Positions 1 through 39,391 of a DNA stretch of 39,391 bases are shown here, one piece after another (position 1 is the first letter of the stretch; every line of letters begins with the position of its first letter). The notes under the pieces are model-generated. The model saw only the letters and a program-made list of their open reading frames with translations. It ran no database searches and was not told the origin of the DNA. The stretch comes from a virus, in the IMG/VR virus record IMGVR_UViG_3300025141_000267, positions 1 to 39,391 of that record; one strand, given 5' to 3'. The position numbers and the translations under genes were made by a program.

Positions 1-2
1 GA

Positions 3-191
3 TTTAGAGGTTCAAACTTCCTTGAAACAGGTGCGGTTTACGCTCCATATGTTCCATTGATTATGACACCTCTTGTGTATGATCCATCTGACTTCACTCC
101 AAGAAAAGGTGTGATGACCAGATACGCTAAGAAAATGATTAGACCTGAATTTTATGGTAAAATCTTCTGTAAAGATTTAAACTTAGTATAA
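3..191 (+). CDS. 23: major capsid protein gp23, C-terminal end (partial)
   Basis: The reading frame is open from the window edge and ends in TAA at 189-191, giving the last 62 residues. Its stretch PLVYDPSDFTPRKGVMTRY followed by AKKMIRPEFYGKI closely matches the C-terminal end of T4 gp23, which carries the same TP..DP..F.PRKG..TRYAKKM.RP.FYG pattern. gp23 forms the hexameric capsomers of the prohead and mature capsid. The start lies outside the window. A strong terminator follows within about 30 bases, as expected for the end of a very highly expressed gene. Identity is secure despite the short piece. Confidence 0.93.
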   Translation, partial: FRGSNFLETGAVYAPYVPLIMTPLVYDPSDFTPRKGVMTRYAKKMIRPEFYGKIFCKDLNLV

Positions 192-221
192 GTTAATTAA
201 TTCTTTACTGATTTAGTTGAA

Positions 222-252
222 AAGCCCCCTTTATTTAGGGGGTTTTTCTTTT
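222..252 (+). terminator. rho-independent terminator after gp23
   Basis: The stem CCCCCT (225-230) pairs with AGGGGG (237-242) around a 6-base loop. It is flanked by an A run on the left and a T-rich tract (243-252) on the right. It lies between the gp23 stop and the next late-type promoter motif. Confidence 0.9.
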
Positions 253-257
253 GTATT

Positions 258-273
258 GATATTTATATATGAA
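258..273 (+). promoter_or_regulatory. putative late promoter motif
   Basis: GATATTTATATATGAA lies just after the gp23 terminator and about 100 bases before the next start codon. It is one of eight near-identical copies, all in gaps between plus-strand genes. The role as a late promoter is inferred from position and repetition. Confidence 0.7.
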
Positions 274-301
274 TTATATTTTATAATTTACTAGCTAAAG
301 T

Positions 302-354
302 AGTCACTAAACATAGTTAGTATAAAAAAATTAACAACCTAGAGAGTAGTGACT
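302..354 (+). promoter_or_regulatory. 5' leader inverted repeat
   Basis: AGTCACTA (302-309) is the exact reverse complement of TAGTGACT (347-354), so an 8-bp stem can enclose a 37-base loop. A smaller GTTA (316-319)/TAAC (332-335) pairing can form inside. It lies in the roughly 100-base leader of the 375-773 gene, ahead of its TTAGGAGA ribosome site. It may stabilise that mRNA or modulate its translation; chance cannot be excluded in AT-rich sequence. Confidence 0.4.
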
Positions 355-374
355 CAACATTTAGGAGAAATTAA

Positions 375-773
375 ATGGCAAAAAGAATAGGAAAGTATAA
401 AGTAAGTGCTAAAGAAAGTGCTGTATCTTTAGTAGATGGTGGTACGGCTACTGGAGCAATAATCAATGCTACTAAAACTATAACTTCAGGTGGTGATGCA
501 GTAGATGTAAGTGGTATTAATGTATTAATTGTAGATAAATCTGGTGGAAATGTAACTATCGGTGGACTTACAGGTGGTGTTGCGGGGCAAGTAGTTCAAG
601 TAGTAAGTACAGATGTTACAAATAACTTAATCATAGAACATAATGAAGGTGGTGGTAATCAAGATATTCATGTCGGAAATGGTGATATAACATATACTGC
701 AACCGCAGGTGGTTTAACTTTGGTTTGTGTTGGGTCAACATGGACAGCAATTCAAGGTCATGATTTATCATAA
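375..773 (+). CDS. small Gly/Thr/Val-rich beta-type virion protein (head decoration or fibre candidate)
   Basis: A 132-aa protein with almost no charged or aromatic residues after its basic N-terminus (MAKRIGKYK). It is rich in Gly, Val, Thr and Asn in short alternating strands, for example VTIGGLTGGVAGQVV and the ending GGLTLVCVGSTWTAIQ. That composition is typical of trimeric beta-structured phage decoration proteins or fibre tips. The gene is a single unit: its own late-type motif and long leader precede it, a good AGGAG site sits 8 bases before ATG, and a terminator follows. Position directly after gp23 and this insulated, strong expression context suggest an abundant capsid or virion protein. 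No specific family is recognised, so the function is inferred. Confidence 0.6.
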   Translation: MAKRIGKYKVSAKESAVSLVDGGTATGAIINATKTITSGGDAVDVSGINVLIVDKSGGNVTIGGLTGGVAGQVVQVVSTDVTNNLIIEHNEGGGNQDIHVGNGDITYTATAGGLTLVCVGSTWTAIQGHDLS

Positions 774-802
774 TAACTAAACCTTAAAACAATAAACAAC
801 TT

Positions 803-835
803 AAAAGGGTGGGATTTTTATCTTACCCTTTTTTG
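803..835 (+). terminator. rho-independent terminator
   Basis: GGGTGGGAT (807-815) pairs with ATCTTACCC (820-828), including two G-T pairs, around a TTTT loop. An A run precedes it and a TTTTTT run follows. It closes the 375-773 transcription unit. Confidence 0.88.
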
Positions 836-843
836 TTTTAATT

Positions 844-859
844 GATATTTATATATGAA
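844..859 (+). promoter_or_regulatory. putative late promoter motif
   Basis: GATATTTATATATGAA is identical to the copy at 258-273. It lies between a terminator and the neck gene starting at 885, with the ribosome site TTGGAGAA between motif and ATG. Confidence 0.7.
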
Positions 860-884
860 GAATTACACCTATTTGGAGAAATAA

Positions 885-2063
885 ATGTCAAAATTTAATT
901 ACTTATATTCAGACCCATTAACTGCAAATCAAGTTGTAGGACAAACTCCCTATGGAATATATGATAATGATGAAACTTTTCAAGAAGAAAGTATTCAGGT
1001 TGTTAAATATGTTGCACAAAAACTTGGACATCCCGTTATGCAATTGGAGTTTAATAGTGGTTCAATATATGCCTGTTTAGAAGAAGCAGTTTCTGAATAT
1101 TCAGCACAAATAAATTATTATAATACAAAAAATTGGTTATGGGAACATTATGGTTCAACAGCTAGAGAAAGTGGTTCAGCATTGGGTAGTACAGGTTCAC
1201 ATGAACCAGAATCTCCACATTTGGGTACAACATTTATGTTAGCTGAACAATATGGTGAGGCTGTAAATGTTGGTGGTGGATTAACATTATATTCAGGTTC
1301 ATTATCTTTATCAAGTTCAAAACAAGTTTATGATTTAGAAAATGAAGCTTCATTGGAAAAAGATGGTGAGAGACTTGAAATCCAACGAGTTTTTAATCAA
1401 CAACCAGCTGCTATATCACGATTTTATGATCCATTTGCTGGAACATATGATAATGTTGAAATGTTAGACGCTTTTGGAATGGGTAATGTATCACCAGCAG
1501 TTTCTTACATATTAAGACCTATATCATATGACTTGGCTAGAGCAAATGCAATAGAAACCAATGATTTAATCAGAAAATCTGCGTATTCATTTGAATTAAT
1601 AAATAATAAATTAAGAATATTTCCTAAACCTAAATCAGATGATGTAGGTGATAAGATATATTTTCAATATTATTTAAAAGAAGATAAACAATTGACATCA
1701 AGAAATTGGACAAATTCAAAAGTATCAGACCCATCAAACATACCATATAAATTTTTAACATATACAGAAATAAACTCGGCTGGTAGAAATTGGATTAGGA
1801 AATTTACCTTGGCAACAGCAAAAGAATTACTTGGAATAATTAGAAGTAAATATGCTTCAATGCCACTTCCAAATGGTGAAGTATCACTTGATGGTGAAGC
1901 ATTAAAGGCTGAAGGAAGAGAAGAAAAAAGTTTATTACTTGAAGAAATAAAAGAATTTTTAGAAGCAGTTTCACTTTCAGAAAGGTCGAGACAGGAACAA
2001 GAACAAGCTGATGCACAACAACAAGTATTAAATAAAGCACCACTTAAAATATACATAGGATAA
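885..2063 (+). CDS. 13: neck protein gp13-like head completion protein
   Basis: A 392-aa protein; T4 gp13 is about 309 aa. The N-terminal half has an acidic helix pattern (residues ~45-85, EEAVSEYSAQINYYNTKNWLW) typical of gp13-type neck proteins of marine T4-like phages. The C-terminus (~340-385) is a charged Glu/Gln-rich helix. gp13 and gp14 close the DNA-filled head and form the tail-docking neck. The start has TTGGAGAA 8 bases upstream. The next gene, gp14-like, starts 5 bases after this stop, supporting the pair. It is longer than T4 gp13, mainly through an insert around residues 90-150 rich in Gly and Ser. Assignment rests on family pattern and gene order, not on a diagnostic motif. Confidence 0.75.
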   Translation: MSKFNYLYSDPLTANQVVGQTPYGIYDNDETFQEESIQVVKYVAQKLGHPVMQLEFNSGSIYACLEEAVSEYSAQINYYNTKNWLWEHYGSTARESGSALGSTGSHEPESPHLGTTFMLAEQYGEAVNVGGGLTLYSGSLSLSSSKQVYDLENEASLEKDGERLEIQRVFNQQPAAISRFYDPFAGTYDNVEMLDAFGMGNVSPAVSYILRPISYDLARANAIETNDLIRKSAYSFELINNKLRIFPKPKSDDVGDKIYFQYYLKEDKQLTSRNWTNSKVSDPSNIPYKFLTYTEINSAGRNWIRKFTLATAKELLGIIRSKYASMPLPNGEVSLDGEALKAEGREEKSLLLEEIKEFLEAVSLSERSRQEQEQADAQQQVLNKAPLKIYIG

Positions 2064-2067
2064 TATT

Positions 2068-2541
2068 ATGTCTCAAACAAAACCATTTTTTATACCACAA
2101 AAAGAGTTTGATTTAATCAATCAAATGAATGAAGAATTGATTGATGAGATTGTTGGACAATCTGTTGATATTTATAAAGTAAATATAGACAAAACAGATG
2201 ATAACATATATGGTGAATCAACAACAAAATATTATGACATCGGATTTAGAGTAAATTGTCTTATTCTATTTAATGAACCTGATAATGTTCAAGATGAGTT
2301 TGGAACTGATTTAAATTCTTCAATTGAAATGTATTTTCAAAGAGAAAATCTATCAAGTGGTTCGTTAAATTTCTATCCAGAGGTTGGTGACATTGTTGAT
2401 TGGAATAATTTTTATTGGGAAATTAATGGAACAGCAGAACCGGATTTATTTGCTGGACATCCAAATTTTAAACATAATATAAAAGCTACTGCACATCGTT
2501 CAAGATTATCATCGTTACAAATAGAAGAAAGGCCAAGATAA
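2068..2541 (+). CDS. 14: neck protein gp14-like
   Basis: A 157-aa protein. The core (residues ~25-135) has the gp14 layout: an early ELIDEIVGQSVDIYKVN strand-helix unit, DDNIYGESTTKYY, a hydrophobic CLILFNEPD strand, a residue ~90 helix, then EVGDIVDWNNFYWEING. T4 gp14 is longer (256 aa), so this is a compact version. With gp13 it forms the neck that joins head and tail. It starts 5 bases after gp13 and its stop overlaps the next start by one base (TAATG), so translation is probably coupled. Confidence comes from the pattern plus the gp13 neighbour. Confidence 0.75.
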   Translation: MSQTKPFFIPQKEFDLINQMNEELIDEIVGQSVDIYKVNIDKTDDNIYGESTTKYYDIGFRVNCLILFNEPDNVQDEFGTDLNSSIEMYFQRENLSSGSLNFYPEVGDIVDWNNFYWEINGTAEPDLFAGHPNFKHNIKATAHRSRLSSLQIEERPR

Positions 2542-2660
2542 TGCCAAATAAAGCAGCAAAATTAAGAAAACAAGAACGAAGAAAAAAGAATAAAATATTA
2601 GAAAGAACAGGTAGAACACCTGCACAAATAAAAAGATTTAAAAAACGAGGTACAAAATAA
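2541..2660 (+). CDS. 39-aa highly basic small protein
   Basis: Starts at ATG 2541-2543, sharing one base with the gp14 stop, and ends in TAA immediately before the ATG at 2661. The product is 39 residues, nearly half Lys or Arg (KLRKQERRKKNKILERTGR), with no acidic stretch and a likely single helix. Tight packing between two coding genes and a frame filling the whole gap support it as a real gene. It could bind nucleic acid in the head-neck region or act as an assembly factor. No family is recognised and the function is unknown. Confidence 0.6.
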   Translation: MPNKAAKLRKQERRKKNKILERTGRTPAQIKRFKKRGTK

Positions 2661-3977
2661 ATGAGTTTAGATTTATTAAAAGAGAGATTTGGAATAAATC
2701 ATTTAACAAAAGATGATATAATACCAGAACTTGAAAAAGAGATTAAAAACAAAGAAAATATAATTCAAAATTTGGAAGAAGAAAGTAATGATTTAGCTAA
2801 CCAAGTGGTTACTTTAGAAAAAGAAAAATCTGTTATTTTAGAAGAATTAAATCAATCTAAATGGATGGAAAATACAATTACTTCAAATACAAAAAAAATA
2901 TATGAAGATAAAATTAAAACAATGGGTATTGTAGATAGTTCAGATTTAATCCCTATGTTGATTGAGGTTTCAAGAAAAAAACAAGGTAATGAAAAATTAA
3001 ATTGGGGTAATTGGTTAGAAATACCAGAGAATATATATCTGTTACAGATAAATGAAAATATAGCGAGGAAAGTATTTGAAGATACAAATGTTTTAATAGA
3101 TAGAAATATAAATTATATAAATGAAAAAATAAGAACAAGAGCTGGAGATGTACCTACAGCTGTTGATACAGATTATATATTAACATTTGCTGGTGATTCT
3201 GTAGACGATTTTGTAGAAACTACATTTAATCCTGATAATTATGATGGTACAGGAGTTGGACTTAATCACGGATATACCGTTTCTTTTTGGATTAAACCAG
3301 ATGAAATTGGTGGATTTCGTCAAGCTTTAGGTAGAAGGTCGGAAAATAATGGTAGATTTCATTTTGGTATTAAATCTGCTACTCTTACGCATGTGGGTGT
3401 AGGTTCAGCCGCCAAGGATGGTAATACACATAATGATGGTGTTGAAACTGGTCACGGAATGGAAGCAGGTAATTGGTATCATTGGGTTGTAACATATGGT
3501 GGTGATGACCACGAAGACATTAGTGGTGATAGGCATGTTCGGATATGGATAAATGGAAAAGAAATCTATAAAGATGGAGCCGATAGTGGTACTGGAAACG
3601 AGAATGGTATGGGAACTGCAAATTGGCAACCAAGTTGGACTAATACCGTTAATGATGCAAGTAATGTTTACTTAGGAGCTCGTACTGATTTTAATGGACT
3701 CCCTGATAGTCCATACTCTCAGGGTTGGGCTTGTAGTCTTAGTGAAATAGCTATTTACAATACAGAAAAAGATGAAGATGGTACTTTTGCTAACGCAGTA
3801 TATAATGCTGGATGGGGTTATGACCATACAAATAATAGTAATCTTGTAGGATATTGGAGATTAAATGAAGGTAGTGGAACTCGTGCTGAAGATTTATCGG
3901 GAAATGGTAATCACGGAACATTAACTACTGAGGGTACAGGAATACCAACTTGGACAAAAAATGGGAGTTATGAATAA
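2661..3977 (+). CDS. coiled-coil and LamG/concanavalin-A-like lectin protein of the neck region
   Basis: A 438-aa protein. Residues ~18-75 form a charged coiled coil with repeated Glu/Lys/Leu heptads. Residues ~95-155 are mixed helix. Residues ~170-435 form one LamG-type jelly-roll lectin domain, shown by TVSFWIKPDEIGGF, the strand pair NWYHWVVTYGG and RHVRIWINGKEIY, and the late NLVGYWRLNEGSGTRAEDLSGNGNHG. LamG domains bind sugars or form passive adhesion sites on phage virions. The gene lies between gp14 and gp15, where T4 has no such protein, and is coupled on both sides (starts at the base after the previous stop; its TAA overlaps the next ATG). A neck or whisker adhesin is the likely role. 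Codon use looks slightly less AT-rich over the lectin half, consistent with a swapped-in domain. Confidence 0.8.
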   Translation: MSLDLLKERFGINHLTKDDIIPELEKEIKNKENIIQNLEEESNDLANQVVTLEKEKSVILEELNQSKWMENTITSNTKKIYEDKIKTMGIVDSSDLIPMLIEVSRKKQGNEKLNWGNWLEIPENIYLLQINENIARKVFEDTNVLIDRNINYINEKIRTRAGDVPTAVDTDYILTFAGDSVDDFVETTFNPDNYDGTGVGLNHGYTVSFWIKPDEIGGFRQALGRRSENNGRFHFGIKSATLTHVGVGSAAKDGNTHNDGVETGHGMEAGNWYHWVVTYGGDDHEDISGDRHVRIWINGKEIYKDGADSGTGNENGMGTANWQPSWTNTVNDASNVYLGARTDFNGLPDSPYSQGWACSLSEIAIYNTEKDEDGTFANAVYNAGWGYDHTNNSNLVGYWRLNEGSGTRAEDLSGNGNHGTLTTEGTGIPTWTKNGSYE

Positions 3978-4360
3978 TGGCTGTTCAACAAATTATAGGA
4001 AAGAAAATTACGAAGTTTGATACAAGTAATCCTAATTACCAAGAAAAACCTAAACCTAAAAAAGAGGTAAGTGGTAATGTTAGAGATGATGAAGATGTCT
4101 ATGGTGAAAGAAAACATTATTATACACCTGAATCAAATGGTAATTTACAAATGGAAGAACTAATGGGTAAGGTTTTAAATAAATTAGATAATATACCTGG
4201 TAGTAGTCAAACAGGTACAAAGGCTGTTGAAGTAGATATTAAAAAAGAAATAGCTATTGGTAAAGCTGATATGAGTAGTATTAAATCAGAAGAAGTTAAA
4301 GGTAAAGTAAACAATAAACTTGATAAACTTAAAAAACTGAGAAGACGAAATGGCCGTTAA
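3977..4360 (+). CDS. hypothetical protein, Lys-rich, between LamG protein and gp15
   Basis: A 127-aa hydrophilic protein with no Cys and no membrane segment. The N-terminus (AVQQIIGKKITKFD) is followed by a Pro/Lys-rich linker, a Tyr/His patch (GERKHYYTPE) around residues 46-55, and a C-terminal Lys/Ile/Glu-rich helical region ending KLRRRNGR. It starts on the last base of the LamG stop and overlaps the gp15-like start by 11 bases, so it belongs to the neck/tail-completion operon. It may be a structural linker or a chaperone for the LamG protein. No family is recognised. Confidence 0.6.
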   Translation: MAVQQIIGKKITKFDTSNPNYQEKPKPKKEVSGNVRDDEDVYGERKHYYTPESNGNLQMEELMGKVLNKLDNIPGSSQTGTKAVEVDIKKEIAIGKADMSSIKSEEVKGKVNNKLDKLKKLRRRNGR

Positions 4361-5213
4361 ACCAATAACAAATAAACAAGTAGTTAATAAAGAAACTATT
4401 AACAGAGCTAACCAAGTTTCCACAAAAGCTGAAACTATTAGGGGTAATCGTGGAACAACAATTGTTCCTGGTCATAACTTTTCAGAAAATTATGCAATTA
4501 CACTTAAAGATATTGATGCTTCCATTTTAAATCATGTAAAAAATATAATCAAACCAAGAGTTAAAGAAGCAAATGAGGTAATAAAAATACCTGTGTATTA
4601 TGGAAATGAGGAAAGATGGAAAGCAGTTAGAAAAAGAGGAGTATTAAGAGATAAAAATAATTCATTAATTTTACCATTGATAATGTTACGAAGAACTGAA
4701 GTTGCAAGAAATGATTTATCAGGACAATCTTATGCTCACGATGTTAAAAATGAACATATTAATGTAGTTAGAAATTCAAGTTGGAGTAAAGATAATCAAT
4801 ATGATAGATTTTCAGTATTGACAAATGTTAAACCATCTTATGAAAATATTGTTACTACTATGCCAACATATAGTGATGTAACTTATGATTTTGTATTATG
4901 GACAAATTTCATTGAACAGATGAATCCATTAATTGAATCATTCGTAAACCACAGTCATACTTATTGGGGTGGGGGAACTGATTTAAAGTTTATAAGCACA
5001 ATAGATACTATATCTGATGCATCAGAAATGGCTCAAGAAGGTGAGAGATTTATAAAATCAACATTTACTTTAACAACAAAAGCTTATTTATTACCAGAAT
5101 ATTTAAATTCAGTAGTTACAAACAAAATATCAAATATGAGAAAACAACTAACACCATCAAGAGTTGTATTTGGATTTGAAGGTGATGCTACAGATGAACA
5201 AGTAGGAAAATAA
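4350..5213 (+). CDS. 15: tail completion/sheath stabiliser gp15-like
   Basis: A 287-aa protein; T4 gp15 is 272 aa. The order of features fits gp15: a strand IKIPVYYGNEERW (~80-92), matching T4 IRVPITYASKEHF; a hydrophobic LILPLIMLRRTEV (~106-118), matching T4 ILPRINLHL; then TYDFVLWTNFIEQMNPLIESF (split here at residues ~180-200), matching the T4 stretch YELSIFTRYEDDMFQIVEQ; then a C-terminal strand block. gp15 caps the tail and connects it to the neck. It starts inside the previous gene with 11 bases of overlap. The N-terminal 60 residues are longer and more basic than in T4. No terminator follows; a late-type motif does. Confidence 0.75.
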   Translation: MAVKPITNKQVVNKETINRANQVSTKAETIRGNRGTTIVPGHNFSENYAITLKDIDASILNHVKNIIKPRVKEANEVIKIPVYYGNEERWKAVRKRGVLRDKNNSLILPLIMLRRTEVARNDLSGQSYAHDVKNEHINVVRNSSWSKDNQYDRFSVLTNVKPSYENIVTTMPTYSDVTYDFVLWTNFIEQMNPLIESFVNHSHTYWGGGTDLKFISTIDTISDASEMAQEGERFIKSTFTLTTKAYLLPEYLNSVVTNKISNMRKQLTPSRVVFGFEGDATDEQVGK

Positions 5214-5237
5214 ATTACTTGTTTTTAAAATTTATAT

Positions 5238-5251
5238 ATATTTATATATAG
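5238..5251 (+). promoter_or_regulatory. putative late promoter motif (variant)
   Basis: ATATTTATATATAG follows the gp15 stop and lies about 33 bases before the start at 5284. It matches the shared motif except that A replaces G at the end. Confidence 0.6.
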
Positions 5252-5283
5252 TTAATTAACAAATCATAAATGGAGGTTATAAA

Positions 5284-5565
5284 ATGCCAAAAGAAGTAAA
5301 ATTTACAGAAGAAGAACTTAATCAGGTCAAAGATATTCAAAATAGTTATTTAAATATACAAAATAGATTTGGTCAAATACATGTAATTAGACTTAGGCTT
5401 CAAGAGCAATTATCAAATTTAGAAAAAGGACAAACAGAAGTTGATAATGAATATAAGAAAGTACAAGAAAAAGAAAGTTCTTTTTTATCTGAAGTCACAA
5501 AAAAATATGGTGAAGGTTCCCTAAATCCTGAAACAGGTGTATTCACAGCAAATAAATCAGAATAA
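5284..5565 (+). CDS. small coiled-coil protein upstream of tail sheath
   Basis: A 93-aa protein. Residues ~8-75 form a continuous, highly charged helix with heptad hydrophobics (EELNQVKDIQNSYLNIQNRF, then LQEQLSNLEKG). The C-terminus is GSLNPETGVF, a short beta-turn tail typical of small phage coiled-coil proteins. It is preceded by a strong GGAGGTTATAAA ribosome site, has its own late-type motif and is closed by a hairpin terminator, so it is expressed as a separate late unit. It may be a minor virion or tail-assembly protein. No named family recognised. Confidence 0.6.
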   Translation: MPKEVKFTEEELNQVKDIQNSYLNIQNRFGQIHVIRLRLQEQLSNLEKGQTEVDNEYKKVQEKESSFLSEVTKKYGEGSLNPETGVFTANKSE

Positions 5566-5570
5566 TAAAA

Positions 5571-5597
5571 AATAATATCAGCGTTTGATATTATTTT
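5571..5597 (+). terminator. hairpin terminator
   Basis: AATAATATCA (5571-5580) pairs with TGATATTATT (5586-5595) around GCGTT, followed by a short T run. It is AT-rich, but the 10-bp stem is perfect and lies between a stop codon and a late-type motif. Confidence 0.75.
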
Positions 5598-5600
5598 CAT

Positions 5601-5615
5601 ATATTTATATATGAA
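5601..5615 (+). promoter_or_regulatory. putative late promoter motif
   Basis: ATATTTATATATGAA directly follows the terminator and is about 60 bases upstream of the sheath gene. Confidence 0.7.
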
Positions 5616-5677
5616 AAATACTTGCGCACAAAAGTATTAAAAAATTATTATAATAATCTAAATTTAGGAGATATCAA

Positions 5678-7504
5678 ATGGCCGAAAAAATAATTTCCCC
5701 TGGTGTATTTACAAATGAAATAGACCAAAGTTTTTTACCAGCTGCTGTAGCTGATATAGGTGCCTGTCTTATAGGACCAACTGTAAAAGGTCCTGCATTA
5801 GTTCCTACTATTGTATCATCTTATTCAGACTTTCAAAACAAGTTTGGAGATGTTTTCAAGAGTGGATCTGATTCAGTTCAATACTTTACATCACATTGTG
5901 CTGAACAATATTTAAAAAATTCAGACACATTAACTGTTGTAAGAATATTAGATGGTGCTTATGCACCAGCTGAAGCTTCAATAACTGCTTCGGGTCTAGC
6001 TAAAAATGCATTTACATTGAAAACATTATCTGATGGTTCAATTTTAAATAACGCTGATGAAACTGCTAGAACAAATAATATATTACTAAGTGGTTCCAAA
6101 CATAACATTAGATATGAAATTACAAGTAAAAATGATAAAAAAGGTACATTTACTCTTTTACTTAGAAGAGGTGATGATATACACAAGAGAAAACAAGTAT
6201 TAGAAACATTTAATAATGTAACTCTTGACCCAAATTCAACAAATTATATATCAAAAGTGGTAGGAGACCAAGTTCAAACTATTAGAACAGATGAAAATTC
6301 TTTACCATTCTTACAATTATCTGGTTCATACCCAAACAAATCTAAACTTGTTAGAGTTGATGGCGTTTTAAATACATCAGATTACATTGATGAAAATGGA
6401 AATGTAGTTGATACCCATCAAAATGGTGCAAATGTATCTGCTTCATTACCAGCTGAAGGTAGTGGTTCAGCAAATGGTGGATTTACAAATGGTTCAGATG
6501 GATATCTTGGATTTGATGCCGTAGGTGGTATACAAGTTGGAACAGATGGAACAGCAACTGGTTCAGGAGTTGCTTTTTATGAAAAAATAACTACAACTAA
6601 TGTTCAAGGATTTGATTTAGGTGATACAACTGGAATTTCTTTTAATAGAGGTAGAGCTTCATACATAACAGCTCTTAATTTATTATCAAATCAAGATGAA
6701 TATGATATTAATTTAATAATGGCTCCTGGTGTAATATCAAAACAACATTCAGGCATAGCTTCAAAAATATTAGATGTATGTGAAAGTAGAGGTGATTGTT
6801 TTGCAGTTCTTGACCCTGTGTTGTATGGTAGTACAGTTACTAATGTTACTTCTGAAGCTGAAACACGAGACTCAAATTATGGAGCTGTTTATTGGCCTTG
6901 GGTTATGATTCCAGATTCTCAAATTGCTGGGAATTCAAGATGGGTTCCACCTTCAGTAGTTATTCCTGGAATTTATGCATTTAATGATAAAGTGGCTCAT
7001 CCATGGTTTGCTCCAGCTGGATTAAATCGTGGTGGTATTGATATAGCGATACAAGCTGAAAGAAAATTAACTCAAGCTGATAGAGATTCATTATATGATT
7101 CAAATGTTAATCCAATTGCAACATTCCCTGGACAGGGTGTGACGGTATTTGGTCAAAAAACATTACAGAAAAAGGCATCAGCACTTGATAGAATTAATGT
7201 AAGACGACTATTAATCAGAGTTAAGAAGTTTATCGCTTCTGCATCGAGATTTCTTGTATTTGAACAAAATACAAATGCAACTCGTCAGAGATTTTTATCA
7301 ATAGCTAATCCATTCCTTGAACAAGTTCAATCTAACTCGGGATTATCTGCATTTAGAGTTGTAATGGATGATACGAATAATACACCTGATACAATTGATA
7401 GAAATCAATTAATCGGACAATTATTCTTACAACCTACAAGAACAGCTGAGTTTATTGTATTAGACTTTACAATACAACCAACTGGTGCTTCCTTTCCAGA
7501 GTAA
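5678..7504 (+). CDS. 18: tail sheath protein gp18
   Basis: A 608-aa protein; T4 gp18 is 659 aa. The N-terminus ISPGVFTNEIDQSFLP followed by the GACLIGPTVKGPALVPTIV segment is characteristic of phage contractile sheaths. The C-terminal domain (~490-605) carries the conserved sheath features INVRRLLIRVKKFIASASR, FEQNTNATR and a final FIVLDFTIQPTGASFPE. Sheath subunits polymerise around the tail tube and contract on infection. The variable, surface-exposed middle (~100-330) is Ser/Gly/Thr-rich. The gene stands alone between a late-type motif with AGGAG site and a terminator, consistent with high late expression. The tube gene follows, as in T4 (18-19). Confidence 0.95.
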   Translation: MAEKIISPGVFTNEIDQSFLPAAVADIGACLIGPTVKGPALVPTIVSSYSDFQNKFGDVFKSGSDSVQYFTSHCAEQYLKNSDTLTVVRILDGAYAPAEASITASGLAKNAFTLKTLSDGSILNNADETARTNNILLSGSKHNIRYEITSKNDKKGTFTLLLRRGDDIHKRKQVLETFNNVTLDPNSTNYISKVVGDQVQTIRTDENSLPFLQLSGSYPNKSKLVRVDGVLNTSDYIDENGNVVDTHQNGANVSASLPAEGSGSANGGFTNGSDGYLGFDAVGGIQVGTDGTATGSGVAFYEKITTTNVQGFDLGDTTGISFNRGRASYITALNLLSNQDEYDINLIMAPGVISKQHSGIASKILDVCESRGDCFAVLDPVLYGSTVTNVTSEAETRDSNYGAVYWPWVMIPDSQIAGNSRWVPPSVVIPGIYAFNDKVAHPWFAPAGLNRGGIDIAIQAERKLTQADRDSLYDSNVNPIATFPGQGVTVFGQKTLQKKASALDRINVRRLLIRVKKFIASASRFLVFEQNTNATRQRFLSIANPFLEQVQSNSGLSAFRVVMDDTNNTPDTIDRNQLIGQLFLQPTRTAEFIVLDFTIQPTGASFPE

Positions 7505-7527
7505 TAGTTAGATAAAATAACTAAAAG

Positions 7528-7560
7528 AAAAGGGATTTTGAAATATAAATCCCTTTTTTT
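7528..7560 (+). terminator. rho-independent terminator after gp18
   Basis: GGGATTT (7532-7538) pairs with AAATCCC (7547-7553), extended by AAAA/TTTT pairs. The T tract begins at 7554. Confidence 0.88.
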
Positions 7561-7571
7561 TATATTTTTTA

Positions 7572-7586
7572 ATATTTATATATGAA
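7572..7586 (+). promoter_or_regulatory. putative late promoter motif
   Basis: ATATTTATATATGAA lies between the gp18 terminator and the tube gene, with TTAGGAGAAAAA as ribosome site further down. Confidence 0.7.
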
Positions 7587-7615
7587 AGTAAAGGTATGTA
7601 ATTAGGAGAAAAAAG

Positions 7616-8101
7616 ATGGCTTTATTAGAACCACAAGATATAATGTTTCAACCATTTGAGCCAAAGCTCAAAAATAGATTTGTAATGCAAGTTGATGGGA
7701 TTAATGCATTTACGATAAAAGCTGCAAATAGACCAACTATAGAATCAGATGAAGTAGTACTTGAACATATGAATGTAACAAGATATGTTAAAGGTAAGTC
7801 AAGATGGCAACCACTTGAAATTACTTTATATGACCCGGTTGTTCCCTCAGCTGCTCAACAAGTAATGGAATGGGTTAGATTATCACACGAATCTGTAACT
7901 GGTAGAGATGGATATTCAGATTTTTACAAAAAAGATGTAACATTTAATCTACTTGGACCTGTTGGTGATATTGTTGAAGAATGGGTTCTAAAAGGTGCGT
8001 TTATTCAAAATGCTAATTTTGGTGATTTAGCTTTTGATTCATCAGACCCAGTTGAAATCACTTGCACATTAAGATATGATTTCGCAATCCTTAAATTCTA
8101 A
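7616..8101 (+). CDS. 19: tail tube protein gp19
   Basis: A 161-aa protein; T4 gp19 is 163 aa. It shows the tube-protein pattern: FEPKLKNRFVMQVDGINAF at ~14-32, a middle WQPLEITLYDPVVPSAAQQV segment (~62-81), and the C-terminal strand pair EITCTLRYDFAILKF. It forms the hexameric rings of the inner tail tube on which the sheath assembles. It is monocistronic: late-type motif and AGGAG upstream, terminator downstream. Adjacent to the sheath gene, as in all T4-like tails. Confidence 0.93.
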   Translation: MALLEPQDIMFQPFEPKLKNRFVMQVDGINAFTIKAANRPTIESDEVVLEHMNVTRYVKGKSRWQPLEITLYDPVVPSAAQQVMEWVRLSHESVTGRDGYSDFYKKDVTFNLLGPVGDIVEEWVLKGAFIQNANFGDLAFDSSDPVEITCTLRYDFAILKF

Positions 8102-8131
8102 TAAATCATAATAAAATATAATTTGAAAAAG

Positions 8132-8159
8132 CCCTTAATAAAAAATTAAGGGTTTTTTT
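8132..8159 (+). terminator. rho-independent terminator after gp19
   Basis: CCCTTAAT (8132-8139) pairs perfectly with ATTAAGGG (8145-8152) around AAAAA, followed by seven T. Confidence 0.92.
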
Positions 8160-8168
8160 ATTTTATAT

Positions 8169-8181
8169 ATATTTATATATG
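8169..8181 (+). promoter_or_regulatory. putative late promoter motif
   Basis: ATATTTATATATG lies only 9 bases before the preferred lysozyme start. The ATG inside the motif (8179-8181) creates a spurious upstream start codon. Confidence 0.6.
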
Positions 8182-8190
8182 GAGATGAAA

Positions 8191-8670
8191 ATGAAAACAA
8201 CATTTGAAGAAATAATAGATATAGTTTTAGAACACGAAGGTGGTTATGTGAATGACCCTGATGATGCTGGTGGTGAAACCAAGTATGGTATTGCTAAAAG
8301 ATGGTATCCAAGTGTTGATATCAAAAATCTTACCAAAGAACAGGCCAAAAAAATATATCATACAGACTATTGGAGACGAGGTAAGTGTGATGAAGTTCCT
8401 TCTCAATTAAGACATATATACTTTGATATGTGTGTTAATTTTGGTAGGAGTGGTGCTGTTAAGGTTTTACAACAAGCTGCTAATTCTAAAAATAGAAATA
8501 AAATAGATGTAGATGGTGGTATAGGGCCAGCTACATTAAAAGCCATACAAAATATCAGTTTAGATAGAGTAAGGGCTTATAGAGTTTTAAGATTTGCAAA
8601 CATAGTTATAGATAAACCAACACAAGAGAAATTTTGGCTTGGATGGTTCAGAAGAGCCATCGAAGTTTAA
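8191..8670 (+). CDS. GH108-type muramidase with peptidoglycan-binding domain
   Basis: A 159-aa protein that hydrolyses peptidoglycan, either as endolysin or tail lysozyme. Residues ~5-95 are the glycoside hydrolase 108 domain: EHEGGYVNDPDDAGGETKYG, where the Glu of EGGY (E16) is the expected catalytic acid, then ITKEQ-type LTKEQAKKIYHTDYW. Residues ~95-155 match the companion peptidoglycan-binding fold (VDGGIGPATLKAI). I choose ATG 8191 because GGAG at 8181-8184 is 6 bases upstream; the in-frame ATG at 8179 lies inside the late-type motif. No signal peptide and no adjacent holin are visible. It lies between the tube gene and the Hc1-like gene, so its role in lysis or entry is not settled. Confidence 0.85.
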   Translation: MKTTFEEIIDIVLEHEGGYVNDPDDAGGETKYGIAKRWYPSVDIKNLTKEQAKKIYHTDYWRRGKCDEVPSQLRHIYFDMCVNFGRSGAVKVLQQAANSKNRNKIDVDGGIGPATLKAIQNISLDRVRAYRVLRFANIVIDKPTQEKFWLGWFRRAIEV

Positions 8671-8686
8671 GTTATAGGAGAAAAAA

Positions 8687-8866
8687 ATGTCAACAGAAAA
8701 TTTATATACAGAATTAAATAATTTATGGGAAGATTTCCAAGAAAATCATAGAGATTTTTCATCAAAAGGTAATAAAGCTGCTGGTGGTAGAGCAAGAAAA
8801 TCTATCGGTGAAATAAAAAAATTAGTTACAAGTTACAGACAAGCATCTGTTTCTGAATCAAAATAA
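8687..8866 (+). CDS. Hc1-like (histone H1-like) small basic protein
   Basis: A 59-aa protein starting at ATG 8687 after a TAGGAGAAA ribosome site and ending 12 bases before the gp26-like gene. The C-terminal two thirds (KGNKAAGGRARKSIGEIKK, then LVTSYRQAS) resemble the N-terminal domain of chlamydial histone-like Hc1, which has the pattern RGNKAA..RVR...I.LEK..K.YRK.S. Related short proteins occur in other marine phages. The known family binds DNA and helps condense the nucleoid. Here it is in the late tail cluster, so packaging of virion DNA or host nucleoid control are possible roles; both are inference. Confidence 0.7.
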   Translation: MSTENLYTELNNLWEDFQENHRDFSSKGNKAAGGRARKSIGEIKKLVTSYRQASVSESK

Positions 8867-8878
8867 TCGGAGGTTATA

Positions 8879-9625
8879 ATGGCAGAAGAACAAAAATATG
8901 CTAGTGAAGTTATAGATTTACCAAGTGAAGGTAAAGTTTATGCAGAAGGACATCCATTGAGAGATGGTAAAATTGAAATTAAATATATGACTGCAAAAGA
9001 AGAAGATATTTTAACATCACAAAATCTTATTAAAAAAGGTGTTGTGATTGATAAATTATTAAATTCACTTATTTTAACGGAGGGAGTTAATACCGATGAT
9101 TTGGTGTTGGGTGATAAAAATGCAGTAATGGTCGCAGCTAGAGTTTTAGCATATGGCCCTGAATATGAATGTCAAGTTACACATCCAGAAACAGGAGCAT
9201 CAATAACAACAACTGTTAATTTAGCTGATTGTCCATTCAAAAAATTACCAGAGGAAGTTACTTCAAATGAATTTGAAATTAAATTACCTGTATCAAAACA
9301 AACTATTACATTCAAGTTATTAACAGGATTAGAAGAGAAAAAAATAACAGAGGATATAAAAGCTTCAAATAAAATAAATTCACAAATATCACCTGAATTA
9401 ACAACAAGATTAAGATACACAATTACATCAGTTGATGGTGATAATTCACAATCTACAATTAATAATTTTGTTATTGATATGTTAGCTAGGGATTCTTTAT
9501 TTTTAAGAGGGGAAATCGCAAGATTATCACCTGATATTAATTTGGTTCAAGATGTAGAAATAGGAGGAGAAACCGTCGAGGTAGATATACCAATGACGGT
9601 TAGCTTTTTTTGGCCTAAATCCTAA
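8879..9625 (+). CDS. 26: gp26-like baseplate hub/tail assembly protein (short, unshifted form)
   Basis: A 248-aa protein with the T4_baseplate (gp26) family layout: N-terminal EVIDLPSEGKVYAEGHPL, then IEIKYMTAKEEDILTS (~32-47), a C-terminal beta/helix region, and TLLTG-like FKLLTGLEEKKI (~149-160). The ribosome site CGGAGGTTATAA is strong. T4 gp26 acts in hub assembly. Near the 3' end the frame crosses a T7 run (9605-9611) and stops 12 bases after it; a shift of +1 at the run would add 70 residues encoded to 9824 (separate entry). The tape-measure gene lies just downstream, the same arrangement as frameshifted tail assembly chaperone genes in other tailed phages. Confidence 0.78.
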   Translation: MAEEQKYASEVIDLPSEGKVYAEGHPLRDGKIEIKYMTAKEEDILTSQNLIKKGVVIDKLLNSLILTEGVNTDDLVLGDKNAVMVAARVLAYGPEYECQVTHPETGASITTTVNLADCPFKKLPEEVTSNEFEIKLPVSKQTITFKLLTGLEEKKITEDIKASNKINSQISPELTTRLRYTITSVDGDNSQSTINNFVIDMLARDSLFLRGEIARLSPDINLVQDVEIGGETVEVDIPMTVSFFWPKS

Positions 9626-9824
9626 ACACAAACCAGAAATTCACGAACAAATATTCCAATTGATTTATTTTGGGCAAGGATTTACTCATGATGATGTGTA
9701 TACCATGCCTACATATTTAAGACATTTTTATTATAAAAAACTTGTATCTGTTAAGGAACATGAAAGTAAAAAAATAAAAGAAGCTCAAAAAAAATCTAAA
9801 TCTCAATCTAAATACAAACGATAA
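9612..9824 (+). CDS. +1-frame C-terminal extension of the gp26-like protein (gp51/GT-type candidate)
   Basis: This frame is open from 9597 and ends in TAA 9822-9824, but has no ATG or GTG with a ribosome site near its beginning. Its 70 residues look like genuine protein: PEIHEQIFQLIYFGQGF, then VYTMPTYLRHFYYKKL, then a Lys/Glu/Gln/Ser tail ending SQSKYKR. Reading TTT-TTT with a one-base forward slip on the T7 run at 9605-9611 joins it to the gp26-like frame. The first internal ATG (9705) would discard half the conserved-looking part. Alternatives are initiation at TTG 9660 or an indel in the sequence. The 'MPTYLR' pattern is shared, as far as I recall, with small proteins that follow gp26 in marine T4-like phages. 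Confidence 0.6.
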   Translation, partial: GLNPKHKPEIHEQIFQLIYFGQGFTHDDVYTMPTYLRHFYYKKLVSVKEHESKKIKEAQKKSKSQSKYKR

Positions 9825-9838
9825 TTTTTTAGATATTT

Positions 9839-9854
9839 GATATTTATATATGAA
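9839..9854 (+). promoter_or_regulatory. putative late promoter motif
   Basis: GATATTTATATATGAA is identical to the copies at 258 and 844. It precedes the 85-aa protein and tape-measure pair, with TTAGGAGA as ribosome site. Confidence 0.7.
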
Positions 9855-9880
9855 TAGATACATCTAATTAGGAGAGTATT

Positions 9881-10138
9881 ATGTCAAAGAAAAAATCTTA
9901 TATGGATACCACAAATATTATACAAGAAGGTGCAATTTCTACTTTCTTACGAGCATTATTTAAAGGTAAATCTAGATTAAAAAGAGACGCTTATAAAACT
10001 AAAGTTAAACTTGAGAAAAATATTAAAGACTTCAATGCAACACAAAGTCGTTTAGAAAAAAATATAGAAAAAACCTGGGGTAAAAAAGTTAAATTACCTA
10101 GAGCAGAATTTGAAGATATTGTTAATAGAGCGAGATAG
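9881..10138 (+). CDS. small basic hypothetical protein preceding the tape measure
   Basis: An 85-aa protein, strongly basic (KSRLKRDAYKTKVKLEKNI), with a short hydrophobic patch GAISTFLRALFKG at ~17-29 and a helical, probably coiled-coil middle. The start is preceded by TTAGGAGAG. It ends 4 bases before the tape-measure start, so the two are co-transcribed from the late-type motif at 9839. It may be a tail assembly factor. No family recognised. Confidence 0.6.
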   Translation: MSKKKSYMDTTNIIQEGAISTFLRALFKGKSRLKRDAYKTKVKLEKNIKDFNATQSRLEKNIEKTWGKKVKLPRAEFEDIVNRAR

Positions 10139-10142
10139 CTAA

Positions 10143-12368
10143 ATGGCAAAAAAATATACAAAAGAAGATTGGGTGCAAAATAGAGAAGATGTTAGATCTT
10201 TAGCTGATGAAGTTGATAAACTAACGAAAAGGCAAGAAGGTTGGTTTAAATCTATACTCACAAGTGGTGACAAGTATAAAGACATAGTTGATACTGCTAA
10301 AGAACTCTCTAAAGTATTAGCTGATAGTACAAAAAGAAATAAAGAAAATAATGATTTAGCAGAAAATCAATCAAGGGTTGCAAAATTAGGACTTTCAATG
10401 GGAAAAAGACAAACTATATTTTCCAAATACATATTAGCATATAAATTAAAACAATTAAAAGCTGCAAGAGCACAACAAGATTTTGAAGATGATATAACTG
10501 ATGATATGATTGACCAAATTGATGCTCAACGAGAACAAGTGAGTTTGGCAGTTGATTTAAATAAGGAAATGGATGCACTTGATGATTTATTTGGTGGAAT
10601 GGGTTCAACTATAACTGCATTTTTATTTAATCCACTTTCAGCTATAATTGGTATATTGACTATGTTCAGTGCAATGACTGATAAAATTGGTGAAAAATTT
10701 GGTGCATTAGGTGTCACAAACTTTAGAGATGATTTAGCAGCAGCAAATATAGAATTTACAAGAATGGGACTTGAAGGTGAAGAAGCTTTCACAGCAGCAA
10801 AAAAATTATCCAGTGAATTTGGGGTAGGTTTTGACAATGCTATAAAAATGTCTGGTGCAGTTGGTGATTTAGCTAAGTCTACAGGATTAGCTGTTGAACA
10901 AAGTGCTACTCTTGTGGGTATGTTTAGTGATGGTACTGAACAATCCACAGAAATGGCAACGAATCTTTTGAAATCTGCCGCATCTTTAGCTGTAGCTGAA
11001 GGAGTTGCACCAAATGTTGTATTACAAGATATAGCTGATAGCACAGAGACATTTGCTGAATTTGCAAAAGATGGTGGGAAAAATCTGTTAAGAGCAGCTA
11101 TACAAGCTAGAAAACTTGGAATAAATTTGGATACCGTAGCTGGAACTGCTAATTCACTTTTAGATTTTCAAAGTTCATTAAATTCTGAAGTCGAAGCTTC
11201 CATATTGTTAGGAAGAAATGTAAACTTACAAAAAGCTAGAGAATTAGCATTATCTGGTGATATGGAGGGTTTACAAAAAGAAATAGTTAATCAAGTTGGT
11301 TCACAAGCTGAATTTGAAGCAATGAATGTTATACAAAGAAGAGCATTAGCACAAGCTTTAGGTATGAGTACATTTGAATTAAGTAAGATAGTCAAAAAGG
11401 AAAAAGAAGGAGTAACTTTAGCTGGCGAACTTGCGAAACAAGATTTATCGAATCTTATACCAGAAGAATCAATGTCAAATATCGCTAAAACAATAAATGA
11501 ATTAAAAGCATTTGGATTGACATTGATTGAAGAATATGGCCCTCAAATAGAAGGCATGTTTGAAAGGTTAGTTAAACCAATGATAGGTATGGCTAAAAGT
11601 GCTGCAGAATTTTTAATTAGTCTCGATGAAAGTGTTGGAATTGGTAATGTTCTGAAAGGTGTTTTAATAGCTATGGCAGCTAAAGCAGTTATTGGGGCTA
11701 TAGCAGGTATAGTTCAAACATTTTCTCTGATACCATTGGGATTAGGTATTCCACTCGCAGCAGTGGCTATAATGGAATTATGGTCACAGATTAATAAAGC
11801 AAAAACAGCTGTTGGTGATGTTATTTCTCCTGCAGATGGTAAAACACAGATTTCAACTAAAGAAGGAGAATTACTTGAATTAAGTAAAAATGATGATGTT
11901 GTAGCTGCTCCTGGAATAGCTGAGAAATTAACAAAAGAAACATTTAGTCCAGATTTTCAAACAAGTAAGCGTACAGTATCTAAAATTATAGATGGCCTTG
12001 TTAGTCCTTTAAATCTTGAAGGAGCTAATAATCTGTTAGACAATTTAAATAAACCAATGATGGTTGGAGATGTAAAATCAACTGGTGATTTAGTATATTC
12101 CCGAGACGAAGGTGGGTTAGATTTATCAACTGATAATGAAAAATTTATGAGTTCTATAATTAATGTAAATAATGATAATCAAACCGAAATTTCAACATTA
12201 AAATTAGAAAAAGAAAATAAAGCAATAAAAGGTGAATTACAAAACCTTAGAAAAGAAATGGCATCTTATTTTGGAACTGGTGGAAGTGTAATAAGAGGTT
12301 TAGGAAATTCAGTAGGTTCTAAAGTTGGTGATCAAATTTTAAGAAATAATAATATGCAAAGAGCTTAA
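10143..12368 (+). CDS. 29: tail tape measure protein (gp29-like)
   Basis: A 741-aa protein with tape-measure features: long helical N-terminal region (~15-150), a hydrophobic patch FNPLSAIIGILTMFSAM (~160-176), repeated Ala/Gly-rich helices (for example SGAVGDLAKSTGLAVEQSAT), a second hydrophobic region at ~505-545 (LIAMAAKAVIGAIAGI), and a C-terminal coiled coil (LKLEKENKAIKGELQNLRKE). The segment ISPADGKTQISTKEGELLELS is common in tape measures of marine T4-like phages. It sets tail length and sits inside the tube. T4 gp29 is 590 aa, so a longer tail or divergent domain is implied. It follows a possible frameshifted chaperone gene, as in other tailed phages. Confidence 0.8.
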   Translation: MAKKYTKEDWVQNREDVRSLADEVDKLTKRQEGWFKSILTSGDKYKDIVDTAKELSKVLADSTKRNKENNDLAENQSRVAKLGLSMGKRQTIFSKYILAYKLKQLKAARAQQDFEDDITDDMIDQIDAQREQVSLAVDLNKEMDALDDLFGGMGSTITAFLFNPLSAIIGILTMFSAMTDKIGEKFGALGVTNFRDDLAAANIEFTRMGLEGEEAFTAAKKLSSEFGVGFDNAIKMSGAVGDLAKSTGLAVEQSATLVGMFSDGTEQSTEMATNLLKSAASLAVAEGVAPNVVLQDIADSTETFAEFAKDGGKNLLRAAIQARKLGINLDTVAGTANSLLDFQSSLNSEVEASILLGRNVNLQKARELALSGDMEGLQKEIVNQVGSQAEFEAMNVIQRRALAQALGMSTFELSKIVKKEKEGVTLAGELAKQDLSNLIPEESMSNIAKTINELKAFGLTLIEEYGPQIEGMFERLVKPMIGMAKSAAEFLISLDESVGIGNVLKGVLIAMAAKAVIGAIAGIVQTFSLIPLGLGIPLAAVAIMELWSQINKAKTAVGDVISPADGKTQISTKEGELLELSKNDDVVAAPGIAEKLTKETFSPDFQTSKRTVSKIIDGLVSPLNLEGANNLLDNLNKPMMVGDVKSTGDLVYSRDEGGLDLSTDNEKFMSSIINVNNDNQTEISTLKLEKENKAIKGELQNLRKEMASYFGTGGSVIRGLGNSVGSKVGDQILRNNNMQRA

Positions 12369-12380
12369 TAGGAAAAATAA

Positions 12381-14759
12381 ATGGCATTAGAAGATTTAAA
12401 AAGTATATTTGGGAAAACATTTGATGGGTCAAATTCTCCACGAATTAAACCAACTCCATTAATTCCTCAAACTCCTTATGTGTCGGGTAGAAGTATACAT
12501 GAACATCCACAAGACCGCACACAACATATACAACATCATAGTGGATTTGATGATATTAATAAACTTACATTTAATCCAAAGAAAAAAACACCAATTATAA
12601 ATAAACTCGCAGGTAAATCCGGTAAAGTTACCCCACTTATAGATACAAGCTTTAATCTGAATAAAAGTATTCATATAAATGCAGGTGGTGAACATTTTAC
12701 AAAGCATAGTAGATTAGATTTTATTTCCAAACCAATTCCGGTATTTGGTGGTGGTCTTCATAATCAAGACCTACCTATACTTGATACAACTTATTTCCCA
12801 TTAGCATATCCAGATACTAATTTTGATATGAATGCCACCCCTGATGGTGAAAGTATGCCACCAGGAAATTATAGTGGAGTAACTATTCCTTCTGAGTATT
12901 ATGGTGATAGTCCTATGGTTCCAGGTCAAACACCAATACTTGATACAGCATTAAGACAACCTCCTTCTTTTATGCATGGTACATTAAGTGGTGATTGGAT
13001 AGTAAGTGAAGATTTAGATTATTTAGATGGTTTTGGTCACCCTTATCTTTTGGAGACATTTGACCCGAGAATTCCGAAAAATACTGGTATACAAATTACT
13101 AATAAAAACCCATACATATCAACACGCAATAAAGCGGTACCTTTTAGTGGTGCCACATTTGCTACAGCTGGTGTCGATGGTGGTCAATCAATGATGCATA
13201 CAACCTTTGTAGGTAAGGATTTAGGAGCATCTGGGGGTTATCGATCTTTATATAACCCCAATCATACACCTTTTAATGAAACTCAGACGAATTATCTAAT
13301 TTTGACAGATCCACAAAATCCATTTTCACCTTATGAATATGGCGGTAATGTTAACAGAAATACTTTAAAAATAGGATATCAGATAGGTGAAGTACAACAT
13401 TATGGGTGGCAAAGAGACAGTAATATTGAAAAGATAGGCACATCTGGTGGTGTAAATCTAGCAGGTGCTGTGGCACAAAATCAAACGCACGAACCATATA
13501 TAGTAAGTGCCATACCATCTAATCAGGATAATATCACTAATTACGATTATCGACTTGCTCCACCCTTAGGTTTAGATGGAAGATCTATTAACGCTGCAAA
13601 TCGTAGTTTTCCAATCGTAAGAGCTTTAACTGACGGGCTAAGAGTAGGAAAATTTTTAACTTCAAGTCATGGTATTGCTCATATGTTTGCCACTAATGTA
13701 TATGGTCTTGTTCCAAATACTGTTGTGAGAGCAAAACGAACTGATACTACTAAAACAGATCCTGATATTACAAATAGTGATGATATATTAGAGCTTAAAG
13801 CTCAAAGACATAATGAATTTAATAACCCCTTAACAACATTAATGGCAACGGCGGGAAGATTACTTGGAACAACACCAAATCTTTTATTTAAAAAACATTT
13901 ATTTGAACTAAGTAATTATGAAAAAGATTTATTGGATGGTAATCTAGGTATGAAAGGGGCTAATTATGCTTTAGAAAATAGTTTCAGAGGAGATACATCT
14001 AAGTTAAAAGGACTAGGTGATAGTAAGTTTGCATTATTCGGTGGAAAAGAAATTAAAAAGCTTATTAGTGGTGATAAGATGACAATGATACCTCTACATA
14101 AGGGTGTTGGGCTAAAAGTGATGGGTGACACCTTGAACTATATGAACAGGTCATTGACCAAACTCACTGAGACAGATGAAAATATTCTCAAGAAAAAATG
14201 GGGAATGCCTATGTATTTTAGAGATTTAAGAGATAATGCATACATTTTCTTTAGAGCATATTTGGAAGGCTTGACGGAAACTGTTACTCCAAGTTGGACA
14301 CCAACAAATTATGTAGGAAGAAGTGAACCTGTTTATATATATGAAAGAGCTGAAAGGGATGTATCTTTTACTTTGAAAGTAGCTGCACAAACTGCAAAAG
14401 AATTAACAATGATATATAAAAAATTAAATAGATTAACTTCATTATGTTATCCTCAATATGCAGATGATAGCATGATTGGAAATTCTAGAATGAAACCACC
14501 ATTAACAAAATTTAGATTAGGTGAATTGTATGGAAAAACAAATCATGAAATGTTAGGATTCATTCAATCATTAAATTATGTTTTTCCAGAAGAATCAACT
14601 TGGGAAACAGAAGCAGGATATAGAGTTCCAAAATTTATTAATGTTACTATAGAATATAAAGTTATTCATGGGTCAGTGCCTGCATTAAATAATGTAAACT
14701 CATCTACTAAGTCTGCAACACCTGACACAGCATTTTTTGGAATAAATGATGCTAGTTAA
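12381..14759 (+). CDS. baseplate/tail-tube-like structural protein (gp48/gp54-type candidate)
   Basis: A 792-aa protein. The first ~560 residues are Pro/Thr/His/Asn-rich and low in helix, with repeated short beta-like motifs such as the two LDT(T/A) phrases (DLPILDTTYFP, TPILDTALRQ). The last ~220 residues look like a tube/baseplate core: SWTPTNYVGRSEPVYIYERA, DVSFTLKVAAQTAKEL, then IQSLNYVFPEESTWETEAG and FINVTIEYKVIHG. T4 gp48 and gp54, the tube initiators, come next to the tape measure (gp29), and this gene follows it, 12 bases downstream. The long N-terminal half is not in T4. I am sure it is structural and less sure which T4 protein it matches. Confidence 0.6.
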   Translation: MALEDLKSIFGKTFDGSNSPRIKPTPLIPQTPYVSGRSIHEHPQDRTQHIQHHSGFDDINKLTFNPKKKTPIINKLAGKSGKVTPLIDTSFNLNKSIHINAGGEHFTKHSRLDFISKPIPVFGGGLHNQDLPILDTTYFPLAYPDTNFDMNATPDGESMPPGNYSGVTIPSEYYGDSPMVPGQTPILDTALRQPPSFMHGTLSGDWIVSEDLDYLDGFGHPYLLETFDPRIPKNTGIQITNKNPYISTRNKAVPFSGATFATAGVDGGQSMMHTTFVGKDLGASGGYRSLYNPNHTPFNETQTNYLILTDPQNPFSPYEYGGNVNRNTLKIGYQIGEVQHYGWQRDSNIEKIGTSGGVNLAGAVAQNQTHEPYIVSAIPSNQDNITNYDYRLAPPLGLDGRSINAANRSFPIVRALTDGLRVGKFLTSSHGIAHMFATNVYGLVPNTVVRAKRTDTTKTDPDITNSDDILELKAQRHNEFNNPLTTLMATAGRLLGTTPNLLFKKHLFELSNYEKDLLDGNLGMKGANYALENSFRGDTSKLKGLGDSKFALFGGKEIKKLISGDKMTMIPLHKGVGLKVMGDTLNYMNRSLTKLTETDENILKKKWGMPMYFRDLRDNAYIFFRAYLEGLTETVTPSWTPTNYVGRSEPVYIYERAERDVSFTLKVAAQTAKELTMIYKKLNRLTSLCYPQYADDSMIGNSRMKPPLTKFRLGELYGKTNHEMLGFIQSLNYVFPEESTWETEAGYRVPKFINVTIEYKVIHGSVPALNNVNSSTKSATPDTAFFGINDAS

Positions 14760-14784
14760 TAGTAATGTGTAAAGGAAGATAAAA

Positions 14785-15063
14785 ATGACAAGATATAGAA
14801 ATACAAGAACTCGAAGAAAAAAAGATAAAAATGATAAATGGTATTATGAAACTACATTGTATTCTAATGTACCTGAAAAAAATTCAGATATGTATTTTAC
14901 CGCACAAGAAGGTGATAGATGTGATAATTTAGCTTTTAGGTTTTATGGAAATCCAAATTTATGGTGGTTTGTTGCAAAAGTAAATGGATTATCAACAATG
15001 AATGTACCTGCAGGAACATCTTTGAGAATACCAATAAATAGTGAAGCAGCAAGAGGTATTTAG
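14785..15063 (+). CDS. LysM-domain baseplate protein (gp53/P2 gpX-like)
   Basis: A 92-aa protein. A basic N-terminus (TRYRNTRTRRKKDKNDK) precedes a LysM-like fold at ~34-85: YFTAQEGDRCDNLAFRFYGN, then LWWFVAKVNGLSTMNVPAGTSLRIP. LysM-like modules occur in T4 gp53 and in P2 gpX, where they help join wedge and hub of the baseplate. This is only the module, about half the size of T4 gp53. It has AAGGAAG upstream, and its TAG stop is immediately followed by the GTG start of the hub gene, so the two are translationally linked. Confidence 0.72.
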   Translation: MTRYRNTRTRRKKDKNDKWYYETTLYSNVPEKNSDMYFTAQEGDRCDNLAFRFYGNPNLWWFVAKVNGLSTMNVPAGTSLRIPINSEAARGI

Positions 15064-18000
15064 GTGAATATAAATAGAAGAATATTTGGTTCAGATATTC
15101 CAACCAAAATCAAGAAAAAACTTGAAGCTAGAGCATTGATTGCCGAAGGAGTCAAAGAACCATTTGAAGAAATTAATCCATCAAAGTATCCAGATAGTAG
15201 GTCTACGGGTGGAGGTCCTTCAAATAAAGGTTTTTATACTTATCAAGAACTTTTAGCAAATCAATTTGCCGGTGAAGCAGATTTATCATCAAGAACACCT
15301 TTCATTCGTATGTGGACTGCAGTGGAATTAGTAGAAACTCCAAACTTTGATGATACAGATGAATATATACAAATTGGAGAATCGATGGAGGAAGATACTC
15401 CATATGAAACAATAGAAAAAGCTATTAAAGACGCTGAAGAAGCTAAAGATCCAAACCATAAATTTACAAATTATCCAACCGTTGTGGTTATTAAAGACCC
15501 AGATACAAAAAGAATATATATTAAAAGAAAACATCGTGGATATTATTCTTATGGTGAAGGTTGGAAAAGAATATACATGTTAAATACTAATATTACATCC
15601 ACACTTCCACCTGCACCAAATGAAGAAATAAATTTAAGTTATACTAGAGACTTTGCTAGAGAATATGATCCCAAAACACACACAATGTCTGATAAATTTT
15701 CAGAAAAATGGCCAAATTTTGTAAACGAAGACAATGAGCCTATAGCCGAGAATAATGCAACGGTTCCAGTGACAAATGATGAAGCAACTTCTATGGTTGC
15801 TAAACAAAAACAATTACAACTTTTCCCTACTGAACATAGAATTGAAGGTGATGATAATCAATTTATGAAGCCAGCTGCTGGAATTATATCAATGGATAGT
15901 TCAACAGAAGGCTATATGGGAACAATAAAAAAAACTACAATAAATTTTGCAGTTCATAATTTTGCAGATTTTGACCAAATATATAATAGATATTTTTTAA
16001 AACCAGGTGCTCAAGTATTTATTGACTATGGTTGGAATTCATTAAGGTCATCATTATATGACCCAGCAGATGTTTTAAAAGACCATAAAATACAACATGC
16101 ATTATTTGATGGGGAAAATAGTTTTATTGGTCAACATTTAGGTGATGTAGATACTTTAGTTGGTCTTGTTACTGATTATGATTCAACAATACTACCAAAT
16201 GGTACTGTTGAATGTTCTGTAACTGTAACATCAAAAAATGCTGCTCTAATTGATTCAGATTATAATAGACAGATATTATCTGCTAGAATATCTTATCTAT
16301 TAGATCATTTAGTAATGTTTAGAGCTTTATGGAATAATAGTTCTGTAAGGGGAGGGTCCACCCGTGACAAGAATTATGGACTATATAAAGACCAATTAAT
16401 GCCTGATGGTACACCAATGTATAGTGATTATGGTGGTGTTCGATCTAAACAAACCAACGAATGGGGTAAGGATGATGAAAGATGGACTTTATGGAATTCA
16501 ATGCCGGATGCAAATTCTACAACTGATGATATATATGTATATCAAAAAGTGATACAAGAGCTTATAGATGAGTCATCATTAATGCAGACAGATATGAATC
16601 CCAAAGCTGAGTCTATAGCATCTGGTGTTTTTGTTTACAATAAAGGGTTATCCAGATTTGTTAGTTGGGGTTTAATTGAAGACGAAATACTTAATTCTGA
16701 ATTTGGATTTTCTGCGGATGACAAGGATCTACAACTAAATGAAACAGATAATTTTCAAGTTACTATCAATTCATCTGCATCATTTACTACATGGCATAAA
16801 ATGATAGCTCAAATGCAAACAATTAGTTCACATGATGGTTTACCAGAAACACCCCCATGTTTTCTGTATCCAATGAGGTGGGGAATAGTTCCTTCATTGA
16901 ATCAATATATAGATTTTAAACAAGAAGCTGAAGTGGAATATGAAACTTCTCAACTTTATAAAGCTAGGTATAAAAGATTTTATGACGCAAAAAGACAAGA
17001 ATATGTAGATGCCAATAATTGGACATCAGATACAAAAAAAGAAACAGAAAATCATGCGACAACTGAAGCTATGGCACTTAAAGATAATTTTACAAATTAT
17101 AATTCTGAAATTGAAGCAGCTGGTGGAGAATTAATTTGGTTGGAATCATATAATTACGGTGCGGGTAAATATCCTACTGACCAATATCCAAAATTAATGC
17201 CAGGAACAAAGGATGACTTGGATGTATATAAATATTATGAATATGATTTGGAGAGTCAGCAAATACCACTTAGGGAAATATTTGTCGATATAGAGGTAGT
17301 AAAAGATGCATTTAAATCTTCATCCAACACTAGAGAAGCTATAAATAAAATGTTACAACAAATCAATAAAGATTCATCTGGAATTTTTGACTGGCAAATA
17401 ACCGCTAAAGAGGGAGATGACAGTAGCTTGGCAATTTCAGATAACAATTTTCTCGGAATTCAGAGAGGATACGAAACACAAGAAGCTTCTGTATTTAAGA
17501 AACTTTTTCTTTTTGATGTAATGTCACCAAATTCAATAGTAAGTGGTTATGATGTATCATTAAGTATGCCTGATGGAAACATAGGAAATATGTATGCTAT
17601 TCAAGGATTATCTGGTAATAATCCATTGGTTCCTATGAATAATTTATTAGACGAAAATTTAGGTTTAGAAGATTTATTTAGTCATACTGAAGATGATAAA
17701 TATATAAATTATCTACCTAATACAACTACATATAGGTCAAATAAATATAGACAAGATATGAACATGTCCCCAAATATTAGAAAACAATATGGTGATTATA
17801 TAAAAAAGGGTCTTACTGGTAAACTAAATCCAACTCTTGATACTGGTGTGGATAGATGGGCACAATCTGTAGTTCCAGATGGGGTTGTTCTAAATGAGGG
17901 CCATAAAAGCACTATGGTTGGTTTTTGGGAATCAGGTAGATTTTTTGATGATGGTCTAGCATTATCTACAGTTTATGGTGATGGTATCGTATCCCAAAAG

Positions 18001-19956
18001 TTGGAACATTTTAGAAATGAATTAAATCCGGCTTCAGGGAATTCAGCAACAGCAAAACAATTAAAAAAAGAAGCCCAAGAAGCAAGAATACAAAGAAACG
18101 ATGAAAAAATGCATCAATTAGGTTACAACTTAGCAGATGGTTTTAAGGATTATTTTATGAGATCTGCTTTAGTAAAATATCTGGCAAATAAACGACCTAG
18201 TATATTTCCAATGAAATTAACTCTTACAACTTATGGTATATCTGCAATTCAACCTGGTGATATTTTTAGAGTAAATTATTTACCTAAAATGTATAGAGAT
18301 AATATTTATTTTCAAACTATAAGTGTGCAACAAAAAGTAGGTCCTGATGGTTGGTTTACAACTTTAACAACACAATTTAGAATAAGGCCAACTCAAAAAA
18401 ATAAATCTAAAATAGTAAATGATGATAATAGAAAATTTGTAATTACTTCACAATATGTTACTGGTATAGAGAGTGCGGGTAAACTAGGTTCAGGTACTGC
18501 AGAATTTTATACTAAACACAAGGTTCATGCTACATCTGAAACTAATATATTTACTTTAGCTGATTTATCAGGATATATGACAGAAGTTACACCTGTTGCC
18601 CCTAGTGAACCACGATTATTAACACCACCAAATGCTTCACTTAAAACTGCTGCAGGTGCAATAAATATAGCGAGTGGTGCTGATATAGTAACAGTAGTCG
18701 GGAAAAATAACAGACCATTCCACTTTCAGAATTCATGCATGGGTGTTAGAAGTTGTGGGTTGGGATTAAGATTTAAATGTACAGGTACTATTACAGCTGA
18801 CCAAAGAGTTGATACTCAAGTGGGATACAAGAATCTTGATTGGCAAGAACGGGAAAAACTGGGAGTAATAGACAGTGTTACAGCCAACGAAAAATCAAGA
18901 ATAGTTTGGATGCCATTTGATTATAGTGATGTAATATGTACAAACCAACATATTGCTAAAAATAATAAAGATTCAGGGAAAACTGGAACATATCCTAAAT
19001 CAAGAATGATTCAAACACGAGGATTTGGTTCACCAATGGCTTGGTTAGAAGCTTTTATAGAAAAAAATCAAAATGCTTATAACCATGACCACGAAGCTTT
19101 ATCTATGAAAGGTCTTAACTGGGCTGATGGGAAAGATAAGGGGCAAGAGTTTTTATTTCCAAATAAAAAAGTTTGTAAAGCTTTAATGAATTACAATTCA
19201 GATGCTAAACTTGATGCGATTGGAATAGTTAGTACTAAAAAACCAAAAAAAGGAAAGATTATAGGTGCTTCCCTTCAATATCCATACATTAAAGGTATTA
19301 AGCCCGAATGGTCAAAATTTGCTAATGATAATAAAAATAAAAAATATTTGGAAGGTGATGATTATCATGAAACTTTTGGAGCTGGATTTGGAACTACAAA
19401 AGGACCTTATGTTACTTGGGATTGGAAACCCGGACAACCAAAGCTCAACACCACCACAGTTAAAAAAACCAAACTAGGGAATATTCATTATAGTTATACA
19501 CTTACGGCACCTAAATATGGTGTACCAGAAATGCCGAATGGAAGCACTTATGAAGCTAATTCATCATGGCAGAAGCCATCAGACCAGTTTCTCTCCAAGA
19601 CAAAAGCAGAAGGTTATAATTCTTATAGAAATGAGGTATATACCTCTTGGCAGTATAACGGAAAGTCTTTCAAAGCCTATGGCAGTACGAAGAAAGTAAA
19701 AGACGACTACAACTCGTCCACTACAAATCAATATACATATGCATATGGTATTCCTCCACTAGATGAACATATCAGTGAATTCAAAAGTTCTATGCAAGTT
19801 ATGGGTTGTAGACTTTATGAGGATGAGTATTATATTCTTTTTATTAACGCAAAAGATCCTCAATATTGGTGTGTGATGCATGAGGATTATGTAGTTCCTG
19901 CTGATCCTGATGGACATTATGTTAGAATGTCATTTCAAAGCTCAAATGTTAAATAA
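15064..19956 (+). CDS. giant baseplate hub protein (gp27-like core plus C-terminal extension)
   Basis: A 1630-aa protein starting with GTG directly after the LysM gene stop. The N-terminus NRRIFGSDIPTKIKKKLEAR is typical of hub proteins in marine T4-like phages. Residues ~280-420 show a gpD/gp27-type hub fold (TIKKTTINFAVHNFADFDQ, GAQVFIDYGWNSL, LVTDYDSTILPNGTVECSV). Residues ~1040-1110 are the end of this core (LTTYGISAIQPGDIFRVNY, then WFTTLTTQFRIRP). T4 gp27 is only 391 aa. The remaining ~515 residues (1115-1630) are Lys/Tyr/Gly-rich, with a Cys-containing patch CMGVRSCGLG, and no recognised domain; no gp5-type spike repeats are visible. It may form an enlarged hub, spike or enzymatic tip. 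It ends the late module; a sigma70-like promoter follows. Confidence 0.75.
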   Translation: MNINRRIFGSDIPTKIKKKLEARALIAEGVKEPFEEINPSKYPDSRSTGGGPSNKGFYTYQELLANQFAGEADLSSRTPFIRMWTAVELVETPNFDDTDEYIQIGESMEEDTPYETIEKAIKDAEEAKDPNHKFTNYPTVVVIKDPDTKRIYIKRKHRGYYSYGEGWKRIYMLNTNITSTLPPAPNEEINLSYTRDFAREYDPKTHTMSDKFSEKWPNFVNEDNEPIAENNATVPVTNDEATSMVAKQKQLQLFPTEHRIEGDDNQFMKPAAGIISMDSSTEGYMGTIKKTTINFAVHNFADFDQIYNRYFLKPGAQVFIDYGWNSLRSSLYDPADVLKDHKIQHALFDGENSFIGQHLGDVDTLVGLVTDYDSTILPNGTVECSVTVTSKNAALIDSDYNRQILSARISYLLDHLVMFRALWNNSSVRGGSTRDKNYGLYKDQLMPDGTPMYSDYGGVRSKQTNEWGKDDERWTLWNSMPDANSTTDDIYVYQKVIQELIDESSLMQTDMNPKAESIASGVFVYNKGLSRFVSWGLIEDEILNSEFGFSADDKDLQLNETDNFQVTINSSASFTTWHKMIAQMQTISSHDGLPETPPCFLYPMRWGIVPSLNQYIDFKQEAEVEYETSQLYKARYKRFYDAKRQEYVDANNWTSDTKKETENHATTEAMALKDNFTNYNSEIEAAGGELIWLESYNYGAGKYPTDQYPKLMPGTKDDLDVYKYYEYDLESQQIPLREIFVDIEVVKDAFKSSSNTREAINKMLQQINKDSSGIFDWQITAKEGDDSSLAISDNNFLGIQRGYETQEASVFKKLFLFDVMSPNSIVSGYDVSLSMPDGNIGNMYAIQGLSGNNPLVPMNNLLDENLGLEDLFSHTEDDKYINYLPNTTTYRSNKYRQDMNMSPNIRKQYGDYIKKGLTGKLNPTLDTGVDRWAQSVVPDGVVLNEGHKSTMVGFWESGRFFDDGLALSTVYGDGIVSQKLEHFRNELNPASGNSATAKQLKKEAQEARIQRNDEKMHQLGYNLADGFKDYFMRSALVKYLANKRPSIFPMKLTLTTYGISAIQPGDIFRVNYLPKMYRDNIYFQTISVQQKVGPDGWFTTLTTQFRIRPTQKNKSKIVNDDNRKFVITSQYVTGIESAGKLGSGTAEFYTKHKVHATSETNIFTLADLSGYMTEVTPVAPSEPRLLTPPNASLKTAAGAINIASGADIVTVVGKNNRPFHFQNSCMGVRSCGLGLRFKCTGTITADQRVDTQVGYKNLDWQEREKLGVIDSVTANEKSRIVWMPFDYSDVICTNQHIAKNNKDSGKTGTYPKSRMIQTRGFGSPMAWLEAFIEKNQNAYNHDHEALSMKGLNWADGKDKGQEFLFPNKKVCKALMNYNSDAKLDAIGIVSTKKPKKGKIIGASLQYPYIKGIKPEWSKFANDNKNKKYLEGDDYHETFGAGFGTTKGPYVTWDWKPGQPKLNTTTVKKTKLGNIHYSYTLTAPKYGVPEMPNGSTYEANSSWQKPSDQFLSKTKAEGYNSYRNEVYTSWQYNGKSFKAYGSTKKVKDDYNSSTTNQYTYAYGIPPLDEHISEFKSSMQVMGCRLYEDEYYILFINAKDPQYWCVMHEDYVVPADPDGHYVRMSFQSSNVK

Positions 19957-19964
19957 AAAAAAGC

Positions 19965-19993
19965 TTGTTTTTCTCATAAAAAGGTTTTATATT
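19965..19993 (+). promoter_or_regulatory. sigma70-like promoter of the PolA-like gene
   Basis: TTGTTT (19965-19970) and TATATT (19988-19993) are 17 bases apart, preceded by A-run plus AAGCTTG as in the gp32 and gp45 promoters. Transcription would begin within about two bases of the ATG at 20002. Confidence 0.6.
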
Positions 19994-20001
19994 AAGATAC
20001 G

Positions 20002-21279
20002 ATGTATTGTGTTATACCTATATTCAAAGATCCAAACTTACATCCATTACATAAAAACAATGGATTATCAGCCTTATGGTGTCAACCAGAATCTGCAGAA
20101 GAACCATTCTTTTTAATCCAACATCATCCTGATTCAGATAAAATGATGGAAGATTATAAGTGGTTAAATGATAAATTAATTCAAACACCTGATAAAAAAT
20201 TATTAAATCATTTCTATAAATTTAAAGATGTTGTGGATAAAAACTTTATATGGTGGATAGATACAGGTAAACCATTTGAGAATAATATTCGTAATAATGC
20301 AATAGATTTCTTGAGTAATAAGTTCTACAATGTTAAAAAACTTAATGAAATCATACCATTATCGAAACATAATGAGTATTGTAGTGAGGTTTATAGGGGA
20401 ATGGCTAGAGCATATGTTGGTGGAACTGATGACTATTATATGAATGATTTCACAGAAGCTTTCGGTTCAATTGAAAAAAATGGAGTAAAAGTATCCGATG
20501 ATGTATGTGATATATTTGATATGAGAGTAAAAAAACATATATCTAATGGTAAACTATATAGTAATTACAATCTATGGACAACAACAGGTCGTCCAAGTAA
20601 TTCATTTGGTTCTGTTAACTTTGCAGCTCTACCACCTGATAAACGAAAAGCTATAGTATCTGAAAATGACTATCTTGTGGAATATGATTATGATGCATAT
20701 CATTTAAGAATAATTGCATATTTAGTTGGATACCATACATTTGATGAAAATTCAGTTCACGAACATTTAGCTAAATGGTATGAGTGTTCATATCAAGAAT
20801 CAAAACAGAAATCATTTAAATTATTATATGGTGGAATTGATAAAGAAACACGAGAAAAAGTACCATTTTTTGATTTAACACATAAATTCATTAATGATAA
20901 ATGGAAAGAAATAAATAAGAATAAATACATTTTAACTGATATTTATAGACGGAGAATAATATTATCTAATTACGAAGATTTAAATAGGAATAAACTTTTT
21001 AATTATTTAATTCAAGCTATAGAAACAGAATTGAATGTTAGTAAGATTTTATTAATTCAAGACTATTTATCAGATAAGAATACAAAATTAGTTTTGTATG
21101 GATATGATAGTTTCTTATTTGACTTTTCTAAATCTGATGGAGTAGAAACTTTGAAAGAGATAAAAACGATATTAGAAACTAAAACTGATGTACCAGGTGA
21201 TAAAGAACCTTATTTTTATACCAAATCAAAAATGGGTTTAAACTATGGTGAAATGCAGGATATCACAAAGAGGTTATAA
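20002..21279 (+). CDS. small family-A DNA polymerase-like protein without exonuclease domain
   Basis: A 425-aa protein with the palm/fingers motifs of family-A polymerases. TTTGRPSNSFGSVNFAALP (193-211) matches the template-binding GR..S....N.QN.P region. Motif A is EYDYDAYHLRIIAYL, with catalytic Asp D229. The O-helix is SKQKSFKLLYGG, with K268, F272, Y276 and G277. The segment NYLIQAIETEL resembles the APMQG..AD helix. Motif C is LVLYGYDSFLFD, with D369. The first ~130 residues show no exonuclease motifs; E. coli Pol I is 928 aa. Odd points: His234 replaces the steric-gate Glu of motif A, the Arg four residues before the O-helix Lys is Tyr, and motif C has YDS instead of HDE. It has no ribosome site and probably a leaderless message. 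It may act in gap filling or lesion bypass beside gp43. Confidence 0.8.
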   Translation: MYCVIPIFKDPNLHPLHKNNGLSALWCQPESAEEPFFLIQHHPDSDKMMEDYKWLNDKLIQTPDKKLLNHFYKFKDVVDKNFIWWIDTGKPFENNIRNNAIDFLSNKFYNVKKLNEIIPLSKHNEYCSEVYRGMARAYVGGTDDYYMNDFTEAFGSIEKNGVKVSDDVCDIFDMRVKKHISNGKLYSNYNLWTTTGRPSNSFGSVNFAALPPDKRKAIVSENDYLVEYDYDAYHLRIIAYLVGYHTFDENSVHEHLAKWYECSYQESKQKSFKLLYGGIDKETREKVPFFDLTHKFINDKWKEINKNKYILTDIYRRRIILSNYEDLNRNKLFNYLIQAIETELNVSKILLIQDYLSDKNTKLVLYGYDSFLFDFSKSDGVETLKEIKTILETKTDVPGDKEPYFYTKSKMGLNYGEMQDITKRL

Positions 21280-22962
21280 ATGAAACATATTTCAGAAATC
21301 ATAGAAGAGATTTTAGTAGAATGGGCATATCGTGTTCACGATGGAATGCCTAATCCAAAAAATACACTACACATTCAAGAACTTCGTGAGTCAATGGAAG
21401 GATTAAATATTCCAAATGATATTATTTATAAAGTTATAAATAATATGATAAATGAAGAGGATGATTGGTGGGGTAAATTATCATCTGAAGAACAAGAAGA
21501 TTATATAAAAAAACATCCTAGAAGTAAAAAAGCAAAAGAAGCTAAAAAGAAAGAAAAAGAAGATGATAAACCAACTGATAAAAATATAAATCAAGACCAC
21601 GAAATAACAGACTCTCAACTTATGATGACAAAGACAAAAGCAAAAGAACAGGCTGCTAAAAAAGGTAGTAAAGATGTTGGTGCTGGAACACCCGAATCAA
21701 GAGCTGGTGAAGCTATGGTTCATAAAGGTTTAAGAATGTTACAAGAAGGTAAATCAGTTGAAGAAATTCAAAAATATTTTGATGAACTTGTTAATTCAGA
21801 TGACCACATACTGAATAGTAAAGAGGGCAAGAAGTGGGTTAAAGCATCAATATCAACTTTAAATCGTATAGATAAAGAAATTGGTATTAAGAATATAAAA
21901 AATGTATCTTGGGATACAAAAGTTGGAAGAGAAGCTATAGGTGTAGACCCAGATTTAGAAACTTCATCTGATATGTTTATACAAACAAATGATGGAAGTG
22001 TTATCGGGTTGTCTCTTAAAAAGTCAGGTGCTGTATTTTTAGCTAATAAAGGTTGGGCAAAAGAATCTAAAAAGTTATTAGAGGATTTAAAACCATCTAT
22101 GTCAGAGGAAGCTTTTAGTGAATTAGAAAAGTCAATGTCTATTAAATCATATAATGAAAGTTTAAATAAAAGGTATCAAACCATTACAAAAGATATGGAT
22201 TCAAATTCTATAAATAAGATGGTTGATAAATTATTAAAAGAAGATGATAAGTTAATATCAAAATACTTTGGTTCTGGTGAAAAGAGAGAAAAATATTTGG
22301 AAATATTAAGAAATCCAAAATTATTAGAAGATACAAAAAATGGAACATTAAGTGGTGACCAAAAGAAAGTTCTTGCAAAAATAACAGCTATTTACGACAA
22401 GGATAAATATAATCATTTGAGAGAAGTAGATTCAGAATTGACAACTAATACATTTAAAACTTTAAATAAACATCCAGAAGCTCAACAAGCTATGAAAAAA
22501 CATATAGTGAAGTCGATGCACATATCGGAAACATTAGGATTAAATAAAGAGATTACAGAAGGTGGTGTAAGTGGATTTATGACTTTATATGGTATTGAAC
22601 CTGATGGTGCTGTATTAAATGAAGAAAAATTGGTTGATTTATTTGGTTCTAAATTTGGAAGTGTATTAGCTGAAGTTAGAAATGGAACTATGACCATTGA
22701 TGATTTAGAGGAAGTGGTGATGGAATCAATAGATATGGATTATGAAACAGGTAATATATTATTTAAACATGAAAACAATAAAACATATCCTTTATTTTTT
22801 ATGAAAGCTAGAACAAGAGGAATAGGTTCAAGTCCAACTATGGAAATGGCTCAAACCAATTTGATGGCATTTGCTTTGAAATATGGGACATTTAATTCTA
22901 CTAAATGGCCCGAAGATGTTCAAGAAAAATTTAAAGATGCCATAAAAGAGATTCCAGAATAA
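21280..22962 (+). CDS. possible PD-(D/E)XK nuclease-fold protein next to the PolA-like gene
   Basis: A 560-aa protein. Residues 1-60 are helical. Residues ~67-90 carry LSSEEQEDYIKKHPRSKKA, a linker seen in several unrelated phage proteins, then a Lys/Glu-rich hinge. Residues ~138-255 hold the pattern ESRAGEAMVHKGLRM (helix with E143), then ETSSDMFIQTNDGS (D231), then VIGLSLKKSGA (K247/K248). This order, helix Glu, strand Asp, then x-Lys strand, is what PD-(D/E)XK nucleases show, but the usual Glu before Lys is Ser-Leu. Residues ~260-560 are mostly helical with no recognised domain. It starts one base after the polymerase-like gene, so the two are co-expressed. Possible repair nuclease partner; moderate to low confidence. 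Confidence 0.45.
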   Translation: MKHISEIIEEILVEWAYRVHDGMPNPKNTLHIQELRESMEGLNIPNDIIYKVINNMINEEDDWWGKLSSEEQEDYIKKHPRSKKAKEAKKKEKEDDKPTDKNINQDHEITDSQLMMTKTKAKEQAAKKGSKDVGAGTPESRAGEAMVHKGLRMLQEGKSVEEIQKYFDELVNSDDHILNSKEGKKWVKASISTLNRIDKEIGIKNIKNVSWDTKVGREAIGVDPDLETSSDMFIQTNDGSVIGLSLKKSGAVFLANKGWAKESKKLLEDLKPSMSEEAFSELEKSMSIKSYNESLNKRYQTITKDMDSNSINKMVDKLLKEDDKLISKYFGSGEKREKYLEILRNPKLLEDTKNGTLSGDQKKVLAKITAIYDKDKYNHLREVDSELTTNTFKTLNKHPEAQQAMKKHIVKSMHISETLGLNKEITEGGVSGFMTLYGIEPDGAVLNEEKLVDLFGSKFGSVLAEVRNGTMTIDDLEEVVMESIDMDYETGNILFKHENNKTYPLFFMKARTRGIGSSPTMEMAQTNLMAFALKYGTFNSTKWPEDVQEKFKDAIKEIPE

Positions 22963-23363
22963 TGAAATCACAACTACTATGTTCATTTACAACAAAAGAT
23001 AATCTTGATGAAATAGTCAAGAAGATAACTGATGTTTATAGTATTGTGTTTAATAAAGTATATGTATTACAAAATGAAAACAATGTAAATGAATTAATAT
23101 GTACTTATAATGTAGATACAAAAGGTGGTGTAGATTATAATAAAGTTGCAGGAACTATATCTTTACATAGAAAGAAATATTCAAATACATTATATACAAT
23201 AAATGCATTAAATGAATGTATAAAGAATTTAAACAATGGTGTTATGGACGCAAAGTTTATGGTGCCGTGGGAAAACTTTAAGAATATGTTACTTATAACA
23301 AATTCAGAAGGATTAAATAGAATAAATACGAGAATCTATAAGATAATAGATTTAGGAAAATAG
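22962..23363 (+). CDS. conserved-looking hypothetical protein
   Basis: A 133-aa protein with an alpha/beta look: KSQLLCSFTTKDNLDEIVKKI, a strand IVFNKVYVLQNEN, ELICTYNVD, then ISLHRKKYSNTLYTINALNE and a C-terminal INTRIYKIIDLGK. I recall similar TYNVD...HRKK.SNTLYTINALNE proteins in marine phage and cyanophage genomes, without known function. It overlaps the previous stop by one base (TAATG) and lies 13 bases before the thioredoxin-like gene. It is likely part of the early or middle replication operon. No catalytic residues are evident. Confidence 0.6.
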   Translation: MKSQLLCSFTTKDNLDEIVKKITDVYSIVFNKVYVLQNENNVNELICTYNVDTKGGVDYNKVAGTISLHRKKYSNTLYTINALNECIKNLNNGVMDAKFMVPWENFKNMLLITNSEGLNRINTRIYKIIDLGK

Positions 23364-23376
23364 AGAGGTTATAAAA

Positions 23377-23940
23377 ATGGCTAAAAAATCTAAAAAAGAA
23401 TCAACATTATATTATTTTTATTCTACTGGTTGTGCTTTTTGCAAAAAGATAGATCCAATAGTAGAAAAATTAAATGAAGAGGGTTATGATATTTTAAGAC
23501 TTGATTTAACTGATAAAGACAATCAAGGTTTAAAAAGAGAAATCGAAAACAAATATGATTTAAGATGTGGAACACCATGGCTTGTAGATGCAAGTAATGG
23601 TAATCATATATGTGGTTGGAGAGATGAAGACACAATTAAACAATGGGCGGATGGAAAAATAGTAGAAGAAACACCAAAACCAAAAACATCTCCACCACCA
23701 CCACCTTCAAATCTTGATGATGAAAAGATAGTTAATGATTGGAAAACAAAATATCAAAAATGGTTGAATGAAAATAATCATATGAATCAGTTACCAAATA
23801 CGGATGTTATGTTACAACAATTAAGAAAAAGAAAAGAAATGCTTGAAAGACAAAAAGTCGATAGAATTCCTGTCGATGAAAGAATCAATACATTGGAATT
23901 TAAAATTGATAAATTAATGAGACATCTTGGAGTAAAATGA
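23377..23940 (+). CDS. thioredoxin/glutaredoxin-fold protein with Pro linker and coiled-coil tail
   Basis: A 187-aa protein in two parts. Residues ~8-95 are a thioredoxin-type domain: LYYFYSTGCAFCKKIDPIV with redox pair C19/C22 (CAFC) and the cis-Pro turn GTPWLVDA (P67). A SPPPPPS linker (105-111) leads to a charged helical tail (~115-187: QQLRKRKEMLERQK) likely to bind a partner. The tail is not part of usual thioredoxins. It might reduce the phage ribonucleotide reductase encoded 6 kb downstream, as T4 thioredoxin does for T4 NrdAB; this is inference. Ribosome site is GAGAGGTTATAAAA. Its TGA overlaps the next ATG by 4 bases. Confidence 0.8.
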   Translation: MAKKSKKESTLYYFYSTGCAFCKKIDPIVEKLNEEGYDILRLDLTDKDNQGLKREIENKYDLRCGTPWLVDASNGNHICGWRDEDTIKQWADGKIVEETPKPKTSPPPPPSNLDDEKIVNDWKTKYQKWLNENNHMNQLPNTDVMLQQLRKRKEMLERQKVDRIPVDERINTLEFKIDKLMRHLGVK

Positions 23941-24323
23941 GTTTTAAATTCAAACCAAAACCAACGGTTGATAGAGAAGCTACAGAAGAAGAAATAAAAA
24001 AAACAAAAGAAGCGGAGGAGATGTTAAAGGAAGAAAATAAACTTCCACCAGCATCTCAAATGGTTCGTAATATTGCTGTTGACCATTGGAAAAGTTTAAA
24101 GGCATTCTTAAAAGGAAAACATGTTATAGTTCCACAAGAGGTTGCAGAAGAAAGATGGGAAATTTGTAAACAATGCCCACTTCTCAAATACGATGAAACT
24201 AATCCAGATACTAATAAAAAAGATGGTAGATGTACAGAATGTGGTTGTTTTATGAATGTTAAGTGTCATTATGCAACTGCGGAGTGTCCGATAGGTAAAT
24301 GGAAAAAATTTGAAAAAAAATAA
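23937..24323 (+). CDS. Cys-rich metal-binding (zinc-ribbon-like) protein
   Basis: A 128-aa protein. The N-terminal 60 residues are Glu/Lys-rich and helical. The C-terminal part holds seven Cys: C77 and C80 (CKQC), C99, C102 and C104 (CTECGC), C110 and C117, in a pattern ending ECPIGKWKK. This layout suggests a zinc ribbon or an Fe-S site; similar short proteins occur in phages beside replication genes. It overlaps the thioredoxin-like gene by ATGA and ends just before the gp32 promoter. Function unknown; metal binding is inferred from Cys spacing. Confidence 0.65.
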   Translation: MSFKFKPKPTVDREATEEEIKKTKEAEEMLKEENKLPPASQMVRNIAVDHWKSLKAFLKGKHVIVPQEVAEERWEICKQCPLLKYDETNPDTNKKDGRCTECGCFMNVKCHYATAECPIGKWKKFEKK

Positions 24324-24331
24324 AAAAAAGC

Positions 24332-24361
24332 TTGACTTATATTGCTTTTTTGTTATATATT
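24332..24361 (+). promoter_or_regulatory. sigma70-like promoter of gp32
   Basis: TTGACT (24332-24337) and TATATT (24356-24361) are 18 bases apart, within the block AAAAAGCTTGACTTATAT shared with the gp45 promoter. The AAAAAAGC before and GCTTTTTT after the -35 could also pair. Confidence 0.75.
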
Positions 24362-24385
24362 ATAGAGATAGAAAAAAATAGGTTA

Positions 24386-24446
24386 TATGGTTCATAAAAC
24401 CATAACTAATAAACGATAAACGATAAAACAATAGGAGAAGTAAAAA
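24386..24446 (+). promoter_or_regulatory. structured leader and candidate gp32 operator
   Basis: TATGGTT (24386-24392) pairs with AACCATA (24398-24404). It is followed by an unpaired A-rich stretch with two overlapping copies of AAACGATAAA (24411-24420, 24418-24427), then AGGAGAAG and the gp32 ATG. T4 gp32 represses its own mRNA by binding an AU-rich leader next to a folded element; this layout suggests the same autoregulation. Confidence 0.55.
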
Positions 24447-25214
24447 ATGGATATAAATGCAATCAAATCCAAACTCGCAACATTACAATCAACAAGTTCA
24501 AATAAAGATAACTTTTGGAAACCTGAACCAGGTAAACAAGTTGTTCGTATTGTTCCTTACAAACATAATAAAGATAACCCATTTATTGAGTTATTCTTTC
24601 ATTATAACTTAGGTAATAATAAAACTTACCTATCACCTGCATCATTTGGTCGTCCAGACCCAGTTCAAGAATTTTCTCAAAAACTAAAATCAACAGGTAA
24701 TAAAGATGAATGGATTCAAGGTAAAAGACTTGAACCTAAAATGAGAACTTTTGCACCTGTAATAGTTCGTGGCAGAGAATCTGAAGGTGTTAAGTTTTGG
24801 GGATTCGGTAAAACTGTATATCAAGAACTTCTTGGTGTAATTGCTGACCCTGATTATGGTGACATAACAGATGCTACTAATGGTAGAGATATTGGTATTG
24901 ATAGACAGACTCCTGCAGAGGCTGGAAATCAATATGGTAAAACTACTGTAAGAGTTAAACCAAATATGACTCCGATTACAGAAGATGCTGATTTATTAAA
25001 AAAAGTTTTTGATAATCAATCTAACTTGACAGAGTTGTATACAGAACCTACTTATGATGAGTTAAAAGAAGCTCTTCAAAATTATCTGAATCCTTCTGAT
25101 GAAACAGAAACTGCAGAATCAACTACAACTACAACTGAAAAAGTTGCAGAAAAAACTGAAACTGCAAAAACAGCAGATGTGTCAGATGCATTTGATGAGT
25201 TATTCAATACTTAA
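24447..25214 (+). CDS. 32: single-stranded DNA-binding protein gp32
   Basis: A 255-aa protein; T4 gp32 is 301 aa. The core (~25-180) matches gp32: NFWKPEPGKQVVRIVPYKHN, FIELFFHYNLGNNKTYLSP and VKFWGFGKTVYQELL. The linker at ~215-240 is Thr/Glu-rich, ending in an acidic tail DVSDAFDELFNT that in T4 recruits replication partners. The protein has no Cys, so the structural zinc site of T4 gp32 is absent. It coats single-stranded DNA in replication and recombination. It sits under a strong sigma70-like promoter with a folded leader, upstream of uvsX, its recombination partner. Confidence 0.93.
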   Translation: MDINAIKSKLATLQSTSSNKDNFWKPEPGKQVVRIVPYKHNKDNPFIELFFHYNLGNNKTYLSPASFGRPDPVQEFSQKLKSTGNKDEWIQGKRLEPKMRTFAPVIVRGRESEGVKFWGFGKTVYQELLGVIADPDYGDITDATNGRDIGIDRQTPAEAGNQYGKTTVRVKPNMTPITEDADLLKKVFDNQSNLTELYTEPTYDELKEALQNYLNPSDETETAESTTTTTEKVAEKTETAKTADVSDAFDELFNT

Positions 25215-25224
25215 TTAAATTAAT

Positions 25225-25305
25225 TTATGAGTGGGATGTATATTCTCACACAAGAAACTTTCCACAAGAATAAAAGTATTCTTAGCATCACTCTCCCACT
25301 CATAA
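25225..25305 (+). ncRNA. structured RNA element between gp32 and uvsX
   Basis: TTATGAGTGGGA (25225-25236) pairs perfectly with TCCCACTCATAA (25294-25305), a 12-bp closing stem. Inside, AAGAATA (25266-25272) pairs with TATTCTT (25277-25283), and TTCT/AGAA (25243-25246/25253-25256) gives a weaker third helix, so a three-way junction is possible. GTGGGA can alternatively pair with TTCCAC at 25260-25265. The uvsX ribosome site AGGAG follows at 25312. It looks like a cis-acting leader or mRNA processing element; no known RNA family recognised. Confidence 0.6.
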
Positions 25306-25322
25306 CATCATAGGAGAACAAT

Positions 25323-26441
25323 ATGTCAGAAAAAGACGAATTGGCTGGGATAATAGCCGATGAACTAAATAAACAGTTCAAACATCAACAAGTTGCTTAC
25401 TTTCTTGAAGAAGGTGGTAATCCTACTGATGTGACGGGTTGGATTTCAACTGGTTCAACGATGTTAGATTTAGCAATTGCTAATAAACCAAATGGTGGAG
25501 TTGCCGTAGGTAAAATCACTGAACTAAATGGTTTAGAAGGTAGTGGTAAATCTCTAATAGGTTCTCATCTATTAGCTTCAACACAAAAACAAGATGGTAT
25601 AGCGGTTTATATAGATACCGAATCAGCAGTATCTCAAGAATACTTGAGGGCTATTGGTGTGGATACAAGTAAAATGTTATATGTTCATCTTGAAACTTGT
25701 GAAGAAATATTTGATACCATTGAAACAATTGTTACTAAAATCAGAGAATCAAATAAAGACAAGTTAGTTACAATCTTGGTTGATTCATTAGCAGCTGCTT
25801 CTACTAAACAAGAAATGGATGCTGACTTTGATAAAGATGGTTGGGCAACAGCCAAAGCAATCATCATATCAAAAGCTATGAGAAAAGTAACACAGATGAT
25901 AGCACGACAAAAAGTTGCATTGGTTTTCACAAATCAATTACGACAAAAGTTGGGTGTAATGTTCGGAGACCCCTGGACTACAAGTGGTGGTAAGGCTCTT
26001 CCATTCCATTCATCAACTCGTGTTAGATTCAAAAATGCTGGACAAATCAAAGATGGTAATAAAGTTACTATTGGTATTAAAATCAAAGGACAAGTGATTA
26101 AAAATCGTCTCGGGCCTCCAATGAGGACTGTAGAGTTCCCACTTTACTTTGATAAAGGTATTGATGACTTTGGTAGTTGGTTAACTGTAATGAAAGAACA
26201 CAAACTTATAAAAGTTGGTGGTGCTTGGTATACATTACAACATTGTGATACTGAAACTGGTGAATTAATTAAAGAATACAAATTTTTATCTAAAGATTTT
26301 GAAAAACTTATGTTAGAAAATCAAGAGTTAAAAGATTATTGTTACGGATTAATCTGTGATGCTTGCATTCTGAAATATGATTCAAAAGAGTTAGGTATCG
26401 ATGATGTAACTGAAACTGAGGAGTCTGTGGATGAAATCTAA
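25323..26441 (+). CDS. uvsX: UvsX RecA-like recombinase
   Basis: A 372-aa protein; T4 UvsX is 391 aa. The ATPase core has Walker A GLEGSGKS (K76), the catalytic-Glu strand VAVYIDTESAVSQEYL, Walker B LVTILVDSLAA, and the DNA-binding loop region ALVFTNQLRQKLGVMFGDPW. It forms filaments on gp32-coated DNA and promotes strand exchange and recombination-dependent replication. The C-terminal acidic tail (DDVTETEESVDEI) is usual in this group. It follows the structured leader and has AGGAG before ATG. Its 3' end overlaps the FEN gene start by 11 bases. Confidence 0.95.
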   Translation: MSEKDELAGIIADELNKQFKHQQVAYFLEEGGNPTDVTGWISTGSTMLDLAIANKPNGGVAVGKITELNGLEGSGKSLIGSHLLASTQKQDGIAVYIDTESAVSQEYLRAIGVDTSKMLYVHLETCEEIFDTIETIVTKIRESNKDKLVTILVDSLAAASTKQEMDADFDKDGWATAKAIIISKAMRKVTQMIARQKVALVFTNQLRQKLGVMFGDPWTTSGGKALPFHSSTRVRFKNAGQIKDGNKVTIGIKIKGQVIKNRLGPPMRTVEFPLYFDKGIDDFGSWLTVMKEHKLIKVGGAWYTLQHCDTETGELIKEYKFLSKDFEKLMLENQELKDYCYGLICDACILKYDSKELGIDDVTETEESVDEI

Positions 26442-27495
26442 AAAAGACTTAAATGAAACATATTTATCTTTTTTAGACCAAACAAAAGATGATACACACA
26501 AAGTTGTAAATCATCTAAACGACAGAGTATTAATTGTGGATGGCTTGAATACATTTATTCGAGCCTTCGCAGTTAATCCTGCATTAAACGAAGACGGATT
26601 ACATATTGGTGGAATGATGGGTTTCTTAAAATCAGTTAGATATAGTTGTGATATACTAAAACCATCAAGGTGTATCATTGTGTTTGACGGAAAAGGTGGA
26701 AGTAAAAGAAGACAAAAGATATATCCAGAATACAAAGGCACTCGTAAAGTTAAACGAAGACTTAATCGTAATGTGGATTGGGGAACAGCTCCTCAAGACG
26801 AACAACATTCTATGAAACAACAAATGGGTAGGTTGATTGAGTATCTTGAACAACTACCTTTAACATTAGTTTCAATTGATGGAATAGAAGCAGACGATAC
26901 AATGGCTTATATATCTCAACAATTGTTACCAAAAAGTGATATAATATTAATGTCTACAGATAAAGACTTTATTCAATTAGTAGATGATAGAGTAAAAATA
27001 TGGAGTCCAACAAAAAAGAAACTTTATAACAAAAAAGCTGTATTTGAAGAATATGGGATACATTCTCACAATATTTTAACATACAGAATATTAGATGGAG
27101 ACAAATCTGATAATATAAACGGAATTAAAGGTGCAGGACTTAAAACCCTGAAAAAATTCTGCCCCCAATTTTCGGGTCAAGAAAAATTTACTGCAAAAGA
27201 TTTATTGGAATTTGCAGAAAAATCAGATTCTAAAATAAAGCTCTTGGAAAATATAAAAAAAAGTAGTAACTTAATAAAACGAAATTACTTATTAATGCAA
27301 TTAAATAATGTGGATATACCAAATCATACGAAGATGAAAATACAAGGAGCAGTAAATGGTAAAGTTCCACAATTGATTAAATATAGATTTCAAACAATGT
27401 TTTTAAAGGATAAATTACAATCAGCTATCAAAAACTTTGATAATTGGATTATGGAATTTACAAGATTAGATAGATTTAGAGGATTAAATGGCTGA
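26431..27495 (+). CDS. rnh: FEN-family 5' nuclease (RNase H, T4 Rnh-like)
   Basis: A 354-aa protein; T4 RNase H is 305 aa. It carries the acidic metal-site motifs of flap/5' nucleases in order: VLIVDGLNTFIRAF, CIIVFDGKGGSKRRQ, IDGIEADDTMAYI, ILMSTDKDFIQL, and the helix-3-turn-helix DNA-clamping segment DGDKSDNINGIKGAGLKTL. It removes RNA primers and flaps from lagging strands, acting with gp32 and gp43. The N-terminal ~30 residues precede the first motif and extend the T4 form. It overlaps uvsX and gp41, so the three are one operon. Confidence 0.88.
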   Translation: MKSKKDLNETYLSFLDQTKDDTHKVVNHLNDRVLIVDGLNTFIRAFAVNPALNEDGLHIGGMMGFLKSVRYSCDILKPSRCIIVFDGKGGSKRRQKIYPEYKGTRKVKRRLNRNVDWGTAPQDEQHSMKQQMGRLIEYLEQLPLTLVSIDGIEADDTMAYISQQLLPKSDIILMSTDKDFIQLVDDRVKIWSPTKKKLYNKKAVFEEYGIHSHNILTYRILDGDKSDNINGIKGAGLKTLKKFCPQFSGQEKFTAKDLLEFAEKSDSKIKLLENIKKSSNLIKRNYLLMQLNNVDIPNHTKMKIQGAVNGKVPQLIKYRFQTMFLKDKLQSAIKNFDNWIMEFTRLDRFRGLNG

Positions 27496-28843
27496 TAAGT
27501 TAACAGATTTTGGACATACATTTCAAGTAAAGTCAATTGCTAGTTTAATGACTAATCAAACTTTTCTTGAACAAATACATGATATACTTGATGAAAGTAA
27601 TTACGATAGTGATGGTTTAAAGTGGGTTGTTAAGGAATGTAAAAGTTATTTTGATGAATATAGAAAGTGTATAACACTTGATGTATTTAAAGTAAAGGTT
27701 AATGAAGTTGAGAATGATATATTGAAAACATCTATTGTTGAAAATCTTAAAGAGGTGTTTAGATATATGGAAGCACCTGATTTAGATTTCATACAAGATA
27801 AGTGTCTTGACTTTTTCAAAAATCAAACATTAAAAAGTGCTATTCTACAATCAGTTGAGATATTAGAAACTAAAGGTGACTATGAACAAATAAAAGTTAT
27901 TGTAGATGATGCTTTAAGAGCTGGTACTGAAAGAAACATAGGACACGAATACATTGAACACATTGAAGATAGGTATTCAGAAACCGCTAGAACAACAGTT
28001 CCAACTGGTTGGGATGTAATTGATGAACTAACTCAAGGTGGACTTGGTGGTGGAGAACTTGGTGTGATTGTAGCACCTGCGGGTGTTGGTAAAACTTGGG
28101 TGTTGGCTGCAATTGGTGCTAACTCAATGAAAAAAGGAAAACATATAGTTCATTATTCATTAGAGTTAAATGAGGCTTATGTAGGTTTAAGATACGATAG
28201 TATATTTACAGGTATTGCAAATCAGAATTTGAAATATCATAAAGATGATGTTCAAACTGAAATGGAAAAATTAAAAGGTGATTTGGTTATCAAATACTAT
28301 CCAACCAAAACTGCTAGTGTAAATACAATATCAGCTCATCTGAAAAGAATTATAAATCTTGGAACTGAAGTAGATATGGTAGTTGTGGATTATGCTGATA
28401 TATTGAAAGATACAGGTGGTTCAAGAGAAGTAAGACACGCACTTGGAAATATTTATGAAGATTTAAGAGGACTTGCTGGTGAATTTCAGATTCCAATATG
28501 GACAGCATCACAAGCTAATAGAAGTGCTCTTGACGAAGATGTGATTGAAGCTCAAAAGGTTTCAGAGTCATATCAAAAAGTGATGACGGCTGATTTCGTG
28601 ATGTCGTTATCGAGAAAAGTAGAAGATAAGATAGGTAACACGGGTAGATTCCATGTAATCAAAAATAGATTTGGTCCTGATGGTATTACTTATCCTGCTA
28701 AAGTAAATACTAACACAGGTATTATCAATATCTATGAGGGTAATTCTGTGGGTGGTAAAGAACAACAAGATAAAATAGACAATAGAGATAACTTAATGAA
28801 AAAAATGTTATCCAATAGATATGAGGATTTAATGAATGAATAA
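27488..28843 (+). CDS. 41: replicative DNA helicase gp41 (DnaB family)
   Basis: A 451-aa protein; T4 gp41 is 475 aa. The N-terminal domain (~1-150) is helical, as in DnaB-type helicases. The RecA-like motor has Walker A APAGVGKT (K202), an H1a-like ELGVIVAPAG run-in, Walker B VVVDYADIL, then IPIWTASQANRSA. It unwinds the fork as a hexamer and would work with a primase, which is not in this window. Its start overlaps the FEN gene (ATGGCTGATAA) and its stop overlaps the next small gene. Identity is secure. Confidence 0.92.
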   Translation: MADKLTDFGHTFQVKSIASLMTNQTFLEQIHDILDESNYDSDGLKWVVKECKSYFDEYRKCITLDVFKVKVNEVENDILKTSIVENLKEVFRYMEAPDLDFIQDKCLDFFKNQTLKSAILQSVEILETKGDYEQIKVIVDDALRAGTERNIGHEYIEHIEDRYSETARTTVPTGWDVIDELTQGGLGGGELGVIVAPAGVGKTWVLAAIGANSMKKGKHIVHYSLELNEAYVGLRYDSIFTGIANQNLKYHKDDVQTEMEKLKGDLVIKYYPTKTASVNTISAHLKRIINLGTEVDMVVVDYADILKDTGGSREVRHALGNIYEDLRGLAGEFQIPIWTASQANRSALDEDVIEAQKVSESYQKVMTADFVMSLSRKVEDKIGNTGRFHVIKNRFGPDGITYPAKVNTNTGIINIYEGNSVGGKEQQDKIDNRDNLMKKMLSNRYEDLMNE

Positions 28844-29132
28844 GTTTTTAGAAGCAATTTATGATATGATAGAAATAATAAATGGTGAGAGACCAGAAAC
28901 TAAAAGAAATGGTGACAGAAGAAGTGAAGATAGAGGAACAGATGATAGAAGAGCCAAGGGTTTTACAGAAGAACATACAAAAGAATGGTTAGATTGGGCT
29001 GAAAAACCAAAACGAGCTAGAGGTAAAAAAGGTAAATTCTTAGCAGATAATAAAATGACAAAAGATTTCAATGAAGCTTGGGTTGGTGGTAAAGCACCAA
29101 AAAGAAAGAGAAAGAAAAATGCCAAAAAATAA
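28836..29132 (+). CDS. small charged hypothetical protein after gp41
   Basis: A 98-aa protein with an N-terminal amphipathic helix (NKFLEAIYDMIEIIN), an Arg/Asp/Glu-rich middle (GDRRSEDRGTDDRRAKGF), and a Lys/Arg-rich tail (KAPKRKRKKNAKK). It overlaps the gp41 stop by 8 bases and the next small gene overlaps its end. Its composition suggests a nucleic-acid-associated or adaptor protein. No family recognised. It lies in the replication operon. Confidence 0.55.
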   Translation: MNKFLEAIYDMIEIINGERPETKRNGDRRSEDRGTDDRRAKGFTEEHTKEWLDWAEKPKRARGKKGKFLADNKMTKDFNEAWVGGKAPKRKRKKNAKK

Positions 29133-29265
29133 AAAATATATTTATGAATCACCAGATGGTGGCAAAACTATATATCGTAGAGAATTTGGAAATCATGAAA
29201 AAAAAGAAAAAATTTCGAGTGGTTATATAGAAATACCCGAAGATTATTGGGTATATGAAAGTTAG
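29119..29265 (+). CDS. small hypothetical protein (48 aa)
   Basis: A 48-aa protein from ATG 29119 (MPKNKKYIYESPDGGKTIYR), ending EIPEDYWVYES. An upstream in-frame ATG at 29071 lies deep inside the previous gene, in a frame of low-complexity sequence, so I take 29119. Sequence resembles short phage proteins with a 'KYIYESPDGGKTIYRR' pattern, of unknown function. It overlaps the previous gene by 14 bases and the Mom-like start by 11 bases. Confidence 0.55.
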   Translation: MPKNKKYIYESPDGGKTIYRREFGNHEKKEKISSGYIEIPEDYWVYES

Positions 29266-29890
29266 TGATTTTACAATAGAACCTGTTCACAAAAAGGCTG
29301 TTCAAGCTTTTATTGAGAAATGGCATTATTCACATTATGCTGGTGGTATACAACATAGGCAGTGTTTTGGGTTGTACTCTCCAGATGGTCCTTTTGGGTT
29401 ACCACGAATGATTGGTGCTATGATATATGGACAACCAGCAATGCCCGATACAGCAAAAAAATATCACCCTGATAACCCTTTAAGATGTTGGGAGTTACGA
29501 AGATTGTGTTGTATAGATGATACACCTACAAATACAGAGAGTTTTTTTATAGGTAAAACATTGAGATGGTTGAAACGGAATACAGATGCGGAGGTTATAA
29601 TATCTTATTCTGATTTACATCATGGTCATGAGGGAATTGTATATAAAGCTAGTAATTTTATAAATTTAGGACAATCACCTGCATCAAAAGTGTTAATGGT
29701 AGATGGTAGAGAGTTTCATGGTCGTTCGATGAACAATAAACACAGACCTTATGGTAGAGCATTAAAAAGAAGATGGGAAGCTAAAAAGGCTGGAGCAAAA
29801 GATGATGGTATATTTTATGTTGATAGAAAACCTAAGAACATTTATGTGTATTATTTGAATAAAAAAGTTAAGAAGAAAATGTTAAAGTGA
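29255..29890 (+). CDS. Mom-like DNA-modification protein (GNAT-fold)
   Basis: A 211-aa protein that matches the Mom family pattern: the aromatic N-terminal WHYSH (23-27), ELRRLCC (80-86), then IISYSDLHHGHEGIVYKASN (116-135) with N134 and F135, which resembles the SY.D..H.G.IY.A.NF core. In phage Mu, Mom attaches a methylcarbamoyl group to N6 of adenine and protects DNA from host restriction. The target modification here is not known. It is flanked by the 48-aa gene and, after a late-type motif, by the ribonucleotide reductase gene. Weak ribosome site (TTGGG); translation is probably coupled to the upstream gene. Confidence 0.7.
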   Translation: MKVSDFTIEPVHKKAVQAFIEKWHYSHYAGGIQHRQCFGLYSPDGPFGLPRMIGAMIYGQPAMPDTAKKYHPDNPLRCWELRRLCCIDDTPTNTESFFIGKTLRWLKRNTDAEVIISYSDLHHGHEGIVYKASNFINLGQSPASKVLMVDGREFHGRSMNNKHRPYGRALKRRWEAKKAGAKDDGIFYVDRKPKNIYVYYLNKKVKKKMLK

Positions 29891-29904
29891 TATTTATATA
29901 TGTT
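29889..29904 (+). promoter_or_regulatory. putative late promoter motif before the nrdJ operon
   Basis: GATATTTATATATGTT sits at the end of the Mom-like gene and 50 bases before the ribonucleotide reductase start, with AAGGAGAG as ribosome site. It is the only copy in this window that precedes metabolic rather than virion genes. Confidence 0.6.
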
Positions 29905-29953
29905 CATATCTCAAAGGTTGATATATATCACAAATTTCAAGGAGAGTAGGTAA

Positions 29954-31960
29954 ATGGAATACAAAAAATTTGCACTATCTGATAATTTTATAGACGGATA
30001 TAAGAGAAAAAGAGCCCCTTTTGGTTTTAATGGTTTAGGTGAACTCGTATATATGAGAACCTATTCAAGATTAAAAGATGATGGTAAAAATGAAATGTGG
30101 TGGGAAACAGTTCGTAGAGTTGTAGAAGGCACATATAATATGCAAAAGAAATGGATAGATTCACATCAATTAGGGTGGAATGCGTGGCAAGCACAAAGGT
30201 CAGCACAAGAGATGTATGATAGAATATTTAATATGAAATTCTTACCTCCTGGTAGAGGTTTGTGGGCTATGGGAACACCAATCACAGAAGAAAGAAATCT
30301 ATATGCAGCTCTTAATAATTGTGCATTTGTATCAACTAACAATCTAAAGGAAGATTTATCTAAACCATTTACATTCTTAATGGATGCTAGTATGGTTGGT
30401 GTTGGTGTAGGATTTGATACAAAAGGTGCAGAACAATTTGTAGTTAGAGGTCCAAAAGAAGACAGAGAAAAAGAAACATATGTGATACCTGATACGAGAG
30501 AAGGTTGGGTTGAATCTGTAAGAAGATTATTAGATAGTTATTTTCTTGGTATAACAGGAGTCGATTTTGATTACACAAAAATTAGAGAAGAAGGTGCACC
30601 AATCAAAGGCTTTGGTGGTGTATCAAGTGGACATAAACCACTTAAAGAAGTCCACACCGTTATCAGGGAAGTATTAGATAAAAATATAGGTGAACCAATA
30701 TCAGTAACTACAATTGTAGATATAATGAATTTGATTGGTAAGTGTGTTGTAGCTGGTAATGTTAGACGAACTGCTGAAATAGTATTTGGTGACCCACAAT
30801 CAGAAGAATATATCAATTTAAAAAATTATAAGAAAAATCCACATAGAGAACAATATGGTTGGACATCTAACAATTCAGTATTTGCTGAGTTAGGACAAGA
30901 TTATACAGATATAGCAGAGAGAATTTGTGACAATGGAGAACCAGGACTTGCTTGGTTAGATAATATGAGACACTATTCAAGAATGAAGAATGGTGGTGAT
31001 GATAAGGACCATAGAGTAGCAGGTGGTAATCCTTGTCTTGAACAATCATTAGAATCATATGAGTTATGTTGTTTAGTAGAAACATTTCCAGATAATCATA
31101 AAGATTTAGATGATTATATAACAACTTTAAAATATGCATATTTATATGCAAAAACAGTAACACTTGGAAAAACACATTGGCCAGAAACTAATCGTGTGAT
31201 GTTAAGAAATCGTAGGATTGGATGTAGTGTAAGTGGTATAGCTCAGTTCATTACTCATAGAGGACAAGGTGAGTTACGAAGATGGTTAGAAGAAGGATAT
31301 GGTGCCTTACAAAAATATGATAAAGGATATTCAGATTGGTTTGCAGTACCTCGTAGTATAAAAACTACATCAGTAAAACCAAGTGGTACAGTTTCATTAT
31401 TAGCGGGTGCTACACCTGGACTTCACTACCCTGAAAGTAGATTTTATATCAGAAGAATTAGATTATCAAATATGAGTCCATTGATTAAACCATTGGAAAA
31501 AGCTGGTTATAAAATTGAACCAGCTTTCGGTAGTGAGGATAGTACAGTTGTGATTGAAGTTCCTGTTGATGTAGGTGAAGGTATTAGAACTGTGAATGAT
31601 GTATCAATGTGGGAACAATTATGTTTAGCAGCATTCATGCAAAGGAATTGGGCAGACAATCAAGTAAGTTGTACTGTAACATTTGACCCAGAAAAAGAAG
31701 GTAAACATTTAGCATCAGCTCTTGATTATTTTCAATATCAATTAAAAGGTATTTCATTCTTACCTAAATTAGAATTAGGTGCATATAAACAAATGCCTTA
31801 TGAAGAGATTACTGAAAAAGAATATAATAAAATGGTTAAGAAATTAAGTTACTTATCATTCAGACAAGTTAAAGGTGCAGAAGCAGAAGTTGAAAAATTC
31901 TGTAACAATGATACTTGTGAGATTGATTTCGAACAGATTAAGGAAACACAAGAAGTATAA
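29954..31960 (+). CDS. nrdJ: class II (adenosylcobalamin-dependent) ribonucleotide reductase
   Basis: A 668-aa protein of the monomeric class II type, like Lactobacillus leichmannii RTPR (739 aa). Conserved residues: C123 in LNNCAFV; radical-site C361 and E363 in NPCLEQ; C372 in YELCCL, 11 residues after C361 as in RTPR; KPSGTVSLLAGATPGLHYP; and the C-terminal thiol pair C650/C655 in CNNDTCEID. It converts ribonucleotides to deoxyribonucleotides with B12 cofactor and needs a reductant, perhaps the thioredoxin-like protein at 23377. T4 uses NrdAB (class I) instead. It is likely the first gene of an operon running through the glutamine synthetase gene. Confidence 0.93.
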   Translation: MEYKKFALSDNFIDGYKRKRAPFGFNGLGELVYMRTYSRLKDDGKNEMWWETVRRVVEGTYNMQKKWIDSHQLGWNAWQAQRSAQEMYDRIFNMKFLPPGRGLWAMGTPITEERNLYAALNNCAFVSTNNLKEDLSKPFTFLMDASMVGVGVGFDTKGAEQFVVRGPKEDREKETYVIPDTREGWVESVRRLLDSYFLGITGVDFDYTKIREEGAPIKGFGGVSSGHKPLKEVHTVIREVLDKNIGEPISVTTIVDIMNLIGKCVVAGNVRRTAEIVFGDPQSEEYINLKNYKKNPHREQYGWTSNNSVFAELGQDYTDIAERICDNGEPGLAWLDNMRHYSRMKNGGDDKDHRVAGGNPCLEQSLESYELCCLVETFPDNHKDLDDYITTLKYAYLYAKTVTLGKTHWPETNRVMLRNRRIGCSVSGIAQFITHRGQGELRRWLEEGYGALQKYDKGYSDWFAVPRSIKTTSVKPSGTVSLLAGATPGLHYPESRFYIRRIRLSNMSPLIKPLEKAGYKIEPAFGSEDSTVVIEVPVDVGEGIRTVNDVSMWEQLCLAAFMQRNWADNQVSCTVTFDPEKEGKHLASALDYFQYQLKGISFLPKLELGAYKQMPYEEITEKEYNKMVKKLSYLSFRQVKGAEAEVEKFCNNDTCEIDFEQIKETQEV

Positions 31961-32322
31961 TGAAGTTTTTAACACGAAAATTAGTTACACCAGCCGATTT
32001 AAATCCTCGTGGAACTCTTCACGGTGGACAACTTCTAAAATGGATTGACGAAGAGGGTGGCATTCACGCTTGTTTGGAATTGGATACGGGTTTGATAGTC
32101 ACGAAGTATATATCAGAAATCAATTTTAAGTTTCCAGTATTGGAAGGTGATGTGGTGGAGATTGGAATGCAAACATTAGAAATAGGAAATACATCTGTTA
32201 CAATAGCTTGTGATGTTAGAAGTTTACAAGCAGATAGAATAGTTTGTAGTATAGAAAAAATGGTTTATATTAGAGTAAACAAATATGGTTTACCAAAAAA
32301 ACATGGGGGAATGAATGAATAG
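31960..32322 (+). CDS. hotdog-fold acyl-CoA thioesterase (YciA/YkhA-like)
   Basis: A 120-aa protein with the hotdog thioesterase signature PADLNPRGTLHGGQLLKWID (11-30), the central helix and following strand EEGGIHACLELDTGLIVTKY, and ISEINFKFPVLEGDVVEIGM. Members hydrolyse acyl-CoA; bacterial YciA and YkhA act on medium- and long-chain esters. It starts on the last base of the reductase stop (TAATG) and ends overlapping the next gene by 8 bases, so it is in the same operon. A phage-carried acyl-CoA thioesterase could redirect host lipid metabolism or release an acyl group from a carrier. Substrate is not predictable from sequence. Confidence 0.88.
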   Translation: MKFLTRKLVTPADLNPRGTLHGGQLLKWIDEEGGIHACLELDTGLIVTKYISEINFKFPVLEGDVVEIGMQTLEIGNTSVTIACDVRSLQADRIVCSIEKMVYIRVNKYGLPKKHGGMNE

Positions 32323-32821
32323 ACAATGGAATAAAGATTGGCGAAGGTCAATCATAGTATTAAGTGGTGGTTTTGACCCTGTTCATAAAGGACATTTGAG
32401 GATGTTTAGAGAAGCAAGTTGGTTAGGACACCAAGTAATCGTAGGATTAAATTCAGATGATTGGTTAACTCGTAAAAAAGGTAAACCATTTATGAAGTTT
32501 GAAGAACGAAAAGAAATACTTGAGGGGTTTAAATATGTAAATCAAGTCATACCCTTTGATGATTCAGATGATACAGCAAGTGATTTGATTCGTAGAGTTC
32601 ATTCCATTTATGATGGTGAAGAATTTGAACATAATTATGAAGATGTGGGACATCAAGGTATGGTTGACTATTATCAGATATATTTTGCAAATGGTGGAGA
32701 TAGAGGTAAAGACAATGTACCAGAGTTAGGTGTATGTAAAGAGTTGGGAGTAACAATGCTATGGGGTGTTGGAGGTGGAAAAATCCAATCATCATCTTGG
32801 TTAATTAATGGAGAAAAATAA
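32315..32821 (+). CDS. cytidylyltransferase-like nucleotidyltransferase (HxGH)
   Basis: A 168-aa protein with the nucleotidyltransferase signature GGFDPVHKGHLRMF (H24, H27), a following FMKFEERKEILEGF segment, and GGDRGKDNVPE, which corresponds to the later nucleotide-binding loop of this superfamily. Related enzymes include glycerol-3-phosphate cytidylyltransferase, RfaE-type sugar nucleotidyltransferases and NMN adenylyltransferases. The substrate is not decided from sequence. It overlaps both neighbours by a few bases (ATGAATAG at its start; one base at its end) and fits a lipid or sugar-nucleotide theme with the thioesterase. Confidence 0.75.
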   Translation: MNRQWNKDWRRSIIVLSGGFDPVHKGHLRMFREASWLGHQVIVGLNSDDWLTRKKGKPFMKFEERKEILEGFKYVNQVIPFDDSDDTASDLIRRVHSIYDGEEFEHNYEDVGHQGMVDYYQIYFANGGDRGKDNVPELGVCKELGVTMLWGVGGGKIQSSSWLINGEK

Positions 32822-33384
32822 TGAGTCATTTCAGAAGACTACCAACAAAGTTTGATATAGAAAAGTTACAATCAGCAACAAACGAACTATTTACAAAGAT
32901 GTCTTGGAAACAATATACAGTAAAAGGTTTATGTATGACACAAGTTCCAGGTGACCCATCATCAGCTGATGGTGATAAGTTACGAGGAGTGTTTTGGACT
33001 AAACCCGACTCAACTGGTGTAGAAGTTCAACGAGAAGAATATTTTGATGAAAGTCAATACACAGAATTTGTAGAAGATTTCAAAAGAACATACTTTGAAG
33101 AAATATATAATAAATTATCTGAAAAATATGTATTAGGAAGATTTAGATTATTATTACTTGAACCAAGAACATCGTTAAGTTGGCACAGAGACCCTGAACC
33201 AAGAATACATATTCCTGTATTCACAAATCCAGGAGCTCATTTAGTAATAGATGACAGATTAAAACACTTACCAGCTGATGGTGGAGTTTGGTTTACAGAT
33301 ACAAGAAATTACCACACTGTTTTTAATGGTGGGGAAGAAAACAGAATACACTTAGTGGCAACACTTTTAGGAGATAAAAAATGA
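32821..33384 (+). CDS. aspartyl/asparaginyl beta-hydroxylase-type Fe(II)/2OG oxygenase
   Basis: A 187-aa protein with the double-stranded beta-helix metal triad: H122 and D124 in LSWHRDPEPRIHIPVF, H165 in TRNYHTVFNGG, and the 2-oxoglutarate-binding R175 in NRIHL. Such oxygenases hydroxylate protein side chains or small molecules using Fe(II) and 2-oxoglutarate; similar proteins are common in marine cyanophages. Substrate unknown. The start shares one base with the previous stop, and the end overlaps the membrane gene (ATGA). N-terminal ~100 residues do not match a named domain. Confidence 0.75.
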   Translation: MSHFRRLPTKFDIEKLQSATNELFTKMSWKQYTVKGLCMTQVPGDPSSADGDKLRGVFWTKPDSTGVEVQREEYFDESQYTEFVEDFKRTYFEEIYNKLSEKYVLGRFRLLLLEPRTSLSWHRDPEPRIHIPVFTNPGAHLVIDDRLKHLPADGGVWFTDTRNYHTVFNGGEENRIHLVATLLGDKK

Positions 33385-33824
33385 TAGGACAATTACTATT
33401 TACAATAACAATGGTTATTTATTGGTTAAGTGAAGGATGTACAGAAGGATACACTTGGGCCAGTAAAAAAGAAAGAAAAGAAAATAAACTTATTTTCGGT
33501 TCAATATCAAAAGGTAAAAGAGATGGTGTAGGTTATCTTGATTATCACGCTTGGAGATTAGGTGAAAATATTGGAATGGTTGGAAGTATCTTTTCAGCAT
33601 TCTTATTCACATCTTTTTGGAGTTTATTACTTACATTTTTAGGTTCTTGGATGATAGGATATTTCGTCTATGAGAGAGCACTAAACTATATTTGTTTAGG
33701 TGACCCATTCTCAGCAAAAGGGCCGTGGAAAATGATGGGTATTGAAATACCTCGTTCAAACACATTTGATTGGGCTGTAGCTGGTATCGGACTAGGTTTG
33801 GTATTTTTAAGTATGTTTATATAG
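33381..33824 (+). CDS. small membrane protein
   Basis: A 147-aa protein with three likely membrane segments: ~1-16 (MIGQLLFTITMVIYWL), ~65-98 (SIFSAFLFTSFWSLLLTFLG and following), and ~128-147 (WAVAGIGLGLVFLSMFI). A basic loop (KKERKENKL, KGKRD) lies between the first two. It is not a recognised holin or transporter. It sits between the hydroxylase-like and glutamine synthetase genes and may anchor or modify the host membrane. It starts on ATGA overlapping the previous stop. Confidence 0.6.
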   Translation: MIGQLLFTITMVIYWLSEGCTEGYTWASKKERKENKLIFGSISKGKRDGVGYLDYHAWRLGENIGMVGSIFSAFLFTSFWSLLLTFLGSWMIGYFVYERALNYICLGDPFSAKGPWKMMGIEIPRSNTFDWAVAGIGLGLVFLSMFI

Positions 33825-33834
33825 GAGATATATA

Positions 33835-34845
33835 ATGACTAAGTTAGAATATATTTGGATAGATGGAACAACACCAGTTGCTCAATTGCGGAGTAAAACA
33901 AAAGTGATAGATGATTTTGATAGAACTATTTCAGGTTGTCCAGAATGGAGTTTTGATGGTTCATCAACAAATCAAGCCGAGGGGCATAAGTCTGATTGTA
34001 TTTTAAAACCAATCAAATTATATGAAAATCCATTACAAGATGATAATGCATATTTGGTTTTATGTGAGGTATGGAATGTTGATGATACTATACATGCAAC
34101 TAATCATAGACATAAATTAGAGCTTATAAACAGTAAATATAAAAAAGAAGATGTGTGGGTTGGTATAGAACAAGAATATACTTTATTCAAATATGGAAAA
34201 CCTTTTGGTTGGCCACAAGATGGTTCTGAACCACCTCCACAAGGTGATTATTATTGTGGAAGGAATGCTGGTGAATTTATAGCAAATCAACACATGGATT
34301 TATGTATTAAAGCTGGTATTAAGATTAGTGGAATTAATTCAGAAGTTATGCTCGGTCAGTGGGAGTATCAAATAGGTGCCGATAATCCTTTAACAATATC
34401 AGATGATTTATGGGTTGCTCGTTGGCTTATGGAAAAAGTTTGTTATACATATGATGTACAAGTTTCACTTCATCCTAAACCTGTTAAAGGTGATTGGAAT
34501 GGAGCTGGTGCTCATACAAATTTTTCTACAAAAAAAATGAGAGAAGAAAAAGGTGATTTGATAATTGAAAAGGCAATTAAAAAATTATCAAAAAAACACG
34601 ATGAACATATAGAAGTTTATGGAATAGGTAATGATTTTAGACTTACAGGTGAACACGAAACTTGTGATATAGATACTTTCAAATGGGGAGTATCAGATAG
34701 AGGAGCTTCAGTTAGAGTTCCATGGCAAGTAAATAGAGATGGTAAAGGATATCTTGAAGATAGACGACCATCTGCTTGGTGTGACCCTTATTTAGTTTGC
34801 CATAAATTAGTAGAAACAATATGTGGAGAACAAAATGAGTTATAG
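33835..34845 (+). CDS. type II glutamine synthetase
   Basis: A 336-aa, apparently complete GSII-type enzyme making glutamine from glutamate, ammonia and ATP. All active-site positions are present: N-terminal KLEYIWIDG and SFDGSST (D41), metal ligands E112/E114 (GIEQEYTLF) and E170/E177 (GINSEVMLGQWE), substrate/ATP residues H227 (GAGAHTNFS), R269 and E275 (RLTGEHET), R289 and R294 (SDRGASVRV), and E308/R310 (GYLEDRRP). Spacing agrees with the animal enzyme from H227 onward. The usual size is 335-375 aa. The ribosome site ATAGGAGA is strong. The gene follows the membrane protein by 10 bases. It would raise glutamine for nucleotide synthesis; that role is inferred. GSII in Flavobacteria and rhizobia suggests a bacterial donor. 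Confidence 0.95.
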   Translation: MTKLEYIWIDGTTPVAQLRSKTKVIDDFDRTISGCPEWSFDGSSTNQAEGHKSDCILKPIKLYENPLQDDNAYLVLCEVWNVDDTIHATNHRHKLELINSKYKKEDVWVGIEQEYTLFKYGKPFGWPQDGSEPPPQGDYYCGRNAGEFIANQHMDLCIKAGIKISGINSEVMLGQWEYQIGADNPLTISDDLWVARWLMEKVCYTYDVQVSLHPKPVKGDWNGAGAHTNFSTKKMREEKGDLIIEKAIKKLSKKHDEHIEVYGIGNDFRLTGEHETCDIDTFKWGVSDRGASVRVPWQVNRDGKGYLEDRRPSAWCDPYLVCHKLVETICGEQNEL

Positions 34846-35026
34846 AGTTACATTTCCAAATGATTATACACATATGGAAATACCAAGTTTAGATGGATTT
34901 AAGATGGAAAAAGAATTTGATGATGTCGTATTTGGTTGGTTTGGTGATATATACATATCAGTAGTTAAAAAAGATTATATAAAATTTATGGAGAAATATA
35001 ATGGCAAAGAAAATAGAAAAACATAA
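34835..35026 (+). CDS. small hypothetical protein overlapping glutamine synthetase
   Basis: A 63-aa protein from ATG 34835 (MSYRVTFPNDYTHMEIPSLD) ending MEKYNGKENRKT. I choose this start because GGAG (34825-34828) is 6 bases before it; an in-frame GTG at 34823 also exists but has no site. It overlaps the end of the glutamine synthetase by 11 bases and the SNase-like start by 26 bases. Mostly strand, with aromatic residues (FGWFGDIYISV). No family recognised. Confidence 0.55.
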   Translation: MSYRVTFPNDYTHMEIPSLDGFKMEKEFDDVVFGWFGDIYISVVKKDYIKFMEKYNGKENRKT

Positions 35027-35387
35027 TTATTCAGCAAAACTTGTAAGAGTCGTTGATGGTGATACTTGTGATGCAATGATTGACTTGGGTTTTGATACTT
35101 GGGTTAAAAAGAGAATACGCTTTATGGGTGTAGATACTTGGGAATCAAGAACAAGAAACCTCGAAGAAAAGAAAAAAGGTTTAGCAGCTAAAGCTTATGT
35201 AAAAGATTTATTAGAAAATTCGGATGAGGGCAAGTTCTTATTAAAATCTCACGGTGTTGGGAAATATGGACGAGTCCTCGGCGAACTATTCGTTAAAGGG
35301 AATGAACAATCAGTAAATCAATTATTGATAGAAAATGGTCATGCTTACGAATATGAGGGTGGAAAGAAAAAAGTATTTGGATCTTAA
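35001..35387 (+). CDS. staphylococcal-nuclease-like (thermonuclease) protein
   Basis: A 128-aa protein with the SNase fold and its active residues: VVDGDT (D21), RIRFMGVDTWE (R40, D45, E48) and GKYGR (R91), matching D21, R35, D40, E43 and R87 of staphylococcal nuclease. It ends QLLIENGHAYEYEGGKK, the usual C-terminal helix region. It cleaves DNA or RNA near Ca2+. No signal peptide is present, so it acts in the cell or is released by lysis. It starts inside the preceding small gene. Role could be host DNA degradation or recycling of nucleotides for the reductase. Confidence 0.9.
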   Translation: MAKKIEKHNYSAKLVRVVDGDTCDAMIDLGFDTWVKKRIRFMGVDTWESRTRNLEEKKKGLAAKAYVKDLLENSDEGKFLLKSHGVGKYGRVLGELFVKGNEQSVNQLLIENGHAYEYEGGKKKVFGS

Positions 35388-35405
35388 TAAAATAATTCGT
35401 ATATT
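35377..35405 (+). promoter_or_regulatory. possible sigma70-like promoter, leaderless
   Basis: TTGGAT (35377-35382) and TATATT (35400-35405) are 17 bases apart. The downstream ATG at 35412 is 6 bases after the -10 and has no ribosome site. This would give a leaderless message; it is weaker evidence than the gp32 promoter. Confidence 0.4.
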
Positions 35406-35411
35406 ATATAG

Positions 35412-35654
35412 ATGAAAAAGAAAAGTTGTAAGACATGTGATTGGAAAATTGACAATAGTAGAGAACTTCCAATTCTTCATAAAGATATAGAACAAGATGT
35501 TAAATTAGCAAAAGAGTATTGTAAAAACCACACCTTTGTTTATGGTAATGAATGTGAACCAATATGGTGTGAGGAATGTGGACATCTTGATAAATATATA
35601 GTCACAATATCAGAAAAATCGAAAGAAAATCCAAAATTTGATAAAAGGAAATAA
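35412..35654 (+). CDS. small Cys-rich, probably metal-binding protein
   Basis: An 80-aa protein with C6/C9 (CKTC) and C53/C56 (CEEC), plus C37 and C48, a layout for zinc binding. The rest is charged helix (HKDIEQDVKLAKEYC). It precedes the DNA polymerase gene by 0 bases: its TAA is followed directly by the TTG start. It might be a small replication accessory factor. No family recognised. It has no ribosome site upstream. Confidence 0.6.
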   Translation: MKKKSCKTCDWKIDNSRELPILHKDIEQDVKLAKEYCKNHTFVYGNECEPIWCEECGHLDKYIVTISEKSKENPKFDKRK

Positions 35655-38180
35655 TTGTACCAAAACATCTATGTAAAACGAACAAAGACAAGTAGTGAAA
35701 TACACTTATGGGATGACAAAACAGGTTATTCTAAATTCCAATATAAACCATATGCTTACCTAAAATCACAAACAGGAACACATCGTTCCTTATATGGTGA
35801 TAAACTCAAGAAAGTAAACTTTTGGACTGGTGATGATTTACAGAATGGAAGAGTGTTTGAATCTGATGTGCCCATTGAAACGAGAACTCTTGTAGACATG
35901 TATTCAGATTCAGAAGAGCCATCAGTTGGACATCGTGAAGTTTACTTTGATATTGAGTGTGAGGTAACGGATGGTTTTCCTGATGCTAATCGTGCAGAAA
36001 ACAAAATTACAGCAATAGCTCTTTATGATAAAACAATGGATAAATATTCTTGTTTTGTTTTAGGTGATGTTCCAAATACAGATGTTGTTGAGTCCTTTCA
36101 ATCAGAAGAAGAATTACTACAAAGATTTTATCAAAAATATCTTGAAATCAATCCAACAATATTAAGTGGTTGGAACATTGATGGATTTGATATCCCTTAT
36201 TTATATAATAGAACTAAAAGAATTATGGGAGATAGTTTTGCAAATTCTTTATCACCAATCGGTGAAGTATTTTATTCAGAACACAAAAAAAGATACAAGA
36301 TAGCTGGTGTATCGTGTCTCGATTATATGAGATTATATAAATGGTTTACATATACACAACAATCATCATACAGATTAGATTTCATAGGACAACTTGAAGT
36401 TGGTATTGGTAAGATTGAATATGAAGGAACACTACAAGATTTATATGAAACTGATATCAACAAGTATATTGAATATAACTTGAATGATGTCAAGATTGTA
36501 AAGGCTCTTGATGATAAGTTAAAGTTTATTGATTTGGCTCGTGGTGTAAGTCATTTAGGTCATACACCTTACGAAGATGTATTCTTCAGTAGTAGATATT
36601 TGGAAGGTGCTATTCTTGTTTATCTTAAAAACATTGGAGTTGTTGCACCTAATAAAGCTTTAGATGCTAGATCTAAGATGAATCGTAGTGATGACGATAA
36701 ATTTACTGGTGCGTATGTCAAAGACCCAAAACCAGGTAGATATGAGTGGGTGTTTGATTTGGATTTAACTTCAATGTATCCTTCAACAATTATGACTTTG
36801 AATATATCACCAGAAACAAAACTTGGTAAAGTGAATGGTTGGGATGCTGAAGAATTTATCAAGGGTGTGAGTAAAACTTATTCACTTGAGAAGAATGGTA
36901 AAACTCAAGGACATATGAATAATGAAGAATTGGATAGTATGTTTAAATCTAATAAAGTATCTATATCTTCAAATGGTATTATGTATCGTAATGATAAAAA
37001 AGGTTTGATACCTTCATTGTTAGAGAAGTGGTTTGATGAAAGAGTTGAGTATAAAAGATTAATGAAGAAATATGGTGAAGAAAAAAATGATGATAAACAT
37101 GGGTATTTTAAGAGAAGACAACACATTCAAAAGATTATTTTAAATTCACTTTATGGTGTATTAGGATTACCTGTGTTTAGATTTTATGATGTAGATAACG
37201 CTGAAGCTACAACTGTAACTGGACAAGAATTAATAAAATTTACAGAGAGAATAACCAATAAATATTATAATAACAAACTTGATGATAAAGAAGATTATTG
37301 TATTTATACTGATACAGATTCTGTATTTTATTCGGCTATTCCATTAATTAAAAAAGACTACCCCAATGCTGACTTAGGCGATGACAAATTTATGACAGAG
37401 AAGATATTAGAAACAGCAAAGATTGTTCAGGATTTCATCAACAATTCTTACAATCTATTTGCTAAAAAGTTTCTAAATTGTGATACGCACAGATTTGACA
37501 TCAAACAGGAGTGTGTGGCCAAGTCAGCGTTTTGGGTTACGAAGAAAAGATATGGACAACAGATTATCAATGATGGTGGTGTACCTTGTGATAGACTTGA
37601 TGTAAAAGGTTTAGATATTGTGAGGAGTAATTTTCCTGTGGCTATGAGGAAATTGATGACACAAGTATTGAAAGATATTTTAGGTAATGTAGATAAAGAT
37701 GAGATTGATGAAAAGATAGTAGAATTTAAAAAGCTGATGAAAAAAGTTGATATTCAAGATATTGCTCTTCCAACTGGTGTTAAGAGATTAAGTAAGTTTG
37801 CAGATAAAAGACATAGTAATAGAAAAATATATGGTGAAGGTAGTATTTTTACACAGATGTATAAGGGAACGCCTGTTCATGTTAAAGCTGCTTGGATATA
37901 CAATGATTTGTTGAAGTATTGGAATTTAGGAAATTCTGAAAAAATCAAATCATCAGAAAAGATTAAATGGGTTTATTTAAAACCAAATACAATGAATGTA
38001 AAACAAATTGGTTTTAAAGGTTATGATGACCCACCAAAGATTATGGAGTTCATAAAACAAAATGTGGATTATGATAAATTATTTGAAAGAGCATTAGAGA
38101 AGAAAATAAGAATGTTTTATGAGGCATTGAAATGGGATATGCCTGTTGATAAAGCAAATACATTAGATAGATTTTTTTAA
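35655..38180 (+). CDS. 43: DNA polymerase gp43 (family B)
   Basis: An 841-aa protein; T4 gp43 is 898 aa. Proofreading exonuclease motif is YFDIECEV (D99, E101). Polymerase motifs are DLDLTSMYPSTI (catalytic D370), KIILNSLYGVLG and YTDTDSVF (D553/D555). It is the replicative polymerase that works with gp45 and gp44. The gene starts with TTG 35655 right after the previous stop, with AAGGAAAT as ribosome site; no in-frame ATG is close enough. The N-terminus YQNIYVKRTKTSSEIHLW is the usual first strand. It is followed by a promoter and the clamp gene. Confidence 0.96.
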   Translation: MYQNIYVKRTKTSSEIHLWDDKTGYSKFQYKPYAYLKSQTGTHRSLYGDKLKKVNFWTGDDLQNGRVFESDVPIETRTLVDMYSDSEEPSVGHREVYFDIECEVTDGFPDANRAENKITAIALYDKTMDKYSCFVLGDVPNTDVVESFQSEEELLQRFYQKYLEINPTILSGWNIDGFDIPYLYNRTKRIMGDSFANSLSPIGEVFYSEHKKRYKIAGVSCLDYMRLYKWFTYTQQSSYRLDFIGQLEVGIGKIEYEGTLQDLYETDINKYIEYNLNDVKIVKALDDKLKFIDLARGVSHLGHTPYEDVFFSSRYLEGAILVYLKNIGVVAPNKALDARSKMNRSDDDKFTGAYVKDPKPGRYEWVFDLDLTSMYPSTIMTLNISPETKLGKVNGWDAEEFIKGVSKTYSLEKNGKTQGHMNNEELDSMFKSNKVSISSNGIMYRNDKKGLIPSLLEKWFDERVEYKRLMKKYGEEKNDDKHGYFKRRQHIQKIILNSLYGVLGLPVFRFYDVDNAEATTVTGQELIKFTERITNKYYNNKLDDKEDYCIYTDTDSVFYSAIPLIKKDYPNADLGDDKFMTEKILETAKIVQDFINNSYNLFAKKFLNCDTHRFDIKQECVAKSAFWVTKKRYGQQIINDGGVPCDRLDVKGLDIVRSNFPVAMRKLMTQVLKDILGNVDKDEIDEKIVEFKKLMKKVDIQDIALPTGVKRLSKFADKRHSNRKIYGEGSIFTQMYKGTPVHVKAAWIYNDLLKYWNLGNSEKIKSSEKIKWVYLKPNTMNVKQIGFKGYDDPPKIMEFIKQNVDYDKLFERALEKKIRMFYEALKWDMPVDKANTLDRFF

Positions 38181-38187
38181 AAAAAGC

Positions 38188-38217
38188 TTGACTTATATAG
38201 TAAAAAAGTATTATATT
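38188..38217 (+). promoter_or_regulatory. sigma70-like promoter of gp45
   Basis: TTGACT (38188-38193) and TATATT (38212-38217) are 18 bases apart, in the same block AAAAAGCTTGACTTATAT as the gp32 promoter. An AAACGATAAA element (38221-38230) follows, also shared with gp32. Confidence 0.75.
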
Positions 38218-38254
38218 ATTAAACGATAAATCTTAAACATAGGAGAAATGTAAG

Positions 38255-38974
38255 ATGCAAAAAAGTAAGTTAGATAAATTCATTCAAAAGTATAATTTGG
38301 GTGGAAATGTAAATTCAGTAAAATGGAAATCAAGTGGTGATACAATATCAACATCATTTGTAACTCCTGATAAATCTTTATTGGGTAGTGTAAAAGTTGA
38401 CAAGTTTCCATTTGACGAAGCTGAAATTGGTGTATATCAAACAGACCAATTAAAAAGTTTGATAAATGTGTTAGGTGATGATGTTTCATTAGACTTAACA
38501 AAATTCGGTGATAAAGCTGTTTCACTTAAAGTAAAGAACGGACCTGTGTCTGTGGATTATGTATTAAGTGACTTATCAGTTATATCAGATCCACCAGCTA
38601 TGAAAAGAGTTCCTGAATTTGGAACACAAATTAAACTTGATACTAATTTTATTAACACTTTTATCAAAGGTAAGAGTGCATTGAATGATGTAGATACATT
38701 TACATTAGTTAAAAATGGTAATGGTTGTGATGTTGTGATTGGTTACTCTTCAACAAATACAAATCGTGTTAACATTCCTGTTGAATGTAATTCTTGTGAT
38801 ATTGATACACCAATAACATTCAATGCTAATCTTTTCAAAGAAGTTTTAGTAGCTAATAAAGAATGTTCATCAGCAGTTTTAGAAGTTTCAACTGAAGGAT
38901 TAGCTAAAGTTAATTTCAAGATTGATGACTATGATTCTACATACTTCATTGTAGCTATGCAGGATGTAGATTAA
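38255..38974 (+). CDS. 45: sliding clamp gp45
   Basis: A 239-aa protein; T4 gp45 is 228 aa. It shows the two-domain clamp pattern: TTxF-like ISTSFVTPDKSLLGSVKVD, a central SLINVLGDDVSLDLTKFGD and VSLKVKNGPVSVDYVLSDLS, then a second domain starting FGTQIKLDTNFINTFIKG. It tethers gp43 to DNA and also activates late transcription in T4. It has its own promoter. The leader carries TAGGAGAAATG as ribosome site. Its TAA overlaps the gp44 start. Confidence 0.93.
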   Translation: MQKSKLDKFIQKYNLGGNVNSVKWKSSGDTISTSFVTPDKSLLGSVKVDKFPFDEAEIGVYQTDQLKSLINVLGDDVSLDLTKFGDKAVSLKVKNGPVSVDYVLSDLSVISDPPAMKRVPEFGTQIKLDTNFINTFIKGKSALNDVDTFTLVKNGNGCDVVIGYSSTNTNRVNIPVECNSCDIDTPITFNANLFKEVLVANKECSSAVLEVSTEGLAKVNFKIDDYDSTYFIVAMQDVD

Positions 38975-39391
38975 TGTCTCATTCTTTATGGGTAGAAAAA
39001 TATCGTCCAAAAGACTTATCAACTTATGTAGGTAACGAGCATCTTAAAGAAAAAGTGAAGGTATATCTGGAAAGTGAAGATGTACCTCACCTTCTTCTTT
39101 TTGGAAAAGCTGGTACTGGTAAGACAACATTAGCAAAGATAGTAGTCAACAATATTGATTGTGATTATATGTATATCAATGCTTCTGATGAGAATAAAGT
39201 TGACGATGTTAGAAACAAAATAAAAACATTTGCTTCATCTGTTGGTTTCAAATCCTTGAAAGTGATTATACTTGACGAGTGTGATTATCTTACACCAAAT
39301 GCACAGGCTGCATTGAGAAACCTAATGGAAACATTTTCAAAACATTGTCGGTTCATTCTTACTTGTAATTATGTAGAAAGAATAATCGACC
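38974..39391 (+). CDS. 44: clamp loader gp44 (partial, cut by window end)
   Basis: The frame starts at ATG 38974, on the last base of the gp45 stop (TAATG), and is open to the window end, giving 139 residues. LWVEKYRPKDLSTYVGNEH is the typical clamp-loader N-terminus. Walker A is FGKAGTGKTTLA (K50), Walker B is VIILDECDYL (D101/E102), followed by CRFILTCNY, the sensor 1 region. It loads gp45 on DNA using ATP. The rest of the gene (T4 gp44 is 319 aa) lies outside. Confidence 0.95.
   Translation, partial: MSHSLWVEKYRPKDLSTYVGNEHLKEKVKVYLESEDVPHLLLFGKAGTGKTTLAKIVVNNIDCDYMYINASDENKVDDVRNKIKTFASSVGFKSLKVIILDECDYLTPNAQAALRNLMETFSKHCRFILTCNYVERIID

Follow-up and report, generated by a model that had tools for sequence, protein, structure and literature searches.

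The stretch of viral DNA analysed here (39,391 nucleotides, positions 1 to 39,391 of IMG/VR record IMGVR_UViG_3300025141_000267; hereafter the window) raises the question of what a phage with a gp43-type family-B DNA polymerase would do with a second, short polymerase gene of another family. The original prediction, read from the DNA letters, had placed such a gene, encoding a family-A polymerase-like protein of 425 aa, at 20002-21279 on the + strand. Neither the family nor its status as an extra polymerase turns out to be novel: a divergent PolA, divPolA1, was described in 14 phages, each of which has a regular PolA, PolB or PolC as well (Yutin et al. 2024, PMC11348598). The published proteins have a truncated thumb, an inactivated exonuclease and replication genes downstream (PMC11348598), and their prototype is gp001 of Flavobacterium phage immuto (Virol J 21:200, PMC11348598). 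The gene at 20002-21279 is a new member of this family. In the literature searched, the name divPolA1 occurred only in PMC11348598 and its preprint, and the text of PMC11348598 mentions neither the steric gate nor ribonucleotides. What we add is a fixed unusual active site, a putative partner gene, W133, and a broader survey of the family.

A second polymerase gene with a family-A fold

The open reading frame, from an ATG at 20002 to a TAA at 21277-21279, is as predicted, and a dN/dS of about 0.11-0.15, measured against close relatives, indicates purifying selection on the gene. Searched as a single sequence, the protein matched Pfam DNA_pol_A with E=1.2e-5 and 24.9 bits, under the curated Pfam cut-off of 34.3 bits; 28 of 63 relatives match the same model at E<=0.01. 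The protein searched alone had no match in PHROGs. A phmmer search against PDB sequences returned only E>0.2, so that a profile was needed for the comparison with Klenow. Our family profile and alignment comprise 63 relatives, collected with seed patterns that contained motif A and motif C. The profile matched Klenow with E=2.8e-4 and the catalytic residues aligned. An AlphaFold2 model built on the 63-sequence alignment (mean pLDDT 91, pTM 0.90) shows the palm/fingers fold, and Foldseek matched it to Pol I structures in the PDB with E=6e-16 to 1e-13 (TM 0.57-0.67 by query length in the top 50; 12-14% identity to Pol I). Within the palm and fingers (residues 181-425) lie 38 of the 46 near-invariant alignment columns. 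Profile, model and Foldseek thus agree with the original prediction on a family-A polymerase-type protein, having the PolA fold and both catalytic Asp; with the synteny described below, the assignment is well above chance.

The closest described proteins are distant. The polymerase is 33% identical to immuto gp001 over 91% of its length (tblastn, E=2e-53), 38% identical over 63% of its length to its relative in a 484-kb phage (LR756508) and 31% identical to that of Microcystis phage Mel-JY01. Relatives are few among phage records (the Flavobacterium immuto phages, LR756508 and Mel-JY01), and were found in at least 582 IMG/VR stretches, compared with 14 published genomes. The features of the locus are collected in Table 1.

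Table 1. Features of the polymerase locus and of the rest of the window.
Feature	Position	Strand	Basis or remark
divPolA1-type family-A DNA polymerase, 425 aa	20002-21279	+	ORF, Pfam, homologues, AF2/Foldseek, PMC11348598
Reduced 3'-5' exonuclease-like domain, residues 1-118, no D-x-E motif I	20002-20355	+	limits inferred
Short thumb-like segment, residues 119-180	20356-20541	+	model helices; limits inferred from position before TGR motif
Palm and fingers, residues 181-425	20542-21276	+	near-invariant columns, Klenow alignment
Motif A, D229-YDAY-H234 (H at E710 steric-gate position)	20686-20703	+	
O-helix, Y264...K268...F272...Y276-G277 (Tyr at R754 position)	20791-20832	+	
Motif C, Y368-D369-S370 (HDE in Pol I)	21103-21111	+	
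560-aa protein, begins right after polymerase stop	21280-22962	+	
W133, 133 aa, conserved genomic partner of polymerase	22962-23363	+	
Thioredoxin-fold protein, 187 aa, close relatives only	23377-23940	+	
gp32-like single-strand binding protein	24447-25214	+	
RecA/UvsX recombinase	25323-26441	+	
Separate 5'-3' exonuclease (FEN/T4 RNase H type)	26431-27495	+	
DnaB/gp41-type helicase	27488-28843	+	
gp43-type family-B DNA polymerase (regular polymerase)	35655-38180	+	Pfam, PHROG
TATTTATA	846-853, 5239-5246, 5602-5609, 7573-7580, 8170-8177, 9841-9848, 29891-29898	+	

Three unusual positions in a conserved active site

D229, H234, K268, F272, Y276, G277, Y368, D369 and S370 all stand where the original prediction had put them, and the template-binding sequence it had described is found as T-G-R-P-S-N...N-F at residues 195-207. 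The profile aligns D229 with D705, H234 with E710, H253 with H734, K268 with K758, F272 with F762, Y276 with Y766 and D369 with D882, in Klenow numbering; Y264, counted by its offset from K268, falls at the position of R754. The protein has in common with Pol I/Klenow the palm, the fingers, the TGR motif, the Lys, Phe and Tyr of the O-helix, the Asp of motifs A and C and the C-terminal strand. Unlike Pol I, it has His for E710, Tyr for R754, YDS for HDE, and an apparently reduced exonuclease domain and thumb. The original prediction did not mention that the Arg of the O-helix (R754) is lost.

Both catalytic Asp and the equivalents of K758, F762, Y766, N845 and Q849 are invariant in the 63 relatives. 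Among 40 sequences less than 70% mutually identical, D229, H234, H253, Y264, K268, F272, Y276, K331, N334, Q338, Y368 and D369 do not vary. The conservation of H234 and Y-D-S in the 63-sequence alignment is biased, the seed patterns having held motifs A and C, and it was therefore re-tested on 20 relatives reached solely through W133. In these, D229, H234 and K268 were found in 19/19, and F272, Y276, N334, Q338, Y368 and D369 in 20/20. Position 370 was Ser or Ala, giving Y-D-S/A in all 20, and position 253 was His in 15 and Tyr in 4. The residue at position 264 was Tyr in 11 of 19, Val in 4 and Glu in 4, and never Arg, which rules out Tyr264 as a general residue of the family. The His gate and the altered motif C that had been noted in one protein are thus family-wide, the latter as Y-D-S/A; being kept in the relatives found through W133, both changes hold generally, as does the loss of the O-helix Arg. 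The full-length PolA of immuto (gp199) has a Glu gate, R...K in its O-helix, a motif C of HDQ and the DTE motif of the exonuclease, so the odd residues are a property of the divPolA1 gene rather than of immuto polymerases generally.

Loss of the O-helix Arg, of the motif C Glu or of the Glu gate is expected to alter or lower classical Pol I activity, and since three such residues have been lost, the polymerase could be weak or specialised. Taken further, the three positions unlike those of classical Pol I enzymes might point to a protein that has lost catalysis and serves the replication block as a scaffold or by binding DNA; we consider this very unlikely, as the catalytic Asp pair does not vary, nor do the Lys, Tyr, Phe, Asn and Gln, and their conservation far exceeds that elsewhere in the protein. 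Sugar selection may be altered; the His at the gate, being bulky, may still act as one.

An apparently reduced N-terminal domain and thumb

The protein had been described as lacking an obvious exonuclease domain. This holds for the D-x-E motif, which is missing, D10-P-N standing in its place after strand 1; it seems not to hold for the domain as a whole, since the N-terminal 118 or so residues look like a reduced exonuclease-like domain. In the AlphaFold2 model, residues 1-118 form short strands and helices that resemble a shrunken exonuclease domain, and about 60 residues lie between this part and the TGR region, as read from the model and not from a superposition. D10 (31/40) and D64 (32/40) are conserved at possible exonuclease motif positions, a placement made without residue-level superposition. 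D10, H14, H42, D64, K66 and D79 are each conserved in 31-39 of the 40 polymerases, within a supposedly dead domain. Such a pattern would fit an exonuclease that has lost its activity and been reused for binding; the domain may instead have some partial or different activity.

The missing proofreading motif, the replacement of R754 in the O-helix by Tyr, Val or Glu, and the proximity of RecA/UvsX would all suit a polymerase for damage bypass, tolerant of lesions or mismatches. However, no Pol theta-like loops or insertions were identified in divPolA1, and we regard this role as quite improbable.

Two other short or phage-borne family-A enzymes offer a comparison. The exonuclease of T7 gp5 DNA polymerase is active. 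Its motif A and O-helix align with the window polymerase by position (hhalign E=0.62, not significant) and, unlike the latter, it keeps Glu in motif A. The divPolA2 of barbaviruses and their relatives (AUR84708) is likewise a short extra PolA-type protein beside PolB; as read from its sequence, motif A is DFKAFE and motif C FDE, with Glu kept at both. Its N-terminal domain has been described as unrelated (PMC11348598), and hhalign of our profile against the single divPolA2 sequence gave no meaningful alignment. Overall, hhalign of the family profile against the single sequences of T7 gp5, divPolA2 and the full-length immuto PolA was uninformative (E about 0.08-0.6).

A regular polymerase is encoded alongside divPolA1

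The presence of gp43 beside the second polymerase is borne out by Pfam DNA_pol_B (E=3.6e-35) and PHROG 262 (E=9e-191) matches at 35655-38180. The protein is full length, with its exonuclease domain, and its closest known relative is in Mel-JY01 (47-49%), followed by those of cyanophages (31-34%). A regular polymerase was found in 8/8 checked records of at least 60 kb that carry divPolA1: PolB in Mel-JY01, LR756508 and the records G001, G002, G003, G017 and G018, and full-length PolA in immuto. PolB was present on shorter divPolA1 contigs too (the window, G012, G021 and G022), PolC on one of 50 kb, and one MAG had a full-length PolA on a contig other than that of divPolA1. The published A/B/C pattern of regular polymerases is therefore repeated on independent data. 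In the 484-kb phage, PolB is spread over two long ORFs of 1022 and 625 aa (LR756508.1, 260623-266900; L034-L036); an inserted element may have interrupted it.

Four of the eight records (immuto, Mel-JY01, LR756508 and G017) encode a DnaG-type primase, and priming need not, therefore, be the job of divPolA1. In the other four none was found with the query used, which may be explained by fragments or by a more divergent primase. These primases bear on the idea that divPolA1 uses ribonucleotides or mixed sugars, as a primase-like or primer-extending enzyme. Motif C is H-D-S in T7-type RNA polymerases, which Y-D-S loosely resembles, and the steric-gate Glu is His in every relative. Yet a bulky His may remain a gate, the TGR motif and the Phe at 762 are typical of DNA polymerases and, where DnaG is present, primer synthesis is separately encoded; we hold such an activity to be rather unlikely.

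divPolA1 heads a conserved replication block

In loci long enough to be read, T4-like baseplate and tail genes are followed by divPolA1, a protein of variable length, W133 and, optionally, thioredoxin and 128-aa proteins; the block continues with gp32, RecA/UvsX, the 5'-3' exonuclease, the helicase and, often, ribonucleotide reductase. The window has gp32, RecA, 5'-3' exonuclease and DnaB downstream, at 24447-28843. This order is kept both in relatives 77-95% identical and in those 30-40% identical, which include immuto, Mel-JY01 and the 484-kb phage. The next gene starts immediately after the divPolA1 stop codon, and there are overlaps of a few bases between further genes. The protein between divPolA1 and W133 has a similar N-terminus across loci (AYRV.DGMP..KN), and is 560 aa long here and 1434 aa in locus L176 (269-4573). 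The T7 polymerase uses thioredoxin as its processivity factor; the thioredoxin-fold gene of the window had no match at this position in distant relatives. In the Mel-JY01 record (PP395634.1; L029, 25078-26118 and 19683-20909), the gene named 'DNA polymerase I' is, by its position, probably the 5'-3' exonuclease of the block, and the real PolA-like gene is labelled hypothetical.

The window polymerase resembles immuto gp001 in its position before SSB, RecA, 5'-3' exonuclease and helicase, in being extra to a regular polymerase, in its kept catalytic Asp and, apparently, in the loss of the exonuclease motif. It differs in host and phage group, in having gp43 (PolB) rather than a full-length PolA as the regular polymerase, and in the additional 560-aa and thioredoxin genes of its block. 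Bacterial Pol I has the 5'-3' exonuclease as a domain of its own, whereas the window phage has a separate gene in the same block.

The setting of divPolA1 in a conserved replication block, with the regular polymerases in variable contexts and switching family (A, B or C) among relatives while divPolA1 stays, could mean that divPolA1 is the main or a co-replicative polymerase, for example on the lagging strand, and the regular polymerase the lesser one. We think this unlikely, given a protein with what looks like a short thumb and neither a proofreading motif nor a known processivity factor, in phages of at least 150 kb, and a gp43 in the window that is full length with its exonuclease domain. 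Since the authors of the family description judge the link to replication genes to be clearer for divPolA1 than for the regular polymerases (PMC11348598), divPolA1 may have a larger share in replication.

W133, a small protein linked to divPolA1

The linkage of W133 to the polymerase is a second point absent from the original prediction. W133 proteins range from 131 to 152 aa across loci, and divPolA1 is present in 32 of 33 W133 loci with more than 3.5 kb upstream. The remaining candidate for a W133 gene without the polymerase, L176, was rejected: its contig begins just before the neighbouring gene, unusually long there, and the polymerase site is cut off, so it is no counter-example. The phage records with W133 are the same six as those with divPolA1, and no others. 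The predicted model of W133 has a pLDDT of 93.5, and Foldseek found nothing for it below E=0.016. The suspicion that it might be UvsY was not supported, as neither Pfam nor PHROGs matched it consistently. We infer that W133 is a dedicated partner of divPolA1. It is conceivable, if improbable, that the two form a two-subunit polymerase of large T4-related phages, in which W133 and the fixed active-site changes would alter how the nucleotide is held, for instance tolerating ribonucleotides or modified nucleotides, for synthesis in recombination or primer removal.

Other features of the window

Seven genes, chiefly those of the tail but also the ribonucleotide reductase, have TATTTATA just upstream on the + strand, usually followed by TATGAA or similar; it is possibly a late-promoter element of the phage and, within the window, is not present before the divPolA1 gene. 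A Mom-like DNA modification gene is found at 29255-29890 (PHROG 1384, E=4e-52).

A proposed accessory role

We lean towards divPolA1 being an accessory polymerase that fills gaps after primer removal and/or serves recombination synthesis, with gp43 doing the bulk of replication. It would be a small family-A polymerase with a short thumb and a reduced, probably inactive proofreading domain, predicted to synthesise DNA without proofreading, at the head of a block running divPolA1, W133, gp32, RecA/UvsX, 5'-3' exonuclease and gp41 helicase. The neighbouring 5'-3' exonuclease would remove RNA primers and divPolA1 would fill the short gaps left; and/or divPolA1 would extend recombination intermediates made by UvsX and gp32. 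Bulk replication would fall to gp43, or to the regular PolA or PolC in relatives. Such an arrangement would be a phage version of the division of labour between the polymerase and 5' nuclease of Pol I, split over two genes. Roles in primer removal, recombination and lesion bypass are not distinguishable by sequence.

divPolA1 occurs far more widely than its 14 published genomes would lead one to expect, and large phages with two DNA polymerases of different origin are a natural test of the need for a second. With three normally critical positions changed around a fixed core, divPolA1 could teach us about sugar choice and triphosphate binding in family A, and W133 is a concrete candidate for a replication partner.
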